Source: Acidisoma sp. L85 (lineage in GTDB: Bacteria; Pseudomonadota; Alphaproteobacteria; Acetobacterales; Acetobacteraceae). From it: a stretch of DNA of 64,000 nt. This document shows positions 1 to 64,000 of this stretch, piece after piece; the first letter of the stretch is position 1; each line of letters starts with the position of its first letter. The position numbers and the translations under genes were made by a program. The stretch spans positions 74,723-138,722 of the forward strand of contig NZ_LMUQ01000037.1 in the NCBI RefSeq assembly GCF_009765865.1, written 5' to 3'. Below the pieces are notes generated by a model. That model was not told the origin of the DNA. It ran no database searches and saw only the letters and a program-made list of their open reading frames with translations.

Positions 1-639
1 CGGCCGGGTGCGGAGCCTGTGGCGCCCGATGCAGAACGGGCCCGCATCCTGCCAGTGATCCAAGCGCTGGCCGAGGTGGGTGCCGTCATCTCCGTCGATA
101 CGCGAAACGCCACCACCATGGCGGCGGCGCTCGCGACGGGGGCGCGGATCGTCAATGATGTCTCGGCGCTTGCTCATGACGGTGACGCGGCGCGGGTCGT
201 CGCCGAGCATGGCGCACCGGTCGTGCTCATGCATATGCGCGGCACGCCCGCGACCATGCAGTACCTCGCGGATTATGAGGATGTCGGTGCCGAGGTCGCG
301 GCGGAGATTTCCCACCGTATCGTCGCGGCCGAGATTGCCGGAATCTCGCGTGCTGCGATCGCGCTGGATCCCGGCATTGGCTTCGCTAAGACGGGACCAC
401 AGAATATTGCCTTGCTGCGCAGTCTTAGCCCGCTGGCGGATCTCGGATTTCCCCTCGTCGTCGGTGTCTCGCGCAAAGGCTTTATCGGCACCCTATCTAA
501 CGAGCCAGTCGCCGCCCGTCGCCTCGGAGGGTCCATCGCCGGCGCGCTTTTCGCTCTTACGCAAGGTGCTCGCGTTCTTCGGGTGCATGACGTGGCGGAG
601 ACGGTGCAGGCGGTGCGGGTCTGGCAAGCGCTAGCCTAA
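1..639 (+). CDS. folP: Dihydropteroate synthase, 5' end cut by window edge
   Basis: Condenses 6-hydroxymethyl-dihydropterin pyrophosphate with p-aminobenzoate in folate synthesis (cytosol). The open frame enters from base 1: the first codons read R-P-G-A-E-P-V, the end of the family's ESTRPGAEPV loop, so the GTG at 19 is an internal valine and not the start. Further family marks are the VDTRNA strand, [21 protein letters not shown] and [10 protein letters not shown] (phosphate/sulfonamide-site lysine). About 212 residues are visible, so roughly the first 60 are missing. glmM follows 89 bp downstream, the usual folP-glmM order in proteobacteria. Confidence 0.96.
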
Positions 640-728
640 GGGGAGACGGCACCCCGCCCGCTCCCGGGTTTGCCACAGACGACGGGAGCCAGCTAAACCG
701 GCGCAGGACTCCAGAGGTTCATGCACCC

Positions 729-2111
729 ATGAGCGATACTTCCTCCCCAATCCGGAAACTCTTCGGCACGGACGGGATTCGTGGCCAGGCCAATAGCTAT
801 CCGATGACCGCGGAAACCGCGCTCTGCCTCGGCCAGGCAGCCGGGCTCATGTTCACCCGCGGCGCGCATCGCCATCAGGTTCTGATCGGCAAGGATACGC
901 GGCTGTCCGGCTATATGATCGAGCAGGCGTTGACCGCCGGCTTCCTCGCCGCCGGGATGGATGTGATCCTCGCCGGGCCGCTGCCGACGCCGGCAATCGC
1001 GATGCTCACCCGCAGCCTGCGCGCCGATCTCGGCGTGATGATCTCCGCCTCGCACAACCCGTTCGAGGACAACGGCATCAAGCTGTTTGGCCCGGACGGG
1101 GTGAAGCTCTCCGATGCGCGGGAAGCCGAGATCGAGGCCATGATGGAGAGCGACCTGCGCTCCCGACTGGCCTCTCCAGATGCCCTCGGCCGCGCTCGGC
1201 GGCTGAACGATGCGGGCGGGCGGTACATCGAAGGCGTCAAGGCGACCTTTCCGCGCGGCCTGAGGCTCGACGGGCTCAAGATCGTGGTCGATTGCGCCCA
1301 CGGCGCCGCCTACCGCGTGGCGCCGACCGCGCTGTGGGAACTCGGCGCGCATGTCATCCCGATGGGCGTCGCGCCGGACGGCTTCAACATCAACAAGGGC
1401 TGCGGTTCCACGGTGCCCGACCAGCTTTGCGCCGCGGTGGTGGAGCATGGCGCCGATCTCGGCATCGCGCTGGATGGCGATGCGGACCGGCTGATCCTCG
1501 CCGACGAACACGGCGAGATCATCGACGGCGACCAGATCCTCGCCCTGATCGCGCGCTCCTGGTTCAAGGATGACCGCCTTGCCGGCAATGGCATCGTGGC
1601 GACCGTGATGTCCAACCTTGGGCTGCAGCATTTCCTGCGCGACCTCGGGCTGGATCTGCATCGCACCAAAGTCGGCGATCGCTATGTGGCCGAGCGCATG
1701 CGCGCTCTGGGCATCAACCTGGGCGGCGAACAGTCTGGCCATGTGATCCTGTCGGATTTCTCAACGACCGGGGACGGGCTGGTGGCGGCGCTGCAGGTGC
1801 TGGCTGTGCTGGTGCGGCAGGGGCGGCCGGCCTCGGAAGTGTGCCGGGTGTTCACGCCCTCGCCGCAGCTGCTCCGCAATGTGCGCTTCGGCGGCGCCAC
1901 GCCGCTGGACGATCCGCGCGTGAAGGCGGCTATCCTGGAGGCGGAAGCGGAGTTGGAACCGGCGGGCCGCCTGCTCATCCGCCCCAGCGGGACGGAGCCG
2001 CTGATCCGCGTCATGGCGGAAAGCCACGACCAGGCGCTGATCACCCGCATCGTCGGCGAACTCTGCGAACTCATCGCGACGGTCGCCCGCACGCCGGAGA
2101 CGGCGGCCTGA
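729..2111 (+). CDS. glmM: Phosphoglucosamine mutase
   Basis: Converts glucosamine-6-phosphate to glucosamine-1-phosphate on the way to UDP-GlcNAc, peptidoglycan and lipid A. 460 residues, normal for the family. The N-terminus [10 protein letters not shown], the phosphoserine loop [16 protein letters not shown] (catalytic Ser near residue 107), the metal loop ALDGDADRL and the sugar loop GGEQSGH are present, with the C-terminal phosphate-binding RPSGTEP. ATG 729 gives the expected N-terminus. The stop TGA at 2109-2111 overlaps the proposed CTG start of thiD, so the two are probably translationally coupled. Confidence 0.97.
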
Positions 2112-2941
2112 TCCCGCGCGTTCTCGTCATCGCCGGATCCGATAGCGGCGGCGGGGCGGGGATACAGGCGGACCTCAAGACCGTCATGGCGCTGGGCGGC
2201 TACGCCATGACGGCGATCACAGCGCTCACGGCGCAAAATACGCGCGGCGTCTCGGGCGTATTGGGCGTGCCGCCGGATTTTTTGCGCGCGCAGCTCGACA
2301 GCGTGATGGGCGATATCGGCGCCGATGCCATCAAGACCGGGATGCTGCCGGATGCGGCGGCGATCTCAGTCGTCGTCGACTTCCTGGCGGCGTGGGGGGC
2401 CGGCCTGCCGGTCGTGGTCGATCCTGTCATGGTCGCGACCAGCGGCGACCGGCTGCAGGCGAGCGAGGCCGTGGCCGCGTTGCGCGACAGCCTGATCCCC
2501 CACGCCACGCTCATCACTCCCAATATCCCGGAAGCAGCGCTGCTGTTGGGCTCGCCCATCACCGATACGGCGGGACAGCGCGCGGCGGCCGTGGCCTTGC
2601 TGGCGCTCGGCTGCGAGGCTGTGCTGGTGAAGGGTGGCCATCTCGAAGGCGCAGTGCTGACGGATGTGCTGGCGACCCCCGGCGGCGTGACCCTTTATGA
2701 GGGCCCGCGCATCGACACCACCAGCACTCATGGCACCGGCTGCACGCTCGCTAGCGCCATCGCCACCGGCCTAGCCGCAGGACTCAGGCTGGACGCGGCG
2801 ATCCGGCAGGCGCGCGCCTATGTGGCGGCGGCTTTGCACGCGGCTCCCGGCCTGGGCGGTGGGCATGGGCCGCTCGGCCATGAGGTGACCGTGGATCCCG
2901 CGCGCATCGCGGCGCTCACAGACCCAGCGCTCGGAGAATGA
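2108..2941 (+). CDS. thiD: Hydroxymethylpyrimidine (phosphate) kinase, apparent CTG start
   Basis: Phosphorylates HMP and HMP-phosphate for thiamine synthesis. 277 residues. The ribokinase-fold N-terminus [20 protein letters not shown], the KTGM loop, [22 protein letters not shown] and the catalytic anion-hole [13 protein letters not shown] are all present. No ATG, GTG or TTG lies at a suitable place: the next in-frame ATG falls after [11 protein letters not shown] and would delete the substrate loop. The frame does have CTG at 2108-2110, exactly overlapping the glmM stop (CTGA), and this gives M-I-P-R-V-L, the usual start of the family. The 3' end overlaps the convergent lrgB-like gene by 26 bp. 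Function is sure; the start codon is inferred. Confidence 0.93.
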
Positions 2942-3638
2942 TCGGCGCCAGGATCGCGGTCAGCAGCGCATTCAGCCCCATGGCGATGCCGGCGAAGGTG
3001 CCCGCGATCGGGTGAACCTGGAAGGCTCGCGCAGTGCCGATGCCGTGGGAGGCGACACCCACCGCGAAGCCCCGCGCTCTCCAATCCTTGATACCGAGCG
3101 CGTTCATCAGCGGCGTCACGATGATGGCGCCCAGGATTCCGGTGATGATCACCATCACCGCCGTCAGCACCGCGTCTCCGCCGAGCGAATTGGAGACGCC
3201 CATAGCCACCGCCGCTGTCACCGATTTCGGTGCGATGGAGACCAGCACCAGCTTCGGTAGCCCGAAGGCGCGGGCGATCAGCACCGCCGACAGGATGGCT
3301 GTGACGCTCCCGGCGAACAGCGCCAGACCCATCGGCAACAGCGAGCCGCGCACGATGGCGCGGTTCTCGTAAAGCGGAAAGGCCAGCGCCACCGTCGCGG
3401 GCCCGAGCAGGAAATGCACGAACTGGGCGCCCGCGAAATAGGTCGGATATGGCGTGTGGGTCAGCAGCAGGATCACCGCGATGACGGCTATCGCGATCAG
3501 CACCGGATTGGCGAGCGGATTGCGCCGCATCGCAGCGGAAAGCCGGTCGGCGCCGGCATAGGCGAGCAAGGTCAGGGTCAGCCACAGGAGCGGTGTGCGC
3601 GAGAGATAGACCCAGAGGCCGAGATCGACCGCGCTCAC
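2916..3638 (-). CDS. LrgB/CidB-family inner-membrane protein
   Basis: 240 residues, almost entirely hydrophobic segments. The family-typical stretch LVSIAPKSVTAAVAMGVS followed by GILGAIIVTPLMN and ASHGIGTARAF marks the LrgB (YohK) family. In E. coli and Staphylococcus these work with LrgA partners in control of murein hydrolase activity, small-molecule export or plastid-like glycolate transport; which applies here is not shown. The ATG at 3638 overlaps the stop of the lrgA-like gene (ATGA), so they form a two-gene operon. The 3' end runs convergently into thiD. Confidence 0.9.
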   Translation of the reverse strand: MSAVDLGLWVYLSRTPLLWLTLTLLAYAGADRLSAAMRRNPLANPVLIAIAVIAVILLLTHTPYPTYFAGAQFVHFLLGPATVALAFPLYENRAIVRGSLLPMGLALFAGSVTAILSAVLIARAFGLPKLVLVSIAPKSVTAAVAMGVSNSLGGDAVLTAVMVIITGILGAIIVTPLMNALGIKDWRARGFAVGVASHGIGTARAFQVHPIAGTFAGIAMGLNALLTAILAPIILRALGL

Positions 3639-4030
3639 TGCATGATCTCCGCCGTATCGTCGTCTCGCGTCAGCAACCGCGAGGCGAGGCGGAAGGCGGC
3701 GAGGCTCACCAGCATGGTGATGACGGTGGAGGCGATCACCGCCACCGCCAACGCCAATCCGTAGCGCTCAAACAACCCCAGCCGTTCCACCACCCCGACG
3801 CCGGCCGGCACAAAGAGCAGCGACAGGTTCTGCAGCAGCCCGCGGCAGACGGCGGCCAGCGAGCCGTTCCGCATCTCACGTGGCAGGAAAACCAGCCGCT
3901 CCCGCAGGAGCAAGAGCCCGAAGAGCAGCATCATGCCGATGACAGGCCCCGGCACCGGCAACCTAGCGGCACGCGCCATCGCCTCCCCAGCGAGCTGACA
4001 CAGCAGGAGGAGGCAGAGGCTGACGATCAT
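3635..4030 (-). CDS. CidA/LrgA-family holin-like protein
   Basis: 131 residues with four predicted membrane helices. The family motif region around LPVPGPVIGMMLLFG (residues ~24-38), then RNGSLAAVCRGLLQNLSLLFVPAGVG split over two helices, is typical of LrgA (YohJ). Partner of the LrgB-like protein encoded immediately downstream with a 4-bp overlap. A GGGGA sequence lies about 9 bases before the ATG. The C-terminal tail is charged (RDDDTAEIMQ). Confidence 0.88.
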   Translation of the reverse strand: MIVSLCLLLLCQLAGEAMARAARLPVPGPVIGMMLLFGLLLLRERLVFLPREMRNGSLAAVCRGLLQNLSLLFVPAGVGVVERLGLFERYGLALAVAVIASTVITMLVSLAAFRLASRLLTRDDDTAEIMQ

Positions 4031-4679
4031 GGTCGGAATCCCCTGGACCGCGGCTGAGGAGCCGGAAGGGTGCGCTTCTCTCTGGCCGCAGGCTACTGGG
4101 ATGTGTTCCAGGTCCGGCAGGATCGCTGCTGGATGCTGATTTTAGTTCCCGGGAAGGCGCTGTGTTCTCAGCCATCGGCTGGGAAGAGGCCCCGGCAGCA
4201 ACGAACCCCCTCGGATATCGCCGTGATAGATGAGACGAGGTTCGCCTGAGTGCCTGTATTAAGCGCGGTTCATGAGACTCCTCAGGATGTTACCGTCTTT
4301 GGGGGGGGCGACGCGCGCCCAGCGCTAGCAGCCTCGGACGCCGATTTAGATTTGCCTCGCGCCGTGAACGATTCTGCCGGGACTGTTGAGTGGCTTTCTC
4401 GAGACCTACCGAGATTGACTTTCATGGTTTTCGACCGATCGGTTTAACGCCCGGCTGCGGACCATCCGCGCCAGTGACGTACCGATGTCGTATCGTTTAA
4501 TTTCTCAAATAGACCTAAGAGCGCAGCTCCGCCGCTACTTCGAAACCAAATTCAGAAGTCTGTGGCTATATCGGACCGAACCATCGGGCCTTCCGCGTAA
4601 GTCGCGAGCGAGCGCGCACGGGAGCACTGCGGCCTTATTCGATCACAGCCACAAACCGCGAAGGTAGCGTCCGTATTCC
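4031..4679. other. Gene-poor stretch of 650 bp, lower G+C
   Basis: No coding region here is convincing. Short open frames exist (for example 4250-4447 from a GTG and 4485-4667 from an ATG, both plus strand), but they lack a ribosome-binding site, recognisable domains or the codon bias of the neighbours. The A+T content rises clearly after about 4130. The lrgA upstream region must lie at its left end. It may be decayed sequence related to the orphan-gene islet to its right. Confidence 0.5.
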
Positions 4680-5276
4680 TCAAACCTCACGCAATAGCAC
4701 TGCTTCCGCGATGTCGGTTGCGCTCGATTGACTGGCGGCAGTGGGCTGGCCTGAGAGGCAATAGCAGCCCAGGCGGTAGACCCCGTAAGCGGAGGCGGAG
4801 GCGGAGGCGACAACGGCGGCCGATAATACCATCGGGGTCAGGAAGGCTGCGCTCGGGTCCGTCCCGGACGGCACCGCGGCTGTGACGTTATATGGACCAG
4901 GTGTGGTTGAGGCTGAAAGTCCCAGCGTCCCATTTGTCCCGGCGAGATAACCGGCCGTCACCATTGGGAGGAAGTTGCTTCCGATCCAGGCGGCGACGTC
5001 GACCGTCGATTTGGGCAGAACTTGAGGCCAACTGCAGACTTTCCACCGGCAATATTTGCCGGGCCCCCTGGCCGTCGTCGATGCCGTCACCGGCAGGCGC
5101 GTCGTCGTTGCTGGTCGCCAGGCCTCCGGGGGCCAGCGCCCGCCGAGCATTTCCGCCGGGAGGTGCGTGTCGTAATCGAAGGGACCGGGTGGCCCACCTC
5201 TCACCACCCAATGGTCGTTCCTGCCGTCCTCTCCCCTCGGAGAGGAGTGAGCGGGCCAAGGGCGTCCAACTGGCAT
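4680..5276 (-). CDS. Orphan protein, first of two tandem paralogs (family 1)
   Basis: 198 residues, no family recognised. The N-terminus MPVGRPWP is shared with the next gene (MPLGSPWP). The middle is low-complexity and Pro/Gly/Thr-rich. A conserved block LPKSTVDVAAWIGSN plus TAGYLAGTNGTLG (residues ~90-125) matches LPKSAADVAGWAAGG plus PAGYLSGTQGLLG of the paralog. A hydrophobic segment (VLSAAVVASASASAYGVYRL) lies at ~150-170. The start is supported by GGAG seven bases upstream and by a leader conserved with the paralog. Codon use is more relaxed than in flanking genes. A surface or secreted role is only a guess. Confidence 0.6.
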   Translation of the reverse strand: MPVGRPWPAHSSPRGEDGRNDHWVVRGGPPGPFDYDTHLPAEMLGGRWPPEAWRPATTTRLPVTASTTARGPGKYCRWKVCSWPQVLPKSTVDVAAWIGSNFLPMVTAGYLAGTNGTLGLSASTTPGPYNVTAAVPSGTDPSAAFLTPMVLSAAVVASASASAYGVYRLGCYCLSGQPTAASQSSATDIAEAVLLREV

Positions 5277-5333
5277 GATGCAACTCCTGAGACACCACCT
5301 CTTTTGCTGATCAGCTACCGAAATTTTGGTTAA
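5277..5333 (-). promoter_or_regulatory. Leader of first family-1 orphan gene
   Basis: Read on the minus strand, TTAACCAAAATTT (5333-5321) lies exactly 57 bases before the ATG, followed after 27 unrelated bases by GTCTCAGGAGTTGCATC and the ATG. The same two blocks with the same 27-base spacing occur before the paralog at 5952. TTAACC resembles a CtrA half site, but a second half site is poor here. Conserved blocks with a divergent spacer argue for a selected promoter/RBS region. Confidence 0.5.
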
Positions 5334-5394
5334 GACTCACGTCGCGCGACGCCTTTCTTCTGAGCTTGTGAACCGCGAGAGAAGGTTCGGTTCG

Positions 5395-5952
5395 TCAGAC
5401 GGTGGGCAGTTGAAGCGGCACGGCTTCCGCGGCGACTTGAGGTCGGGCGCCGGGATTGCCTGCCGTGGTGGAAGAGCCATATGCATAACTCCAGGCACAG
5501 TGTGCGGCGTAGGCTCCGAGTACGAGGGGCGGCAAAATAAGCAGCGGCAGGAAGGCGGGATTCACGCCCGCGGCGGGCGCCGCTGGGGCCGTGCCGTTAT
5601 TCGGACTGGGACCCAGAAGACCCTGCGTGCCGCTCAGGTAGCCGGCCGGATCCGTCAGAGCCGAGGTGAGACCGCCTGCCGCCCAACCAGCGACGTCGGC
5701 GGCCGATTTGGGAAGCAGCGGATAATTGCAAATCTTCTGCAGACAGGGTCTCCGCCAGGCCCGGAGCCACGTAGCCCGCGGAGGCGTAGTCACCCGCCGA
5801 GTGGTGGTCGGCGGCCTTTGAAACCCCACCCCGATATACGAGGCGGTATCGTCGAGATCGGGGGGGCCGACTTCAATTCTCGATTGGCTGCCACCGGAGT
5901 TGCTGCCTCCTGTCTGAGAGCCCGAACCGGGCCAGGGCGATCCTAAGGGCAT
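5395..5952 (-). CDS. Orphan protein, second of two tandem paralogs (family 1)
   Basis: 185 residues, no family recognised. It begins MPLGSPWPG, continues through a Ser/Gly/Pro/Thr-rich region, then carries the conserved block LPKSAADVAGWAAGG and AGYLSGTQGLLG, and a hydrophobic stretch PAFLPLLILPPLVLGAYAA (residues ~130-148) before a polar C-terminus. It shares start motif, order of blocks and leader with the gene 119 bp downstream, so the pair is a tandem duplication that has diverged strongly. AGGA sits upstream of ATG 5952. A single membrane anchor near the C-terminus is possible. Confidence 0.6.
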   Translation of the reverse strand: MPLGSPWPGSGSQTGGSNSGGSQSRIEVGPPDLDDTASYIGVGFQRPPTTTRRVTTPPRATWLRAWRRPCLQKICNYPLLPKSAADVAGWAAGGLTSALTDPAGYLSGTQGLLGPSPNNGTAPAAPAAGVNPAFLPLLILPPLVLGAYAAHCAWSYAYGSSTTAGNPGARPQVAAEAVPLQLPTV

Positions 5953-6035
5953 GATTCAATTCCTGAGACTTGATCCGTTGTGACGATCCATTGGGTAAAT
6001 TTTGGTTAACATCTTGACATAACGAATGGTTCGTT
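5953..6035 (-). promoter_or_regulatory. Leader of second family-1 orphan gene, with CtrA-like box and palindrome
   Basis: On the minus strand TTAACCAAAATTTACC starts at 6009, 57 bases before the ATG. It reads as TTAA-N7-TTAC, one mismatch from the CtrA consensus TTAA-N7-TTAA. Further upstream, plus-strand 6021-6035 is a perfect inverted repeat AACGAA-TGG-TTCGTT. GTCTCAGGAATTGAATC precedes the ATG as in the paralog. The regulatory role is inferred from conservation. Confidence 0.45.
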
Positions 6036-6168
6036 AAGGGCGTCGCAAGCCAAATCACATGGGTGATCTCTACAACCGGTGCTTGCTGCCTCGCGTCGCT
6101 TTGGCTACATCCGGTGGCGGGTCACGCCCCCCCACCGGGGCGCTTCTCTTCTGAAAGGGAGAGCTTCT

Positions 6169-7362
6169 ATGGCATCCGCCCACGGCATTCCGCGTCCTGC
6201 AACGCGCCCCAATAATCCCGATTTTTCGTCCGGTCCCTGCGCCAAGCGGCCCGGCTTCTCGCTCGACGCATTGTCTGGCGCCATGCTCGGCCGCAGCCAC
6301 CGGGCCGCCGAGCCCAAGGCGCGCATCGTCGAGGTCATCAGCCGCTCCCGCGCCCTGCTCGGCATGCCGGCGGAGTGGAAGCTCGGGGTGGTGCCGGCCT
6401 CCGACACCGGCGCGGTCGAGATGGCGATGTGGTCGATGCTCGGCGAGCGGCCGGTCGATGTGCTGGCGCATGAGAGTTTTTCCGAGGGCTGGGCGACCGA
6501 CATCGTCAAGCAGCTCAAGCTCGCCGATGCGCGCATCATCACCGCCCCCTATGGCGCGCTGCCGGAGTTGAGCGTGGTCAACCCGACGCATGATGTCGTG
6601 CTCGCCTGGAACGGCACTACCTCGGGCGTGAAATTCCCCGACGGCGACTGGATCGCGGCCGATCGCGCGGGCTTGGTGATCTGCGACGCGACCTCGGCCG
6701 CCTTCGCCATGGACCTGCCCTGGAACAAGCTCGATGTCGTGACCTGGTCGTGGCAGAAGGTGCTGGGTGGCGAGGCGGCGCATGGCATGCTGGCGCTGTC
6801 GCCGCGTGCCGTAGCCCGGCTCGAAAACTACAAGCCGCCGCGGCCTCTGCCGAAGATCTTTCGCCTCACCAGTGGCGGCAAGCTGATCGAGGGGATCTTC
6901 AAGGGCGAGACGATCAACACGCCCTCTATGCTCTGCGTCGAGGATGCGCTGGACGGGTTGCGCTGGGCGGAAAGCATTGGCGGACTCCCTGCGCTGATCG
7001 CCCGCAGCGCGTCCAATCTCGAAGCCGTCGCCGAATGGGTGGCGCGGAGCGACTGGGCGGCTTTCCTGGCGGGGGATCCCTCCATCCGATCCTCCACCGC
7101 GATCTGCCTCACGATCAAAGCGCCCTGGTCCACGGCGCTCTCGCCCGAGGCGCAGGCCAAGGCCGCGAAGCGGCTGGCGGCACTGCTCGATACCGAGGGA
7201 GTCGCCTACGACATCGCCTCCTATCGCGACGCTCCGCCGGGGCTGCGTATCTGGGGCGGCGCCACCGTCGAGCGCGGCGATATCGTCGCGTTGCTGCCAT
7301 GGCTCGACTGGGCCGCGTCTCAGCTCGCCGCCGAACACGTCCCCCATACGGCCGCGGAGTAA
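6169..7362 (+). CDS. serC: Phosphoserine aminotransferase
   Basis: Transaminates 3-phosphohydroxypyruvate to phosphoserine in serine synthesis (PLP enzyme, cytosol). 397 residues. The N-terminal [16 protein letters not shown] and the PLP-lysine region [16 protein letters not shown] are typical of the alphaproteobacterial/archaeal SerC subgroup; GATVERGDI lies near the C-terminus. ATG 6169 is preceded by GGGAGAG and gives the expected short N-terminus; the open frame extends upstream without family similarity. serA begins 5 bp after the stop, so the two serine genes form one operon. Confidence 0.96.
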
Positions 7363-7367
7363 GCGCT

Positions 7368-8954
7368 ATGCCCAAGGTTCTCATCGCCGATAAGCTTTCG
7401 CCTGCCGCCATCGAGATCTTTCGCGTCCGGGGCATCGAGGCCGATGTGAAGGTCGGTCTCGCGCCCGCCGAGCTGCGCGAGATCATCGGCGGCTATGACG
7501 GCCTCGCCATCCGCTCCGCGACGAAAGTGACCAAGGAGCTGCTGGAAGCGGCGCCCGACCTCAAAGTGGTGGGCCGCGCCGGGATCGGGGTTGATAATGT
7601 CGATGTGAAGGCCGCGACCGCGAATGGCGTCGTGGTCATGAACACGCCCTTCGGCAATGCGATCACCACGGCCGAACATGCCATCGCCATGATGTTCGCC
7701 CTCGCCCGCCAATTGCCGGAGGCGAGCGCCTCCACCAAGGCCGGCAAGTGGGAGAAGAACCGCTTCCTCGGCGTCGAGCTGACGGCCAAAACGCTGGGGC
7801 TGATCGGCTGCGGCAATATCGGCTCGATCGTCGCCGATCGCGCGCTGGGGCTAAAGATGAAGGTGCTCGCTTACGATCCGTTCCTCACGGATAAGCGCGC
7901 GCTGGAGCTTGGCATCGAGAAGGCGGATCTGCCGACGCTTTTTGCCCGCGCCGATTTCATCACGCTGCATACGCCGCTGGTTGAGGGCACGCGCAATATT
8001 GTAGACGCAGCCGCCATCTCCGCGATGAAACCCGGCGTGCGCATCGTCAATTGCGCGCGCGGCGGGCTAGTCGATGAAGCGGCTTTGGTCGAGGGGCTAA
8101 GGTCGGGCCATGTCGCCGGCGCCGCGCTGGATGTTTTCGAAATCGAGCCGGCGACGGAAAACCCGCTTTTCGCTTTCGACAATGTTGTCTGCACGCCGCA
8201 TCTGGGCGCCGCCACCACCGAGGCGCAGGAGAATGTGGCGCTTCAGGTCGCCGAGCAGATGAGCGATTACCTGCTGACGGGCGCTGTGACCAATGCGATC
8301 AACCTGCCCGCCATCTCGGCCGAGGACGCGCCGCGGGTGCGGCCCTACATGGATCTGTGCCGTCTGCTCGGGGCTTTCGCGGGTCAGCTCACGCGGGCGC
8401 AGGATGGCGTCATCAACCGCGTGTCGGTGGAATATGAGGGCGCGGTCGCCGGGCTGAACCATCGTCCGCTGACGGCGGCGGCCCTTGCCGGGCTGATGGC
8501 GCCGATGATCACCGGCGCCAATATGGTCAATGCGCCGGTGCTGGCGCGGGAGCGCGGCATCGAGGTGGCGGAGACGGTGAACGACCGCCAGAGCGAATAT
8601 CAGACGCTGGTGCGCATCACGGTGAGCACCGGCACTCAGGAGCGGTCGGTTGCCGGCACATTGTTTGCCGGTTCGCGCCCCCGCCTCGTCGATATCAAGG
8701 GCATTCCGGTGGAGGCGAATTTCAGCCGCCACATGCTGTATGTCACGAACCAGGACAAGCCGGGCTTCATCGGCCGCTTCGGTGCGACTTTGGCAGGGGC
8801 CGGGATCAATATCGCGACCTTCCATCTTGGCCGGTCGGAGGCTGGGGGCGACGCGATCTGTCTGGTTTCGGTGGATGAGCCGGTGCCGGAGGATGTTCTG
8901 GCGATGGTCCGCACCTTGCCGCTTGTGGTGCAGGCGACGTCTCTCTCCTTCTGA
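7368..8954 (+). CDS. serA: D-3-phosphoglycerate dehydrogenase
   Basis: First step of serine synthesis, oxidising 3-phosphoglycerate with NAD. 528 residues, the long form: an N-terminal substrate/NAD domain with VGRAGIGVDNVD, the Rossmann loop GLIGCGNIGSIVADRA (~145-160), the catalytic Arg in NCARGGLVDEAAL, the Glu in FEIEPATENPL and the His in CTPHLGAAT. These are followed by the intervening ASB domain and a C-terminal ACT domain (MLYVTNQDKPGFIGRFG, residues ~455 to the end) for serine feedback. Directly coupled to serC. Confidence 0.97.
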   Translation: MPKVLIADKLSPAAIEIFRVRGIEADVKVGLAPAELREIIGGYDGLAIRSATKVTKELLEAAPDLKVVGRAGIGVDNVDVKAATANGVVVMNTPFGNAITTAEHAIAMMFALARQLPEASASTKAGKWEKNRFLGVELTAKTLGLIGCGNIGSIVADRALGLKMKVLAYDPFLTDKRALELGIEKADLPTLFARADFITLHTPLVEGTRNIVDAAAISAMKPGVRIVNCARGGLVDEAALVEGLRSGHVAGAALDVFEIEPATENPLFAFDNVVCTPHLGAATTEAQENVALQVAEQMSDYLLTGAVTNAINLPAISAEDAPRVRPYMDLCRLLGAFAGQLTRAQDGVINRVSVEYEGAVAGLNHRPLTAAALAGLMAPMITGANMVNAPVLARERGIEVAETVNDRQSEYQTLVRITVSTGTQERSVAGTLFAGSRPRLVDIKGIPVEANFSRHMLYVTNQDKPGFIGRFGATLAGAGINIATFHLGRSEAGGDAICLVSVDEPVPEDVLAMVRTLPLVVQATSLSF

Positions 8955-8967
8955 CGGGGCGCGGGTG

Positions 8968-9108
8968 ATGGATAACGGCAACAAGGCGGCGCTGGCGGTA
9001 TTGGTGGGGATCATGCTCGTGATCCTCGGCATCTGGCTCGCCTTCCCCGCCCTCACCCGCTACACGCAGCGCCAGGATTGCATCGCGGTCGGGCGCACGA
9101 ATTGTTGA
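8968..9108 (+). CDS. 46-residue single-span membrane protein
   Basis: Starts at ATG 8968, 13 bp after serA, with GGGGCGCGGG just upstream (a GTG directly before the ATG is possible). The sequence has a short polar start (MDNGNKAA), one membrane helix (LAVLVGIMLVILGIWLAFPAL, residues ~9-29 in two parts) and a polar tail with two cysteines (DCIAVGRTNC). Position and spacing suggest it is cotranscribed with serCA. No function is known to me. Confidence rests on the clean helix and the start context. Confidence 0.55.
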   Translation: MDNGNKAALAVLVGIMLVILGIWLAFPALTRYTQRQDCIAVGRTNC

Positions 9109-9200
9109 GTCTTGCCTAGGCGTCACATCCTGAACGCCACTTTTGTAGGAAGGCACCTTCGGCAGACGCCATTGAGGTCCTCTAAAACTCTCGTTCCTGC

Positions 9201-9506
9201 TCAGCTTTGCACGTTTCCGTTCGGCAATTCTGGCAAGAACTGATGGGGAAGCACCCCATTTTCTGATGCCTGCGCTGAGACGGCCAGTTTTTGCAGATTT
9301 GTGAACCACCGCGCCGCAGCGCCAATGTTCTGGTGGATGATCTGGCCGGGAGGAGGAACCGCATGGATGGTCCCGGGTGGCGGGTTGCTTAGGTTGTAGA
9401 TGTAGACGGGCGTCTGCCCGAACCACGACGGCCCGGCTGGGTCGTGTGGGTCGTCGCCTCGGATCCAGATTTCGAATCTCCTAGGGTCTCCATTGACCGG
9501 ACTCAT
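9201..9506 (-). CDS. Orphan 101-residue protein under a CtrA-like box
   Basis: No family recognised. A soluble-looking, Pro-rich protein beginning MSPVNGDPRRFEIWIRGDD, with PPPGTIHAVPPPGQ in the middle and a possible short helix IGAAARWFTNLQKLAVSAQA near residues 65-84. ATG 9506 is chosen over an in-frame GTG two codons earlier. G+C is lower than in serA or the alcohol dehydrogenase on either side. Its leader contains TTAA followed by TGCGGTATCG, resembling the TTAA and GCGATACGC elements before the three family-2 orphan genes at 43-45 kb, so it may belong to the same regulon. Confidence 0.5.
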   Translation of the reverse strand: MSPVNGDPRRFEIWIRGDDPHDPAGPSWFGQTPVYIYNLSNPPPGTIHAVPPPGQIIHQNIGAAARWFTNLQKLAVSAQASENGVLPHQFLPELPNGNVQS

Positions 9507-9550
9507 CGCCACCGACTCATTGGATTTTCCATACGATACGATACCGCAAC

Positions 9551-9565
9551 TTAATTAGCGATTAA
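9551..9565 (-). promoter_or_regulatory. Exact CtrA-type box TTAA-N7-TTAA
   Basis: The sequence TTAATTAGCGATTAA matches the alphaproteobacterial CtrA cell-cycle regulator consensus (TTAA, seven bases, TTAA) without mismatch. It lies 45-59 bases upstream of ATG 9506 on the minus strand, a usual promoter position. Binding is inferred only from the motif. Confidence 0.4.
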
Positions 9566-9707
9566 GCGAGTCCCTTTTCAGCCGCGCCGATGCGGTCCAC
9601 ACTGCACCCAGCGAAGCCCATGCGCGGACGGCGGCCTTCGGTAACGCCTCACCAGGTCTTTCCCCTCCAACGTCTTCGCCCGCATTTCTTCTAATGAGGA
9701 TATCACC

Positions 9708-10763
9708 ATGCTTGAATGCATCGGCTACGGCACCTCGGCCGCGACGAACCCCGTCGCGCCCATCAACTTCAACCGCCGCGACGTCGGGCCAAAGGATGTC
9801 CAGGTCAAGATCGACTATTGCGGCGTCTGCCACTCGGACCTGCATCAGGTCCGCAACGAGTGGAAGAACACCACCTACCCCTGCATCCCCGGTCATGAAA
9901 TCGTCGGCCATGTCACCAAGGTCGGCGCCGAGGTCACCAAGTTCAGCGTCGGCGATCATGTCGGCATCGGCTGTCTGGTCGGCTCCTGCGGCGACTGCGC
10001 GTCGTGCAACGACGGGCTCGAGAATTACTGCGACAAGGGCCTGCTGAACCCCACCTATAACGGCCAGGACCCGGTCATCGGCGGCCCGACCTTCGGCGGA
10101 TACTCGAACCAGATCGTGGCGCCCGAGCATTTCATCCTGCGCATCCCCGCGGGCATGGATGCCGCCGGCGCCGCGCCTTTGCTCTGTGCCGGCATCACCA
10201 CCTACTCGCCGCTGCGCCACTGGAAGGTGGGTCCGGGCATGAAGGTCGGCATCGTCGGCCTCGGCGGTCTCGGCCATATGGGCGTCAAGCTCGCCCATGC
10301 GATGGGCGCCCATGTGGTGCTGTTCACCACCAGCCCCGGCAAGACCGAGGACGCCAAGCGGCTCGGCGCGGATGAGGTCGTGGTCTCGAAGAACGAGGCG
10401 GAGATGGCGGCGCATAGCACCAGCTTCGACTTTATCCTGGACTGCGTGGCCGCCGATCACTCGATCGACACCTATCTGGGCCTCCTCAAGCGGGACGGCA
10501 CCCTGACCCAGGTCGGCGCGCCCGAAAACCCGCTGCAGGTCGCGGCCTTCAGCCTGATCTTCAAGCGCCGCAATTTCGCGGGCTCGCTGATCGGTGGCCT
10601 GCCCGAGACCCAGGAGATGCTCGATTTCTGCGCCGAGAAGGGCATCACCGCCGATATCGAGATGATCCGCATGGACCAGATCGAGCAGGCCTATGCCCGG
10701 ATGCTCAAGAGCGATGTGAAATATCGCTTCGTGATCGACATGGCCTCCCTCAAAGCCGCCTGA
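9708..10763 (+). CDS. Zinc-dependent NAD(P) alcohol dehydrogenase, CAD/YahK type
   Basis: 351 residues, cytosolic medium-chain dehydrogenase reducing aldehydes or oxidising alcohols. Catalytic zinc ligands are in CGVCHSDLHQ and GHEIVGHV. The structural-zinc cysteines lie in GSCGDCASCNDGLENYC (four Cys). The Rossmann loop is GIVGLGGLGHMGVKLA. Overall layout matches the cinnamyl-alcohol dehydrogenase/YahK/AdhA group with broad aldehyde range. ATG 9708 follows GAGGATATCACC. A GC-rich hairpin directly after the stop suggests a monocistronic unit. Confidence 0.93.
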   Translation: MLECIGYGTSAATNPVAPINFNRRDVGPKDVQVKIDYCGVCHSDLHQVRNEWKNTTYPCIPGHEIVGHVTKVGAEVTKFSVGDHVGIGCLVGSCGDCASCNDGLENYCDKGLLNPTYNGQDPVIGGPTFGGYSNQIVAPEHFILRIPAGMDAAGAAPLLCAGITTYSPLRHWKVGPGMKVGIVGLGGLGHMGVKLAHAMGAHVVLFTTSPGKTEDAKRLGADEVVVSKNEAEMAAHSTSFDFILDCVAADHSIDTYLGLLKRDGTLTQVGAPENPLQVAAFSLIFKRRNFAGSLIGGLPETQEMLDFCAEKGITADIEMIRMDQIEQAYARMLKSDVKYRFVIDMASLKAA

Positions 10764-10769
10764 CGGTCC

Positions 10770-10794
10770 GGCCGGGCGACACGGTCGCCCGGCC
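10770..10794 (+). terminator. Hairpin after the alcohol dehydrogenase
   Basis: A perfect 11-bp inverted repeat GGCCGGGCGAC / GTCGCCCGGCC with a 3-base ACG loop, 6 bp after the stop codon. There is no long T tract (GCTCTAAC follows), so strength is uncertain, but it separates the dehydrogenase from the cellulose operon. Confidence 0.6.
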
Positions 10795-11060
10795 GCTCTA
10801 ACTAACAATTCGGATACGCAATGTGCACGCCTTGGTTGAGCAAGTCTCCCAAGGCATTGATGCGGAACCTGTTGCGTAGAGGTTAACCTTCCGCCATAAC
10901 TCATCTCATCGAATGATACGGTTAGTGAGTTCGTAGTAGTTCCTGTTCCTAATGGATTATATTTTGGACCGGCTCCGGCCGAATCGTGAAGAGGTTTATG
11001 CATTCGGTCCAGTTTGGTCGAGTTCAACCACCCGTTGAAGCTCCTTTTATACTTCGCCTG

Positions 11061-12110
11061 GTGAAGCGCCGGTCGCTAACCAACGCAGTATTATCGGCAG
11101 GCCTCTTGGGGATGCTCGACGGGCGATCCGCGGAGGCGCAGAGCTCCGCCGACTGGGCGGTTTTCAAGCAGCGCTTCGTCACATCCGATGGCCGGGTCGT
11201 CGATACCGGGAATAACGGGGTCTCCCATTCCGAGGGCCAATCCTACGGCATGCTCTTCGCCGTTTTTAACGACGACCAGGCGACCTTCGACTCCCTGAAG
11301 AACTGGACCAGCCGCGTCCTGCAGCACCGCGCGGATGCACTGCATTCCTGGCGCTACGTGCCGAATGCCGCCAACCATGTGCCCGACACCAATAACGCGA
11401 CGGATGGCGATCTCGGCATCGCCTTGGCGCTTTCCCGTGCGGCAACGCGCTGGGGCCGGCCGGAGGACACCACGGCCGCCGTGGCGATCGCGCAGGATAT
11501 CCGGCGCTACCTGATCGTGAATGCCGCCCGGCGGCTGGTGCTTTTGCCCGCACGGCTGGGCTTCGCCAGCAGGGCGGCCGTTACGGTCAACCTCTCCTAT
11601 TACAATTTCGTGGCCTTCACCGAGATGGCGCGGATCGATCCGTCGCCGCTTTGGATGCTGCTCGGCGCCGACGGGCTGTCCCTGATCGCCGAGGCCCGCT
11701 TCGGACGCTGGCAGCTGCCGCCTGACTGGTTGACGATCAGCAGCACCGGCGTGGTTGGGATTTCCCCCCGCTGGGCGCCCCTCAGTTCCTTCGATGCGAT
11801 CCGTGTGCCGCTGAACCTGGTGTGGAATCGCAGCCTATCCGCCGCGGTCTCGGGTGGTTTCGGCGCTTTCTGGACCACGGCCGCGGCCTATCAACCAGCC
11901 TGGGCGAATCTGGTGACGGATCAGGTGTCGCCCTATCCGGCGCCGAGCGGGCTGGTCGCGGTGCGGGACATCACGCTGCTATCCCCCGGCTACGCACCGA
12001 ACCTGCCGAGCGTCGCCGACGCACCCGACTACTACTCGGCCTCGCTGATCCTTCTTTCACAGCTGGCATGGCGGGAAAGCCAGTCGGCCGGAACGGAGAC
12101 CTCGCAATGA
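11061..12110 (+). CDS. bcsZ: Periplasmic GH8 endo-1,4-beta-glucanase of the cellulose operon
   Basis: Cuts cellulose chains during synthesis; equivalent to CMCax of Komagataeibacter and BcsZ of E. coli. The mature part carries the GH8 general-acid region SHSEGQSYGM (Glu ~58), NNATDGDLGIALALSRA, the strand VTVNLSYYNFVAF, FGRWQLPPDWL and FDAIRVPLNLVW. GTG 11061 starts an ordinary signal peptide (KRRSLTNAV..GLL..RSAEA, cut before QSS); an in-frame ATG at 10998 behind AGAGG and a GTG at 10986 are alternatives giving a longer n-region. First gene of the bcs operon; it overlaps bcsH by 4 bp (ATGA). Confidence 0.93.
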   Translation: MKRRSLTNAVLSAGLLGMLDGRSAEAQSSADWAVFKQRFVTSDGRVVDTGNNGVSHSEGQSYGMLFAVFNDDQATFDSLKNWTSRVLQHRADALHSWRYVPNAANHVPDTNNATDGDLGIALALSRAATRWGRPEDTTAAVAIAQDIRRYLIVNAARRLVLLPARLGFASRAAVTVNLSYYNFVAFTEMARIDPSPLWMLLGADGLSLIAEARFGRWQLPPDWLTISSTGVVGISPRWAPLSSFDAIRVPLNLVWNRSLSAAVSGGFGAFWTTAAAYQPAWANLVTDQVSPYPAPSGLVAVRDITLLSPGYAPNLPSVADAPDYYSASLILLSQLAWRESQSAGTETSQ

Positions 12111-12985
12111 CGGGCTCGCAAACCGACGTCGATCGCGTCATGGCCGCCTTCGGCACCACGCCGATCCCCTACCGGCCGAGCGCCCCCAAGAGCTTCAAGA
12201 GAGCCGCCGCCGAGAGCCGAAGTGCCGCACCCGCCGAGGGATCCCGCGCGGCGAGGGACATCGCGGCGTTGCTAGCCCCGGCGCCCGCTTCGACCGCGCC
12301 TCAGGGTGGCGAGCCAGGCGCGGGCGGCGCGATGTCGGAGGTTTTCCCGCTCATCGCTTTCGCGCTCCCCGAAGCGGGAGATCTCTACGTCGCGCCCGCC
12401 AATGGCCCGAAGCCACAAGCGCCGGCCCCCGTCGCGCCAAAAAAACTCGTCGCCGAGCCCAAGGCGGCGCCAAGCATCGCCGCCCCCCCTGTGGCGGAGC
12501 CTGTTGTCGCACAGCCGCCGGCACCAGCAGAGATCTTGGCCGCTTTGCCGGCGCGTCAAAGCTTCGCCTGGCCGCCGGCACCTGAGCCTCCGGCGCCCGA
12601 ACCCCCGGCACCGATCGTCGCGGCGCCCGCGCCGATGCCTGTGGCCGCGCCAGTCGCAGCACCCCCGCAGCCTCCGCAACCGGCACAGCCCGCGTGGCCA
12701 AATTATCCGCAAGCAGCGCCCGCCATGACGCCCTACGGCATGCCGCCCCCGGGCTTCGTCTATCCGCCGAGCCACTACCCGCCACCCGGCCCCGGCGGCT
12801 GGCCGCAAGCGGTGGCGCCTTATCCCTATCCTCAGCCACCGGCCTATGGCGGCTGTTTTCCGCCGCCGCCGGCGCCTCCTCCGGTCGCGGAGCAGCCGCG
12901 CGCCGCGTCGCCCAGCCTCTCGGATGTCTTCGCGGCCTTGCAGCGCGTGCCCGGCCCTCGCCGGCCCGACGAGCCACGGCGATGA
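12107..12985 (+). CDS. bcsH: Proline-rich cellulose-complementing protein, BcsH/CcpAx-like
   Basis: 292 residues. In acetic acid bacteria BcsH (CcpAx) sits between cmcAx and bcsAB, binds BcsD and builds the cytoplasmic scaffold that aligns synthase complexes. Here the position is the same. The N-terminal segment DVDRVMAAFGTTPIPYRPS (residues ~6-24) and the C-terminal SPSLSDVFAALQRVPG match the two short conserved ends of CcpAx (RVLRSFG..YRP and TMAEVF). Everything between is Pro/Ala-rich and probably disordered, with a Pro/Tyr/Gly-rich stretch at ~205-260. The similarity is short, so the call leans on order and ends. Start ATG overlaps the bcsZ stop. Confidence 0.82.
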   Translation: MTGSQTDVDRVMAAFGTTPIPYRPSAPKSFKRAAAESRSAAPAEGSRAARDIAALLAPAPASTAPQGGEPGAGGAMSEVFPLIAFALPEAGDLYVAPANGPKPQAPAPVAPKKLVAEPKAAPSIAAPPVAEPVVAQPPAPAEILAALPARQSFAWPPAPEPPAPEPPAPIVAAPAPMPVAAPVAAPPQPPQPAQPAWPNYPQAAPAMTPYGMPPPGFVYPPSHYPPPGPGGWPQAVAPYPYPQPPAYGGCFPPPPAPPPVAEQPRAASPSLSDVFAALQRVPGPRRPDEPRR

Positions 12986-13016
12986 CGGCACGCCCACGCC
13001 GGATGAGACCCGCGTT

Positions 13017-13808
13017 TTGCCGCTGATCGTATTCGCCTCGCCGAAGGGCGGCGTTGGCAAAACCACCCTCGCGGCCAATACGGCGCATGAATTGGCCCGC
13101 CGCGGCCATCGCGTGATCGTGGCCGATGTCGATCCGCAGAACGCCCTTGGCATGCATTTCGGCGCCGATCCCTATGAGCGCGCCGGCTTCATCACCACGC
13201 TGACGGAGAGCAACGACGCTCGCCGGGTCTGGCAGGGCGCATTGCAAACGACCGCTTCGGGCGTGGGGTTGCTGCCGCATGGCCATGCGAGCTTTGCGCA
13301 AGCCATCGAGATCGGCGGCGCCTTGTCGCAAAAGCCGGAGCTGCTCGCGGCACCTTTCCGCGACATCCTCCAGGATCCCGAGACGATCGTGATCGTCGAT
13401 ACGCCGCCCGGTCCCGGCCCGGCGCTGACGGCGATCACCAGCCTTGCCGATATGATCGTCGTGGTGCTGCTCGCGGACGCGGCCTCGATCGTCCAAATTC
13501 CGAAGATCGAGGGTGACGGGATGTATGCCGATGCCGAGGGCGTCCGGCTGTCGCCTGAACGGTTCGGATTCGTAATAAATCAGATCGACATGCGAAGCCG
13601 CCTTTCCCGCGCCGCGGCCGAGGCGGCCAGCCGCCATCTCGGCGACCGCCTGCTCGGCAGCGTCTATCGCGATGAGCATGTGCCGGAAGCACTGGCGCGC
13701 CAGTCGGGCGTCAACGGCTACGCCCCAGCCAGCAAGGCGGCGCAAGACATCGCGGCGATTACCACTCGCATCGAGGCTGCAGCGACCAGTTCAGCGGATA
13801 CAACATGA
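13017..13808 (+). CDS. bcsQ: ParA/MinD-type ATPase of the cellulose operon
   Basis: 263 residues. The deviant Walker A FASPKGGVGKTTLAA, Walker A' region VIVADVDPQNALGMHFG, Walker B/switch IVIVDTPPGPGPAL and FVINQID are typical of BcsQ (YhjQ), the ATPase that localises or assembles the cellulose synthase in enterobacteria. The frame has no ATG near the fold; TTG 13017 (L-P-L-I-V-F) sits about 9 bases after GGATGAG and matches the usual start. An ATG near 12923 would add about 30 residues overlapping bcsH. BcsQ is not part of the classical Komagataeibacter operon, so its place between bcsH and fused bcsAB is notable. Confidence 0.9.
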   Translation: MPLIVFASPKGGVGKTTLAANTAHELARRGHRVIVADVDPQNALGMHFGADPYERAGFITTLTESNDARRVWQGALQTTASGVGLLPHGHASFAQAIEIGGALSQKPELLAAPFRDILQDPETIVIVDTPPGPGPALTAITSLADMIVVVLLADAASIVQIPKIEGDGMYADAEGVRLSPERFGFVINQIDMRSRLSRAAAEAASRHLGDRLLGSVYRDEHVPEALARQSGVNGYAPASKAAQDIAAITTRIEAAATSSADTT

Positions 13809-13833
13809 TGACGCTCTTCGGATCGGATTGCCC

Positions 13834-16800
13834 ATGCCGAGCGACCTGACAGGCAAGGTCGGGGGCTATGCCGCGCTCTTTGTCGGCGTGGTCTTGTTGT
13901 TCGCGATGGCGACGGTGCCGCTCAGCATCGGCCAGCAGGCGACGGTGGGTGTATCGACGGCGATCATCTTCCTGATCGCCAATCGCTTCACCGACAAGCG
14001 GGTGACGCTGTTCCTGTCGATCCTCTCGCTCGCCATGTCGCTGCGCTACATCTATTGGCGCGCCACCGAGACGCTGACCTTCCAGACCATTCCGCAAATG
14101 CTGCTCGGCTCGCTGCTGGTCATCGCCGAGTTCTATGCTGTCGTCGTGCTGGTGATCGGCTATTTCCAGACCGCGATGCCGCTGAACCGCAAGCCGGTCC
14201 CGCTGCCGGCTGATCAAGCGGAATGGCCGACCATCGACGTCTATATCCCGACCTACAATGAATCGATGGCGGTGGTGCGCGCCACCATCCTGGGCTGCCG
14301 CATGCTGGATTGGCCGGCGGATAAGCTGCGGGTTTATTTGCTCGATGACGGCAAGCGTGCGGAGTTCAAGAAGTTCGCGGCCGAATGCGGCATTGGCTAC
14401 ATCACGCGCACCAACAACTTCCACGCCAAGGCCGGCAATCTCAACCATGCGATGTCGGTGACCAAAGGCGAGTTCATCGCGATCTTCGATTGCGACCATA
14501 TTCCTGTGCGCGCCTTCCTGCAGCTCACCGTCGGCTGGCTGGTGCGCGAGAAGAAGCTCGCGATGGTGCAGACGCCGCATCACTTCTATTCGCCCGACCC
14601 GTTCCAGCGGAATCTCGCGGCCGGCACCCGCGTGCCGCCGGAAGGCAATATGTTCTACGGCCTGCTGCAGGACGGCAACGACTACTGGGACGCGACCTTC
14701 TTCTGCGGCTCCTGCGCGGTAATCCGGCGCGAGGCGCTCAACAGCATCGGCGGCTTCGCGACCGAGACGGTGACCGAAGATGCCCATACGATGCTCAAGC
14801 TGCATCGCCGTGGCTGGAGCTCGGCTTTCCTCGCGCTGCCTCTCGCGGCCGGGCTGGCGACCGAGCGCCTGATCCTGCATCTCGGCCAGCGTATTCGCTG
14901 GGCGCGCGGAATGCTGCAGATCTTTCGGCTGGACAATCCGCTGCTTGGGCCGGGCCTGAATATCGGCCAGCGGCTCTGCTACCTCAACGCGATGGTGCAT
15001 TTCTTCTTCGGCATCCCGCGCGTCGTGTTCCTGCTGTCGCCGCTGGCCTATCTGCTGCTGTTCCAGAACATGATCGCCGCCTCGCCCTTCGCCATCGTTG
15101 CTTATGCCCTGCCGCATATCTTCCACTCGGTCGCCACCAGTTCGCGCATTCAGCGCAACTGGCGCCACTCCTTCTGGAGCGAGATTTACGAGACCGTGCT
15201 GGCGATGTTCCTGGTGCGTGTGACGCTGGTCACGCTGATCAGCCCGCGGCGCGGCAAGTTCAACGTGACGGAAAAGGGCGGCGTGCTGGCGCGCGGCTAT
15301 TTCGACCTGCGCGCGGTCTATCCGAACATCATCCTCGGACTGTTCCTGATCCTCGGCATGGCGCGTGGCGTTTACAGCATGTCGTTCCAGACCACGACGA
15401 CGCTGGTTTTCCAGGCGCTGCTGCTCAACACGATCTGGGCGGGGATCAGCCTGCTCATCATCCTCGCGGCGCTCGCGGTCGGGCGCGAGAAGCAGCAGCT
15501 TCGCGCCCATGCCCGCGTGCGCGTGAAACTTCCGATCATCGTCCATCTCGCGGATGGCCGTGTGCTGACCGGCGAGATGCAGAACATTTCGCAGAGCGGC
15601 GCGCGCGCCGTGATCGAACGGCCCGAGGATGTTCCCGAAGGCTCGGACATGCTTATCGAAGTGCCGCTGCCCAGCGGTGCCGCCCTCATCCCATCGCGCA
15701 TCCTGCGCTGGCAGGCCCGCGACATGCTGATGAATTTCGAGCCCAAAACTCTCGCCGACGAATCCGCCATCATCCAATGCGTCTTCGGCCGCGCGGACGC
15801 CTGGCTCGACTGGTCCGATTATCCGAAGGATCAGCCCCTGGTCAGCCTGTGGCGCGTGCTTGTAAGCATCGGTGGACTGTTCCGGCCGCCCGATGTCCAG
15901 ATGGCGACCCCGGCGGAGCGCGAGGCGGCGGCGGAGGCGGTGCGCGCGGCATTGGCGCGCAAGAACGTCGGCCTTTCCGCCAACCAGCCGCCGCCCGAGG
16001 AGGGAGAATTCGTCGAGACCGAGGACGATTTGCCATTGCGGCAGATCGCCACCGCCGCCGTGGTGGCGATGCTGCTGGTGCTGCTGCCGATCGCCGCGAA
16101 GGCGCAGAGCGCGTCCGGGCAGACCACAATCGTCCGGCCGATGCCGCAGTCCCTGGCCCCCACCGACCAGAGCGGCCCTGGCAGCGTGCCATTACCGACG
16201 ATCGGCATTCCTTCGGAGCCGCCCGGCACGGGAACCCCTCCTGGCGTGGCGCCTAACCAGGCGGCGGCGGCCGGAGCGGGCAGCACCGATGCCTCGGGAT
16301 CGGTTGCGTCGGGCGTCGTGGAGCAGGATGCCTTCACCCTCAAGCAACTCGGCGCCACCAGCCAGATCGCGCTGCGCGGCACGAGCCCGCTACAGGGCGT
16401 GGAATTCGGCATTCGCGGCGACGAGGTGGTGACGAACGCGACGCTCACCCTGTCGGGCGCGATGTCGCCGTCACTACTGCCGGATCTCAGCAACATCACC
16501 GTGACGCTGAACGACCAATATGTCGGCACGATCCCGGTCAATCCGTCGCAGCCGAATTTCTCGGTAACGCTGCCGGTCAATCCGGTGTTTTTCCAATCCG
16601 CGAACCACATAAATTTCCGTCTTACCGGCGCCTATACGCGTAACTGCAACGACATGCTGAGCGGCCTCATCTGGGGCACCGTCTATAACAGCTCGAGCCT
16701 GTCGATGACCCTGCAGCATTTGCCACCGCAGCGCGACCTCAGCCAATTGCCCTTGCCCTTCTTCGACAAGCACGACAATCGCGCGCTGCTGCTGCCCTTC

Positions 16801-18435
16801 GTGCTGCCGGCGAATGCCGATGACGACACGCTGAGGGCCGCCGCCATTACCGCCTCCTGGTTTGGCGAACTCGCCGATTTCCGTGGCGCGAGCTTCCCGG
16901 TTTCGACCACTCCGCCGCATGGCGATGCCGTGATGATCGTGAGCAATGGCAATGGCGGGGCGATCCCCGGTCTGCCGCCGATCCAGGGACCCGGCATCGC
17001 TGTGGTGCCGAATCCCTCGGATCCGGATGGCTCGATCCTGGTGATCTCGGGACGCAGCGGCGCCGAAGCGGCGCAGGCGGCGACGGTACTCTCGCTCGGC
17101 CATCGCACGCTCGGCGGCACCGCGGCGACCGTCGATCCGCCGGTGGTGCCGGCGCGCGTGGCCTATGACGCGCCAGCCTGGATTCCGCAGGACCGCGCGG
17201 TGCGGCTCGGCGAACTAACCGACGCGCGCAACCTCAACGGCGTCGGCTACGACAATATGATCTCGGTGGCTTTCCGCACCTCGCCGGATTTGTACACGTG
17301 GCGCCAGCGCGGCTTCCCGCTCAATGTCGCGTTCCGCGCGCCGCCCGGCCCGATCGAGAATTTGCAAGTCTCGCGCTTGGATATCGGCATCAACGGTATC
17401 TACCTCAACACCACGCCGCTGGCGGGCGCCGTCTCCTATGCCTGGTGGCGCGATTGGATTCCGGTGTTCGGCGCGGTCGGTCCATATCACAGGGCCTATA
17501 TCCCGCCCTACGATGTGTTCGGCGACAATGCGCTGCAGTTCTTCTTCGACACGCGGCCGCTGGATCGCGGGGCTTGCGGCGCGACGCCGCAGGATCCGCA
17601 GATGGGGATCGATCCCAATTCCACGATCAGCCTCGCGCGCGGCTATCATTTCGCCGAGATGCCGAACCTCGCTTATTTCGTGAGCGCGGGCTTCCCGTTC
17701 TCCCGCATGGCGGATCTTTCGCAGACGAGTGTGGTGCTGCCGGATTCGCCCGACAGCGGCGAGACCAGTGCTTTCCTGCGCCTGATGGGGCGGTTCGGAT
17801 ACCTCACGGGATATCCGGTGCTACAAGTCGCGGTCGCGCGTCCCGAGGAGGAAGCGTCGCTGCAAACCCGCGATGTTCTGGTGATCGGCACGGTCGCGCA
17901 TCTCGGCAGCCTGACCGATATCCTGCGTAATGTTCCTGTGACGATCGATAACGGGCAACTCGGCGTGAAGATCGGCCAGGATCTCGGCACGATCTTCCGC
18001 GTGTTCAGCAGCCGCCAGGCAACCGACCGGCGCAAGGCGGCGGCGGCACTGACCGCCGGCACAACGCAGGACACCGCCTTCCTCACCGGCGGCGAATCAC
18101 CCTGGACACACGGCAAGTCGGTCGTCGCTTTGCTCGCCGGTACGCCGCAGGGGCTGGACAACGTCATTTCGTCTTTCCGTGACCCCACCTTGAACCCTCT
18201 CATTCAAGGCGATTTCAGCATCGTCTCGGCGAAGCAAATCTCGTCCTATCGGATCGCGCATACCTACACGGTCGGCTGGCTGCCATTCTGGCTATTGCCG
18301 AGCTGGTGGCTGCGCGGTTCGCCCGGCACCATCGTGGTGGTGATGATCATCGGCTGCGTCATCCTGACGATCGCGCTTCACTCCGCGCTCAGCAGCCGGG
18401 CCCGTGGACGGCTCGGCTCCAAAGGGGACCACTGA
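13834..18435 (+). CDS. bcsAB: Fused cellulose synthase BcsA-BcsB
   Basis: 1533 residues, the acetobacterial fusion of the catalytic and periplasmic subunits. BcsA part: N-terminal membrane helices, GT2 domain with VYIPTYNE, DDGKR, FDCDH (~216-220), TEDAHT (~313) and QRIRWARGM (~351), then further helices and a PilZ domain (ARVRVKLP..NISQSGARA, ~555-600) that binds c-di-GMP. A second signal/membrane helix (AAVVAMLLVLLPIAA, ~745) precedes the BcsB part with its carbohydrate-binding and flavodoxin-like domains and a C-terminal helix (TIVVVMIIGCVILTIAL). ATG 13834 is chosen; an in-frame TTG lies two codons upstream. bcsC starts 1 bp after the stop. Confidence 0.97.
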   Translation: MPSDLTGKVGGYAALFVGVVLLFAMATVPLSIGQQATVGVSTAIIFLIANRFTDKRVTLFLSILSLAMSLRYIYWRATETLTFQTIPQMLLGSLLVIAEFYAVVVLVIGYFQTAMPLNRKPVPLPADQAEWPTIDVYIPTYNESMAVVRATILGCRMLDWPADKLRVYLLDDGKRAEFKKFAAECGIGYITRTNNFHAKAGNLNHAMSVTKGEFIAIFDCDHIPVRAFLQLTVGWLVREKKLAMVQTPHHFYSPDPFQRNLAAGTRVPPEGNMFYGLLQDGNDYWDATFFCGSCAVIRREALNSIGGFATETVTEDAHTMLKLHRRGWSSAFLALPLAAGLATERLILHLGQRIRWARGMLQIFRLDNPLLGPGLNIGQRLCYLNAMVHFFFGIPRVVFLLSPLAYLLLFQNMIAASPFAIVAYALPHIFHSVATSSRIQRNWRHSFWSEIYETVLAMFLVRVTLVTLISPRRGKFNVTEKGGVLARGYFDLRAVYPNIILGLFLILGMARGVYSMSFQTTTTLVFQALLLNTIWAGISLLIILAALAVGREKQQLRAHARVRVKLPIIVHLADGRVLTGEMQNISQSGARAVIERPEDVPEGSDMLIEVPLPSGAALIPSRILRWQARDMLMNFEPKTLADESAIIQCVFGRADAWLDWSDYPKDQPLVSLWRVLVSIGGLFRPPDVQMATPAEREAAAEAVRAALARKNVGLSANQPPPEEGEFVETEDDLPLRQIATAAVVAMLLVLLPIAAKAQSASGQTTIVRPMPQSLAPTDQSGPGSVPLPTIGIPSEPPGTGTPPGVAPNQAAAAGAGSTDASGSVASGVVEQDAFTLKQLGATSQIALRGTSPLQGVEFGIRGDEVVTNATLTLSGAMSPSLLPDLSNITVTLNDQYVGTIPVNPSQPNFSVTLPVNPVFFQSANHINFRLTGAYTRNCNDMLSGLIWGTVYNSSSLSMTLQHLPPQRDLSQLPLPFFDKHDNRALLLPFVLPANADDDTLRAAAITASWFGELADFRGASFPVSTTPPHGDAVMIVSNGNGGAIPGLPPIQGPGIAVVPNPSDPDGSILVISGRSGAEAAQAATVLSLGHRTLGGTAATVDPPVVPARVAYDAPAWIPQDRAVRLGELTDARNLNGVGYDNMISVAFRTSPDLYTWRQRGFPLNVAFRAPPGPIENLQVSRLDIGINGIYLNTTPLAGAVSYAWWRDWIPVFGAVGPYHRAYIPPYDVFGDNALQFFFDTRPLDRGACGATPQDPQMGIDPNSTISLARGYHFAEMPNLAYFVSAGFPFSRMADLSQTSVVLPDSPDSGETSAFLRLMGRFGYLTGYPVLQVAVARPEEEASLQTRDVLVIGTVAHLGSLTDILRNVPVTIDNGQLGVKIGQDLGTIFRVFSSRQATDRRKAAAALTAGTTQDTAFLTGGESPWTHGKSVVALLAGTPQGLDNVISSFRDPTLNPLIQGDFSIVSAKQISSYRIAHTYTVGWLPFWLLPSWWLRGSPGTIVVVMIIGCVILTIALHSALSSRARGRLGSKGDH

Positions 18436-18436
18436 G

Positions 18437-21400
18437 ATGGGCAAAAGGTCGCGCACCGCCTGCCTCGCCGCGCTTTCGGCCTTCGCGCCGGGCGCGGCCA
18501 TCGCGCAGCAGCAACCCCAGCCGGCCGCGACCACCGCGCCACCAACCACGGCGCCCGCGACGGCGCCCGGCAATACGGCGCTGAGCATACTGCTGCGTCA
18601 GGCCTCGTATTGGCGCGACCAGAACAATCCGCCGCGGGCCGAGGAAGCGGCACGGCGCGCGCTGCTGCTGTCACCGAACAATGTTCAAGCGCTGGGCATT
18701 CTCGTGCAGGTGCAGGCCAATGCGGGCGACGAGGCCGCCGCGCAGCAGACCTTGAACACGCTGCGACAAGCTCACCCGAACGATCCCTCGATCTATGCCG
18801 CCGAACAGGCGGTGAAGGTCGGCGCCATCAATCCGCAAGCCCTGGCCGCCGCGCGAAGCCTGGCGAAAGAGGGCCAGACCAGCCAGGCGGTCAGCGCCTA
18901 TCATCAGATCTTCAATGGCGCGTCACCGCCGGACTCGCTGTCGGTCGAATATTACCAGACCCTCGCGGGCGCGCAGAACGGCTACAACCCAGCGCTCTCG
19001 GGCCTCGCCGCCGCCGCGACGCGCGATCCGAACAACCTGCGCGCCCAGCTCGCCTATGCGCAGACGCTGACCTACCGGGAGGATACCCGCATGCAGGGCA
19101 TCTCCCGCCTGTCGATCCTCGCGCGCGATCCGCAGATTGGCGTGCAGGCGCAGACGAGCTGGCGGCAGGCGGTGGCCTGGCTGCCGGCGGATAAAAACTC
19201 CATTCCGGCGATCCAAGCCTATCAGACGCGCTATCCCAATGACCCCGGCATCGCCACCTTGCTCGCCGCCGCCGAGGCACCGCCGAAGCTGACGCCGGGC
19301 GCCCAGGCTGAGGCGGATGGCTTCACCGCGCTGCGTGCAAATCAGCTCGATGACGCCGAGCAGTATTTCCAGAAGGCGCTGGCCGCCAATCCGCAGGATG
19401 CCTCTGCCACCGGCGGCATCGGTCTCGTCATGCTGCGGCGCGGGCGCTCGGCGGAGGCGGCGACGCTGTTCAACCGAGCGATTGCCATGGACCCCGCCCA
19501 GGCGCCGCAGTGGCAACAGGCGCTGGAGGGTGCCAAACAGGCCCAAGCCGGTGCCGCGCTGGGCGGCCAATACGCCGCCGCAGCCAATGCCAATGCGCGC
19601 GGCGATCTGCCGGCGGCGGAACGCGCCTATCGCGCGCTCCTCGCCCGCCAGCCCGGCAATTCCGGGATCAAGATGGCGCTCGCCGGCGTCCTGGCGCGAG
19701 AAGGCAACCAGTCCGAGGCCCAGCAACTGCTGACCGAGGTCGAGCAGTCGGGCAATGGGCGGCTCTCGGACCAGGCGCGCGCCCAGCTCCTCAGCCAGCA
19801 GGCCGCGACGATGACCGATACCGCTGGCCAGATCGCGCTCTACCGTTCGGCCGTCGCCTCCGACCCGTCGAGCCCCTGGCTGCGGCTCGACCTCGCGCGG
19901 GCTCTGGTCAAGAACGGCCAGCCCACCGAGGCGCAACAGACGATGGCGACGGTGACGGACGTGCCGCGTCCGGGCAACGAGGCGTTGCAGGCGGGCATCA
20001 TCTTCGCGAGCGAGACAAACAACAGCGCCGAGGCCACGTCGCTCATCAGCCAGTTGCCGGTCCGGCGGCGGACGCCGCAGATGCAGGCGATAGTTGCCCA
20101 GGCGCAGGTGCAGGGACAGATCGCGACAGCGCTTTCCATCGCCTCGACCGATCCAGGCGCCGCGCGGCAGCAGCTCTTCTCCCTTGCCGCCCAGCGCGAC
20201 CCGACAGGCGGCCGGGGCCTCGCGGTGGCGCAGGCTTTCATCAAACTGTCCGATCCCGCCGATGCGCGGGCCGCCATTCAGACAGCGGCGGCTGCCAATC
20301 CGACGGCATCGAACGAGGCGCGGCTGTCCTGGGCGCAGGGCCTGCTCGCCGCGGGGGATACGGCTGGCGCGAGCCTCATGGTGTCGCCGTTGCAAACGGC
20401 TTCGCTCACACCGCAGCAAAGCGAAAGCCTGACAGGCTTGCAGCGCGGCATCGCGATCCGCAGCTCGGACGCGCTCAACAATGCCGGCCGCACCGCCGAC
20501 GCCTACGACCAGCTTTCCCCCGCGCTGATGAACAGCCCCGACGACCCGGCGCTGAACGCGGCACTGGCGCGGCTGTATCAGACCTCCGACGATCCCAAGA
20601 AGGCGCTGGCGATCAACGAGCAGATCCTGGCACGCGATCCGACCAATGTCGATGCGCGGCGCGGCGCGGTCGCCGCCGCGATCCAGGCGCAGGACTATGT
20701 CCGCGCCTCTCGCCTGGTCGAGGACAGCATTACCGCCTCGCCCAATGATCCGCAGAACTGGATCCTGGCGGCCGATATCGCCCAGGCGCGCGGGCTCAAC
20801 CAGGATGCGCTGCACGACCTTCGGCAGGCACGGGCATTGCGGCAGCAGCAGCTTGGCTTCAGCCAGAGCGCGATGGCGTCACCCTTCCTCGTCGCATCGA
20901 ACGGCCCGGTTTCGGCGCCGCTCGGCGCGGTCTCCAACAACCCGTTTCGCAATTCCCCGGATAGCGGCTCGATCGGCGGCGGCGGTGGCAATATGCTTTC
21001 GGGCACCGGACTGGTGTCCAGCGGCACGACGACAAGTTTCGCGACCGCGGCGCCGAGTTCCACCGACCCGATGCTCGCCAGCATCGACACCCGCATCACC
21101 GCGATCAAGATGGATGTCGCGCCGCAGATCGCCGCCTCGCCGGAATATCAGCAGCGCTCGGGCAGTGAGGGTCTCGATCAGTTGGAGACCTTCTCGGTGC
21201 CGCTGGAGGCGAGCTTCTCACCTGGCGGCGTCGGGCGGCTCACGCTGACCGCGACGCCGACCTATCTGAGCGCCGGCTCGGTCGGCACCAATCTGGCGGC
21301 AAGCCAGCAATTCGGCAGCTCAGTGCTCGGCGGTCCCGCACCGGGAACACAGACGGCGACGGGCGTCGGCTTCGGCGTGGCCTATAAGGCCGACTGGCTG

Positions 21401-22201
21401 GCGGCCGATGTCGGCACCACGCCGCTTGGTTTTCGGGTGACAAACGTGATCGGCGGCATCGAGGTGGCGCCGCAGCTTTCGAGCCAGGTCATCCTGCGCC
21501 TGACCGCCGAACGGCGCGCGGTAACGGACAGCCTGCTCTCCTACGGCGGCACCGAGGACCCGGGGACCGGCGATACCTGGGGCGGCGTGACCCGCACGCG
21601 GGTTCACGGCCAGCTCGAATTTAACCCTGGCGTTGCGAATTTCTATGCCGGCGGCGGTTACAACTGGCTGAACGGCGACAATGTGCTGAGCAATACTGAG
21701 ACCGAACTCGGCGCTGGCGGCAGCTACCCAGTCTACAAGGTTCCGGGGGATGAGGTACGCGTTGGCCTCAACCTGGTCTATTTCGGATACCAGAAGAATC
21801 AGGACCACTTCACGCTCGGCTATGGCGGCTATTTCAGCCCGCAGACCTATGTCGCCGCCCTCATCCCGGTGACCTGGACGGCGACGCGCGGCAATCTCGA
21901 CTATTCGCTCGGCGGTTCGGTCGGCGTGCAGAACTTCAACGCCGATGCCGAGAATGTCTTTCCGAACAATCCGAATCTGCAGTCTCAGGTCGTGACCCTC
22001 GCCGCCTCGAATCCGGATATTCAGAGCGTCTATCCGAGCCAGAGCAAATCGGGGGTGATCGGCGGCCTCAACGGTACTTTCGAGTATCATTTGTCGCCGG
22101 AACTGGTGGTGGGTGGCACTGCCGGCTACCAGAAATCCGCCGATTGGAACGAGACGACGGCGCTGGGTTTCGCACGTTACACCTTCGCATCGGCGGATTG
22201 A
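18437..22201 (+). CDS. bcsC: Cellulose export protein with TPR repeats and outer-membrane barrel
   Basis: 1254 residues. A signal peptide (MGKRSRTACLAALSAF..AIA) leads into a long series of TPR-like helical repeats through the periplasm (about residues 40-810; for example NNVQALGILVQVQANAGDEA and PQDASATGGIGLVMLRRGRS), then a low-complexity linker and the C-terminal BCSC_C beta-barrel (about 890-1254, VAPQIAASPEYQQRSGSEG onward) that forms the outer-membrane pore for the glucan. GGGGA lies nine bases before the ATG. It follows bcsAB directly and is followed by bcsD. Confidence 0.96.
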   Translation: MGKRSRTACLAALSAFAPGAAIAQQQPQPAATTAPPTTAPATAPGNTALSILLRQASYWRDQNNPPRAEEAARRALLLSPNNVQALGILVQVQANAGDEAAAQQTLNTLRQAHPNDPSIYAAEQAVKVGAINPQALAAARSLAKEGQTSQAVSAYHQIFNGASPPDSLSVEYYQTLAGAQNGYNPALSGLAAAATRDPNNLRAQLAYAQTLTYREDTRMQGISRLSILARDPQIGVQAQTSWRQAVAWLPADKNSIPAIQAYQTRYPNDPGIATLLAAAEAPPKLTPGAQAEADGFTALRANQLDDAEQYFQKALAANPQDASATGGIGLVMLRRGRSAEAATLFNRAIAMDPAQAPQWQQALEGAKQAQAGAALGGQYAAAANANARGDLPAAERAYRALLARQPGNSGIKMALAGVLAREGNQSEAQQLLTEVEQSGNGRLSDQARAQLLSQQAATMTDTAGQIALYRSAVASDPSSPWLRLDLARALVKNGQPTEAQQTMATVTDVPRPGNEALQAGIIFASETNNSAEATSLISQLPVRRRTPQMQAIVAQAQVQGQIATALSIASTDPGAARQQLFSLAAQRDPTGGRGLAVAQAFIKLSDPADARAAIQTAAAANPTASNEARLSWAQGLLAAGDTAGASLMVSPLQTASLTPQQSESLTGLQRGIAIRSSDALNNAGRTADAYDQLSPALMNSPDDPALNAALARLYQTSDDPKKALAINEQILARDPTNVDARRGAVAAAIQAQDYVRASRLVEDSITASPNDPQNWILAADIAQARGLNQDALHDLRQARALRQQQLGFSQSAMASPFLVASNGPVSAPLGAVSNNPFRNSPDSGSIGGGGGNMLSGTGLVSSGTTTSFATAAPSSTDPMLASIDTRITAIKMDVAPQIAASPEYQQRSGSEGLDQLETFSVPLEASFSPGGVGRLTLTATPTYLSAGSVGTNLAASQQFGSSVLGGPAPGTQTATGVGFGVAYKADWLAADVGTTPLGFRVTNVIGGIEVAPQLSSQVILRLTAERRAVTDSLLSYGGTEDPGTGDTWGGVTRTRVHGQLEFNPGVANFYAGGGYNWLNGDNVLSNTETELGAGGSYPVYKVPGDEVRVGLNLVYFGYQKNQDHFTLGYGGYFSPQTYVAALIPVTWTATRGNLDYSLGGSVGVQNFNADAENVFPNNPNLQSQVVTLAASNPDIQSVYPSQSKSGVIGGLNGTFEYHLSPELVVGGTAGYQKSADWNETTALGFARYTFASAD

Positions 22202-22216
22202 GATGGAGTCTTCGCG

Positions 22217-22651
22217 ATGAGTGTCGGGTTGCGGGATTGGCGGCCATTCCTCCGCGCCCTGGCGGAGGAGATCGACGCCGTCGCGGGCCCCACCGGCCGC
22301 GACGCGCTTCTGCGCCGTACGGGTCTGCGGATGGCGGCGCTGTGTCCGCTACCCGCAAGCACCTCCACCGAGGCGCTGGCGATCGAGATGAACGAGGTGC
22401 TGACCGGCGCGGGCTGGGGCAGCGTCGCGATCGAGTTTTCCGAGGCGGAGCGCTGTCTCTACCTCACCCATCGCGGGATGCCCCGCATTGGCGGCGGTGG
22501 GACACCGCCGGGCACCTGGCTCGGCAGTGTGCTGGAGGGACTGTACGAGGGCTGGCTCGGTCAGCAGCCGGGCGCCGACACAACACTCAACACGCAGCGG
22601 GCGAGTTCCGATTCGAAGGAGACGGTGGTGTTGCGGTACGGGCGGAGCTGA
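22217..22651 (+). CDS. bcsD: Cellulose synthase subunit D
   Basis: 144 residues, last gene of the operon. BcsD octamers form part of the cytoplasmic belt with BcsH and raise cellulose crystallinity in acetic acid bacteria. It matches the family in length and in WRPFLRALAEEID, LRRTGLRMA, MNEVLTGAGWG and LTHRGMPRIG. The C-terminus ends ETVVLRYGRS. ATG 22217 follows GGAG. No bglX-like gene follows; a 12-bp hairpin element and the convergent accA come next. Confidence 0.93.
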   Translation: MSVGLRDWRPFLRALAEEIDAVAGPTGRDALLRRTGLRMAALCPLPASTSTEALAIEMNEVLTGAGWGSVAIEFSEAERCLYLTHRGMPRIGGGGTPPGTWLGSVLEGLYEGWLGQQPGADTTLNTQRASSDSKETVVLRYGRS

Positions 22652-22692
22652 GGCGGGGCTCGCCTAGCAGATGAGGTCAAGGCCCGTTCCCT

Positions 22693-22722
22693 CGTCATGG
22701 CATGCCTTCGCATGCCATGACG
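22693..22722. repeat. Perfect 12-bp palindromic hairpin (REP-like)
   Basis: CGTCATGGCATG, a 6-base CCTTCG loop, then CATGCCATGACG. It lies between convergent bcsD and accA. The CGTCATG end is shared with the palindromic elements at 30327 and 61942. It may serve as a bidirectional terminator although no T tract follows. Confidence 0.6.
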
Positions 22723-22777
22723 GATGATACCTACGATGCCGTGGCAATTGCCCGTCATGCGAATGGTGACGCCTCAC

Positions 22778-23734
22778 CTAACCGACGACGTCTCGCCCCA
22801 TCGCCAGGAACTTCTCCCGCCGCCGCGCACGCAGCGTCGCCGGGTCGAGTTCGAGGAGCGGACGCAGCGCCTGCTCGATGGCAACACCAACACTCGCGAT
22901 CATCGTCTCAGGCGCGCGATGCGCGCCGCCCAGCGGCTCCGGAATAACCGCGTCCACCAGATCGAAGCGGCGCAGGTCATCGGCGGTGAGGCGCAGCGCC
23001 TCGGCGGCCAAAGGCGCGGAGGCGGCGTCGCGCCATAGGATCGAAGCGCAGCCCTCCGGCGAGATCACCGAATAGATCGCGTGGTCCAGCATCAGCACCC
23101 GGTCGGCGCTGGCCAGCGCGATGGCGCCGCCCGAGCCGCCCTCGCCGATCACCGTCGCGACGAAGGGCACCGGCGCATCGAGCCCGGCTTCGATTGCGCG
23201 GGCGATGGCCTCGGCCTGGCCGCGCGCCTCGGCATCGATGCCCGGATAGGCGCCGGAAGTATCGACAAAGCTCAGAATGGGCAGGCGAAAACGGCCGGCC
23301 AGTTCGATGAGGCGGCGGACCTTGCGGTAGCCCTCGGGCCGCGCGCTGCCGAAATTGTGCTTGATGCGGCTCTCGGTATCCGTGCCCTTTTCGGTCCCGA
23401 GCACCATCACCGGGATCTCGCCGAAACGCCCCAGCCCGCCGACGATCGCGGCATCCTCGGCGAAGGCGCGGTCGCCGCCGAGCGGCGTGTAGTCGGTGAT
23501 CAGAGTACGGATATAGGCGAGCGCGCGCGGCCGGTCGGGATGGCGGGCGACCTGCGTCTTCTGCCATGGCGTGAGCTTGGCATAGAGCGTGCGGAGCTGG
23601 CGGTCCGCTTTCTCGGAAAGACGGCCGACTTCATCGGCGATGCTGAGACCCTCGGGCCCGGGCAGACGCCGCAGCTCCTCGATCTTTTCCTCTAGCTCCG
23701 CGAGGGGCTTCTCGAAATCTAGGAAGTGACGCAT
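22778..23734 (-). CDS. accA: Acetyl-CoA carboxylase carboxyltransferase subunit alpha
   Basis: Makes malonyl-CoA with AccD for fatty-acid synthesis. 318 residues, standard length. The N-terminus [21 protein letters not shown], the region [41 protein letters not shown] and [14 protein letters not shown] (oxyanion-hole glycines) are diagnostic, as is [16 protein letters not shown]. Monocistronic by appearance: convergent with bcsD and separated from the ABC exporter by about 40 bp. Confidence 0.97.
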
Positions 23735-23784
23735 GCGCTGGTGCTTAACTTAAAACGTCACAGGGGCAAATGCCGGCTGACGGG

Positions 23785-24576
23785 TCAGCTGAGGGCCGTC
23801 TCGGGAAAGAGCGCGGGCACTCCCTCACCGATCCCGGAGAAGGCGTCCATCACCTGGTCGACCGGACCGTCTGCCTTCACACGGCCATCCTCTAGCCAGA
23901 TCACGCGGGAACACCAGGAGCGCACGACGTCGTTGAGATGGGTCGACAGCACAAGAATGTCGGCGCCCCGCACCATGCTTTCCAGCCGCTCGCGCGCCTT
24001 GTTGCGGAACGAGGCGTCACCCGCCAGGAACCATTCATCCATCAGCAGCACCTGTGGGCGAATCGCGGTCGCCATTGCAAAGGCCAGGCGCACGATCATG
24101 CCGGAGCTGTAAATGCGGACCGGAAGATCGAAGAAATCGCCGAGTTCGGCGAAGACCCGCACGTCTTCCGCGAGTGCCTCGATGCCCGGCCCGTTCATGC
24201 GATGATAGCGGCCGCGCAGCGTGACATTTTCGCGGCCGGTGAGCTCCATGTTCATCCCCTGATTGGGGTCGAGCAGGGCGTTCAGCGTGCCTTCGATTCG
24301 CACCCTGCCCGCGACAGGCTCGTAGACGCCGGCAAGCGCGCGCAGAAGGGTCGTCTTGCCCGCGCCGTTATGGCCGACCAGGCCAAGCCGTTCCCCGGCG
24401 CCGAGGGTGAAGGTGACGTTGCGCAGCGCCTCCACCACCAGCCGGTGCTGGCTGTTCTCCTGCAGCCGGCGGAGGCCCTTGGCGCGTGCCAGCATCGTGC
24501 GCTTCAGGCTGCGCGACTGCCCATGATAGAGCGGAAACTGGATGCTGAGATCCTGGACTTCGATGCGGGCGGCCAT
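23785..24576 (-). CDS. Polysaccharide ABC exporter ATPase, KpsT type
   Basis: 263 residues. Walker A GHNGAGKTTLL, Walker B VLLMDEW, a signature YSSGMIVRLAFA and H-loop STHLNDV. The sequence IQFPLYHGQSRSLK and the signature variant SSGM are typical of the KpsT/Wzt/TagH subfamily that pairs with KpsM-like permeases to export capsule, O-antigen or teichoic-acid-type glycans. It lacks the C-terminal glycan-binding domain of long Wzt proteins. ATG 24576 (MAARIEVQDLS) starts 5 bp after the permease stop. The cargo is unknown; no glycosyltransferases are adjacent. Confidence 0.9.
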   Translation of the reverse strand: MAARIEVQDLSIQFPLYHGQSRSLKRTMLARAKGLRRLQENSQHRLVVEALRNVTFTLGAGERLGLVGHNGAGKTTLLRALAGVYEPVAGRVRIEGTLNALLDPNQGMNMELTGRENVTLRGRYHRMNGPGIEALAEDVRVFAELGDFFDLPVRIYSSGMIVRLAFAMATAIRPQVLLMDEWFLAGDASFRNKARERLESMVRGADILVLSTHLNDVVRSWCSRVIWLEDGRVKADGPVDQVMDAFSGIGEGVPALFPETALS

Positions 24577-24581
24577 ACCGG

Positions 24582-25457
24582 TCAGATCCAGAAGGCGATG
24601 CGGTGTCGCACGCGCAGGAAGGTCAGCCAGGCGAAAATACAAAGCACCGCGGAGAAGCCGAGCGCGCTGATATAGGCGTGCATGGTCGGGATCTGACCCA
24701 GCAGCGGGCCACGGACGATCTGCAGGATCGTATAGAACGGGTCATAGACCAGGAAGCTCTGGTGGCCGTGAAGGAAGTCAGGCTTCCACATCACGGCGCT
24801 GACATAGAAGGCGATCTGCATGACGCTGCCGACGATCGGCGGAATATCGCGGAACCGCGCGCAGAGGGCACCGAACAGTAGGCTCGCCGCCGCGCCGTCG
24901 ACCAACCACAGCAGGAAGGCCGGGATCGCCGCGAGGGCATTCAGATTGACTGGCACCTGGAAGGCTACAAAGACCACCACGATGACGATGACGTTGTGGC
25001 CGAGGATGAGGACGTTCCGCGCGACGATCTGGCCGATATAGAGCGAGAAGGGAATCCGCATCGAGCGGATCATGTTCTCGGCCTGGGTGAAGGAGGTGCA
25101 GGCATCGCTCACCATGGCGGCGATGAAGCTCCACAACACCAGGGACAGCGCGAGAAAGGGCAGATAGTCGCGGATCGTCGTGTGGAACAGCACCGCATAG
25201 AGAAAGCCGAGGGCCGCGACCATGACCGCCGTCGAAAGGGTCAGCCAGAGCGGGCCGAGGACCGAGCCGCGATAGCGCAGCCGGATATCGAGCCAGCTCA
25301 GCGTTAGCGCCAGCCGCCATAGGGAAAGGCCGCGCGCGATATCGCTGATCGCCATGCGGTTGCGGGCGACGAAGCCGAGGCCGTGCCGAAGGTCTATCGT
25401 GAAGCCGCGCTCGGCCTCCGGCAGGGGTGCCGCCTGTGGATCAGAGATCACGTTCAT
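24582..25457 (-). CDS. Polysaccharide ABC exporter permease, KpsM/Wzm type
   Basis: 291 residues from ATG 25457 (MNVISDPQ); a longer frame upstream shows no family similarity. Six hydrophobic segments; the ABC-2 signature around LSWLDIRLRYRGSVLGPLWLTLS (an amphipathic start then helix 1), QAENMIRSMRIPFSLYI and RDIPPIVGSVMQIAFYVSAVMW are characteristic. Forms the membrane channel for the ATPase encoded next. A possible substrate is an undecaprenyl- or lipid-linked glycan; no biosynthetic genes are visible in the window. Confidence 0.9.
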   Translation of the reverse strand: MNVISDPQAAPLPEAERGFTIDLRHGLGFVARNRMAISDIARGLSLWRLALTLSWLDIRLRYRGSVLGPLWLTLSTAVMVAALGFLYAVLFHTTIRDYLPFLALSLVLWSFIAAMVSDACTSFTQAENMIRSMRIPFSLYIGQIVARNVLILGHNVIVIVVVFVAFQVPVNLNALAAIPAFLLWLVDGAAASLLFGALCARFRDIPPIVGSVMQIAFYVSAVMWKPDFLHGHQSFLVYDPFYTILQIVRGPLLGQIPTMHAYISALGFSAVLCIFAWLTFLRVRHRIAFWI

Positions 25458-25541
25458 GGGCGGCTGCCGATAGCGTATCCACCGAGGCGCCGCAATATAG
25501 ATGGGCAACGCGGCAGGTCACCCCTACGGCCGAGCCGCTCT

Positions 25542-25955
25542 TTAAGAGCCGGCCGATGCGCCAGCGGGAGCGAGGCGAACCGGGCGGCCGGGCAGGATCA
25601 CGACTCGCTCGCCGAGCCGCAGCCCCTCGGAACTGCGCTGGACCACGGAGATGGTCCGTCCATCCTCGGTAGTAACAATACATTCGATGCGGCGATTGGC
25701 GCCCGGATCGACGCCGCCGAGCAGAGCATTGCCGATCACGCCGAGAATGTCCTTGTCAGGATTGCCTGTCTTGGCGTCGATGACCCGAATCGCCTTGATC
25801 GTGCCATAGGTAACCGCGGAAGTGGGCGCCACTGTCCGTGGCGTGGCTGCCGGGCCGGAAGCAACGGTGCAGCCGGCCAGCATTAACGATGCCGCAAGCA
25901 TTCTCAGGCAATGTCGAGGCTGACGGTCACGGCGATTACAACCGATTGTGATCAT
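25542..25955 (-). CDS. Outer-membrane lipoprotein, SlyB/PcpSlp-like
   Basis: 137 residues from ATG 25955, with AAGGA-type spacing upstream; a longer start at 26039 is possible but would place a long polar stretch before the signal. Signal peptide with lipobox LMLAGC. The mature part contains ILGVIGNALLGGVDPGANRR, a short glycine-zipper-like stretch, flanked by strands (TYGTIKAIRVIDAKTGN and RRIECIVTTEDGRTISVVQ), as in the 17-kDa/SlyB outer-membrane lipoproteins. A role in envelope integrity is inferred from family only. Confidence 0.72.
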   Translation of the reverse strand: MITIGCNRRDRQPRHCLRMLAASLMLAGCTVASGPAATPRTVAPTSAVTYGTIKAIRVIDAKTGNPDKDILGVIGNALLGGVDPGANRRIECIVTTEDGRTISVVQRSSEGLRLGERVVILPGRPVRLAPAGASAGS

Positions 25956-26176
25956 CGCCCAAATCCTTCCGCAGCCTCCTCTGCTTAGCGTGATTTCTGG
26001 ACAAAACCTATCCGCAACGACAGATTTCGGTTTGTTCATGTTGCACAGAACTTCGGGTTCCTCTAGGACTTAGCTCGCTTTCCTCAGAGGAAGGCGTCAG
26101 AACGACCCCGGAGCGGCGACGTCTGTCGTCGTGACTCACCGGCCTATTCGGCCGCGCCACGACGGAGGCAGTATCG

Positions 26177-27880
26177 ATGCCGCAGCCCGCTCAAGCAGAG
26201 TTGACTCTCGCTCAGGTTGCAGAACCTGGCCGCAAGGCTCGCGCGGTGCGTCATCTGCCTCGGTTCGCGGGGCTCGCTCTCCTTGGGCTTCTCGCTGCTT
26301 GCGCCAGCCATAATCCGCGCCTCTCGGCGACCCAGCAAGCCGCCCAATATAAGTACAATGCTAGCGGTGATTACGCGCCGCCCGGCCCGGCTTCGGATCC
26401 CTGGGGTCCCTATATCAACGAAGCGGCACAGCGCTTCGACGTGCCGCCAAGCTGGATCCGCAACGTGATGCACACGGAGTCCGGCGGACATCTGTACGTC
26501 AACGGGCAACTTGTTACCTCAGGCGTCGGCGCGATGGGCCTGATGCAGGTGATGCCGGAGACCTACCAGGAGCTTTCGGCCCAGTACAACCTCGGCGACG
26601 ATCCCTATGCGCCGCATGACAACATCATGGCGGGCACGGCCTATCTCCGCGAGATGTACGACCTGTTCGGGTCACCCGGCTTCCTCGCGGCCTATAATGC
26701 CGGACCGCAACGGCTGAACCAATATCTCACCGACGGACGCCCGCTACCGGCGGAGACCACGCATTACGTCGCGATGATCGCGCCTTATATCCATGGCGAC
26801 ATGCCGTCTGGCCACTCACCGGCCGACCGCTTCGCGATGAACAGCATGAACGCGCCGAGCGGCCGCGCCTACAATGCCGGTGGCTATGCGCCGCCGAGCC
26901 TCGCGAATACCGGCGGCGGCGCGGTCTCCGGCAATATGATGGCGATGAACCAGGCGCCTCCGCCGCCAGTAGCCAGCGTCGTCACGGAAACCAGCGCGGA
27001 TGATCTTAACCAGCAGCAGGTCGCCAAGCATGGCGCGGCCCTGGTCGCCGCAGGCGGCGGAGCAGTGCCGGCTGACCTCATGGTCGCGATGAACGATCCC
27101 CGTCCGTCGGCGGCCCAGGTCGCCCAACAGGAAATCGCCGCGGATAACGACGGAGCCACAGCCCCCGGAGACGACCAGGCTGCGGTGGTCGAACAGGCCC
27201 CGCTCCAGACGCCGGCTACCCGCGTCGTGCCGATGCCCGAGGTGGTGCAGCCGCGTGTCGCTCAGGCGCCGATGCGGATGGCCGTCAACCTGCCGCCGCC
27301 TGCCGCGGCACCCGTCTATATCGCGGCGCCAAGCTATCGCCCGGCTGTCGTCCAGCCGCAGGTCGCGGCCTATCAGGCGCCGCCACCCGTTCGCCTGCCA
27401 CCTCCGCCCGCACCGGCGCCGGTGCGGGCGGTACAACTCGCGGCCTATACGCCGCCGCTGCGCCGGACCGTGCCGAACCGCGTGGTTGGGTCGCGCGGCG
27501 AGCATAATCTGGCGATGGAAATGAATGAACCGGCCGCTGTGCCGACCCATCGCACCAGCGGCTTTCGCCTGATCTCCCCGGCGATGGCCGACACCATGCC
27601 GATGTCTTCGAGCAGCCATGGCGGCGGCTGGGCGATCCAGGTTGGCGCCTACCGCACCGCCGGCGACGCCCGTGAGGCCGTCGGCACCGCCCGCCAGCAC
27701 AGCCGTTACCAGCTCGCCTCCGCCAGCAGCGTCGTCATGCCGGTGCATGTCTCGCAGAAAACACTTTTCCGGGCGCGGCTCAGCGGCCTATCGCAAAGCG
27801 CGGCCGTAAATGCCTGCAGCACGCTCAGCCATGGGCGCACTCCCTGCATGGTGCTGTCTCCGGATGCTCAAAATGATTGA
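26177..27880 (+). CDS. Lytic transglycosylase lipoprotein with SLT and SPOR domains
   Basis: 567 residues. A signal peptide with lipobox LLAAC near residue 46, then an SLT domain (~75-210): catalytic Glu in VMHTESGGHLY, GAMGLMQVMPETYQ and AAYNAGPQR. A long Pro/Ala-rich linker follows (~215-470), and a C-terminal SPOR domain (GGWAIQVGAYRTAGDAREA to the end) that binds denuded glycan at division sites. It cleaves peptidoglycan glycan strands, probably anchored in the outer membrane. Fusion of SLT with SPOR is known in Rhodospirillales. Monocistronic. Confidence 0.93.
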   Translation: MPQPAQAELTLAQVAEPGRKARAVRHLPRFAGLALLGLLAACASHNPRLSATQQAAQYKYNASGDYAPPGPASDPWGPYINEAAQRFDVPPSWIRNVMHTESGGHLYVNGQLVTSGVGAMGLMQVMPETYQELSAQYNLGDDPYAPHDNIMAGTAYLREMYDLFGSPGFLAAYNAGPQRLNQYLTDGRPLPAETTHYVAMIAPYIHGDMPSGHSPADRFAMNSMNAPSGRAYNAGGYAPPSLANTGGGAVSGNMMAMNQAPPPPVASVVTETSADDLNQQQVAKHGAALVAAGGGAVPADLMVAMNDPRPSAAQVAQQEIAADNDGATAPGDDQAAVVEQAPLQTPATRVVPMPEVVQPRVAQAPMRMAVNLPPPAAAPVYIAAPSYRPAVVQPQVAAYQAPPPVRLPPPPAPAPVRAVQLAAYTPPLRRTVPNRVVGSRGEHNLAMEMNEPAAVPTHRTSGFRLISPAMADTMPMSSSSHGGGWAIQVGAYRTAGDAREAVGTARQHSRYQLASASSVVMPVHVSQKTLFRARLSGLSQSAAVNACSTLSHGRTPCMVLSPDAQND

Positions 27881-27983
27881 TCGCGGGTCCCGACCGAACG
27901 AATGATTGGGTAACCGACGACTGCCGGCAGCCGAGATCGCCTCGGCCATGACCTGCCCGCGACCTTGAAGGAGGTTCGGCCTA

Positions 27984-29048
27984 TTGGCGGCGACCGAGAC
28001 CCAGATGAGAGCTAACGAAACCCAGAGGTTGCGGACCTTGCGCAGCTACGATGCGTCGGGACTCGACCATGGGCTCGATGCGCTCTGCGGCCAGCTTCGT
28101 CGCAGTCTCGACGTGCCTTTTGCGGCGGTCACCCTCGTGGACGAAACCCATACCCGCGTCATCGGCCGCGACGGCGTCGATACCGAGTCGGTGCCGAATG
28201 ACCAAAGCTTCTGCGCCCTGGCGATCCGCGAAATGGGTCCGGCGCCCTTCACCGTTGTGGATGCCCTCAGCGACCCACGGTTCCGCTCAAATCCCTTTGT
28301 GACCGACGGCTGCGGCATCCGTTTTTACGCCGCCGCCCCGCTCATTGCCGGAGACGGCTCGGCACTCGGCTGCCTCTGCGCCCTCGATACGCGCGCCCGC
28401 GAAGTGACGGCGACGGAACGCCAGACCCTCGTCGACCTGTCCAGAACCGCGATGCAAATCCTGGAGATGCGACGGCATATGCAAGAGGCGCGTCAGCTTG
28501 CCCTTACGGATGCCCTGACGAAACTGCCCAATCGCACCGCGATCGAGAGCGAGATCGGCAAGGCGATCGCGGCTCTTGATCAGCGCCACTGTCCCTTTTC
28601 TCTTCTTCGCCTCGATGTCGATGGCCTGGCGCGGATCAACGAGACCAAGGGCCAGCCAGCGGGGGACAGGCTTCTTCAGCTGATCGGCGAGGCGCTCAGG
28701 CAAAAGACGCGACGGAGCGAGACCGCCGGGCGGCTGGATGGTGACGACTTCGCGCTTATCATCCTGGGCGCTGATCCAGCCATGGCGCTAGCCGCCGGGT
28801 GTCGCATCAAGCAGCTGCTCGACAAGGCAGTGGCGGGGGCGGGTTATGATGTGACCTTCTCGATCGGGCTCGTGACCTTCCTCAGCGCCCCAGCCGACGT
28901 TGCCACCGCCATGCGCGAGACTGACGCCCGGCTCCTCGAGGCCAAGCGCGGTGGCAGGAACCAGATCGTCGAAGCGGTGGTAGGTCAGAGCGACGGGCGC
29001 GATCAGCTCGCGGCTACCGCACCGATCGCGCGGTTGCCGCCCATATAG
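27984..29048 (+). CDS. GAF-GGDEF protein with degenerate active site
   Basis: 354 residues. A GAF domain (~20-155; [20 protein letters not shown] and [21 protein letters not shown]) is followed by a GGDEF domain starting [20 protein letters not shown]. The signature reads LDGDDF instead of GGDEF, and the upstream inhibitory position reads RRSE instead of RxxD, so diguanylate cyclase activity is doubtful; it may be a sensor. TTG 27984 is preceded at nine bases by AGGAGG and is preferred to ATG 28005. The 3' end overlaps convergent serS by 46 bp. A link to BcsA PilZ regulation is speculation from distance only. Confidence 0.88.
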
Positions 29049-30286
29049 GGGCGCAGCACCTCCGGCACGCGGATGGTGCCATCCGGTTGCTGGTGGTTCT
29101 CCATGACCGCAATCAGCGCGCGGCCAACAGCTACACCGGAACCATTGAGCGTATGGACGAAGCCGAGCGTCTTGCCGTCCGTCGCACGGGAGCGGGCGTT
29201 CATGCGGCGGGCCTGAAAGTCCCGCATGTTCGAGCATGAGCTGATCTCCCGCCACGCCGCCTGACCCGGCAGCCAGACCTCAAGGTCGTAGGTCTTGGCG
29301 GCGCCGAAGCCGGTATCGCCCGCGCAAAGCACGACGCGGCGATAGGGTAGCTCCAGCCGTTCCAGCACCGTCTCGGCGCAGCGGGTCATGCGCTCGTGCT
29401 CCGCATCGCTCTGGTCGGGATGGGCGATGACCACCATCTCTACCTTGCGGAACTGGTGCTGGCGCAGCATGCCGCGCGTGTCCCGGCCGGCGGAACCCGC
29501 CTCGCTGCGAAAGCAATCGGTGAGGGCGCCGAGGCGGACGGGAAGCCGCCACTCCGGAGTGATTTCGCCCGCGGCGAGGTTGGTCAGCGGCACCTCGGCG
29601 GTGGGGATGAGCCAGCGGCCATCGGTGGTGCGGAACAGATCCTCGGCGAATTTCGGGAGCTGACCGGTGCCATAGACGGCGGCATCATTGACCAGCGACG
29701 GCACGGCCATCTCCTCGAAGCCGTGTTCCGTCGTGTGCAGGTCGATCATGAACTGGCCGAGTGCGCGCTCCATCCGGGCAAGTGCGCCGCGCAGGACCGT
29801 GAAACGGGCACCGGCAAGCTTGGCGGCGGCGGCGAAATCCATGAGCCCGAGCGCTTCGCCGAGCTCGAAATGCTGGCGGGCGGGGAAGTTCTGGCGCGGC
29901 GGCTCGCCCCAGGTTTTCAGCACGACATTGGCGCTTTCATCGGCGCCGTCGGGCACGTCGGGGTCGAGGATATTGGGCAGGCTTTCGAGGCGGGCGCGGC
30001 TATCGGCCTCGGCACGCGCGGCGATGCCTTCGAGGGCCTCCATCTCCTGTCGCAGCGCGGTGCCTTCGGCTTCCAGGGCAGCGGTGTCGGCACCTTGCTT
30101 CCTGCCCTGGCCGATCTCCCGCGCCAGGGCGTTGCGCCGTGCCTGCATCTCCTGGAGCGCCCCGAGTGCCTGGCGCCGCTCGGCGTCGAAGGCGACGATC
30201 GCTTCGGCCATTGGCGGCACGTTGCGGCGAGCGAGTGCCGCGTCGAAGGCGGCGGGGTCGGCGCGGATCGCGCGAATATCGTGCAT
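29003..30286 (-). CDS. serS: Seryl-tRNA synthetase
   Basis: Charges tRNA-Ser (class II synthetase). 427 residues. The N-terminal coiled-coil arm spans ~30-110 ([20 protein letters not shown]). Motif 2 [21 protein letters not shown] and motif 3 [16 protein letters not shown], with TAEVPLTNL and [17 protein letters not shown], are complete. Last gene of the minus-strand block that starts with argS; in many alphaproteobacteria serS follows tatC as here. Convergent with the GAF-GGDEF gene. Confidence 0.97.
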
Positions 30287-30326
30287 GGGGTGGCCTCAAC
30301 TCAGAGTCTTGGTGGCGTCAGGAGCC

Positions 30327-30413
30327 CGTCATGCTCGGCGAAGGCCGAGCATCCACGCCTTTGCTTGGTCGACGAAGGTAGGCGTGGATGCTCGGCCTTC
30401 GCGTGCCACGACG
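30327..30413. repeat. Intergenic palindromic repeat, BIME-like
   Basis: Two inverted copies of a unit beginning CGTCATG / CGTCGTG and containing GAGCATCCACGCCT, separated by about 18 bases. Each unit is itself palindromic (CTCGGCGAAGGCCGAG). The core CATCCACGCCTTTGCTTG recurs in inverted orientation in the element at 61942-62042. Located between tatC and serS. Confidence 0.7.
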
Positions 30414-30442
30414 ATGTTTACGGCGCGAACATTGTCGAGCGC

Positions 30443-31234
30443 TCAATCATCCTCAAGCGGCTTCGGCTCGACCAGCCGCACCGCGATGATGGAAATCTCG
30501 TACAGCAGGATCAGCGGCACGGCGAGGCTGGTCTGGGTCAGCACGTCGGGCGGGGTCAGCACGGCGGCGACCACGAAGCAGCCGACATAGGCGTAGCGGC
30601 GGAACTTCTTCAGCGTCTTCGAGCTGATGATGCCGACCTTGCCCATCAGCGTCAGCGCCACCGGCAGCTCGAAGGCCACACCGAAGGCGAAGACCAGCTT
30701 CATCACCAGGCCGAGATAATCCGAAACACGGGCCATCAGCTCGATCTTCATGCCATCGGCGGCGGCGTGATGGGCCGGCGTCTGGAAGCTCAGGAAGAAG
30801 CGGAAGGCCATCGGGAAGATGAAGTAGTAGGCGAGCGCCGCGCCCCCCAGGAACAGGATCGGCGTGGCGGCGATGAAGGGCAGCAGCGCCCGCTTCTCGC
30901 TGCGATAGAGGCCGGGCGCGATGAACAGCCAGACCTGCGTCGAGATGATCGGGAAGGATATAAAGGCGGCTGCATATACAGATACCTTTATGTAGGTGAA
31001 GAAGGCCTCGTAGAGCGCCGTATAGATCAGGCGCGGCTCCTCGCCCCGGCTTTTCAGCACCTGGACCAGGGGATGGGCGATGAACTCGTAGATCTGAAAC
31101 GAGAAGTGGTAGCAGACGAAAAAGGCGATCAGGAAGCCGCCGGCCGACCACAATAGCCGCGTGCGAAGCTCCGCCAGATGCTCGAGCAGCGGCATCGGCT
31201 TGTCGTTGATGGTGTCATTCTCATGCGTCGCCAC
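30443..31234 (-). CDS. tatC: Twin-arginine translocase subunit TatC
   Basis: 263 residues with six membrane helices. MPLLEHLAELRTRLLWS is the conserved N-terminal helix start, and FIAPGLYRSEKRALLPF, the FELPVALTLMGKVGI stretch and the last helices fit TatC. It binds the RR signal and forms the core receptor with TatB for export of folded proteins. The start is GTG 31234 (V-A-T-H-E-N). tatB lies 33 bp upstream. Confidence 0.97.
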   Translation of the reverse strand: MATHENDTINDKPMPLLEHLAELRTRLLWSAGGFLIAFFVCYHFSFQIYEFIAHPLVQVLKSRGEEPRLIYTALYEAFFTYIKVSVYAAAFISFPIISTQVWLFIAPGLYRSEKRALLPFIAATPILFLGGAALAYYFIFPMAFRFFLSFQTPAHHAAADGMKIELMARVSDYLGLVMKLVFAFGVAFELPVALTLMGKVGIISSKTLKKFRRYAYVGCFVVAAVLTPPDVLTQTSLAVPLILLYEISIIAVRLVEPKPLEDD

Positions 31235-31267
31235 GGCCTTGCGCCTCGATCTCGGGGGTTTGGGCCG

Positions 31268-31786
31268 TTACCGGCGGATGCCGGGCGGGATGAAGGCAGG
31301 GCGCCGGTCGGCGATGCGAAGACCCGGCGGGATGAAGGCGGGCGGGTGAGGACCCGCAGCCTCGTCGGGTAGCATGATCGGCGTGCCAGTTTCGTCGGAT
31401 CGCGGCGCGTCGGCGGAATATTCCGGAAATTCCCCTACCGCGACGGTTTCCACCGCTCCATTGCCGGCAGTGGTCGCGGCTGTCGCGCCGGCCGCCATGG
31501 GATCGGAGAAGGCGGAGCGGATCGAGCGGTCGGGATCGATCATGCGGCCGATCTGTTGCCGCACATTCAGGCCGCCGCGAATCTCCTGGATCTGGTCGCG
31601 CACCTCGGTGAGGTTAGCCTCGCGGACAAGCTCGTCCATCTGGCCCTGGAACTCGCCCGCCATGCGCCGCATCTTCTTGATGGCGGTGGTCATGGTGCGA
31701 ATCGCCACCGGCATGTCCTTGGGACCGATGGCAATGAGGGCCACCACGCCGACTAGAGCGATTTCCGACCAGGCGAAGTCGAACAT
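31268..31786 (-). CDS. tatB: Sec-independent translocase subunit TatB
   Basis: 172 residues. A single N-terminal helix MFDFAWSEIALVGVVALIAIGP with the family Glu and Gly-Pro hinge, followed by the amphipathic helix KDMPVAIRTMTTAIKKMRRMA and an acidic, Pro-rich tail with a repeated AFIPPG motif at the C-terminus. Forms the receptor complex with TatC. Only 39 bp separate it from scpB, so no tatA lies at its usual place upstream. Confidence 0.95.
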   Translation of the reverse strand: MFDFAWSEIALVGVVALIAIGPKDMPVAIRTMTTAIKKMRRMAGEFQGQMDELVREANLTEVRDQIQEIRGGLNVRQQIGRMIDPDRSIRSAFSDPMAAGATAATTAGNGAVETVAVGEFPEYSADAPRSDETGTPIMLPDEAAGPHPPAFIPPGLRIADRRPAFIPPGIRR

Positions 31787-31825
31787 TTACGGCTGATACT
31801 CCCGACGCTTCTGCTAGCAGGAAGT

Positions 31826-32404
31826 TCAGTCGTGGGAAACCACCGTCTCGGCGGCGGCCTGCTCGTTCAGGTCAGCGCTTTGGAGGAGCTGCGCCTCGTT
31901 GACGAGATCGTCGCGGCGCGGCAGGTCACCCAGCGCCTTCAGGCCGAAGCGGGACAGGAAGGTCGTGGTCGTGACCCAGAGGGTCGGGCGGCCGGGGCTG
32001 TCCCGCCGTCCGGCCGGGGCGATGAGCTCCGCTTCGAGCAGCGTTTCCAGCGTGGTCTGAGCCAGGGCCGTGCCGCGCACCTCCTCGATCTCGCCGCGCG
32101 TGACCGGCTGGCGATAGGCGATGATGGCGAGCGTCTCCATGGCGACGCGCGGCAGGCGGCGCGGGATTTCGATGACGCGAGTGAGGCGCGGCGCGAGATC
32201 GAGCGCGGTGCGGAACTGCAGGCCGCCGGCGACCTCCACAAGTTCGACGCCGCGCCCGGCGTAGCGCGCCTGAAGTGCTGCGACGACAGCCTCGGGCTCC
32301 TCGCCTTCGGGCAGCATGGTGGCGAGGGTGCGGAGCGGCACCGGGGCGGCGGCGGCGAAGACCAGAGCCTCGGCGAGACGGAGAGAGTCGTCGGAGGGTT
32401 CCAT
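31826..32404 (-). CDS. scpB: Segregation and condensation protein B
   Basis: About 192 residues from ATG 32404 (an in-frame GTG directly before it is also possible). Tandem winged-helix protein of the SMC-ScpAB condensin complex. Conserved LAEALVFAAAAPVPL, VEVAGGLQFRT, ALDLAPRLT, VAMETLAIIAYRQPVTRGEI and the IEEVRGT turn, then LLEAELIAPAGRRDSPGRP. Lies 63 bp downstream of scpA in the same operon. Confidence 0.95.
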   Translation of the reverse strand: MEPSDDSLRLAEALVFAAAAPVPLRTLATMLPEGEEPEAVVAALQARYAGRGVELVEVAGGLQFRTALDLAPRLTRVIEIPRRLPRVAMETLAIIAYRQPVTRGEIEEVRGTALAQTTLETLLEAELIAPAGRRDSPGRPTLWVTTTTFLSRFGLKALGDLPRRDDLVNEAQLLQSADLNEQAAAETVVSHD

Positions 32405-32467
32405 CACTATCCGTCCGTGGAGAGGGAGAACGGCGGGTTGCGCCAGCTTACCCGGAATGCCCGGGGT

Positions 32468-33232
32468 TTAATGGGACTCGCTCCGGCGAATGGCGATCGG
32501 TCCGAAAGCCTGTTCCTGGCGCAGGTCGATATCGCCACTGCGGCCCATCTCGAGGCTGGCGAGAAGGGTGCTGGCCATGGCGGCGCGCAAGGCGGCGGCA
32601 TCCGGCAGCGATTCGGGGAGAAAACGGGCGAGTTCGGTCCAGTCGGGCATCTGGCCGAGCATCAGACCCAGACGGCGCAGCGCATCCTGCACACTCCACC
32701 ATGGCGTCATCCGAGGCGCGTAGCGGCGTCGGCCGAGCTGGCGGCGCAGCGCACCGATATGGCCGCGCATCAGGCTCGGCAGGTCGAGCAGAAGCCCGGA
32801 ACGGTCCGTCTCGGTCAGATCTTCCGGTGCGCCACGCGCGAAGACATCCAGGCCCAGTTGCGGCCGGGCGCCAAGCCACAGTGCCGCCATCCGCATCCGT
32901 TGCAGGTCTGCGAGGCGGGAGGCGAGGCCCTCGGCGGCGATCTCGGCATCCTCCGCCTCCTCGACACCTGCGGGCACCAGCAGGCGCGACTTCAGCCAGG
33001 CGAGCCAGGCGGCCATCACCAGCCAGTCCGCGGCGAGCTCCAGGCGCACCCGCCGCGCGCCCTCGATGATGGCGAGATACTGATCGACGAGGGCTAGGAT
33101 GGAGATCTGCGCGAGGTCGACCTTCTGGCTCCGCGCGAGATCGAGCAGGAGATCGAGCGGCCCCTCGAAGCCCTCCAGCCGCAGCACGAAGCTGGGGCTG
33201 GCCCCGGCCTCGGCCACGGCGGTCTCAGACAT
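32468..33232 (-). CDS. scpA: Segregation and condensation protein A
   Basis: 254 residues; kleisin of the bacterial SMC complex. The N-terminal FEGPLDLLLDLARSQKVDLA and ISILALVDQYL are diagnostic; the LVMAAWLAWLKSRLLVP helix follows, and the C-terminal winged helix is shorter and less conserved, as often in alphaproteobacteria. The start codon overlaps the stop of the M50 peptidase gene by 8 bp, indicating coupling. Confidence 0.94.
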   Translation of the reverse strand: MSETAVAEAGASPSFVLRLEGFEGPLDLLLDLARSQKVDLAQISILALVDQYLAIIEGARRVRLELAADWLVMAAWLAWLKSRLLVPAGVEEAEDAEIAAEGLASRLADLQRMRMAALWLGARPQLGLDVFARGAPEDLTETDRSGLLLDLPSLMRGHIGALRRQLGRRRYAPRMTPWWSVQDALRRLGLMLGQMPDWTELARFLPESLPDAAALRAAMASTLLASLEMGRSGDIDLRQEQAFGPIAIRRSESH

Positions 33233-33926
33233 GCTGGCCGGCGAGGTTGAAGACCAGGCGCATGGTCCAGGGCACCACGCGGTCCAGCAGCGTGTGGACC
33301 GGGTCGAAGTTCCAGCCGAATTCGCGCGAGGCGGCGGGGACGACGAAGATCAGCAGCATGACAATGGCTATGCCGGCGCGCTCCAGCCTCGCCCAGCGCT
33401 CGGCGAGCGCGAGAGGCAGGAGACCGACGACGATCCGGCCGCCATCGAGCGGCGGAATGGGCAGCAGGTTGAAGAGGCCGAGCACGATATTCGCGAGGAT
33501 GAAGTCCTGGATGAAGGTCGCGAAGGGGACCATCGAACTGGCCGGGAGATGCGGGAGCAGGAAACCGCCAAGGGCGCCGATCCAGGCGAGGAAGAAATTC
33601 ATCGCCGGGCCAGCCGCGGCCACCACCATCATGCCGCGCCGCGGGTCGCGGAAACGCCAGGCCGAGACGGGCACCGGCTTCGCCCAGCCGAACATGAAGG
33701 CGACGCGGCCGATGGTGAGGAGCTGACCGACCAGCAGGATGCCGGGCAGGATGATGGTGCCGACCCGATCGACATGCCGCAGCGGGTTGAGCGAAAGACG
33801 GCCCATCTTCTTCGCCGTATCGTCGCCGAGCGCCCAGGCGGCATAGCCGTGCGCCGCCTCATGCAGGGTGATGGCGAGAACCGTCGCCACCACGCCGATG
33901 GCGATCGAGACGATGAAGTCGCTCAT
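33225..33926 (-). CDS. Site-2-protease-type M50 membrane metallopeptidase
   Basis: 233 residues with about five to six membrane helices. Zinc ligands are seen in ITLHEAAHGYAA (HExxH, residues ~21-25) and in the second motif NLLPIPPLDGGR. Same group as the short SpoIVFB-like or YwhC rhomboid-independent peptidases without PDZ domain. In many alphaproteobacteria scpA follows nagZ directly; here the peptidase is inserted between them and overlaps scpA. The substrate is unknown. Confidence 0.92.
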   Translation of the reverse strand: MSDFIVSIAIGVVATVLAITLHEAAHGYAAWALGDDTAKKMGRLSLNPLRHVDRVGTIILPGILLVGQLLTIGRVAFMFGWAKPVPVSAWRFRDPRRGMMVVAAAGPAMNFFLAWIGALGGFLLPHLPASSMVPFATFIQDFILANIVLGLFNLLPIPPLDGGRIVVGLLPLALAERWARLERAGIAIVMLLIFVVPAASREFGWNFDPVHTLLDRVVPWTMRLVFNLAGQHV

Positions 33927-33959
33927 CCGACAACCAGCCGTTCGGGGATCCGCATGGCG

Positions 33960-34958
33960 CTAGCCTATCCCCAGCAGCAGGTCGCGCTCGGCGCCCCAAT
34001 CCTTGGCCGGCTGAGCGCCGGACGCGGCCAGGGTTCGCGCGGCGGCAAGGATCGACGGCAGGCCGGGTGCGGACGGTACCGCCTCCAGGATCGCCGTATT
34101 CGCGGCGAGATCGCCGGGACAATAGACGGCGACGTCGCAGCCAGCGGCGAGCGATGCCTGAACCCGCGTCAGGGGCGTTCCCTCCAGCGCGTTCATCGCG
34201 AGGTCGTCCGACAGCAGCAGGCCGTCGAAGCCGATTTCGCCTCGTATGGCATCGCCGATGATGGTGGGAGAGAGGGTGCCGGGCCGGTCGTCATCGACGC
34301 CCTCGTACAGGATATGCGCCGTCATCATCCAGGGAATCAGCGTCGCCGTCTCGCGGAAGGGGGCGAGGTCGGCGCCCCATGCCTCGGCATCGAAGGGCAC
34401 GCGCGGCAGAACAAGGTGGCTGTCGACGCGCGCCCTGCCGTGGCCGGGGGCATGTTTGGACACGGCAATGACTCCGGCGGCGCGCAGCCCCTCTGCCATG
34501 GCGAGGCCCAGCTCCGCCACGCGTTCCGGATCGCCGCCGAAGCTGCGGTCGCCCACGACATCGCTTTGGCCGGGTATCGCGCGATCCAGCACGGGCGCGG
34601 CCACGACATCGAAACCGGCCGCGCGGCACTCCGCGCCGATGGCGGCGCCATGCGCCCAGGCGGCGCGCAAGGCGGCAGCGGGATCGCGTGTATCGAGGCG
34701 GGCAATCGCACCGGCCGAGGGGTGGGCGCGCCAATGCGGGGGCCGCAGCCGGGCGACGCGGCCGCCCTCCTGGTCGACCATCATGACCGCTTCGGGCGCA
34801 AGCACGGCGCGGAGGTCATGCATCAGAGACGCAAGCTGCGCCGGATCCACCACGTTGCGGCCGAACAGGATGACGCCAGCGGGCGGCAGGCGGCGGAAGA
34901 GCGCCGCTTCCTCCGAGGTGAGATTGGGCCCCGAGACACCGAGGATAACGGGTTTCAG
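33960..34958 (-). CDS. nagZ: Beta-N-acetylhexosaminidase, apparent CTG start
   Basis: GH3 enzyme removing GlcNAc from anhydro-muropeptides in cell-wall recycling (cytosol). 332 residues when started at CTG 34958. MMVDQEGGRVARL, SKHAPGHGRARVDSH (catalytic His loop) and LLLSDDLAMNAL (nucleophile Asp) are present. The only canonical start, a GTG at 34853, would remove about 35 residues including KPVILGVSGPNLTSEE and VILFGRN, which belong to the fold. CTG 34958-34956 overlaps the TGA of the upstream SPOR gene (CTGA) and yields a normal NagZ N-terminus. Confidence 0.93.
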   Translation of the reverse strand: MKPVILGVSGPNLTSEEAALFRRLPPAGVILFGRNVVDPAQLASLMHDLRAVLAPEAVMMVDQEGGRVARLRPPHWRAHPSAGAIARLDTRDPAAALRAAWAHGAAIGAECRAAGFDVVAAPVLDRAIPGQSDVVGDRSFGGDPERVAELGLAMAEGLRAAGVIAVSKHAPGHGRARVDSHLVLPRVPFDAEAWGADLAPFRETATLIPWMMTAHILYEGVDDDRPGTLSPTIIGDAIRGEIGFDGLLLSDDLAMNALEGTPLTRVQASLAAGCDVAVYCPGDLAANTAILEAVPSAPGLPSILAAARTLAASGAQPAKDWGAERDLLLGIG

Positions 34959-35848
34959 AATGAGGCCACCGTGCAGTTGCCGCCCTTCGCGCGAACATCG
35001 GCGCAGAAGCGCGTGGCGTCGGCGACGGAGGCGAAGCCTGCGGTGCGGAGACGCCAGAAGCTGCGGCTACCAACCTCGGCATGCATCACGACCGGATCGC
35101 GGTCGCCGAGCAGTTCCGGCATGCGATGGGTGAGCCGGGCCCATTCCATATGCGCCCCCATCTCGCTGTCGAGCGCCGCGAGCTGCACCTGGACGTGGCT
35201 GGGCTTGCCACCATGCGCGGGCGGTGGGGTTTTGGCTGGAGCGGGTTTGGATGGGGTCGCGGCGGTTTGCGGCATCTCCATCGCCAGATTGCCGACACCG
35301 GCGGCGTTGCGCTTCATCGGAACCTCGGCGGCGAGGTTGCGGCTCGACGTCATCGGCGTCTCGGGCACCGACTGCACACTGGTCGCCGAGCCGGGCGGCA
35401 GAGGAAGCGTCGCATCGGGCTTTGCCGCGGCACTCACCTGCGGCGGTGGGGGCGCGATGACCCGTGGCGCGGCGGGGGGCGGAGGTGGCGCCGGTGGCGG
35501 CTGGTCCTGCGCGGCCGCCGCGGCGGCAAGGCCATTCGGGTCAGGCGCTTCGGGAGCCGGCGCGAGGCTGGTTCCGGCGCCGCCGCCCTGAGCGCCGAGT
35601 AGCTGATTGTTCATCGCATTGATCTGCAGACCGCCGGGATCCAGGGGCTTAACCTTCACCGCCCCCGGCTCAGGCTCGATCAGCGGCACCGAACCGCCGC
35701 CGCCGCTGAAGACGCCCCACATGACGACGACCAGGAGCATGACCGCCCCGATGCCGCCCGCCATGACGAAGAGGCGCCGTGTCTCGCGATCCCGCTGATA
35801 GCCGGAGCGCGGTGCGCCTGGCGTAGGGATTCGCAAGTCATCCGACAT
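34955..35848 (-). CDS. SPOR-domain membrane protein
   Basis: 297 residues. A short cytoplasmic N-terminus (MSDDLRIPTPG), one helix (LFVMAGGIGAVMLLVVVMWG, residues ~26-45), a long Pro/Ala-rich periplasmic linker, and a C-terminal SPOR domain (HVQVQLAALDSEMGAHMEW through FCADVRAKGGNCTVASF) that binds septal peptidoglycan. It lies between argS and nagZ, the usual alphaproteobacterial order. The ATG is immediately adjacent to the argS stop (TAG-ATG), and the stop overlaps the nagZ CTG. Confidence 0.9.
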   Translation of the reverse strand: MSDDLRIPTPGAPRSGYQRDRETRRLFVMAGGIGAVMLLVVVMWGVFSGGGGSVPLIEPEPGAVKVKPLDPGGLQINAMNNQLLGAQGGGAGTSLAPAPEAPDPNGLAAAAAAQDQPPPAPPPPPAAPRVIAPPPPQVSAAAKPDATLPLPPGSATSVQSVPETPMTSSRNLAAEVPMKRNAAGVGNLAMEMPQTAATPSKPAPAKTPPPAHGGKPSHVQVQLAALDSEMGAHMEWARLTHRMPELLGDRDPVVMHAEVGSRSFWRLRTAGFASVADATRFCADVRAKGGNCTVASF

Positions 35849-37648
35849 CTATCGCATCTCCTCGACCGGCGTGACGCCGAGCACCGCAAGTCCGGACCGC
35901 AGAACCGTCGCCGTCGCCGCGACCAGAGCCAAACGGGCGCGGGTGCCCTCCCCGTCCTCGGCCTGAAGGAATCGGAGCGTCGTGTCCTCGCGCCCCTTGT
36001 TCCATAGCATGTGGAACTCTCCTGCAAGCTCATAGAGATAAAAGGCGACACGATGCGGTTCGCGGGCCAGCGCGGCACCCTCAATCAGACGCGGCCAGGC
36101 GATCAAGCGGCGGATCAGCGCGAGTTCCTGTGCGTCGTCGAGCGGTGCGAGATCGGCGGTGGCGAGGGCGGCCGGTTCTGCGGCTTCGGCGCCCAGCATC
36201 TCGGCGGCGGCGCGCAGCACGCTGCGGCAGCGGGCATGGGCATATTGCACGTAGAAGACCGGGTTCTCGCGCGTCTGGGCCATCGCCTGGTCGAGGTCGA
36301 ATTCCATCTGCGCATCGGATTTGCGCATCAGCATGGTGAAGCGAACGGCATCCGCGCTGACTTCCTCGAGCAGGTCGCGCAACGTGACGAAGGTGCCGGC
36401 GCGCTTGCTCATGCGCAGCGGCTGGCCGTTCCGCATCACATGCACGATCTGGCAAAGCACGACTTCCAGCGGCACGCGTCCGCCCGAGGCCGCCTTCACC
36501 GCCGCCTTCATGCGCGAAACGTAGCCGCCATGATCCGCGCCGAGCACGTCGATCAGGATATCGGCGCCGCGCGCGATCTTGTCGGTGTGATAGGCGATGT
36601 CATTGGCGAAATACGTGTTGGAGCCATCGGATTTCCGCAGCGGACGGTCCACGTCATCACCGAAATCGGTGGCGCGGAACAGGGTTTGCGGACGCGGTTC
36701 CCAGTCGTCGGGCGTCTTGCCGCGCGGCGGTTCCAGCACGCCTTCATACAGCAGGCCGCCAGCCTGGAGCTTGGCAATGGCGGTGTCCGTGGCGCCGCTT
36801 TCCAGCAGCGCTTGCTCCGAGGAAAACACGTCGAAGGTGACGCCGAGGCGGCCGAGGTCTTCGCGGATCTCCGCGATCATCATCTCCAGGGCGAGTTCAC
36901 GCACGTGTGCCAGCCAAAGCGCGGGATCGGCGATGCCGAGTTCCGGGGTCGCGAGGCTCGCACCGTATCGCTCGTAGAGTGCCTGGCCCACGGGGATGAG
37001 GTATTCGCCGCGATACTGCAGGCCGCTGGGGGCGGCGGCATCCAGTTCCTCGGGCGTCACCGGGCTGCCGATTGCTTCGAGGTAGCGCCAGTAGGAAGCC
37101 CAGGCGAGAGCCTGCACCTGACCGCCGGCATCGTTGATGTAGTATTCCCGCGTCACCGCGAAGCCGGCCTTGACGAGAACCGAGGACAGCGCGTCGCCCA
37201 CCACCGCGCCACGGCAGTGGCCGATATGCATGGGGCCGGTCGGATTGGCTGAAACGTATTCGACATTCACCGCGATGCCGTCGCCGATATGGCCGTCGCC
37301 GTAGCTTTCGCCGGCGCGCAGGATCACCGGGATCTGCGCCAGCAGCGCGCCGGGGCTCAGCCGCAGATTGACGAAGCCGGGGCCAGCGGGTTCGGCGGAA
37401 GCGACATCCGGCAGCAGCGCCAGACGCGCGGCGATGGCCTCGGCCAGAACGCGAGGCGGCTTGCCGGCAGGTTTGGCCGCCACCATCGCGGCGTTGGTCG
37501 CCATGTCGCCATGGGCGGGGTCACGCGTCGGCGTCACCTCCACGCGCGCGGTGACTTGCGCGAGGATGGCGGGGTCGAGGTCCGGCAGCAGGTCGGCAAG
37601 CGCCTGCACGGCATGGTCGCGCATGCCGGCGAAAAGGTTCTCGGTCAT
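35849..37648 (-). CDS. argS: Arginyl-tRNA synthetase
   Basis: Class I synthetase, 599 residues. The signature VSANPTGPMHIGHCRGAVVG (HIGH), KSDGSNTYFANDIAYH, and the variant KMSKS region PLRMSKRAGTFVTLRD (RMSKR) with the C-terminal DALR anticodon domain (~470-599) are present. First gene of the block argS-SPOR-nagZ-M50-scpA-scpB. Its start lies 9 bp after the stop of the dGTPase gene. Confidence 0.97.
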   Translation of the reverse strand: MTENLFAGMRDHAVQALADLLPDLDPAILAQVTARVEVTPTRDPAHGDMATNAAMVAAKPAGKPPRVLAEAIAARLALLPDVASAEPAGPGFVNLRLSPGALLAQIPVILRAGESYGDGHIGDGIAVNVEYVSANPTGPMHIGHCRGAVVGDALSSVLVKAGFAVTREYYINDAGGQVQALAWASYWRYLEAIGSPVTPEELDAAAPSGLQYRGEYLIPVGQALYERYGASLATPELGIADPALWLAHVRELALEMMIAEIREDLGRLGVTFDVFSSEQALLESGATDTAIAKLQAGGLLYEGVLEPPRGKTPDDWEPRPQTLFRATDFGDDVDRPLRKSDGSNTYFANDIAYHTDKIARGADILIDVLGADHGGYVSRMKAAVKAASGGRVPLEVVLCQIVHVMRNGQPLRMSKRAGTFVTLRDLLEEVSADAVRFTMLMRKSDAQMEFDLDQAMAQTRENPVFYVQYAHARCRSVLRAAAEMLGAEAAEPAALATADLAPLDDAQELALIRRLIAWPRLIEGAALAREPHRVAFYLYELAGEFHMLWNKGREDTTLRFLQAEDGEGTRARLALVAATATVLRSGLAVLGVTPVEEMR

Positions 37649-37656
37649 GGGCGGTA

Positions 37657-38805
37657 TCAGCCCGGAACGCTGGGATCGGTCAACCGGCGATATTCGTCAT
37701 GAGCGTAGCGATCCGTCATGCCCGCGATATAGTCCCGCACGGTTTCCGCCGCGCGGCGGGTGCGGCCCTGCCCGGCCCGCTCGCCCCATTCATCCGGCAG
37801 CAGGCTCGGATCATCGAGCAGGAGTGTCGCGAGCTCAGCGGTGAGGCGGCTCGACTTCGCGGACATGCGGTTGACGCGCCAATGGCGATACATGCGGGCG
37901 AAGAGGAAGTCCTTGATCTCACGGTTGGCCTCCGCCATCGCCGGGCTGAAGCCGACCACCGGGGATCGCGCGTGGCGGATAGCCTCCACACTCTCGGGAT
38001 CGAGCCGCGCGATTCGCAGGCGCGTGACGCCCACCACATCGCGGATCATCCGGTCCAGCACGCGCCGGATGGTCTCGTGCCGCAGACGGGGCGCGGCCAG
38101 GTCGGGGGCCAGAGCCCGCGCCTCGGCCAGGGATTCCGCCACCACCGGCAGGCGGCCGATCTCCTCCATGGTGAAGAGCTTGGCGCGCAGCCCATCGTCG
38201 AGGTCATGGCTGTGATAAGCGATATCGTCCGCCAGCGCCGCGACCTGAGCCTCGGCCGAGGCCTGGGTCGTAAGGTCGAGCGAATGCCGCTCGTCATAGG
38301 CGGCGACATAGCCGCTGGGCGAGGCGATGGGGCCGTTATGCTTGACCAGCCCTTCCAGCGTCTCCCAGGTCAGGTTTAACCCGTCGAAGCCCGCGTAGCG
38401 CGCTTCGAGTAAGGTCACGACGCGCAGGCTTTGGGCGTTGTGGTTGAAGCCGCCGAACTCGGCCATCGCCTGGTCGAGGCCGGTCTCGCCCGCATGGCCG
38501 AAGGGCGGGTGGCCGAGGTCATGCGCCAGCGCGAGCGCCTCGGTCAGGTCCTCGTCCAACCGCAGGGCGCGGGCGATGGAGCGGCCGATCTGCGCCACCT
38601 CGATGCTGTGGGTCAGCCGGGTGCGGTAGAAGTGGCCCTCGTGATCGACGAAAACCTGTGTCTTATACTGCAGCTTGCGGAAGGCGGTGGCGTGGATGAT
38701 GCGGTCGCGGTCGCGCTGGAAGGGACCGCGCATGCCGGCGTCCGGCTCGGGATGCAGACGCCCGCGCGACGTCTCCGCGCGCACGGCATAGGGGGCGAGA
38801 TCCAT
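37657..38805 (-). CDS. dgt: dGTP triphosphohydrolase-like HD protein
   Basis: 382 residues. The HD domain ligands are in TRLTHSIEVAQIGRSIAR, LALAHDLGHPPFGHAGE and ALADDIAYHSHDLDDG. The N-terminal segment SRGRLHPEPDAGMRGPFQRDR and KLQYKTQVFVDHEGHFYRTR is typical of the alphaproteobacterial type-2 Dgt proteins, which hydrolyse dNTPs to nucleoside and tripolyphosphate. Divergent from erpA with about 50 bp between them; probably transcribed with argS downstream. Confidence 0.94.
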   Translation of the reverse strand: MDLAPYAVRAETSRGRLHPEPDAGMRGPFQRDRDRIIHATAFRKLQYKTQVFVDHEGHFYRTRLTHSIEVAQIGRSIARALRLDEDLTEALALAHDLGHPPFGHAGETGLDQAMAEFGGFNHNAQSLRVVTLLEARYAGFDGLNLTWETLEGLVKHNGPIASPSGYVAAYDERHSLDLTTQASAEAQVAALADDIAYHSHDLDDGLRAKLFTMEEIGRLPVVAESLAEARALAPDLAAPRLRHETIRRVLDRMIRDVVGVTRLRIARLDPESVEAIRHARSPVVGFSPAMAEANREIKDFLFARMYRHWRVNRMSAKSSRLTAELATLLLDDPSLLPDEWGERAGQGRTRRAAETVRDYIAGMTDRYAHDEYRRLTDPSVPG

Positions 38806-38857
38806 GGACGAGGGCTAATCCCTTCAATTACGCGCATCAAGCGGCTATGTTGTGGGC

Positions 38858-39217
38858 ATGACCGAGCAAAATGCGAGCTTAGGCGTGCCTGGCAGTTTCG
38901 GTGTGACCGATCGGGCGGCCGCGCAGATCGCCCAGATCCTCAGCGCCCAATCCTCGGCGGCGCTCCGCGTGGCCGTGCTGGCGGGCGGTTGCAGCGGATT
39001 CCAATACAGCTTCGATCTGGATGAGGCACCGCCCACCGATGAGGATATGGTCATCGAGCGCGACGGCGCCCGGGTTCTGGTCGATCAGAGCAGCCTGACG
39101 CTGCTGGGCGGCGCGCAGCTCGATTACACCGACGCGCTGATGGGCGCGCATTTCGCGATCAAGAACCCGAACGCGACCTCCGCCTGCGGCTGCGGCAGCA
39201 GCTTCTCGATCGACTGA
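38858..39217 (+). CDS. erpA: Iron-sulfur cluster insertion protein, ErpA/HesB family
   Basis: 119 residues. A-type carrier delivering Fe-S clusters. Three conserved cysteines lie in VLAGGCSGFQYSF and ATSACGCGSSFSI. The central strand VVIERDGARVLVD-like segment and LDYTDALMGAHFAIKNPNA fit ErpA. ATG 38858 is chosen; a GTG two codons upstream is possible. Divergent from dgt, an arrangement common in alphaproteobacteria (dgt-erpA-xth). xth follows 23 bp downstream. Confidence 0.94.
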   Translation: MTEQNASLGVPGSFGVTDRAAAQIAQILSAQSSAALRVAVLAGGCSGFQYSFDLDEAPPTDEDMVIERDGARVLVDQSSLTLLGGAQLDYTDALMGAHFAIKNPNATSACGCGSSFSID

Positions 39218-39240
39218 GGCGGCCGGCTTAGTTTTCCCGC

Positions 39241-40038
39241 ATGCGCATCGCCACTTGGAACGTCAATTCGATCCGCGTCCGCCAGACCCATGTCCGACGC
39301 TGGCTGGAGCGGGTGCGGCCGGATGTTCTGGTTCTGCAGGAGATCAAGTGCGAGTCGGCGGGGTTTCCCGGCGCGGTCTTCGAGGATCTCGGCTACCAGT
39401 CGGAGGCGATCGGGCAGAAGGCCTATAACGGCGTCGCGGTCGTGGCGCGCCAGCCTTTCACGGTGACGCATCGCGCTTTACCGGGCCTGTCCGGTGAGGA
39501 CACCCAGGCGCGCTACATCGAGCTGGAAAGCGGCGGCATCACCGTCATCGGAATCTACCTGCCCAACGGCAATTCCGGCGGCGAGGCTGGCTATGCCTAC
39601 AAGCTCGCCTGGATGGACCTGCTGGCGGAGCGGGCTGAAGCGCTGCTGGACGAGGATCGCGATCTTCTCATCGCCGGAGACTTCAACGTCTGTCCGACGC
39701 CGCTCGACTTCGCACCCGGTACCTTGCCGCCGACCGATGCGCTGCTACGGCTGGAAACGCGGATGCGCTATCGCCGCCTGATCCATGCCGGTCTGACCGA
39801 CGCGGTGCGGACTCTGCATCCGCATGCGCCGGCCTATAGTTTCTGGGATTACCAGGCCGGCGCCTGGGAGCGCGACCGCGGCTTGCGGATCGACTTCGCG
39901 CTGCTGTCCCCGCGCCTCGCGGAGCGGCTCATCGCCGCCGCACCGGACCGAGACGAGCGCGGGGCGGAGCAGCCATCCGACCATGTCCCCGTGGTGGTCG
40001 ACCTCGCCGACGCTACCGCCGAGGTGCTGGCGGCCTGA
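39241..40038 (+). CDS. xth: Exodeoxyribonuclease III
   Basis: AP endonuclease/3'-exonuclease in base excision repair. 265 residues. MRIATWNVNSIRVR, VLVLQEIKCE (metal Glu), YNGVAVVAR, GIYLPNGN, AGDFNVCPTPLDF (catalytic Asp/Asn), FWDYQAGAWERDRGLRIDF and the terminal SDHVPVVVDL (catalytic His) are complete. Second gene after erpA; convergent with the OmpA-like lipoprotein gene, 3 bp apart. Confidence 0.96.
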   Translation: MRIATWNVNSIRVRQTHVRRWLERVRPDVLVLQEIKCESAGFPGAVFEDLGYQSEAIGQKAYNGVAVVARQPFTVTHRALPGLSGEDTQARYIELESGGITVIGIYLPNGNSGGEAGYAYKLAWMDLLAERAEALLDEDRDLLIAGDFNVCPTPLDFAPGTLPPTDALLRLETRMRYRRLIHAGLTDAVRTLHPHAPAYSFWDYQAGAWERDRGLRIDFALLSPRLAERLIAAAPDRDERGAEQPSDHVPVVVDLADATAEVLAA

Positions 40039-40041
40039 GGC

Positions 40042-40446
40042 TTACGGCGCGGTCGGCGAGCCGACGATGATGTCGACGCGGCGAACCTCGATCTTGGACA
40101 TCGGCACGGCGGGTTGAACGGCGCCCATCGGACGAGTCGTTATCCGCGACGGATTGACGCCATCGGCCACCAGTTCTGCCTCCACGGCCTTGGCGCGGAG
40201 GTTGTCCATATCCGCCGGCTCGACATAGTGATGGCCCGGCGGCGCGGAGTAGCCCGCGACCACAACCGACTTATCGCTATAGCGATTGGCGAAGTTCGCT
40301 CCGGCGGTCACGGCGCTGTCCGCGCCATTGTCGAGCGCTGCGGAGTTCGGCGTGAAGAAGACCGGGAAGCTTTGGCCGGCGGGCTCCAACGGAGGGGTGC
40401 AGGCGCCGAGTGCGAGCAGTGCGGTAAGAGCGACAAGCCGGCGCAT
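40042..40446 (-). CDS. Small OmpA-like lipoprotein
   Basis: 134 residues from ATG 40446, with AAGG eight bases upstream (an in-frame TTG two codons before is less likely). Signal peptide RRLVALTALLALGAC with lipobox LGAC. The mature part is an OmpA C-terminal-like fold: VFFTPNSAALDNGAD (strand and helix start), VVVAGYSAPPG, NLRAKAVEAELVADGVNPSRI and RRVDIIVG. It probably binds peptidoglycan from an outer-membrane anchor. The usual Asp/Arg meso-DAP ligand positions are not clear, so binding is inferred. Confidence 0.78.
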   Translation of the reverse strand: MRRLVALTALLALGACTPPLEPAGQSFPVFFTPNSAALDNGADSAVTAGANFANRYSDKSVVVAGYSAPPGHHYVEPADMDNLRAKAVEAELVADGVNPSRITTRPMGAVQPAVPMSKIEVRRVDIIVGSPTAP

Positions 40447-40482
40447 CTTCAATACCTTACAAAAACTTTATAATCTTCCTCG

Positions 40483-40511
40483 GCATTAGATCACGCCCTC
40501 CCCGGCGTCAA
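40483..40511 (-). promoter_or_regulatory. Candidate sigma-70 promoter for the OmpA-like lipoprotein
   Basis: On the minus strand TTGACG (40511-40506), a 17-base spacer and TAATGC (40488-40483), giving an expected start about 30 bases before ATG 40446. Pattern match only. Confidence 0.4.
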
Positions 40512-40542
40512 TCGCAGTGCAGCAACGGCAGCGCTCCCCGGG

Positions 40543-41301
40543 TCAGAACTTCTCCATGCGGTCGCGGTTCTCGATCATGAGCACGTCATGATTGCCAGCC
40601 CAGCCGCGCTCGTTATAGCTGAGGATCCGGGTCGCCTGCGCGCGGCTTGCCATCTCGATCACGGTTGATGCGCGGCATAGCGACACACCGTAATCGTCCG
40701 GGCCAGGGTAACGCGCATAGCCCCAGCCGGTGGCTTCGTAGCCTGCCAGGATCTCGGCCCATTCCACCTCGCCGATCATCGCGCCGTGGCTGCGCTGGAC
40801 CTCCTTGCTCCAATTGCCGTGGATCGTCGCGATCAGGATGCCGCGCGGGCTGAGCAGGCGGCTTAGATGGCACAACCAGGCCTCAGCGCGGGAGCGATCC
40901 ACATGCGTGAAGAGCGACCCGATCCAGATCAGGTCGAAGCCTGTACCGAGTTCGACCGTCGCCAGATCGGGCCGAGAATAAATGCCGGTGCCGCCGAATT
41001 GTTGGGTGCAGAAGTCGACGCCATCCGTCTCGATATCGGCGAAGGTGATCGCGGCGCGGGGAAAGGCGGCGCGCAGATGACGGGCGACACGGCCATGGCC
41101 GCAGGGAAGGTCGAGGATGCGCCTGACATCGCCGAGGCTCGACATGGCAAGCGCGCGAAAAATGACGCGGATCGCATCGACCCCGACCGAGAAATACCAG
41201 TCGGGGCCGGTGTTGAACATGTGGTCCTGCGGAGAGACCGTCTTGTCGATCTCGCGCTTCAGAAAGGCCTCCTCGAGCGCCGCCACCTTCGCGAACTGCA
41301 T
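40543..41301 (-). CDS. Class I SAM-dependent methyltransferase, substrate unknown
   Basis: 252 residues from ATG 41301, which follows GGGGAG. Motif I reads RILDLPCGHGRVARHL, followed by ITFADIETDGVDFC (motif II acidic residue) and FDLIWIGSLFTHVD. This resembles the Methyltransf_25 / glycan- or lipid-associated methyltransferase group. The N-terminal helix region includes DHMFNTGPDWYFSVG. No neighbour explains the substrate. A large gap and separate strand context suggest a single-gene unit. Confidence 0.85.
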   Translation of the reverse strand: MQFAKVAALEEAFLKREIDKTVSPQDHMFNTGPDWYFSVGVDAIRVIFRALAMSSLGDVRRILDLPCGHGRVARHLRAAFPRAAITFADIETDGVDFCTQQFGGTGIYSRPDLATVELGTGFDLIWIGSLFTHVDRSRAEAWLCHLSRLLSPRGILIATIHGNWSKEVQRSHGAMIGEVEWAEILAGYEATGWGYARYPGPDDYGVSLCRASTVIEMASRAQATRILSYNERGWAGNHDVLMIENRDRMEKF

Positions 41302-41439
41302 ATAGCTCCCCACCGTCCCGTCATCAGGTCAGTTTGAAGCCGAAATGAACCGGATGCGCCAGTCATTGTTTGCGCATCCGGTAAATGCAAGCGATGCGGA
41401 GGGCTGGTGTCTTAGTCCCGCCGCCTCAATGACGACTGT

Positions 41440-41760
41440 TCATTGCCAGTGGCCCGGCACCCAGACCCAGCGACCATAGGAATTGGCCCAATGGCCATGG
41501 ATGAAGTGGGCGTAGCGCGGGCCGGCTGGGATGTAGTGGCCGCCGATCCAGGCGTAACGGTAGCCGTCCCATTGCCAATGGCCGGGCTCCCAAACGAAGC
41601 GCGGACCAGGTGGCGGAGGCGGCGGTCCCTCGAAGCGCAGCCCCGGCACAGGCGGGTAGGGATAGCCCTGCGCCTGGGCCGGCGAGGCGCCGGAGATAGT
41701 CGCGGCGCCCAGCAGCGCGCCCAATGCCAAGCTGGCGGCAAGGGCTCGAAAACGGATCAT
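41440..41760 (-). CDS. Secreted YXWGXW-repeat protein
   Basis: 106 residues with a clear signal peptide (MIRFRALAASLALGALLG..AQA, cleaved before QGYPYPP). After a Pro-rich stretch come repeated W/H/G units: FVWEPGHWQWDGYRYAW, GGHYIPAGPRYAHFIHGHW and GRWVWVPGHW. Such proteins are found in the periplasm or outer membrane of many proteobacteria and have no settled function. GAGGAGACCTGG precedes ATG 41760. Confidence 0.85.
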   Translation of the reverse strand: MIRFRALAASLALGALLGAATISGASPAQAQGYPYPPVPGLRFEGPPPPPPGPRFVWEPGHWQWDGYRYAWIGGHYIPAGPRYAHFIHGHWANSYGRWVWVPGHWQ

Positions 41761-41852
41761 CCAGGTCTCCTCATATCTCAGCCGAAGGAGACGGACCGAA
41801 CGCCCGCAGCAAGGCAAAAGCGCGGCGCCGACTGTGACAGAGGGTGAGCCGG

Positions 41853-42974
41853 CTATTCCGCCGCCTTGCGCGACGCCGCGCTGGCGATTTCCCGCCGCAT
41901 CGCCGGCAGCACGTCCTGCGCCAGGCGCTCCATCGTGCCCCATTCGCGCGCGCGGTTCTGGTTGCTGCCGTCCATCGAGGCCATGAGCAGCGTCGAGAAA
42001 GGGCCGACCCGCTCCCGGAAGCCGAGGAGCTTTTCGGTGACGGTCTTGGCGGAGCCATAGATGACCATGCTTTCGATCATCCCCTCCACCGTGACATCGG
42101 CGTCGGCCATCTTGGGGTCGCTCTTCATCACCGCCGTGTAGTCGGCGCGCTTCAGAACCTCCCAGAGGTAGTGGAAGTAGTAGTAGTTGCTGCCTTTGGG
42201 ATCCATGACCCAGTCCAGCGCCTCCTGGTCGCTCTCGGCCACAAGCAGGTTGCGGGCAACGCGCCAATCATGGCCGTCAGGTTCGCGGCCAGCCGCACGG
42301 CAGCCCTCGGCGTATTTCTTGAAGTGGCTGCCGACGATCCATTCGGGACAGAAATTGGCGCTGATCGGACTCCAGCCGCGCTCGGCCGCCACCTTCACGC
42401 TGCCGGAATAGGGCGACATGGCGGACATCGCGATGGGCGGATGGGGTTTCTGGAACGGCTTGCCCATGTAGCCGACACCAAGCTCCGGCACGATCGAGTC
42501 GGTGATCTTGATATGCCAATGCTTGCCCTTGAGGTCGTAGGGCGGGTCCTGGCCCCAGATCGCCAGGATATGGTCGATGCTCTCCATCATCCGTTCGTTG
42601 CGGATCGTGGGATCGGTATTGCCGAACAGCTCGTGATCGCTGGAAAGACCCGCCGGCCCGATGCCGAAGACGAAGCGGCCTCCGCTGAGATGATCGAACA
42701 TCGCGGCCTCGGCGGCAACGATGGCCGGGTGGTGGTTCGGCAGACCCACAACGCCAGTTCCGAAGACGATCGACTTGGTGCGATGGATCAGCGAGGCCAT
42801 CAGCATCATCGGCGCGCAGAACGGCTCGGTGGCGGCGGAGAAATGCTCCCCCACCCAGGCCTCGTCGAAGCCCAGGCGGTCGGCATGGATGATCTTCTCG
42901 GAATTCTCCGAGATGGTGTCGCGCATCGAGCGATCGGCCGGGTGCAGCGGCATCTGGAACAGGCCAAGCTTCAT
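41853..42974 (-). CDS. LLM-class flavin-dependent monooxygenase
   Basis: 373 residues. Luciferase-like TIM-barrel protein: MKLGLFQMPLHPADR, FDEAWVGEHFSA, SIVFGTGVVGLPNHHPAIVA, DHLSGGRFVFGIGPAG and the C-terminal GSAKTVTEKLLGFRERVGPF are typical of the group near limonene/alkanal monooxygenase-like proteins. FMNH2 would come from a separate reductase, none of which is nearby. ATG 42974 is preceded by GGGAGGA at six bases. A perfect short palindrome lies 32-47 bases upstream. Confidence 0.9.
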   Translation of the reverse strand: MKLGLFQMPLHPADRSMRDTISENSEKIIHADRLGFDEAWVGEHFSAATEPFCAPMMLMASLIHRTKSIVFGTGVVGLPNHHPAIVAAEAAMFDHLSGGRFVFGIGPAGLSSDHELFGNTDPTIRNERMMESIDHILAIWGQDPPYDLKGKHWHIKITDSIVPELGVGYMGKPFQKPHPPIAMSAMSPYSGSVKVAAERGWSPISANFCPEWIVGSHFKKYAEGCRAAGREPDGHDWRVARNLLVAESDQEALDWVMDPKGSNYYYFHYLWEVLKRADYTAVMKSDPKMADADVTVEGMIESMVIYGSAKTVTEKLLGFRERVGPFSTLLMASMDGSNQNRAREWGTMERLAQDVLPAMRREIASAASRKAAE

Positions 42975-43005
42975 CGAATGTCCTCCCGCCCCGCGTCTCG
43001 CGCGC

Positions 43006-43021
43006 GGATTGTCAACAATCC
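43006..43021 (-). promoter_or_regulatory. 16-bp palindrome upstream of the LLM oxidoreductase
   Basis: GGATTGT-CA-ACAATCC, perfect 7-bp inverted repeat with a 2-base centre, located in the promoter zone of the gene starting at 42974. The TTGT-N2-ACAA centre looks like an operator of the GntR (FadR-type) family. No regulator gene is adjacent. Confidence 0.45.
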
Positions 43022-43085
43022 ACGCAGAGTGCGGCCATGGCCGAGGGAGTGTCAACGACCGCCGCGGCGGCGCGTGTGGGTTTGG

Positions 43086-43633
43086 TCATGCGCGGGGTTT
43101 ATAATGGAACTGCCAATAGCATTTGCCCCTCTTCGCTATGAACTGCTCGGGATATTTCTGCGCCAGGTTCAGCATGCCTGGCCCCAGCGCTCTGGAATTC
43201 GCGTAGGCATTTCCCACGCCCGGGAATTCTGGGCGGTATGTGTTGAGCCAGTGAACCAACAAGTCGGTTGTCAGAGGGTATTCCTCGCTCGATTTCGCCA
43301 TAAGGACTTTCGCTAAAAATTCCTGCGGCCCCGTAAGGTTAAATAGGCAGGTTGGGTATTGATCCCATCGAGGCGACGGCGATGCGACGTTAGGCTGCTC
43401 AACCGCCGGCACTTGACCAGACGGCTGTATGGATTCCGGAACGATGGTTGCAACACAGCGCAAGCCTGGTTGTGGCAGATAGCTCCTGAACGGAAAACCC
43501 GTGCCACGAATGGAGGCGGCACTTGATGGTGCGATGACCGGTTCTGAATTGGCGAGAACTGGTCTTGTTGCGTCTGTGTCTGGCCCTCCGGCGTCGGTGA
43601 CCTGGAAACAACAGGCGTCGAACTTCCCGGCAT
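43086..43633 (-). pseudogene. Family-2 orphan gene, apparently frameshifted
   Basis: The leader and ATG 43633 (MPGSSTPVVSRSPTPEGQ, a Pro/Gln-rich start) match the two paralogs to the right, but the conserved C-terminal domain is in another frame. That frame has no stop back past the start, yet also no good start codon near the RBS; a TTG at 43463 is the first candidate. The domain reads FLAKVLM, HWLNTYRPEFPGVGNAY, MLNLAQKYPEQF and GKCYWQFH. Either a single indel in the linker killed the gene, or a frameshift or internal start is used. Codon use and G+C differ from the neighbouring oxidoreductase. Confidence 0.55.
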
Positions 43634-43680
43634 CACATTCTTCCTCGTGACAGAAGATGCGTATCGCAGGAATGTCTTAA
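43634..43680 (-). promoter_or_regulatory. Conserved leader, family-2 gene at 43633
   Basis: On the minus strand: TTAA (43680-43677), GCGATACGC (43667-43659), then CACGAGGA as ribosome-binding site before the ATG. The same order and spacing precede the genes starting at 44540 and 45422; the distance from the GCGATACGC block to the ATG is 24-26 bases in all three. Confidence 0.5.
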
Positions 43681-43913
43681 TGGTTGATATCGCTGCGACA
43701 TGGAAACGCAGCGAGATTCCGTCACCGAAATCAAACTGAATTCGCCGTCGAGCGGCAGCCGGCTCTTTGGCGCACCGCCTTCAAATGCCGCATCGCCGTG
43801 CGGATACGGCCGGGCTGATGGGGCATCAACGACCAGGGCGGCGCGCGCCTGGTAACCTTGGTCAGTCGCTATTTTCCGTAGGTAGCCGACAACCACAGCG
43901 AAGCCCGCAAGAC

Positions 43914-44540
43914 TTAAGTCGGTGCGCCTGGGATGGCCCAGAAAAACCAGCAACCTTCGCCCGGTGGGACCCGCTGCCCCGCACAATGTTCAGGATGACT
44001 TCTGATCAGCCTGATCATGGCTGACCGTATGTAATCCTCGCGCCGATAGGCGTCTCCAGCTTCAGGAAATTGACGACGATGTGTGCCAGCTAAATTGTGA
44101 AGTTGAACGGACGAAAGTTGGTGCGTCGGATTCGAGTGAGCGGAGAGAACGCTGGCCAGAAAGTGTTGCGTGACGTTTAGACCCGGAATCCAGTCCGCGC
44201 GCCGAATATCCGCGGGTATTGCTGGCGGTGGCGGCCGTAGGACGCGAAGTCTCGTTCCGAACAACGGAACTTGACCGATGGCCCCCGGAAGTTGCGGGTC
44301 GGTGGGCTGTTGGATTAAGGCGAGTGTGCCTGTGCGCTCTTGGTTACTCGTCGGAAGGTAACTTGTGTTTGCCGGCGGAGCCACGACTGTGCCGCCCAGC
44401 TGATGTGGACAGTCGTTTGGGACGAACGGTGGGCTCGGCGCGAGCAGCTCAAACGAAGATTGATTGCCGGGCTGGTCATCCGAAACGGACTGACCCATGG
44501 GCGTCGGCGGTCCGAACCTGAATACGTCTGCTCCCGACAT
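43914..44540 (-). CDS. Family-2 orphan protein, intact
   Basis: 208 residues, no family recognised. MSGADVFRFGPPTPMGQ begins a polar, Pro/Gln-rich, probably disordered half. From about residue 128 a compact C-terminal domain follows: HFLASVLS, LHNLAGTHRRQFPEAGDAY, YIRSAMIRLIRSHPEHC and GEGCWFFWAIPG. The FP-x-x-G-[ND]-A-Y and [YH]P-E motifs are shared with the neighbours. ATG 44540 has CACGAGGAG at the right distance and the conserved leader; the frame extends upstream without similarity. A disordered N-terminus plus small C-terminal domain would fit a secreted or effector-like protein, but no secretion signal is visible. Confidence 0.6.
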   Translation of the reverse strand: MSGADVFRFGPPTPMGQSVSDDQPGNQSSFELLAPSPPFVPNDCPHQLGGTVVAPPANTSYLPTSNQERTGTLALIQQPTDPQLPGAIGQVPLFGTRLRVLRPPPPAIPADIRRADWIPGLNVTQHFLASVLSAHSNPTHQLSSVQLHNLAGTHRRQFPEAGDAYRREDYIRSAMIRLIRSHPEHCAGQRVPPGEGCWFFWAIPGAPT

Positions 44541-44585
44541 GGCGCTCTCCTCGTGAGAAGAGACGCGTATCGCCAAACACGTTAA
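44541..44585 (-). promoter_or_regulatory. Conserved leader, family-2 gene at 44540
   Basis: Minus strand: TTAA (44585-44582), GCGATACGC (44573-44565), CTCTTCTCACGAGGAG before the ATG. Shared with the leaders at 43634 and 45423. Confidence 0.5.
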
Positions 44586-44618
44586 CGCGTTGATACTCTC
44601 GCCGGTTGTCTGGTCTCT

Positions 44619-44755
44619 GCCCAAGCGGCCGAGCGGCGCGTCGAGGCGCGCGCCGTTTTAGCGGTGAAACCGGCAAGGCGCTCGCGGCACCACCTCCGGC
44701 TTGGCGCGAGAGACGAAGCTCTCGGTGGCAAACTTTCGCTTGCACCTTGCGCGCC
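44619..44755 (-). pseudogene. Decayed second copy of the valS 3' end
   Basis: About 137 bp align along their length with the last bases of valS (45701-45850) at clear but imperfect identity, including CCCAAGCGGCCGAG, GTGAAACCGGCAAGGCG, CACCTCCGGCTTGGCGCG and CTTGCACCTTGCGCGCC. It has lost the stop codon and carries at least one small deletion (near 44690). It ends about 23 bp from the stop of the orphan gene 44778-45422, so that gene is flanked by direct copies of the valS 3' end. Confidence 0.8.
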
Positions 44756-44777
44756 AGCCCGGGGGACGGCCGGGGTC

Positions 44778-45422
44778 TTAGGTCGGAGGCCGGCCTACTC
44801 CGTAAATGTGATCAGGACCCGCTACGACGTAGAAGTAATCGGGATACCGCGCCACAAGCAGTTCGAAGGCCCTTCGCATGTTCTGCGGTCTTGTATAGGT
44901 GTTTGGATAGAGCTCCGGCGGTCGCGCGAGCCATGCTGCGTAGAGTTGGTGCGCTGCAACAGGTTGCGGCAGTTGACGGAGGATTCCTGCCAATGCGAAC
45001 GGTCGACCATGGAGGCCAGGCGGCAGCACGGGTGCAGCGGCGACAGGTTGCACCTGCTGTGGCTGTGGCTGTGGCTGTGGCTGTGGCTGTGGCAATACCC
45101 GTGCCGGTGCCTGGGGCAGAGGCTGCGACAGTTGCGGGATCGGCGGCTGGGCCTCAGTCACCTGGGGTCGGGGGGCAAGCTGGCGGCGGGCCACCAGGAT
45201 CCGACGGGGCTCGTCCACCGGAAGGTCCTGAGGCAGTGGACCGAGCGGAAGGCGCCGGTAGGTCGGCGAACGAGGAACGACCGTTCGCCTCGTCAGGGGC
45301 ATCACGGTCTGAGCCGGATTCTGGAGCTGCTGCCAGAGCTGAAACGGAATCTCTCCGACCTCCAGCTCACCAGGCGGCGTAATTGGGCCAGTATTAATAA
45401 TAGGCCCGATCGATTGCGACAT
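44778..45422 (-). CDS. Family-2 orphan protein with (Gln-Pro) tract
   Basis: 214 residues, no family recognised. MSQSIGPIINTGPITPPGEL starts a long Pro/Gln/Arg-rich region with an uninterrupted Gln-Pro tract (~110-122). The C-terminal domain (about 140-214) reads FALAGILRQ, LYAAWLARPPELYPNTY, MRRAFELLVARYPDYF and HIYGVGRPP, aligning with the family-2 paralogs to the left. ATG 45422 follows AAAGGAGG and the conserved leader. It sits between intact valS and the decayed valS 3' copy. Function unknown. Confidence 0.6.
   Translation of the reverse strand: MSQSIGPIINTGPITPPGELEVGEIPFQLWQQLQNPAQTVMPLTRRTVVPRSPTYRRLPLGPLPQDLPVDEPRRILVARRQLAPRPQVTEAQPPIPQLSQPLPQAPARVLPQPQPQPQPQPQQVQPVAAAPVLPPGLHGRPFALAGILRQLPQPVAAHQLYAAWLARPPELYPNTYTRPQNMRRAFELLVARYPDYFYVVAGPDHIYGVGRPPT
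45057..45093. repeat. Hexanucleotide microsatellite (GGCTGT)n
   Basis: About six copies of a GGCTGT unit, on the minus strand coding the alternating Gln-Pro tract of the orphan protein 44778-45422. Because the unit is two codons long, copy-number change would alter protein length without shifting the frame. Confidence 0.85.
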
Positions 45423-45467
45423 GGCAACCTCCTTTGAGAAGAGGCGCGTATCGCAGGAAGGTCTTAA
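45423..45467 (-). promoter_or_regulatory. Conserved leader, family-2 gene at 45422
   Basis: Minus strand: TTAA (45467-45464), GCGATACGC (45454-45446), CTCTTCTCAAAGGAGG before the ATG. Together with the two other leaders it defines a TTAA-N9/10-GCGATACGC element. Confidence 0.5.
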
Positions 45468-45700
45468 CTCGTTTGCACCTTTGCATTCCAGAAACGTCGT
45501 GCTGCTCAACTTTTATCAAAGCGGCATCTGGATATTCGCGGATCACAAGATTTTTGCTTTGCGATTTATAAACGTTCACGCACCCGAGTGTTCGTCCCGA
45601 TATCGAAACTCCACAGGCCGCATGGCCGAGACCGGAACGCCTCCGGATTACAAATCCTGCAGTGCCCGCCCGGCAAACGCGATCCAGCTCTACCTCAGCC
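45468..45700. other. Spacer between valS and the orphan cluster
   Basis: About 230 bp of lower G+C with no supported gene. On the minus strand 45630-45665 there is a tRNA-Thr(UGU)-like anticodon arm (GCAGGATTTGTAATCC), but no full cloverleaf can be drawn. Otherwise nothing is recognised. Confidence 0.4.
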
Positions 45701-48394
45701 TCAGCCCAAGCGGCCGAGTGCCGCTTCGAGACGTGCTGCTTCAGCCGTGAAACCGGCAAGGCGTTCGCGGTTTTCCTCCACCACCTCCGGCTTGGCGCGC
45801 GAGACGAAGCTTTCGTTGGAGAGCTTGGCTTGCACCTTGCGCGCCTCCTCCAAGGCCTTCGCGCGCTCCTTCTCCAGCCGCACGCGCTCGGCGCCGAGGT
45901 CGATCAGACCGGCTAGAGGCAGCACGATGGTGATCGGCCCCAGCACGGCTTGCGCCGAACCCGCTGGCGCCTCGCCTTCGAGCGGCCGCACCTCGGAAGC
46001 GCGGGCCATGCGGCGGATGGTGTCCTCCCAGCGCGCCGCGCGCGCCAAGGCTTCGGCATCGGCATCGCGCAGCAGGATCGGTGCCAGGATCGAGGGCGGC
46101 ACGCGCATCTCGGACCGCACGCCGCGAACCTCGGTGATGAGACCGACAATCCAGTCGAGCTCGGCCCGCGCTGCCTCGGCCTCGGCCGCCGCGGCCGGCT
46201 TGGGCCAGGGTGCCCGGATGAGCGTGCCCTCGGCGCCGAAGCCGAAGGCGCCCCACAGCTCCTCGGTCACGAAGGGCATCGCGGGATGCAGCAAGCGCAG
46301 GATGGTGCCGAGGACATGCGCCGCGACCGCGCGGATCTCACTCGCTTCCGGGGACTCGCCCTGGGCGAAGACGGGTTTTGCGAATTCCAGGAACCAGTCG
46401 CAGTACGTGTTCCATGTGAAACGATAGCAGGCGGCGGCGTAGTCGTTGAGGCGGTAGGCGTCCAAGGCCGCCGTCGCCTCGGCCACCGCTACATTGGCGG
46501 AATCGAGCAGCCAGCGGCTGAGCGGCAATTTCACCTGCGCCGGATCGAAGCCTGGCACCGGGGCCACGCCGTTCATCTCGCAGAAGCGCGCGGCGTTCCA
46601 CAGCTTGGTGACGAAGCTGCGATAGCTCTCGACGATGGCGGGGCTGAGCTTGACGTCCCGGCCCGGCCCGGTCAGCGCGCAGATGGTGAAGCGCAGGGCA
46701 TCCGTGCCGAATTGGTCGATGAGCGCCAGCGGGTCGATGACATTGCCCTTGGACTTGGACATCTTCTGGCCGCGCTCGTCCCGCACCAGGCCATGGATAT
46801 AGACCGTGCGGAACGGCACATCGCCCATCACATGCAGCCCCATCATCATCATCCGGGCGACCCAGAAGAAGATGATGTCGAAGGCGGTGACGAGTACGTC
46901 GGTCGGATAGTACCGGGCAAGCTCCGGAGTCTGGTCGGGCCAGCCGAGGGTCGAGAAGGGCCACAGGCCGGAGCTGAACCAGGTGTCCAGCACGTCCTCG
47001 TCCTGGGTCAGCACTTCGTCGGTCCCGTAGGCAGTGCGGGCGAGGGCCGCGGCACCTGCCGCGTCCTCGGCGACGAAGACCTGGCCGTCCGGACCGTACC
47101 AGGCCGGGATGCGATGGCCCCACCAGAGCTGGCGGCTGATGCACCAGGGCTCGATCTCGCGCAGCCAGGCGAAGAAGGTGTTTTCCCATTGGCGCGGCAC
47201 GAAGACGGTGCGCCCCTCCTCCACCGCGCGGATCGCCGGCTTGGCGAGTTCGGCGGCGTTGCAGAACCATTGCGTGGTCAACAGGGGCTCGATCGGCACG
47301 CCGGAACGGTCGCCATGCGGCACCTGATTGCGGTGACGCTCGACCTGGACCAGCAGATCCAGCCGCTCAAGCTCGGCGACAATCGCGGCGCGGACGGCGA
47401 AACGGTCCTGGCCGGCGAGGCGCGTGAGGTAGGCGGGATCGGCGATGCCTTCGACCGCCCGCATCTCGCCGGCGATCTCGTCGATGACGAACCCCGCCTG
47501 GCGATCGAGGATCGAGGGCATGGGCAAGGCGTGGCGCTGGCCCACCGCGAAATCGTTGAAGTCATGCGCGGGGGTGATCTTGACCGCGCCGGTGCCCTTT
47601 TCGGGGTCGGAGTAGCCGTCGGCGATGATCGGAATGCGGCGACCGACCAGCGGCAGAATGGCGTGGCGGCCGATCAGGTCCCGATACCGCTCATCCTCGG
47701 GGTTCACCGCCACCGCGACATCGCCCGGCAGGGTCTCGGGCCGCGTGGTGGCGACGGTGATGAAGCGATCCGGCACCCCCTCGATGGGGTAGCGGATGTA
47801 CCAAAGGGAGCCGTCCATCTCCCGGCTTTCCACTTCGAGGTCGGAGATCGCCGATTGGAAGGCGGGGTCCCAGTTCACCAGGCGGCGGTCGCGGTAGATA
47901 AGACCCTGGCCATGCATCTCGACGAAGACGCGGCGGACGGCGCGGGACAGACCCTCGTCCATGGTGAAACGCTCGCGCGGCCAGTCCAGCGACGCGCCAA
48001 GGCGGCGGAGCTGCCGGGTGATGGTGCCGCCGGATTCGGCCTTCCATTGCCAGACGCGGTCGAGAAAAGCCTCGCGACCCTGTTGCTTGCGGCTAGTGCC
48101 TTCGGCGGCGAGGAGACGCTCGACCACCATCTGGGTCGCGATACCGGCATGGTCGGAACCGGGCTGCCACAAAGTGTCTCGCCGTTGCATGCGGCGAAAA
48201 CGGACGAGCGCGTCCTGGACGGTGAAGGTTAGCGCATGACCGATATGCAGGCTGCCCGTGACATTGGGCGGCGGGATCATGATGGTGAAGGGATCGGCGT
48301 CCGAGGTGGGGTCGGCCGCGAAGGCGCCGCTGCTTTCCCAGATAGCGTAGAGGCGCGCCTCGGCTTCCGCCGGCGAGAAGGACTTTTCGAGCAT
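45701..48394 (-). CDS. valS: Valyl-tRNA synthetase
   Basis: 897 residues, class I. IMIPPPNVTGSLHIGHALTF (HIGH), the editing domain, QKMSKSKGNVIDP (KMSKS), the anticodon domain and the C-terminal coiled coil (LIDLGAERVRLEKERAKALE) are present. It starts MLEKSFSPAEAEARLYAIW. Lies directly downstream of popZ, as in most alphaproteobacteria. Its 3' end has a decayed duplicate about 1 kb downstream. Confidence 0.97.
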   Translation of the reverse strand: MLEKSFSPAEAEARLYAIWESSGAFAADPTSDADPFTIMIPPPNVTGSLHIGHALTFTVQDALVRFRRMQRRDTLWQPGSDHAGIATQMVVERLLAAEGTSRKQQGREAFLDRVWQWKAESGGTITRQLRRLGASLDWPRERFTMDEGLSRAVRRVFVEMHGQGLIYRDRRLVNWDPAFQSAISDLEVESREMDGSLWYIRYPIEGVPDRFITVATTRPETLPGDVAVAVNPEDERYRDLIGRHAILPLVGRRIPIIADGYSDPEKGTGAVKITPAHDFNDFAVGQRHALPMPSILDRQAGFVIDEIAGEMRAVEGIADPAYLTRLAGQDRFAVRAAIVAELERLDLLVQVERHRNQVPHGDRSGVPIEPLLTTQWFCNAAELAKPAIRAVEEGRTVFVPRQWENTFFAWLREIEPWCISRQLWWGHRIPAWYGPDGQVFVAEDAAGAAALARTAYGTDEVLTQDEDVLDTWFSSGLWPFSTLGWPDQTPELARYYPTDVLVTAFDIIFFWVARMMMMGLHVMGDVPFRTVYIHGLVRDERGQKMSKSKGNVIDPLALIDQFGTDALRFTICALTGPGRDVKLSPAIVESYRSFVTKLWNAARFCEMNGVAPVPGFDPAQVKLPLSRWLLDSANVAVAEATAALDAYRLNDYAAACYRFTWNTYCDWFLEFAKPVFAQGESPEASEIRAVAAHVLGTILRLLHPAMPFVTEELWGAFGFGAEGTLIRAPWPKPAAAAEAEAARAELDWIVGLITEVRGVRSEMRVPPSILAPILLRDADAEALARAARWEDTIRRMARASEVRPLEGEAPAGSAQAVLGPITIVLPLAGLIDLGAERVRLEKERAKALEEARKVQAKLSNESFVSRAKPEVVEENRERLAGFTAEAARLEAALGRLG

Positions 48395-48490
48395 CAGGCT
48401 GACCTAGCGGAGAGCGGGCGGCGCCGGAAGAGGCCGTCGCACGCGGCAGCCCGACGGTCCCTCGTCGGATTCCCTGCCCGCGCCGCGGCG

Positions 48491-49225
48491 TCAGCGCAAG
48501 CTGCGGCTGACCAGCTTCTCGATCTCGGCGCGCACGAGCCGTTCCACCAGCCCCGGAAGATTCTCATCGAGCCATGACTTCAGCAGCGGACGCAGCTCGC
48601 TTCTGACGACGTCCTCGATTGTCGGCGCACTGCGCGGGTTGAGCGGACCGCCTTCCTGGTCGAGCCGGCGCAAAAGGGCTTCGACGGAGGCGGCTGCCGC
48701 TGCGGCAGCCGCCGGCGCCACGAGGGCTTCGATCGCGAGGGCCGACATTGGGGGAGCCGCATCGGCCTCGCCACTGCGCGACGGTGTGCCCAAGAGCGGC
48801 GCTTCCGACGGTCCGCGGGCGGCTTCGACTTCCGGCGCGGCCGATGGCTCTTCGGCGCGGGGAATGTGGCCGGCGGAGGACAAAGCGGCCCATCCGGGCG
48901 CGGCATGTGGCGGCGTTACGTGCGCTTCGCTTGGGGGCGGAACCGGATCATCTGCCGGATGCGGCGGCTGGTCCGCGACGACCATGGAATCGTCGAGGGT
49001 CAGCACGGGCGGCACAATCTCAGGCGGCCCCTCGATCTCAAGACGGGGAGGTTCGGGCTCAGCGCTTGGCTGGTCCGCCTTGGAGCGCGGAACGTTCAGC
49101 CAATTGCTCGATGGCGAGTTGCTTTTAAGACGCGTCTCTTCATCGACCATGATCCGGCGGATCGAGGCCAAGATGTCCTCCATCGACTCGTCCTTGGGAG
49201 AAGTCTCAGGATCGTCGCCACTCAT
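48491..49225 (-). CDS. popZ: Polar organising protein PopZ-like (DUF2497)
   Basis: 244 residues. The three PopZ parts are clear: an N-terminal helix ESMEDILASIRRIMVDEE, a long acidic Pro-rich disordered middle (~45-165) and C-terminal helices APTIEDVVRSELRPLLKSWL followed by DENLPGLVERLVRAEIEKLV. In Caulobacter PopZ forms a polar condensate that tethers ParB and recruits cell-cycle proteins. Gene order tolC-popZ-valS supports the call. Confidence 0.9.
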   Translation of the reverse strand: MSGDDPETSPKDESMEDILASIRRIMVDEETRLKSNSPSSNWLNVPRSKADQPSAEPEPPRLEIEGPPEIVPPVLTLDDSMVVADQPPHPADDPVPPPSEAHVTPPHAAPGWAALSSAGHIPRAEEPSAAPEVEAARGPSEAPLLGTPSRSGEADAAPPMSALAIEALVAPAAAAAAAASVEALLRRLDQEGGPLNPRSAPTIEDVVRSELRPLLKSWLDENLPGLVERLVRAEIEKLVSRSLR

Positions 49226-49270
49226 CAGGTCTTTGCCCCCGCTCTGTCAGGGGCAGCATTGGCCCAAAGA

Positions 49271-50713
49271 TCAGTGGTTGTCATTCCCCAGGTTGTCGGA
49301 CGGGCTACCATTGGTGTTGCCGACCGTGTTAGCCGAGGGGTCGCCGGTGCCGATCCAGGCATCCTTGACCGATCTGAAGTAGGCGTTGTCGTCATACAGC
49401 GGCACATGCAGGTTGATGTCCCGTGCGGTGAAGCGGCCGATCGCCGCCGCGAGGTTGTAGGACGCGGTAACCAGCCCGGCGAGGTTCTGCACCAGCGTCA
49501 CCTCCGATTGCAGTAGGAGCTGCTGCGCGTTCAACACATCGAGCGTGGTGCGGCTGCCGACGATCGCCTCGCGCTCGGTGCCGTCGAGGGCGATCTGGTT
49601 GGCGGCGATTTCCGCCCTGGTGCTGGAAATCGTGGCGCGGGTGGCGACCAGCGTTTCCCAGTTTTGGGTCGCGGTTTGCACCGCGGTGCGGCGCTGCACG
49701 TCAACCTGTTGCCGGGCGTTCTCGCGATTCTGCACCGCCTGCCGGATCGCGGCATATTCGGCGCCGCCCTGATAGATCGGGATCGAGATCGTCGCCAGAA
49801 CCTCGGCCCCGGTCGATTGGAAATTGCGTTCCTGCTGGTTGTCCTGCTGAAACGCCTCGCCCTGAACCTGCAGGGTGGGCAGCAACGCGCTCCAGGCGAT
49901 ATCAACGGCGTCGGATTCCGCTGCCTGGGTGAACTGCGCCTGGACCACGGCGGGATTGTCCCGCTGTGCCGCCGCGGCGGCCTCGTTCCGATTGCCAACC
50001 GGCACCGCAAGCGGTTGCGGCGGCACCAGCTTGCCGGGCATGAAGCCGACCACGCTCTGGAAGGTCGCGCGGGCAGTCTGCAGGTTGCCCTGGGCGGTCT
50101 GCACCTCGGCCTCGGCCTGTGCCAGTGCGGATTCGCTCTGTGCGACGTCGGTGCGGGTGATTTCGCCGACGCTGAAGCGGTCCTCGGTCGCCTTGAGCTG
50201 CTCCTTGAGCACCTGGGCGTTGTTCACCGCCAAGGCGAGGAGCTGCTGATTCTCGATAACCGTGACATAGGCCGAAACGGCGCTGGTGAAGACCTGCTGC
50301 TCGATGTTGATGAGGTTGGCGCGCTCGGCCCGCACCCGGTCCTTGGCCTGGGCGGTCTGCGCGCGGGTCTTCCCGCCGTTGTAGACGTTTTCGGTGATCT
50401 GCGCCTGAACACTGGCGAGCGCGCGGTTCTGGCCCGAGGTCTGGTTGCTGCTCTGGCCGAACTGGTCCGTGAGCCCTACCGTCTGATTGCCCTGGGTGTA
50501 ACCCGCGGAAGCGCCGACGGTGACGGTCGGGCGCCAGCCGGCGAGCGCCTGTGGCACATTCTCGTCGACCGACCGCAGATTGGCGCGCTCGGCCTGCAGG
50601 GTCGGGTTGTTGGCATAGGCCGCAGCCAAAGATTCATTCAATGTCTGCGCCATCGCGGGCGAGGCCATCGCAACCAGGCCGAGGCCAATCAGGAAGGCAG
50701 TACGCGAGATCAT
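49271..50713 (-). CDS. tolC: TolC-family outer-membrane efflux channel
   Basis: 480 residues from ATG 50713 with GGGATGGATAC before it; a longer frame upstream lacks similarity. Signal peptide MISRTAFLIGLGLVAMASPAMA, then TLNESLAAAYANNPTLQAERANLRS, the typical first helix of TolC/BepC. The two structural repeats contain NVYNGGKTRAQTAQAKDRV and IPIYQGGAEYAAIRQAVQN. Forms the outer-membrane exit for efflux pumps or type I secretion. No partner pump is adjacent. Confidence 0.94.
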   Translation of the reverse strand: MISRTAFLIGLGLVAMASPAMAQTLNESLAAAYANNPTLQAERANLRSVDENVPQALAGWRPTVTVGASAGYTQGNQTVGLTDQFGQSSNQTSGQNRALASVQAQITENVYNGGKTRAQTAQAKDRVRAERANLINIEQQVFTSAVSAYVTVIENQQLLALAVNNAQVLKEQLKATEDRFSVGEITRTDVAQSESALAQAEAEVQTAQGNLQTARATFQSVVGFMPGKLVPPQPLAVPVGNRNEAAAAAQRDNPAVVQAQFTQAAESDAVDIAWSALLPTLQVQGEAFQQDNQQERNFQSTGAEVLATISIPIYQGGAEYAAIRQAVQNRENARQQVDVQRRTAVQTATQNWETLVATRATISSTRAEIAANQIALDGTEREAIVGSRTTLDVLNAQQLLLQSEVTLVQNLAGLVTASYNLAAAIGRFTARDINLHVPLYDDNAYFRSVKDAWIGTGDPSANTVGNTNGSPSDNLGNDNH

Positions 50714-50964
50714 GTATCCATCCCAAATCTTTCGCCACCGAAACCTTTGTCGACGCTGATCGCTCACGCGGAGACGCTCAGGTCGCTTTCAGACCTCGGC
50801 AGGCCGAAAAAAGGACCCTCATCCGACAGGAGACGGTCCCAGCTTACGCACACGCGATCTCGGCTAAGCATCTGCCACAAGAACAGTTCTGAAGGCCAAT
50901 GCTTTAACGCATTGACCCGCCGCCGTGGCTATCGCGCCACATCCCATACCTGAGGAAAAGCGAA

Positions 50965-51657
50965 TCAAAGCTCAAAATGCGGCGTGAAATCGAAGGCCGA
51001 TAAGACAGCGGTCGCACAATCGAAGGCCGGAACGATCGCGAGGCCCGCCAGCAAGGCATCGCCTGCCTGACCGCGAGGCCGTTCCGCCCGCACCGCCACG
51101 CCATTGCCCCCGCGCGACAACACGGTCACCAGCCTGCCACCAGGCTTGAGCTGCCGCGCGATCGCATCGGGTATCTCGGCGACCTGACCTTCGATGAAGA
51201 TCGCATCCCACAGGTCGAGACCAGGCGCCCCTTCGCGCAATGGCCCGTGCCGCAGGGTGACCGGAAAACCCAGCGCCGTTAGGGCACTGCGCGCTTCCGC
51301 GATGAGCGCCTCGTCGTCATCGACCGCGACAACCCGTGCATCGCAGGCGGCGAGTACCGCGGCACCATAGCCGGCGCCTCCAGCGACGACGAGCAGACGC
51401 TCCCCGGCGACCGGCAGCAGCAGTTGCGCCAGCCGTGCGAAGGCCAGCGGCGCCATGAGCACGCGGCCGTCGCCGAGCGGCACATCCTGATCAGCGTAAG
51501 CGAGTGGCAATAGATGCGGCGGTAGAAAGCGTTCCCGGGGGATGGTCCGCATTGCATCGAGCAGGCGCGGGTCCGAAACCTTGTTGGGGCGAAGCTGGCT
51601 ATCCACCATGAACTGGCGCGCCGCGGCGAAGGACGCGGGTAGGTTGGTGCTGGCCAT
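50965..51657 (-). CDS. Isoaspartate methyltransferase-like protein (PCMT family), divergent
   Basis: About 230 residues. FAAARQFMVDSQLRPNKV and AMRTIPRERFLPP are the family N-terminus; the SAM loop is VVAGGAGYGAAVLA with AVDDDEALIAEAR behind it. The family's catalytic GQTIS segment is replaced by GDGRVLMAPLAFARLAQLL, so repair activity on isoaspartyl residues is doubtful. This divergent PCMT-tolC-popZ-valS order is common in alphaproteobacteria. Two adjacent ATGs (51660 and 51657) follow GGTAGAG. Confidence 0.85.
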   Translation of the reverse strand: MASTNLPASFAAARQFMVDSQLRPNKVSDPRLLDAMRTIPRERFLPPHLLPLAYADQDVPLGDGRVLMAPLAFARLAQLLLPVAGERLLVVAGGAGYGAAVLAACDARVVAVDDDEALIAEARSALTALGFPVTLRHGPLREGAPGLDLWDAIFIEGQVAEIPDAIARQLKPGGRLVTVLSRGGNGVAVRAERPRGQAGDALLAGLAIVPAFDCATAVLSAFDFTPHFEL

Positions 51658-51808
51658 CATCTCTACCGGGTGCTGCATCGCGGCGGACCATACAAGCGGC
51701 TTTCGCGCGCGCCAAGTTATCGCCGGCGCGCTGGCGGTAGACGCGATTGACCGGCCGCTCGCTCTCGGACTATGCATCGCGCCCGGCCGCGCAGGCCGAC
51801 CACCATCC

Positions 51809-51882
51809 GGTCCGGTGGCAGAGTGGTGATGCAGCGGACTGCAAATCCGCGAATGTGGGTTCGATTCCCGCCCGGACCTCCA
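51809..51882 (+). tRNA. tRNA-Cys (GCA)
   Basis: 74 bases with a complete cloverleaf: acceptor GGTCCGG paired with CCGGACC, discriminator T and encoded CCA (51880-51882); anticodon loop ACTGCAAAT gives GCA; T arm GTGGGTTCGATTCCCGC. Located between the PCMT-like gene and the DEAD-box helicase. Confidence 0.97.
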
Positions 51883-52083
51883 GCCGACGTCTCTACCGCC
51901 GCGTGCAGGGTGGCGGCCATAGTCATGGCTGAGCGGCTATGCCCTGAAAAACGTTGACTTACCGGGCCTATAGCGCCGATATCCCGCCTGCGGGCCAGCG
52001 CAAGGGCGGAGCTTGTTCGCCGCGGGACCTCCTACCTGCTGTTTCAGTGCAGACGCGCCGGCCGCGCTCTGGCATCCGCACCT

Positions 52084-53925
<1,842 letters not shown>

Positions 53926-53952
53926 GGACGGCTGCTGCGAGCCGTTGACAGG

Positions 53953-55338
53953 GTGGCACATCGGAAATCGGCGCAGCGCGCCCCGGCGGAACGTCGCGGC
54001 ATAGCGTCCGCGCGGCCCGAGGCGCTGCCGGAGGTCATTGCGGCGCGGATCCAGGCGATTGGCGCTGATGGCGATGGCATAGCGCGCCTGCCCGATGGAC
54101 GGCCGCTCTATCTCCCTTTCACCCTGCCCGGCGAAAACGTCGAGGCGCGGAAGCTTTATGCGCGCGGCGGCGGCCTAGGCGGTGAGGCGATCGTTCTCGA
54201 TCCGAGCGCCGAGCGTGTCACACCGCCTTGCCCGCATTTTGGCACCTGCGGCGGCTGCACGCTGCAGCATTGGCAGATCGACGCCATCCGGCGCTGGAAG
54301 GCCGGCGAGCTCGTTCAGGCCCTGACGCGCGCGGGTTTCCCGAATGCCACGGTCGAGGCAACGCTTGCCAGCGCGCCCGGCACGCGGCGGCGTGTGGATC
54401 TTGCCTTCCGTCGCGGACCGGCCGGCGAACAGCTCGGCTTCCATGCCCACCGCTCGCGCGACATCGTGCCGATCGCGGTCTGCCCCGTCACCGAACCGGC
54501 GATCGTGGCGCTGCTGGCGCCCCTCGGCGACCTGCTGCCACGCCTCGCCGCGATCCATCGCGAAGCCGCCTGCATCATCAACCTGCTCGACAGCGGCCCC
54601 GACCTTCTGCTGCGCACCGACGCTGATCTCAATCCCGCGGACCGCCGTCTGCTCGCGGCTTTTGGCGCGGCGCAGGGCATACCCCGCATCGCCTGGGCGC
54701 GCGGCACCGGCGAAACCGAAATGGCGGCGCAGCTCGGGCCGGTCCGGATTATCCTCGGCGGGGTCGAGGTGGCGCCGCCGCCTGGCGCCTTCCTGCAAGC
54801 GACGGCGACCGGGGCGAGCGATATCGCGGCGGCGGTGGTGGCGGGCTTGCCTGAGGACATCCGCGCCCGGGACCGGGTGGTCGAGTTGCACGCGGGCTCC
54901 GGCACGCTGACCTTCGCCCTCGCCCGCAAGTCTCGCGTGCATGCCTATGAGGGCGATGCGGCGGCGGCACTGGCGCTGGAACAGGCTGCCGGGCACGCGG
55001 GGCTGCACGGCAATATCCTGGTCCACCGGCGCGATCTTGCGCGTCAGCCGCTTGGCTTGGCGGATTTCGCCGGCGCCCGGGCCATCGTGCTCGACCCGCC
55101 CTTTGCCGGTGCGCCCGATCAAATCGAGGCGGTCGCCCGCTCTTCCGTCGGGCGAGTGATTTACGTGAGTTGCAACCCCGCAGCACTTTCGCGGGAGGTG
55201 GGGTTGCTAAGAGCCGCGGGATTCAATCTCTTGCAGGCGACACCGATTGATCAATTCGTCTGGTCAAGCCGGTTAGAGAGCGTGGTCGTGCTAGACCGAA
55301 AGGTATCGACCGACCGGCGGTTTCGTCCGCCGCGTTGA
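53953..55338 (+). CDS. RumA/TrmA-type RNA uracil-5-methyltransferase
   Basis: 461 residues from GTG 53953. An N-terminal TRAM-like part (ARIQAIGADGDGIARLPDGR) and a Fe-S cluster motif (CPHFGTCGGCTLQHW) are followed by the SAM domain with VVELHAGSGTLTFALA (motif I), VLDPPFAGAP and the catalytic nucleophile VIYVSCNPAALSRE. Similar to RlmD/RumA and class-I 23S rRNA m5U enzymes; the exact target uridine cannot be told. Lies 27 bp after the helicase gene, so an RNA-processing operon is plausible. Confidence 0.92.
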   Translation: MAHRKSAQRAPAERRGIASARPEALPEVIAARIQAIGADGDGIARLPDGRPLYLPFTLPGENVEARKLYARGGGLGGEAIVLDPSAERVTPPCPHFGTCGGCTLQHWQIDAIRRWKAGELVQALTRAGFPNATVEATLASAPGTRRRVDLAFRRGPAGEQLGFHAHRSRDIVPIAVCPVTEPAIVALLAPLGDLLPRLAAIHREAACIINLLDSGPDLLLRTDADLNPADRRLLAAFGAAQGIPRIAWARGTGETEMAAQLGPVRIILGGVEVAPPPGAFLQATATGASDIAAAVVAGLPEDIRARDRVVELHAGSGTLTFALARKSRVHAYEGDAAAALALEQAAGHAGLHGNILVHRRDLARQPLGLADFAGARAIVLDPPFAGAPDQIEAVARSSVGRVIYVSCNPAALSREVGLLRAAGFNLLQATPIDQFVWSSRLESVVVLDRKVSTDRRFRPPR

Positions 55339-55404
55339 CCTTCCGGTCATTGACGCATTGGCCATGCAGTCTCAAGAATTGGCCGCTTGCCCTGGATGTT
55401 CCCT

Positions 55405-56760
55405 ATGTCTGACGACGCCCTGAAACTGCAGCCCGGTGGGGGCGTGCCGGATGTCTGGCGCGAATGCCCGGATTGCGGCCTGCTGACCACCCTCCCCCGG
55501 ATGCGGCCCGGCTTCGTGGCGGAGTGCCCACGCTGCAGCAAAACACTGTGGCGGATGCGGCGAACGCCCTTCCCTTTCCCCATTACCTGCGGCATCGCGG
55601 CGGTGATGTTCTACGCCTATACGATCGTCGCACCCTTCCTCGAAATCTCCGCCTACGGCCGCTTCCAGCTGGCGCGGATCGAAACCGGGCCGGACCAGCT
55701 GCGGCTGCAGGGCTTCGCGCTGCTCGGCCTGCTCGTGCTCGGCGTCACGGTGATCATGCCGGGCATCAAGCTTGGCCTCATGCTCTTCACGCTGCTTGGC
55801 CTCGAAAGCCGTTTCGTATCGGCGCGTCTACTCAAACTGGCCTTCCGCTGGCATGAGCGGGTCGGGCCCTGGGCCATGGTCGATGTCTATCTGCTCGGCT
55901 TCCTGGTCGCCTATACGCGCCTCACCGCCATCGCCAGCGTCGACCTGGACACCGCGCTCTATTCCCTCATCGGCCTCATGGTAATGATGGCGGCGGCGGA
56001 AGCAGCACTCGATTCGGAAGCGGTGTGGCGCGCGCTGGATGTGGCGGAACAGCATTCGGACGAGCGGCATCATCGCCCGCCGGCGGAGTCCGACTACGCC
56101 TTCGAGGGACCGACCACCCCGGGCGATCTCGTCGGCTGTCACACCTGCCATCTGGTGAACCGCGCCGATCACGGCGACCGCTGCCGGCGCTGCCATGGCG
56201 TTCTGCATACGCGCAAGCCGAATAGCGTGGTGCGGAGCTGGGCTTACCTCGTGGCGGCGGTCGCGCTCTATGTCCCCGCCAATATGTATCCGGTGCTGCA
56301 TGTCACCCAGCTCGCCAAGACGCAGAACTTCACGATCATGGGCGGCATCGTCGAATTGGTGGATTACGGCCTTTGGCCGCTCGCGATCCTGGTCTTCGTC
56401 GCCAGTATCACCATCCCGCTGCTCAAGTTGCTGACGCTTGGCTACATGCTGGTCCAGATACAACTGCGCAACGGCGACCATCTTCTCGGGCGCACCCGGG
56501 CCTTCCGAGTGATCGACTTCATAGGCCGCTGGTCGATGATCGATGTGTTCATGATCTCGATCCTGGTGGCGCTCGTCCGCTTCGGGCAATTCGCCAATAT
56601 CCGTACCGATATCGGTGCCCCGGCCTTCGCCTCCGTCGTGGTTCTCACGATGTTCGCGGTGATCGCCTTCGATCCCCGCCTGATGTGGGACGCGCCGCGG
56701 GTCGAATACCTGCAGACGGGAACCGAGGCGGATGACGCGGCTGCGGGAGTGCCGGCATGA
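55405..56760 (+). CDS. pqiA: Paraquat-inducible protein A, membrane subunit
   Basis: 451 residues from ATG 55405. Two PqiA repeats, each a Cys4 zinc-ribbon-like start (CPDCGLLT..CPRCSK and CHTCHLVN..CRRCHG) followed by four membrane helices. Inner-membrane partner of the PqiB MCE tunnel in phospholipid transport between membranes. The stop overlaps the pqiB ATG by 4 bp (ATGA). Confidence 0.94.
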   Translation: MSDDALKLQPGGGVPDVWRECPDCGLLTTLPRMRPGFVAECPRCSKTLWRMRRTPFPFPITCGIAAVMFYAYTIVAPFLEISAYGRFQLARIETGPDQLRLQGFALLGLLVLGVTVIMPGIKLGLMLFTLLGLESRFVSARLLKLAFRWHERVGPWAMVDVYLLGFLVAYTRLTAIASVDLDTALYSLIGLMVMMAAAEAALDSEAVWRALDVAEQHSDERHHRPPAESDYAFEGPTTPGDLVGCHTCHLVNRADHGDRCRRCHGVLHTRKPNSVVRSWAYLVAAVALYVPANMYPVLHVTQLAKTQNFTIMGGIVELVDYGLWPLAILVFVASITIPLLKLLTLGYMLVQIQLRNGDHLLGRTRAFRVIDFIGRWSMIDVFMISILVALVRFGQFANIRTDIGAPAFASVVVLTMFAVIAFDPRLMWDAPRVEYLQTGTEADDAAAGVPA

Positions 56761-58487
56761 GTGACCAACCGCCCCGCGCCGAACGCGTCGATGGCAATCC
56801 GCCGCAGCGCGAAAAGCCGCCGCCGACCGCGCATCTCCGCCGCCGCCGCTTTTCCTTCGTCTGGCTGATTCCGATCGTGGCCGCCGGCATCGCGCTCTAT
56901 CTCGGCTATCGCACGCTGGTGCAGCAGGGGCCGCTGATCACCATCACCTTCAACAACGCCTTCGGCCTGTCCGAGGGCCAGACACAGGTGAAATACAAGG
57001 CGGTGGCTTTGGGCACCGTTGAGACTATCGATCTCAGCCCGGACAACAGTCATGTCGTGGTCCGGGTGCGGATGAATGGCGTGGGTACGCGCTTCCTGAC
57101 TGACCACGCGCGCTTCTGGGTGGTGAGGCCGCACTTCTCGCCGAGCAATTTCTCGGGCCTCGATACCCTCGTATCCGGCGCCTACATCGAGGTCGATCCG
57201 GGAGCGCCCGGAGGACGTTACCGCGCCCATTTCACCGGCTTGCAGGACCCGCCTGGCGTGCGGTCCGATCAGCCAGGCCATACTTACGTCCTGAAGGCGG
57301 AGAGCATCGGTTCGCTCAGTTCGGGCTCGCCCGTGTTCTATCGGGATGTCCAGGTGGGCGAGGTCCTGGCCTATGACCTCGGCGACGGGCTGGGGCCGGT
57401 GACCATCAACGTCTTCGTGCGCGCGCCTTATGACCGACTGGTGCGGCCCGAGAGCCATTTCTACAACTCATCCGGGGTCTCGGCGGGCTTCCAGGGGGGC
57501 GGATTCCACATCGAATTCCAGTCGCTCCAGGCGATCATCGCCGGTGGCGTGACCTTCGATCTGCCAAAAGAAGCGGCGGATAGCGCACCAAGCCCCAATA
57601 GCGCGGTCTTCCCGCTCTTCGCTTCGAAAGAAGAGGCCGAAGCCGCCGGATACCAGAACCAGATACCGATCGTCGCCTATTTCCAGACCTCAGTCAGCGG
57701 CCTGAGCCGTGGCTCACCGGTCAATGTTTTCGGCATTCAGGTGGGCGAAGTGACGGAGGTGAAGCTGCTGCTGAACCCGAACAAGGGCACTGCCAAGGTT
57801 CGCGTGGCGATGCAATTGCAGCCGGAACGGGTGTTCTCGGCCAATGAATTCCCGAAGAACGAGACCGCCCCGGTAGTGCTGCAGAAGATGGTCGATCGCG
57901 GGCTGCGCGCGGTTCTCGAATCCGGCAGCCTCATCACAGGGCAGAAACAGATCTCCCTCGAGGTCGTGCCCGGTGCGAAGCCGGCCAAGATCACGCGCGA
58001 GGGCAGCGCGCTGGTCATGCCGAGCGAGGGCGGCGGCCTCGACAACATCATGTCCTCGCTGTCGGACGTGACGACCAAGCTGTCGAAGATTCCCTTCGAT
58101 GCCTTAGGCAGCAACCTCAACAAGCTTCTCGTCACCGCCAATGACACGATCGGCGGGCCGGAGGTGAAGCAGTCGCTGACCTCGCTGTCCACGACGCTGA
58201 AAGACGTGCAGCAGCTGGTGAAGAACACCAATGACGGCCTGGCGCCGACGCTGAAGGCACTGCCGGGGCTCACCAAGTCGCTGCAAACGACCTTGCACGC
58301 CGCGACCTCGACCTTGGGGCAGGTCGGGCGCGGCTACGGCAGCGATTCCGACTTCCAACGCAATCTGGAGCAGCTCATGGACCAGGCGAACGGTGCGCTG
58401 CGATCGATCAAGCTGCTCGCCGACTTCCTCGACCGGCACCCCGAGGCGCTGATCCTCGGCCGAACCGGCCGGGCCACGGGGGGCTAG
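56757..58487 (+). CDS. pqiB: Paraquat-inducible protein B, MCE-domain tunnel protein
   Basis: 576 residues. A cytoplasmic N-terminus, one helix (FVWLIPIVAAGIALYLGY, ~37-54), then three MCE domains (starting near LITITFNNAFGLSEGQTQVK, GHTYVLKAESIGSLSSGSPV and IPIVAYFQTSVSGLSRGSPV) and a C-terminal helical region forming the needle. Transports lipids through the periplasm with PqiA and PqiC. Three MCE copies is the PqiB number, not the seven of YebT/LetB. Confidence 0.94.
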   Translation: MSDQPPRAERVDGNPPQREKPPPTAHLRRRRFSFVWLIPIVAAGIALYLGYRTLVQQGPLITITFNNAFGLSEGQTQVKYKAVALGTVETIDLSPDNSHVVVRVRMNGVGTRFLTDHARFWVVRPHFSPSNFSGLDTLVSGAYIEVDPGAPGGRYRAHFTGLQDPPGVRSDQPGHTYVLKAESIGSLSSGSPVFYRDVQVGEVLAYDLGDGLGPVTINVFVRAPYDRLVRPESHFYNSSGVSAGFQGGGFHIEFQSLQAIIAGGVTFDLPKEAADSAPSPNSAVFPLFASKEEAEAAGYQNQIPIVAYFQTSVSGLSRGSPVNVFGIQVGEVTEVKLLLNPNKGTAKVRVAMQLQPERVFSANEFPKNETAPVVLQKMVDRGLRAVLESGSLITGQKQISLEVVPGAKPAKITREGSALVMPSEGGGLDNIMSSLSDVTTKLSKIPFDALGSNLNKLLVTANDTIGGPEVKQSLTSLSTTLKDVQQLVKNTNDGLAPTLKALPGLTKSLQTTLHAATSTLGQVGRGYGSDSDFQRNLEQLMDQANGALRSIKLLADFLDRHPEALILGRTGRATGG

Positions 58488-58490
58488 CGC

Positions 58491-59111
58491 ATGGTCTCAC
58501 GCCGCCAGCTCCTCCGCGCCTCCGCCGGGTTTGCCGCTGTCGGATTGACCGGCCTCAGCGGCTGTTCCTCCCCCAGTCCGAACTACTACCGGCTGGGGAT
58601 CGTTCCGGGCACGGTCCATACCGGCGGTCCCGGGCGGATCGTGGTGCGGAGCATCAGCATTCCCGGCTATCTCGACCGCGACGGCATCGTGAAGGGCGGC
58701 GGGAACTACCAGATCGACATCCACGACAACGATCTCTGGGCCGAGGATTTTGCCGGCATGCTGCAGGATTCGATGGTCCAGGATCTGGCGCAGCGGCTGC
58801 CGAATACGACCGTCACAGGTCCCGGTAGTTCGATCACCGGCACGCCCGATGCGCTGGTCGAGATCAATCTGCAGCGCTTCGACACGGATGCGAGCGGCAT
58901 GATGATCTTCATCGCGCAGCTTGCCATCAAGTCGGGGGCCTCGCTGACGACCTGGGCGACCCGGACGCTGAACCTTTCGGCGCCCGCTAACGGACCGCGC
59001 GTCGCCGCTGTGGTTGCCGTGATGAGCCATCTGTGGGGCGAGGCGGCGGATAACGCGGCCAGCCTGCTGGTGCAGAGCTGGGCGCATCATCCCCACTCAT
59101 CCGCCGACTAG
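58491..59111 (+). CDS. pqiC: PqiC-like outer-membrane lipoprotein with twin-arginine signal
   Basis: 206 residues. ABC-type-transport auxiliary domain (PNYYRLGIVPG, IVVRSISIPGYLDRDGIV, NDLWAEDFAGMLQDSMVQDL) of the PqiC/YmbA family. The signal MVSRRQLLRASAGFAAVGL ends in lipobox LSGC and contains SRRQLL, a plausible Tat motif, so it may be a Tat-exported lipoprotein. Caps the PqiB tunnel at the outer membrane. Starts 3 bp after pqiB. Confidence 0.9.
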   Translation: MVSRRQLLRASAGFAAVGLTGLSGCSSPSPNYYRLGIVPGTVHTGGPGRIVVRSISIPGYLDRDGIVKGGGNYQIDIHDNDLWAEDFAGMLQDSMVQDLAQRLPNTTVTGPGSSITGTPDALVEINLQRFDTDASGMMIFIAQLAIKSGASLTTWATRTLNLSAPANGPRVAAVVAVMSHLWGEAADNAASLLVQSWAHHPHSSAD

Positions 59112-59117
59112 CCGCGA

Positions 59118-59993
59118 ATGGCGCAGCCGCTGCTCGACGCTGCCGCCGGGCTACTGGGAACCGGCTTGCGGCAAGGCGCGGTGCTGGGGGCCTCGGACGC
59201 GGCGGATTTGGTCGCGCGGTTCGGTCTGGCGAGCATGGATGCGCTCATGCGGGCGCTGCTGCCTTTGGCACAGAGCCTCGCGCGTCCGTCGGTCTCGAAC
59301 TTCCGTGTGGGGGCGGTTGGGCTCGAGCGGCGATCCGGCGCCTTGGTGCTCGGCGCCAACCTGGAGTTTTCGGGCACGACGATGGCCGAAACTGTGCATG
59401 CGGAGCAGTTCCTGTTCGCGCGCGCCTTCCATCGTGGCGAGATCCTGGAGCGTGTCGCGACCAGCGCGCGGCCCTGCGGCCATTGTCGCCAGTTCATGGC
59501 GGAATTCGCGGGCCGCGAGCGGCTGGTTGTTCTCGATCCCGAGGGTGACGGGGCAAGCAGCCTCGCCGAGCTACTGCCGCATTTCTTCAGTCCGGCGGAT
59601 CTTGGAGAGACGGGCGCCGAGCCGGTCGCTCCGGCGCTGCTCGACCTCGCTCTGAGCGAGGAGGCGGAGGTGCTGCGCGGCCTCGCCTCACGTGCCCATG
59701 CGCCCTATAGCCGAGGCGGTTCGGCGGCCCTGTTACGCTTGGCGGATGGTGTGTTGGTTCCCGGCGTGGCCATCGAGAATGTCGCCTACAATCCAAGTTT
59801 CGGCGCGCTGCAATCGGCGCTTGTTAATCTGGTCGCGGCCGGAGGAGACCCCACCAAGATCCGGGCCGCGAGCTTTGGCGCGATCGACGGACCGCTCGAC
59901 AGCGAACCTCGCGCGCGGCAATTGCTGGCGGCTGTCGCGCCTGCCGCGGCGTTTCGGCAGATGACATGGGATGCCGCGCTCTCCACAGATTAA
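59118..59993 (+). CDS. cdd: Cytidine deaminase, long dimeric form
   Basis: 291 residues. The zinc site is TVHAEQFLFARAF (HAE) with SARPCGHCRQFM (PCxxC), and the second, catalytically inactive CDA half follows (YSRGGSAALLRLADGVLVPG, AIENVAYNPSFGALQSAL), as in the E. coli-type enzyme. Converts cytidine and deoxycytidine to uridines. 6 bp after pqiC; probably read-through transcription. Confidence 0.93.
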   Translation: MAQPLLDAAAGLLGTGLRQGAVLGASDAADLVARFGLASMDALMRALLPLAQSLARPSVSNFRVGAVGLERRSGALVLGANLEFSGTTMAETVHAEQFLFARAFHRGEILERVATSARPCGHCRQFMAEFAGRERLVVLDPEGDGASSLAELLPHFFSPADLGETGAEPVAPALLDLALSEEAEVLRGLASRAHAPYSRGGSAALLRLADGVLVPGVAIENVAYNPSFGALQSALVNLVAAGGDPTKIRAASFGAIDGPLDSEPRARQLLAAVAPAAAFRQMTWDAALSTD

Positions 59994-60017
59994 CGCGGGA
60001 TCTGCTACACCACGCCG

Positions 60018-60476
60018 ATGCCCGGCCCGTTCTGGAAAACCAAGACTCTTGAAGAGATGACGCAGGCGGAGTGGGAATCGCTCTGCGACGGCTGCGGCCG
60101 TTGCTGCCTGCACAAGTTGCGCGACGAGGATACCGACGCCCTCACCTTCACCAATGTCGGCTGCCGGTTGCTCGATACCGAGAGCTGCCGCTGCACCGAC
60201 TACGCCAACCGCTTCAAGAAAGTGCCGGACTGCGTGCAACTGACACCCGCCGTCGTGCGAGAAGTCGATTGGTTGCCGCCCTCCTGCGCCTATCGCCGCC
60301 TCGCGGAAGGGCGTGACCTGCCGACGTGGCATCCGCTACGGACGGGCGACCCGCAAAGCGTGATCGATGCCGGCATCTCGGCCTCGGGGCGGATCATCAA
60401 CGAGCGTCACGCGGGACCACTGGAACACCACGCTGTCGAGTGGCCGGGCCGGCCACCCCGCCGCCGCCTGGGCTAA
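60018..60476 (+). CDS. YcgN-family cysteine-cluster protein (UPF0260)
   Basis: 152 residues. [36 protein letters not shown] and VPDCVQLTP are the conserved cysteine clusters of the YcgN/YkgJ-like group (metal-binding expected), then [17 protein letters not shown] and WHPLRTGDP. Function unknown. ATG 60018 starts [15 protein letters not shown], standard for the family. Confidence 0.92.
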
Positions 60477-60493
60477 CGCACGGGCACCAGACG

Positions 60494-61903
60494 ATGATGG
60501 AGGGTTCGGTCACAGGCGCCGGTGGGGGCGGATGGCGCGTTTTGTTTGGCCGCCGCCACGCCATGTATCTCGCCACGTTCAGCCTTGGCTCGGCGCTCTA
60601 TGCCTTCAGCGCCTTCCTGGTCTCGGCCTGCCTGCCCTCGGCGGTGGTCGAACTCGGCGACCTGTCGCTGATGAGCTGGGGCTTCACCTTCTATCTTGTC
60701 GCGGCGATCCTGGCGGGCACACTCGCGGCGACGTTGAAGCAACGCTGGGGCACACAGGCGGCCTTCCAATATGCGAGCGTGGTCTATCTCCTGGGCAGCC
60801 TCGCCTGTGGGCTGGCCCCGGCCATGTGGGTGTTGCTGGGCGGCCGACTGCTGCAGGGGGTCGGCGAAGGGGCGATTTCGGGGCTCTGCTACATCCTCAT
60901 TCCCGAGTTTTTCCCGGCGGCGCTGATCCCGGCGATCTTTGGGGTGGAGGCGGTGATCTGGGCACTGGGCTCGATCGTCGGGCCGGTGGTGGGCGGGTTT
61001 CTCACGGAGGTCATTTCCTGGCGCGGCGCCTTCCTCGTTTCCGTGCCGTTCATCCTGTTGTTCATGGCGATGGTCCGCATCGCGATCCCAAGCGGCGGAG
61101 GTGGCGGACGGGCCAGCGCCATGCCGCTGCCCTTCGTGCGCCTGGCAGGCGTCGGGCTTGGCATCCTGCTGATCTCGGCGGCCGCCATCGCACCACCGGC
61201 TCTGCGATTCGCCGGGGTTGGCGCCGGACTGCTCGTGCTGCTGGCGATGGTGCTGTGGGATCATCGCGCCGCGAACCACCTGTTGCCACGCGGCGCGTTC
61301 TCGTTCGGCAGCGTGCTGGGCCTTGCTTTCTGGATCGTGCTGCTGATGCCGAGCGCCCATACCGGCCCGGGCGTCTATGTCATTCTCCTGTTCGAGCGGG
61401 TCTGGGGCTTCTCGCCACTACCGGCGAGCACGCTTGGCGCCACCATGGGCTTCACCTGGAGCGTGGTCGGTGTGGCGGTGAGCTGGCTCTCGGCTCGCTG
61501 GGCGCGCGCCTGTCTGTGGCTCGGGCCGCTGATTATGACGGCGGGGCTGGCGATTTGCGGTGTTTCCCTATGGCAGCACGGGCTGCTGCTGTTCCTGGCG
61601 GGTCAGGCACTCGTCGGTCTGGCCTATGGCGTGAGTTGGGGCTTCGTCAGCCAGGCGATCATGGTCGGTGTCGCGCCGGCGGATCGCGACCGTGCCTCCG
61701 GAATGGTGCCCACCATGATGTCAGCCGGACTCGCGGTCGGCGCGGCGCTGGGCGGGGTCGCGGCGAATAGCGCGGGCCTCGCGGTCTCCGATACGCCGGC
61801 GGTCGTAACGCATGCGGGCATCTGGTGCTTCACCCTGGCGACAGCGATCGCGCTGGGCGCCTTCCTGATCAGCCTGCGCCTGCGGGTGCGGATGGGCGAT
61901 TAG
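60494..61903 (+). CDS. MFS transporter, 14-helix-type drug/solute exporter
   Basis: 469 residues from ATG 60494 (a second ATG follows directly). Multiple membrane helices; the helix 4 to 5 region LLGGRLLQGVGEGAISGLCYILIPEFF is the motif-C-like DHA2 pattern, and the loop LKQRWGTQAAF carries the motif-A position. Substrate unknown. Starts 17 bp after the YcgN-type gene, probably the same transcript. Confidence 0.88.
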   Translation: MMEGSVTGAGGGGWRVLFGRRHAMYLATFSLGSALYAFSAFLVSACLPSAVVELGDLSLMSWGFTFYLVAAILAGTLAATLKQRWGTQAAFQYASVVYLLGSLACGLAPAMWVLLGGRLLQGVGEGAISGLCYILIPEFFPAALIPAIFGVEAVIWALGSIVGPVVGGFLTEVISWRGAFLVSVPFILLFMAMVRIAIPSGGGGGRASAMPLPFVRLAGVGLGILLISAAAIAPPALRFAGVGAGLLVLLAMVLWDHRAANHLLPRGAFSFGSVLGLAFWIVLLMPSAHTGPGVYVILLFERVWGFSPLPASTLGATMGFTWSVVGVAVSWLSARWARACLWLGPLIMTAGLAICGVSLWQHGLLLFLAGQALVGLAYGVSWGFVSQAIMVGVAPADRDRASGMVPTMMSAGLAVGAALGGVAANSAGLAVSDTPAVVTHAGIWCFTLATAIALGAFLISLRLRVRMGD

Positions 61904-61941
61904 TAGGTGATGTTTTGGCCTGGATCGCAACCAAAGGATAT

Positions 61942-62042
61942 CGTCATGGCACGCGAAGGCGTGCGGGGCACCCCGGGCATCTACGCCTTGCCTTTGTCAC
62001 GCAAGCAAAGGCGTGGATGCCCGGCATTCGCCGGACATGACG
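61942..62042. repeat. Intergenic palindromic repeat, BIME-like
   Basis: Begins CGTCATGGCACGCGAAGGCGTGC and ends with an inverted unit CATTCGCCGGACATGACG. The inner part GGGCATCTACGCCTTGCC pairs with GGCGTGGATGCCC. The 18-base core CATCCACGCCTTTGCTTG (reverse strand) is identical to that in the element at 30327. Lies between two MFS genes. The remainder up to 62236 holds a short imperfect direct repeat (CCAGAGA-ATCCTGCTT type) and no gene. Confidence 0.7.
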
Positions 62043-62236
62043 TGGTGGAATGAGCCGGGTTCAGGCCAGAGAAATCCTGCTTGCCGAGCGTGACGTTGTG
62101 GAGCGAGCGAGCAGGGTTTCCGACCAGAGACATCCTGCTTTCGCCCGCGCCCGATATCATCTCGCAACTGCGAAATAGAAGCTTCGAAGGCGCGGGGTCG
62201 CCCGTATAATGAGGCTCCTGCCCTCGGAGCCTGAAT

Positions 62237-63457
62237 GTGACACTGTCGCCTGCCCTTCTCGCGCTCGCCGCCGCTGCTTTCGGGATCGGCACGACGGAAT
62301 TCGTCATCATGGGGCTGCTGCCGGAGATCAGCCGCAGCCTCGATGTCACCATCCCGGCGGCGGGCCAGCTCGTCTCGATGTATGCGCTGTCGGTGACGAT
62401 CGGCTCGCCCATCATGGCGGTTCTGATAGCGCGGCTACCGCGGCGACGGGCCCTGCTGGTGCTGATGGCGGTCTTCGTACTGGGCAATGTCTTCTGCGCC
62501 CTGTCAGGAAGTTTCGATCTTCTCATGGCGGCGCGGGTCTTCACCGCGCTCGCGCATGGCGCTTTCTTCGGGATCGGCGCGATCGTGGCGGCGGACGTGG
62601 TGCCGCGCCACCAGCGCGCCATGGCGATATCGCTGATGTTCTCGGGGCTTACGCTCGCCAATGTGCTCGGCGTGCCCTTCGGTACCTTGCTCGGCCAGGC
62701 CTATGGCTGGCGGGCGAGCTTCTGGGCCGTGTCGGTCATCGGCGTGGCGGCTTTCGTGGCGCTCGTTATCTGGGTGCCGGATGTGCGGCAGGCGCGGCGC
62801 ATGCGGCTGGGCCGCGAGATACATGCGCTGGCCCATCCGCAGGTGCTGCTGGCCATGGCGACCAGCGCCATCTGCTCGGCGGCGCTGTTTACCGTCTTCA
62901 CCTATATCACGCCGATGCTGGAGACGGTTTCGGGCATCTCGCCGCATGGGGTGAGCGTCGCGCTTTTGCTGTTTGGCGTTGGCATCACCCTCGGCAATCT
63001 GATGGGCGGGCGGCTGGCCGATTGGCGGCTGATGTTCTCCGTTATCGTGCTGCTCTGCGTGCTGATCGTGGTCGAAGCGATCTTCACCCGCACGAGCCAC
63101 TACGCCATCCCATCCGTCGTGACCTTGATGATCTGGGGCGCGCTCGCCTTCGGCGTTGGGCCCTGCCTGCAAACCCGCGTGGTCGATCAGGCTCAGGCGG
63201 CGCCTAGCCTTGCCTCCACGCTCAACCAAAGTGCCTTCAACCTCGGCAATGCGATTGGCGCTTCCACGGGTGGGCTGATGGTTTCGGCGGGCATTGGATA
63301 TGACGCGTTGCCCTGGGGCGGTTGCGCGTTCAGTGCTGTCGCACTGGCGACGGTTCTCTTTGCGGTGCGGCTGGAGACGCGCACGCGCCGCCGGCGGGGC
63401 GCGCGGCGGGCTGCATTTTGGGCCGCGCATACGATGCCGCTTCGCGAAGACGGCTGA
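62237..63457 (+). CDS. MFS transporter, AraJ/YdhP-like efflux family
   Basis: 406 residues from GTG 62237, preceded by CGGAG at a good distance. Twelve helices. FGIGTTEFVIMGLLPEISRS in helix 1, MAARVFTALAHGAFFGIGA in helix 4 and VPFGTLLGQAYGWRASFWAV in helix 5-6 are typical of the AraJ/SotB/YdhP drug- and sugar-efflux group. Substrate unknown. Convergent with rpoH, separated by a bidirectional terminator. Confidence 0.92.
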   Translation: MTLSPALLALAAAAFGIGTTEFVIMGLLPEISRSLDVTIPAAGQLVSMYALSVTIGSPIMAVLIARLPRRRALLVLMAVFVLGNVFCALSGSFDLLMAARVFTALAHGAFFGIGAIVAADVVPRHQRAMAISLMFSGLTLANVLGVPFGTLLGQAYGWRASFWAVSVIGVAAFVALVIWVPDVRQARRMRLGREIHALAHPQVLLAMATSAICSAALFTVFTYITPMLETVSGISPHGVSVALLLFGVGITLGNLMGGRLADWRLMFSVIVLLCVLIVVEAIFTRTSHYAIPSVVTLMIWGALAFGVGPCLQTRVVDQAQAAPSLASTLNQSAFNLGNAIGASTGGLMVSAGIGYDALPWGGCAFSAVALATVLFAVRLETRTRRRRGARRAAFWAAHTMPLREDG

Positions 63458-63473
63458 GATACGCGCTGCGCAA

Positions 63474-63507
63474 TAAAAAAGCCAAGCTCTTTCGAGCTTG
63501 GCTTTTG
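63474..63507. terminator. Bidirectional rho-independent terminator
   Basis: AAAAGCCAAGCTC, loop TTTC, GAGCTTGGCTTTT: a perfect 13-bp stem with A and T tracts on both sides. On the minus strand the T tract continues (TTTTTTATT), so it is a strong terminator for rpoH; on the plus strand it can end the MFS transcript. Confidence 0.93.
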
Positions 63508-63528
63508 TCGCTTCTTTGCGAAACCGCG

Positions 63529-64000
63529 TTACGCGGCGATACGGAGCTTTTCAACCTCGCCGGGCAGAATCTTACGGCGGTCGGCAATCTGCGCCTTCAT
63601 CGACTTCTGCAGTTTCTCGAAAGCACGGACTTCGATCTGCCGAACCCGCTCGCGCGAGATGCGATACTGCTGCGACAGATCCTCAAGCGTCGTCGCATCG
63701 TCTTTCAGGCGCCGCTCGATGAGAATGTGACGCTCGCGCTCGTTCAAAGTCTTCAGCGCATTGGCGAGCAATGCCTTGCGATCCGACAACTCCTCGCGCT
63801 CGGCGATTTCGGTTTCCTGGCTGTCGGACTCATCGACAAGCCAATCCTGCCACTCGCCTTCGCTATCCATCCGCACAGGAGCGTTGAGGCTATGATCCGG
63901 CGCCGAAAGGCGGCGGTTCATGTTGACGACATCCTGTTCCGGCACAGCCAGCATGTGGGCGATATGCGCGACCTGCTCGGGCTTGAGATCGCCGTCTTCG
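63529..64000 (-). CDS. rpoH: Heat-shock sigma factor RpoH, 5' end cut by window edge
   Basis: C-terminal ~156 residues; the frame is open to the last base, so an ATG at 63954 is internal. Visible: LKPEQVAHIAHMLAVPEQDVVNMNRRL (region 3), then ALKTLNERERHILIERRLKD and LEDLSQQYRISRERVRQIEV (region 4.2 helix-turn-helix for the -35 box) and FEKLQKSMKAQI. NMNRRLSAPDHSLNAPV is typical for alphaproteobacterial sigma-32. Directs heat-shock transcription. Followed by the terminator at 63474. Confidence 0.95.
   Translation of the reverse strand, partial: EDGDLKPEQVAHIAHMLAVPEQDVVNMNRRLSAPDHSLNAPVRMDSEGEWQDWLVDESDSQETEIAEREELSDRKALLANALKTLNERERHILIERRLKDDATTLEDLSQQYRISRERVRQIEVRAFEKLQKSMKAQIADRRKILPGEVEKLRIAA

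Follow-up and report, generated by a model that had tools for sequence, protein, structure and literature searches.

A decayed valS 3'-end copy beside an orphan gene in Acidisoma sp. L85: possible scar of a single crossover

How did an orphan gene come to stand between an intact valS and a decayed copy of the 3' end of that same gene in Acidisoma sp. L85? An earlier note on this DNA had proposed either integration into valS with regeneration of the gene end or a tandem duplication that carried the orphan gene along. Here, we followed up these proposals by computational analysis of the window, i.e., the whole stretch of 64,000 nucleotides, to which all positions refer.

Results

All genes of the site lie on the minus strand, and in the direction of valS the order is intact valS, orphan gene c, the valS remnant, and orphan gene b. 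The intact valS (45701..48394, 897 aa) is an open frame with a full-length protein match, 81 to 85% identical and at one place per genome, in four same-genus genomes. It is followed by an interval (45423..45700, GC 0.53), by gene c (44778..45422, 214 aa), which is an open frame in the valS direction, and by the remnant (44615..44755, minus strand). The decayed direct copy described in the earlier note was borne out. Indeed, remnant and intact valS share 118 of 137 aligned bases in a six-sequence alignment, in which the remnant carries indels of +1, -8, and +2 and the valS stop TGA is changed to AGA. Their local alignment scored 156 (best of 200 shuffles, 28), and when the terminal 161 bp of the valS region were searched against the whole own genome, the remnant was recovered with an E value of 2.4e-32 (135 bits). 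Self-BLAST of the 64-kb window gave two off-diagonal matches at E ≤ 1e-6, the valS end/remnant pair being the stronger. The extent had to be corrected from about 137 bp adjoining the c stop to 141 bp, starting 22 bp past the c stop codon and ending about 3 bp past the former valS stop.

We found no further copy of the valS 3' end in the own genome with the same 161-bp query, which returned 14 rows: valS, the remnant, and 12 matches of 16 to 36 bp (E values of 0.02 to 0.9). Similarly, a profile of six valS ends, used to seek the further copies that the earlier note had suggested looking for, matched only valS and the remnant between 40001 and 45900 (next-best match, 1.9 bits, E 0.2). On this basis we rejected a third valS end, both in the b-a gap and at the distal limit of the insert; an earlier pairwise test of the valS end against that gap had scored 40, a value reached by 3 of 200 shuffles.

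The remnant is closer to its own valS than to that of any of the four relatives (92 to 98 of 138 bases), and the intact valS is nearer to these relatives (100 to 107 of 137), indicating that the remnant originated in this lineage and decayed afterwards. The counter-case raised in the earlier note, a remnant common to relatives, did not occur: none was present in the four same-genus genomes, nor was a comparable valS-end copy found at any of 79 scorable Acetobacteraceae-type loci, six of which gave short matches of 17 to 65 bp (E ≤ 1e-3). Third codon positions carry 11 of the 18 differences between remnant and valS. Plain decay would give a share of 0.33 (P = 0.014), whereas the observed share is nearer to the 0.71 found between valS orthologues that are functional, as if some of the divergence had built up while both ends still worked. 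The signal was not significant when tested against a null of local duplication in which the intact valS could change as well (P = 0.06 to 0.13). Furthermore, the differences are unevenly spread, with 2 in a central stretch of 57 bp of the remnant and 17 in the remaining 80 bases (Fisher P = 0.0025, with borders chosen post hoc), which could reflect gene conversion. If real, such conversion would lead to an underestimate of the remnant's age and would weaken any argument based on it. Divergence from the relatives is no higher in the last 48 codons of valS than in the rest of the gene (third positions, 0.40 to 0.48 versus 0.36 to 0.42). Nothing therefore marks the intact valS end as foreign, and a mosaic origin of this end is unsupported.

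We then compared the region downstream of valS in the genus, as the earlier note had advised, in five genomes including the own one (one genome per species). This comparison revealed an empty site in all four relatives, in which valS is followed by a short gene and by an OmpA gene that starts within 0.6 kb; the valS-OmpA distance in Acidisoma sp. L85 is 5.2 kb. The short Pro/Trp-rich gene (41412..41741) and the OmpA-family gene (40042..40452, Pfam PF00691), the next conserved neighbor, both have DNA matches in 4/4 relatives, the former directly behind valS there. Relative to these genomes, the insert measures 3.85 kb (41853..45700, from valS to the short gene) and thus comprises more than the c unit. 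Its distal part is a luciferase-like monooxygenase gene (41853..42974, Pfam PF00296, E 1.3e-45), of which the nearest other copies are 42 to 45% identical and located elsewhere. Similarity of the four relatives to the window ends at 45701 or 45705, i.e., at the valS stop, and the end of the duplication lies no more than 3 bp from that same point.

Signs of integration machinery were sought as well. No recombinase was found among seven proteins scanned with Pfam, namely the products of a, b, c, and the monooxygenase gene together with three others, short frames being left out. A tRNA relic as integration site was rejected, the sole tRNA in the window lying far off at 51809, as was a relic of another RNA (seven Rfam matches, E values of 0.23 to 5, all below gathering scores). 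Promoter and terminator scans stayed at or below shuffle level.

Besides c, the insert contains orphan genes b (43914..44540, 208 aa) and a (43086..43636), and the three have in common a leader of about 50 bp (c, 45423..45472; b, 44541..44590, about 25 bp downstream of the remnant; a, 43637..43683). The leader pattern occurs three times in the own genome and was unseen in any other of 397 family genomes. The leaders of b and c match at 41 of 51 aligned bases, with a score of 42 compared to at most 30 in 200 shuffles. When up to one mismatch was allowed, the pattern also had one match each in genomes G001 and G003; we attribute these to chance, since a reversed control pattern also matched once each in G002 and G003. 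The pattern was not found in viral contigs.

The body of c has no significant similarity to a or b, and b resembles a (33% over 76 aa, E 2e-12) more than it resembles c (E 0.035). The start region and the C-terminal domain of a lie in different frames, so that a looks broken. Evidence that c is coding is weak. It had no Pfam match above the cutoff, its structural model reached only 63, and its single match in the genus (E 0.11, four stops) was taken as chance. Two subthreshold NCBIfam matches of c and four matches to solved-structure sequences (E values of 0.02 to 0.5) were not used. The C-terminal 85 aa of b are predicted to be winged-helix-like, a candidate class for the C-terminal domain of a as well, with an H-H-H-E-E order in the model of the b domain (best-model pLDDT 85.4, other four models 52 to 76); Foldseek gave no match at E ≤ 0.001 (best, 0.06), and the best VIA-align match, with many ties, had a Z score of 8.5 and an rmsd of 2.6 over 73 residues.

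No relatives of a, b, or c beyond the own genome were found across the family, order, and class genome samples. A three-row profile of the orphans matched in 5 of 299 family genomes at E ≤ 0.01, and the five rows outside its own three genes (G255 twice, G232, G210, and G195) lie in frames that we take, on inspection, to be aminotransferase-like and LysR-like, presumably chance matches. At E ≤ 0.001, 3 of 395 order genomes matched, i.e., the own genome and two of the matches already judged as chance (this sample overlaps the family set), and among 385 class genomes only the own one did. Viral contigs and plasmids contained no relative of any of the three genes, nor did phages contain one of b, the gene searched there. 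The orphan genes are unfamiliar, unlike the probable scar, which is of a known kind.

Discussion

The site carries two traits of a single-crossover scar: a partial direct copy of the target gene flanks inserted DNA in the same orientation, and the insert, which exceeds the c unit, is missing from the site in every same-genus genome compared. We tentatively prefer to read the remnant as the scar of circularized DNA, carrying a valS end and c, that integrated through one crossover in valS, and we put this reading a little short of an even chance. A DNA fragment with a valS 3' end followed by c, possibly from a related strain, would have closed into a circle, with the closure joint at 44755/44756 connecting a position 22 bp past the c stop to a point 141 bp before the valS end. 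Integration by one crossover inside valS would have left one full valS followed by c and, ahead of b, the 141-bp valS end that had been displaced. Gene b would earlier have stood directly behind valS, and c would now be stacked ahead of it; the displaced valS end, functionless, would have decayed. That the copy and the similarity of the relatives both end at the valS stop is in good agreement with this scenario, because exactly this pattern is expected of two valS alleles that are followed by different genes.

Alternatively, a local tandem duplication of the valS 3' end, the interval, and c could have been followed by loss of the second c, leaving a valS end before b. This would require no outside DNA, it would place the remnant start 22 bp past the c stop as expected of a duplication joint, and it fits an intact valS without a foreign 3' end. 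We nevertheless consider it less likely, though not negligible. Two events are required, and the deletion must by chance have begun within 3 bp of the valS stop and removed all 277 bp of the interval upstream of c, which is single copy in the own genome. The third-position excess is also suggestive against it. More doubtful is a stray valS-end copy pasted between c and b during repair by template switching, independently of the arrival of either gene. The copy is indeed short and occurs once, but this reading would explain neither why it ends at the valS stop nor why it precedes a gene with a leader, in the order seen at valS itself.

The tandem duplication envisaged in the earlier note would have doubled the valS end together with the orphan gene, making b and c sisters that diverged very fast. 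The order and direction of valS end, leader, and gene do occur twice, and the two leaders are alike. However, the predicted DNA similarity between b and c was absent, their score of 37 being reached by 26 of 200 shuffles, and b is nearer to a than to c. We simulated gene pairs at the divergence of the remnant (0.12 to 0.25 per branch, four settings); all 200 runs gave scores of 100 or more, and none was as low as that of b and c (0/200). It took a divergence of about 0.4 to 0.6 changes per site on each branch to reach scores that low (in 15 and 46 of 50 runs). Since the simulated pairs still align and b and c do not, b and c were already different genes before the remnant event and are not its sisters, unless their divergence was much faster. 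The sister reading, already hard to hold, appears improbable. The locus would show at most how one member came to stand before another, rather than how the family was seeded or expanded, as the earlier note had it.

Least probable is site-specific integration of an element at the valS 3' end as in some prophages and islands, which would account for a restored gene end, a truncated copy, and direct repeats on both sides of c, but those repeats are 141 bp long and mutated instead of a short exact att core, they enclose just one 645-bp gene without a recombinase, no tRNA or known RNA lies at the site, and the displaced end expected next to the short gene, where the 3.85-kb insert stops, is missing. 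Of the integration proposed in the earlier note, anchoring in valS stands as the best reading, and regeneration of the gene end does not.

A single-crossover origin has a parallel in Escherichia coli conjugation, where circularized DNA integrated by a single crossover and 109 to 950 bp of the lacZ end were duplicated in the 14 sequenced clones described (PMC3240628). As in that account, one gene serves as anchor and a partial direct copy of its end, here 141 bp, is left; the lacZ case involved an engineered plasmid under selection, whereas the valS case would be a natural event read from one genome. Homology-facilitated illegitimate recombination likewise combines one homologous end with one nonhomologous joint, as outlined in PMC3240628 and PMC2884548. 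Its expected product, according to the former, is a deletion and not a duplication, and the single-crossover form therefore fits the valS scar better. Our literature search on valS as an integration site yielded no evident report.

The stacking of genes resembles the immunity-gene arrays of the Vibrio cholerae T6SS, which are described as built by sequential displacement, duplication being rejected there since the array members are too different (PMC5361080). In the arrays reported, the newcomer is anchored on the upstream gene, the older gene is retained at a position further back, and one array still contains a 3' end left by the older effector gene. The anchor there is an effector, unlike the intact housekeeping gene valS, and the valS site shows no effector-immunity pair but three orphans in one strain (compare PMC5361080). 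By extension, we consider it conceivable, though rather doubtful, that the valS 3' end repeatedly serves as a landing platform in the species. Strains would then carry different, quickly replaced lineage-specific family members under one conserved leader of about 50 bp, which would enter by recombination anchored in valS (perhaps with the leader at the other side), and older members and valS stubs would be stacked downstream. If so, the site would represent a cassette array of the displacement type that has an essential housekeeping gene as its anchor and requires no integrase.

A single scar in a single genome is, by itself, a modest result; the simulated-age test is simple and reusable, and the case cautions that a partial duplicate beside paralogues is no proof of joint duplication. 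If the single-crossover reading is right, neighboring orphan genes under one leader need not be tandem duplicates, and the valS site would provide a dated example of a single unfamiliar gene entering behind an essential gene without mobile-element machinery.

The valS locus in Acidisoma sp. L85 and its relatives

We compared the region downstream of valS in a set of five genomes of the genus, that of Acidisoma sp. L85 (GCF_009765865.1) included. All four relatives have a single valS end, behind which come a short Pro/Trp-rich gene and then an OmpA-family gene, the match to which starts 534 to 575 bp past the valS stop, compared with about 5.25 kb in the window. Here, all on the minus strand, valS (45701-48394) is followed by the orphan gene c (45422-44778), a decayed direct copy of the valS 3' end, hereafter the remnant (44755-44615), the orphan genes b (44540-43914) and a (about 43636-43086, frame broken), a luciferase-like monooxygenase gene (42974-41853), the short gene (41741-41412), a methyltransferase gene (41313-40543), and the OmpA-family gene (40452-40042). 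The valS stop is where the DNA similarity of the four relatives to the window breaks off (45701 or 45705). The monooxygenase gene, the orphans a, b, and c, and the remnant are therefore extra in this genome, and so, across the short gene, is the methyltransferase gene. The latter separates the short gene from the OmpA gene, direct neighbors in the four relatives, and represents a second local insertion.

Third-position GC is 0.58 to 0.63 in a, b, and c, 0.69 in the short gene, 0.80 in the OmpA gene, and 0.81 to 0.86 in valS, the monooxygenase, the methyltransferase, and two further genes. The monooxygenase gene of the insert is native-like in this respect (0.86); its relatives at other loci of this and two sister genomes are just 42 to 45% identical.

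Elsewhere in the window, a palindromic element around GCGTGGATGC, which we take to be perhaps a REP-like repeat, occurs in two intergenic-looking copies (30327-30415 and 61940-62042) that are 75% alike and oppositely oriented.

The remnant of the valS 3' end

The earlier note had described a mutated duplicate of the valS 3' end beside gene c, and this duplicate is real: it aligns to the valS end with a score of 156 (best of 200 shuffles, 28); 118 of the 137 aligned bases are identical, the stop codon is lost, and there are indels of +1, -8, and +2. No further copy was found in the whole genome (6,376,414 bases, 85 contigs), where matches beyond valS and the remnant amounted to 12 stretches of 16 to 36 bp (E, 0.02 to 0.9). 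We also searched with the last 211 valS residues and took the best 80 of 153 loci, mostly from Acetobacteraceae genomes. Among the 79 of these with at least 100 bp downstream of valS, six carried short matches to their own valS end (17 to 65 bp, E ≤ 1e-3), and none was comparable to the 141 bp at an E of about 1e-31 seen here. The valS-downstream region is thus an empty site in 4/4 relatives, and a remnant-like copy is absent both there and from these 79 loci.

Intact valS shares 107, 100, 104, and 102 of 137 bases with the four relatives, while the remnant shares 98, 92, 95, and 93 of 138. Since intact valS is the nearer of the two, the remnant is, on sequence grounds, a degraded copy that arose after the split from these relatives. 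Third-position differences from the relatives are similar in the last 48 valS codons (0.40 to 0.48) and in the rest of the gene (0.36 to 0.42), and the intact end therefore bears no sign of foreign origin. The differences in the remnant are clustered, with 2 in the middle 57 bases and 17 in the other 80 (Fisher P = 0.0025, with borders set post hoc), and there is some support for gene conversion with valS as what may have kept the remnant young.

Origin of the arrangement

Our best reading is that a fragment carrying a valS end and gene c circularized and integrated through one crossover in valS, which would create the partial valS copy in a single step. Genes b and c would then be old, different genes, each formerly located behind valS, and the divergence of the two valS alleles immediately past the stop codon would explain why the copy ends there. 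A precedent comes from E. coli (PMC3240628): in conjugation, circularized DNA entered through a single crossover and left 109 to 950 bp of the lacZ end duplicated in the 14 clones sequenced. The proposed layout also resembles the immunity-gene arrays of V. cholerae (PMC5361080). These are explained by newcomers stacked in front of older genes; in one step of the series, an older effector has its 3' end shifted back. Duplication is ruled out there on the ground that the array members are too different.

Nearly as good an explanation of the locus, and one that requires no outside DNA, is a local duplication of the valS end and c after which the second c was lost. Of the 18 differences between remnant and valS, 11 fall at third codon positions (12 of 19, P = 0.04 to 0.09, in a recount by hand with another gap placement). 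This excess departs from plain decay (P = 0.014) and is compatible with a local duplication in which both copies changed (P = 0.06 to 0.13). The pattern leans toward the crossover, disfavoring plain decay alone but not a duplication with change on both sides.

The tandem duplication carrying an orphan gene, also raised in the earlier note, fares worse as the origin of b and c, which are too divergent for the apparent age of the remnant. We set that age against the b/c divergence using pairs evolved in silico with indels. Pairs simulated at 0.12 to 0.25 changes per site per branch scored at least 100 in 200/200 runs, whereas b and c score 37, and 26 of 200 shuffles score as high; scores this low need 0.4 to 0.6 changes per site per branch (15/50 and 46/50 runs). 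Genes b and c therefore do not stem from the copying of the valS end, unless their rate of change was several times that of the remnant or conversion with valS kept the remnant young.

Site-specific integration into valS with a regenerated gene end can be rejected with little doubt: the unit between the repeats holds one gene, no recombinase was found among the Pfam-scanned proteins of the locus, a valS-end profile detected no further valS end, either between b and a or at the border of the insert farthest from valS, and there is no tRNA or known RNA at the site.

Orphan genes with a shared leader

Each orphan lies behind a leader of about 50 bp ending at the start codon (43637-43683 for a, 44541-44590 for b, and 45423-45472 for c). 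The leaders are pairwise identical at 41/51, 40/50, and 38/51 aligned bases, start codon counted, and each pair outscores all 200 dinucleotide shuffles. In a scan of 397 family genomes, the leader core was confined to this genome, where it occurs three times; the other 396 gave no match.

Genes a and b have a C-terminal domain in common (25/76 residues, E = 2e-12). The start region and this domain lie in different reading frames in a (43086-43636), which is therefore probably a broken gene. The likeness of c to a and b is not significant (49 and 96 out of 1000 shuffles equal the local scores), and against an a+b profile c ranks 45th among itself and 2000 shuffles (1813 listed); its N terminus resembles that of a, with a score matched by 7/1000 shuffles. 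The place of c in the set would thus rest on leader and position, not demonstrably on protein.

The domain of b is predicted to be helix-helix-helix-wing (pLDDT 85 for the best model and 52 to 76 for the remaining four), and a structural search with it gave no match that stands out; the model of c is poor (pLDDT 63). Family libraries returned no match above cutoff for a, b, or c, and no relative was found outside this genome among family, order, and class genomes, viral contigs, plasmids, and, for b alone, phages.

The leaders are 75 to 80% conserved, while the coding DNA behind them is much less alike. As the leader persists while the proteins diverge, this suggests that what is conserved may be how the genes are regulated, or else the protein start.
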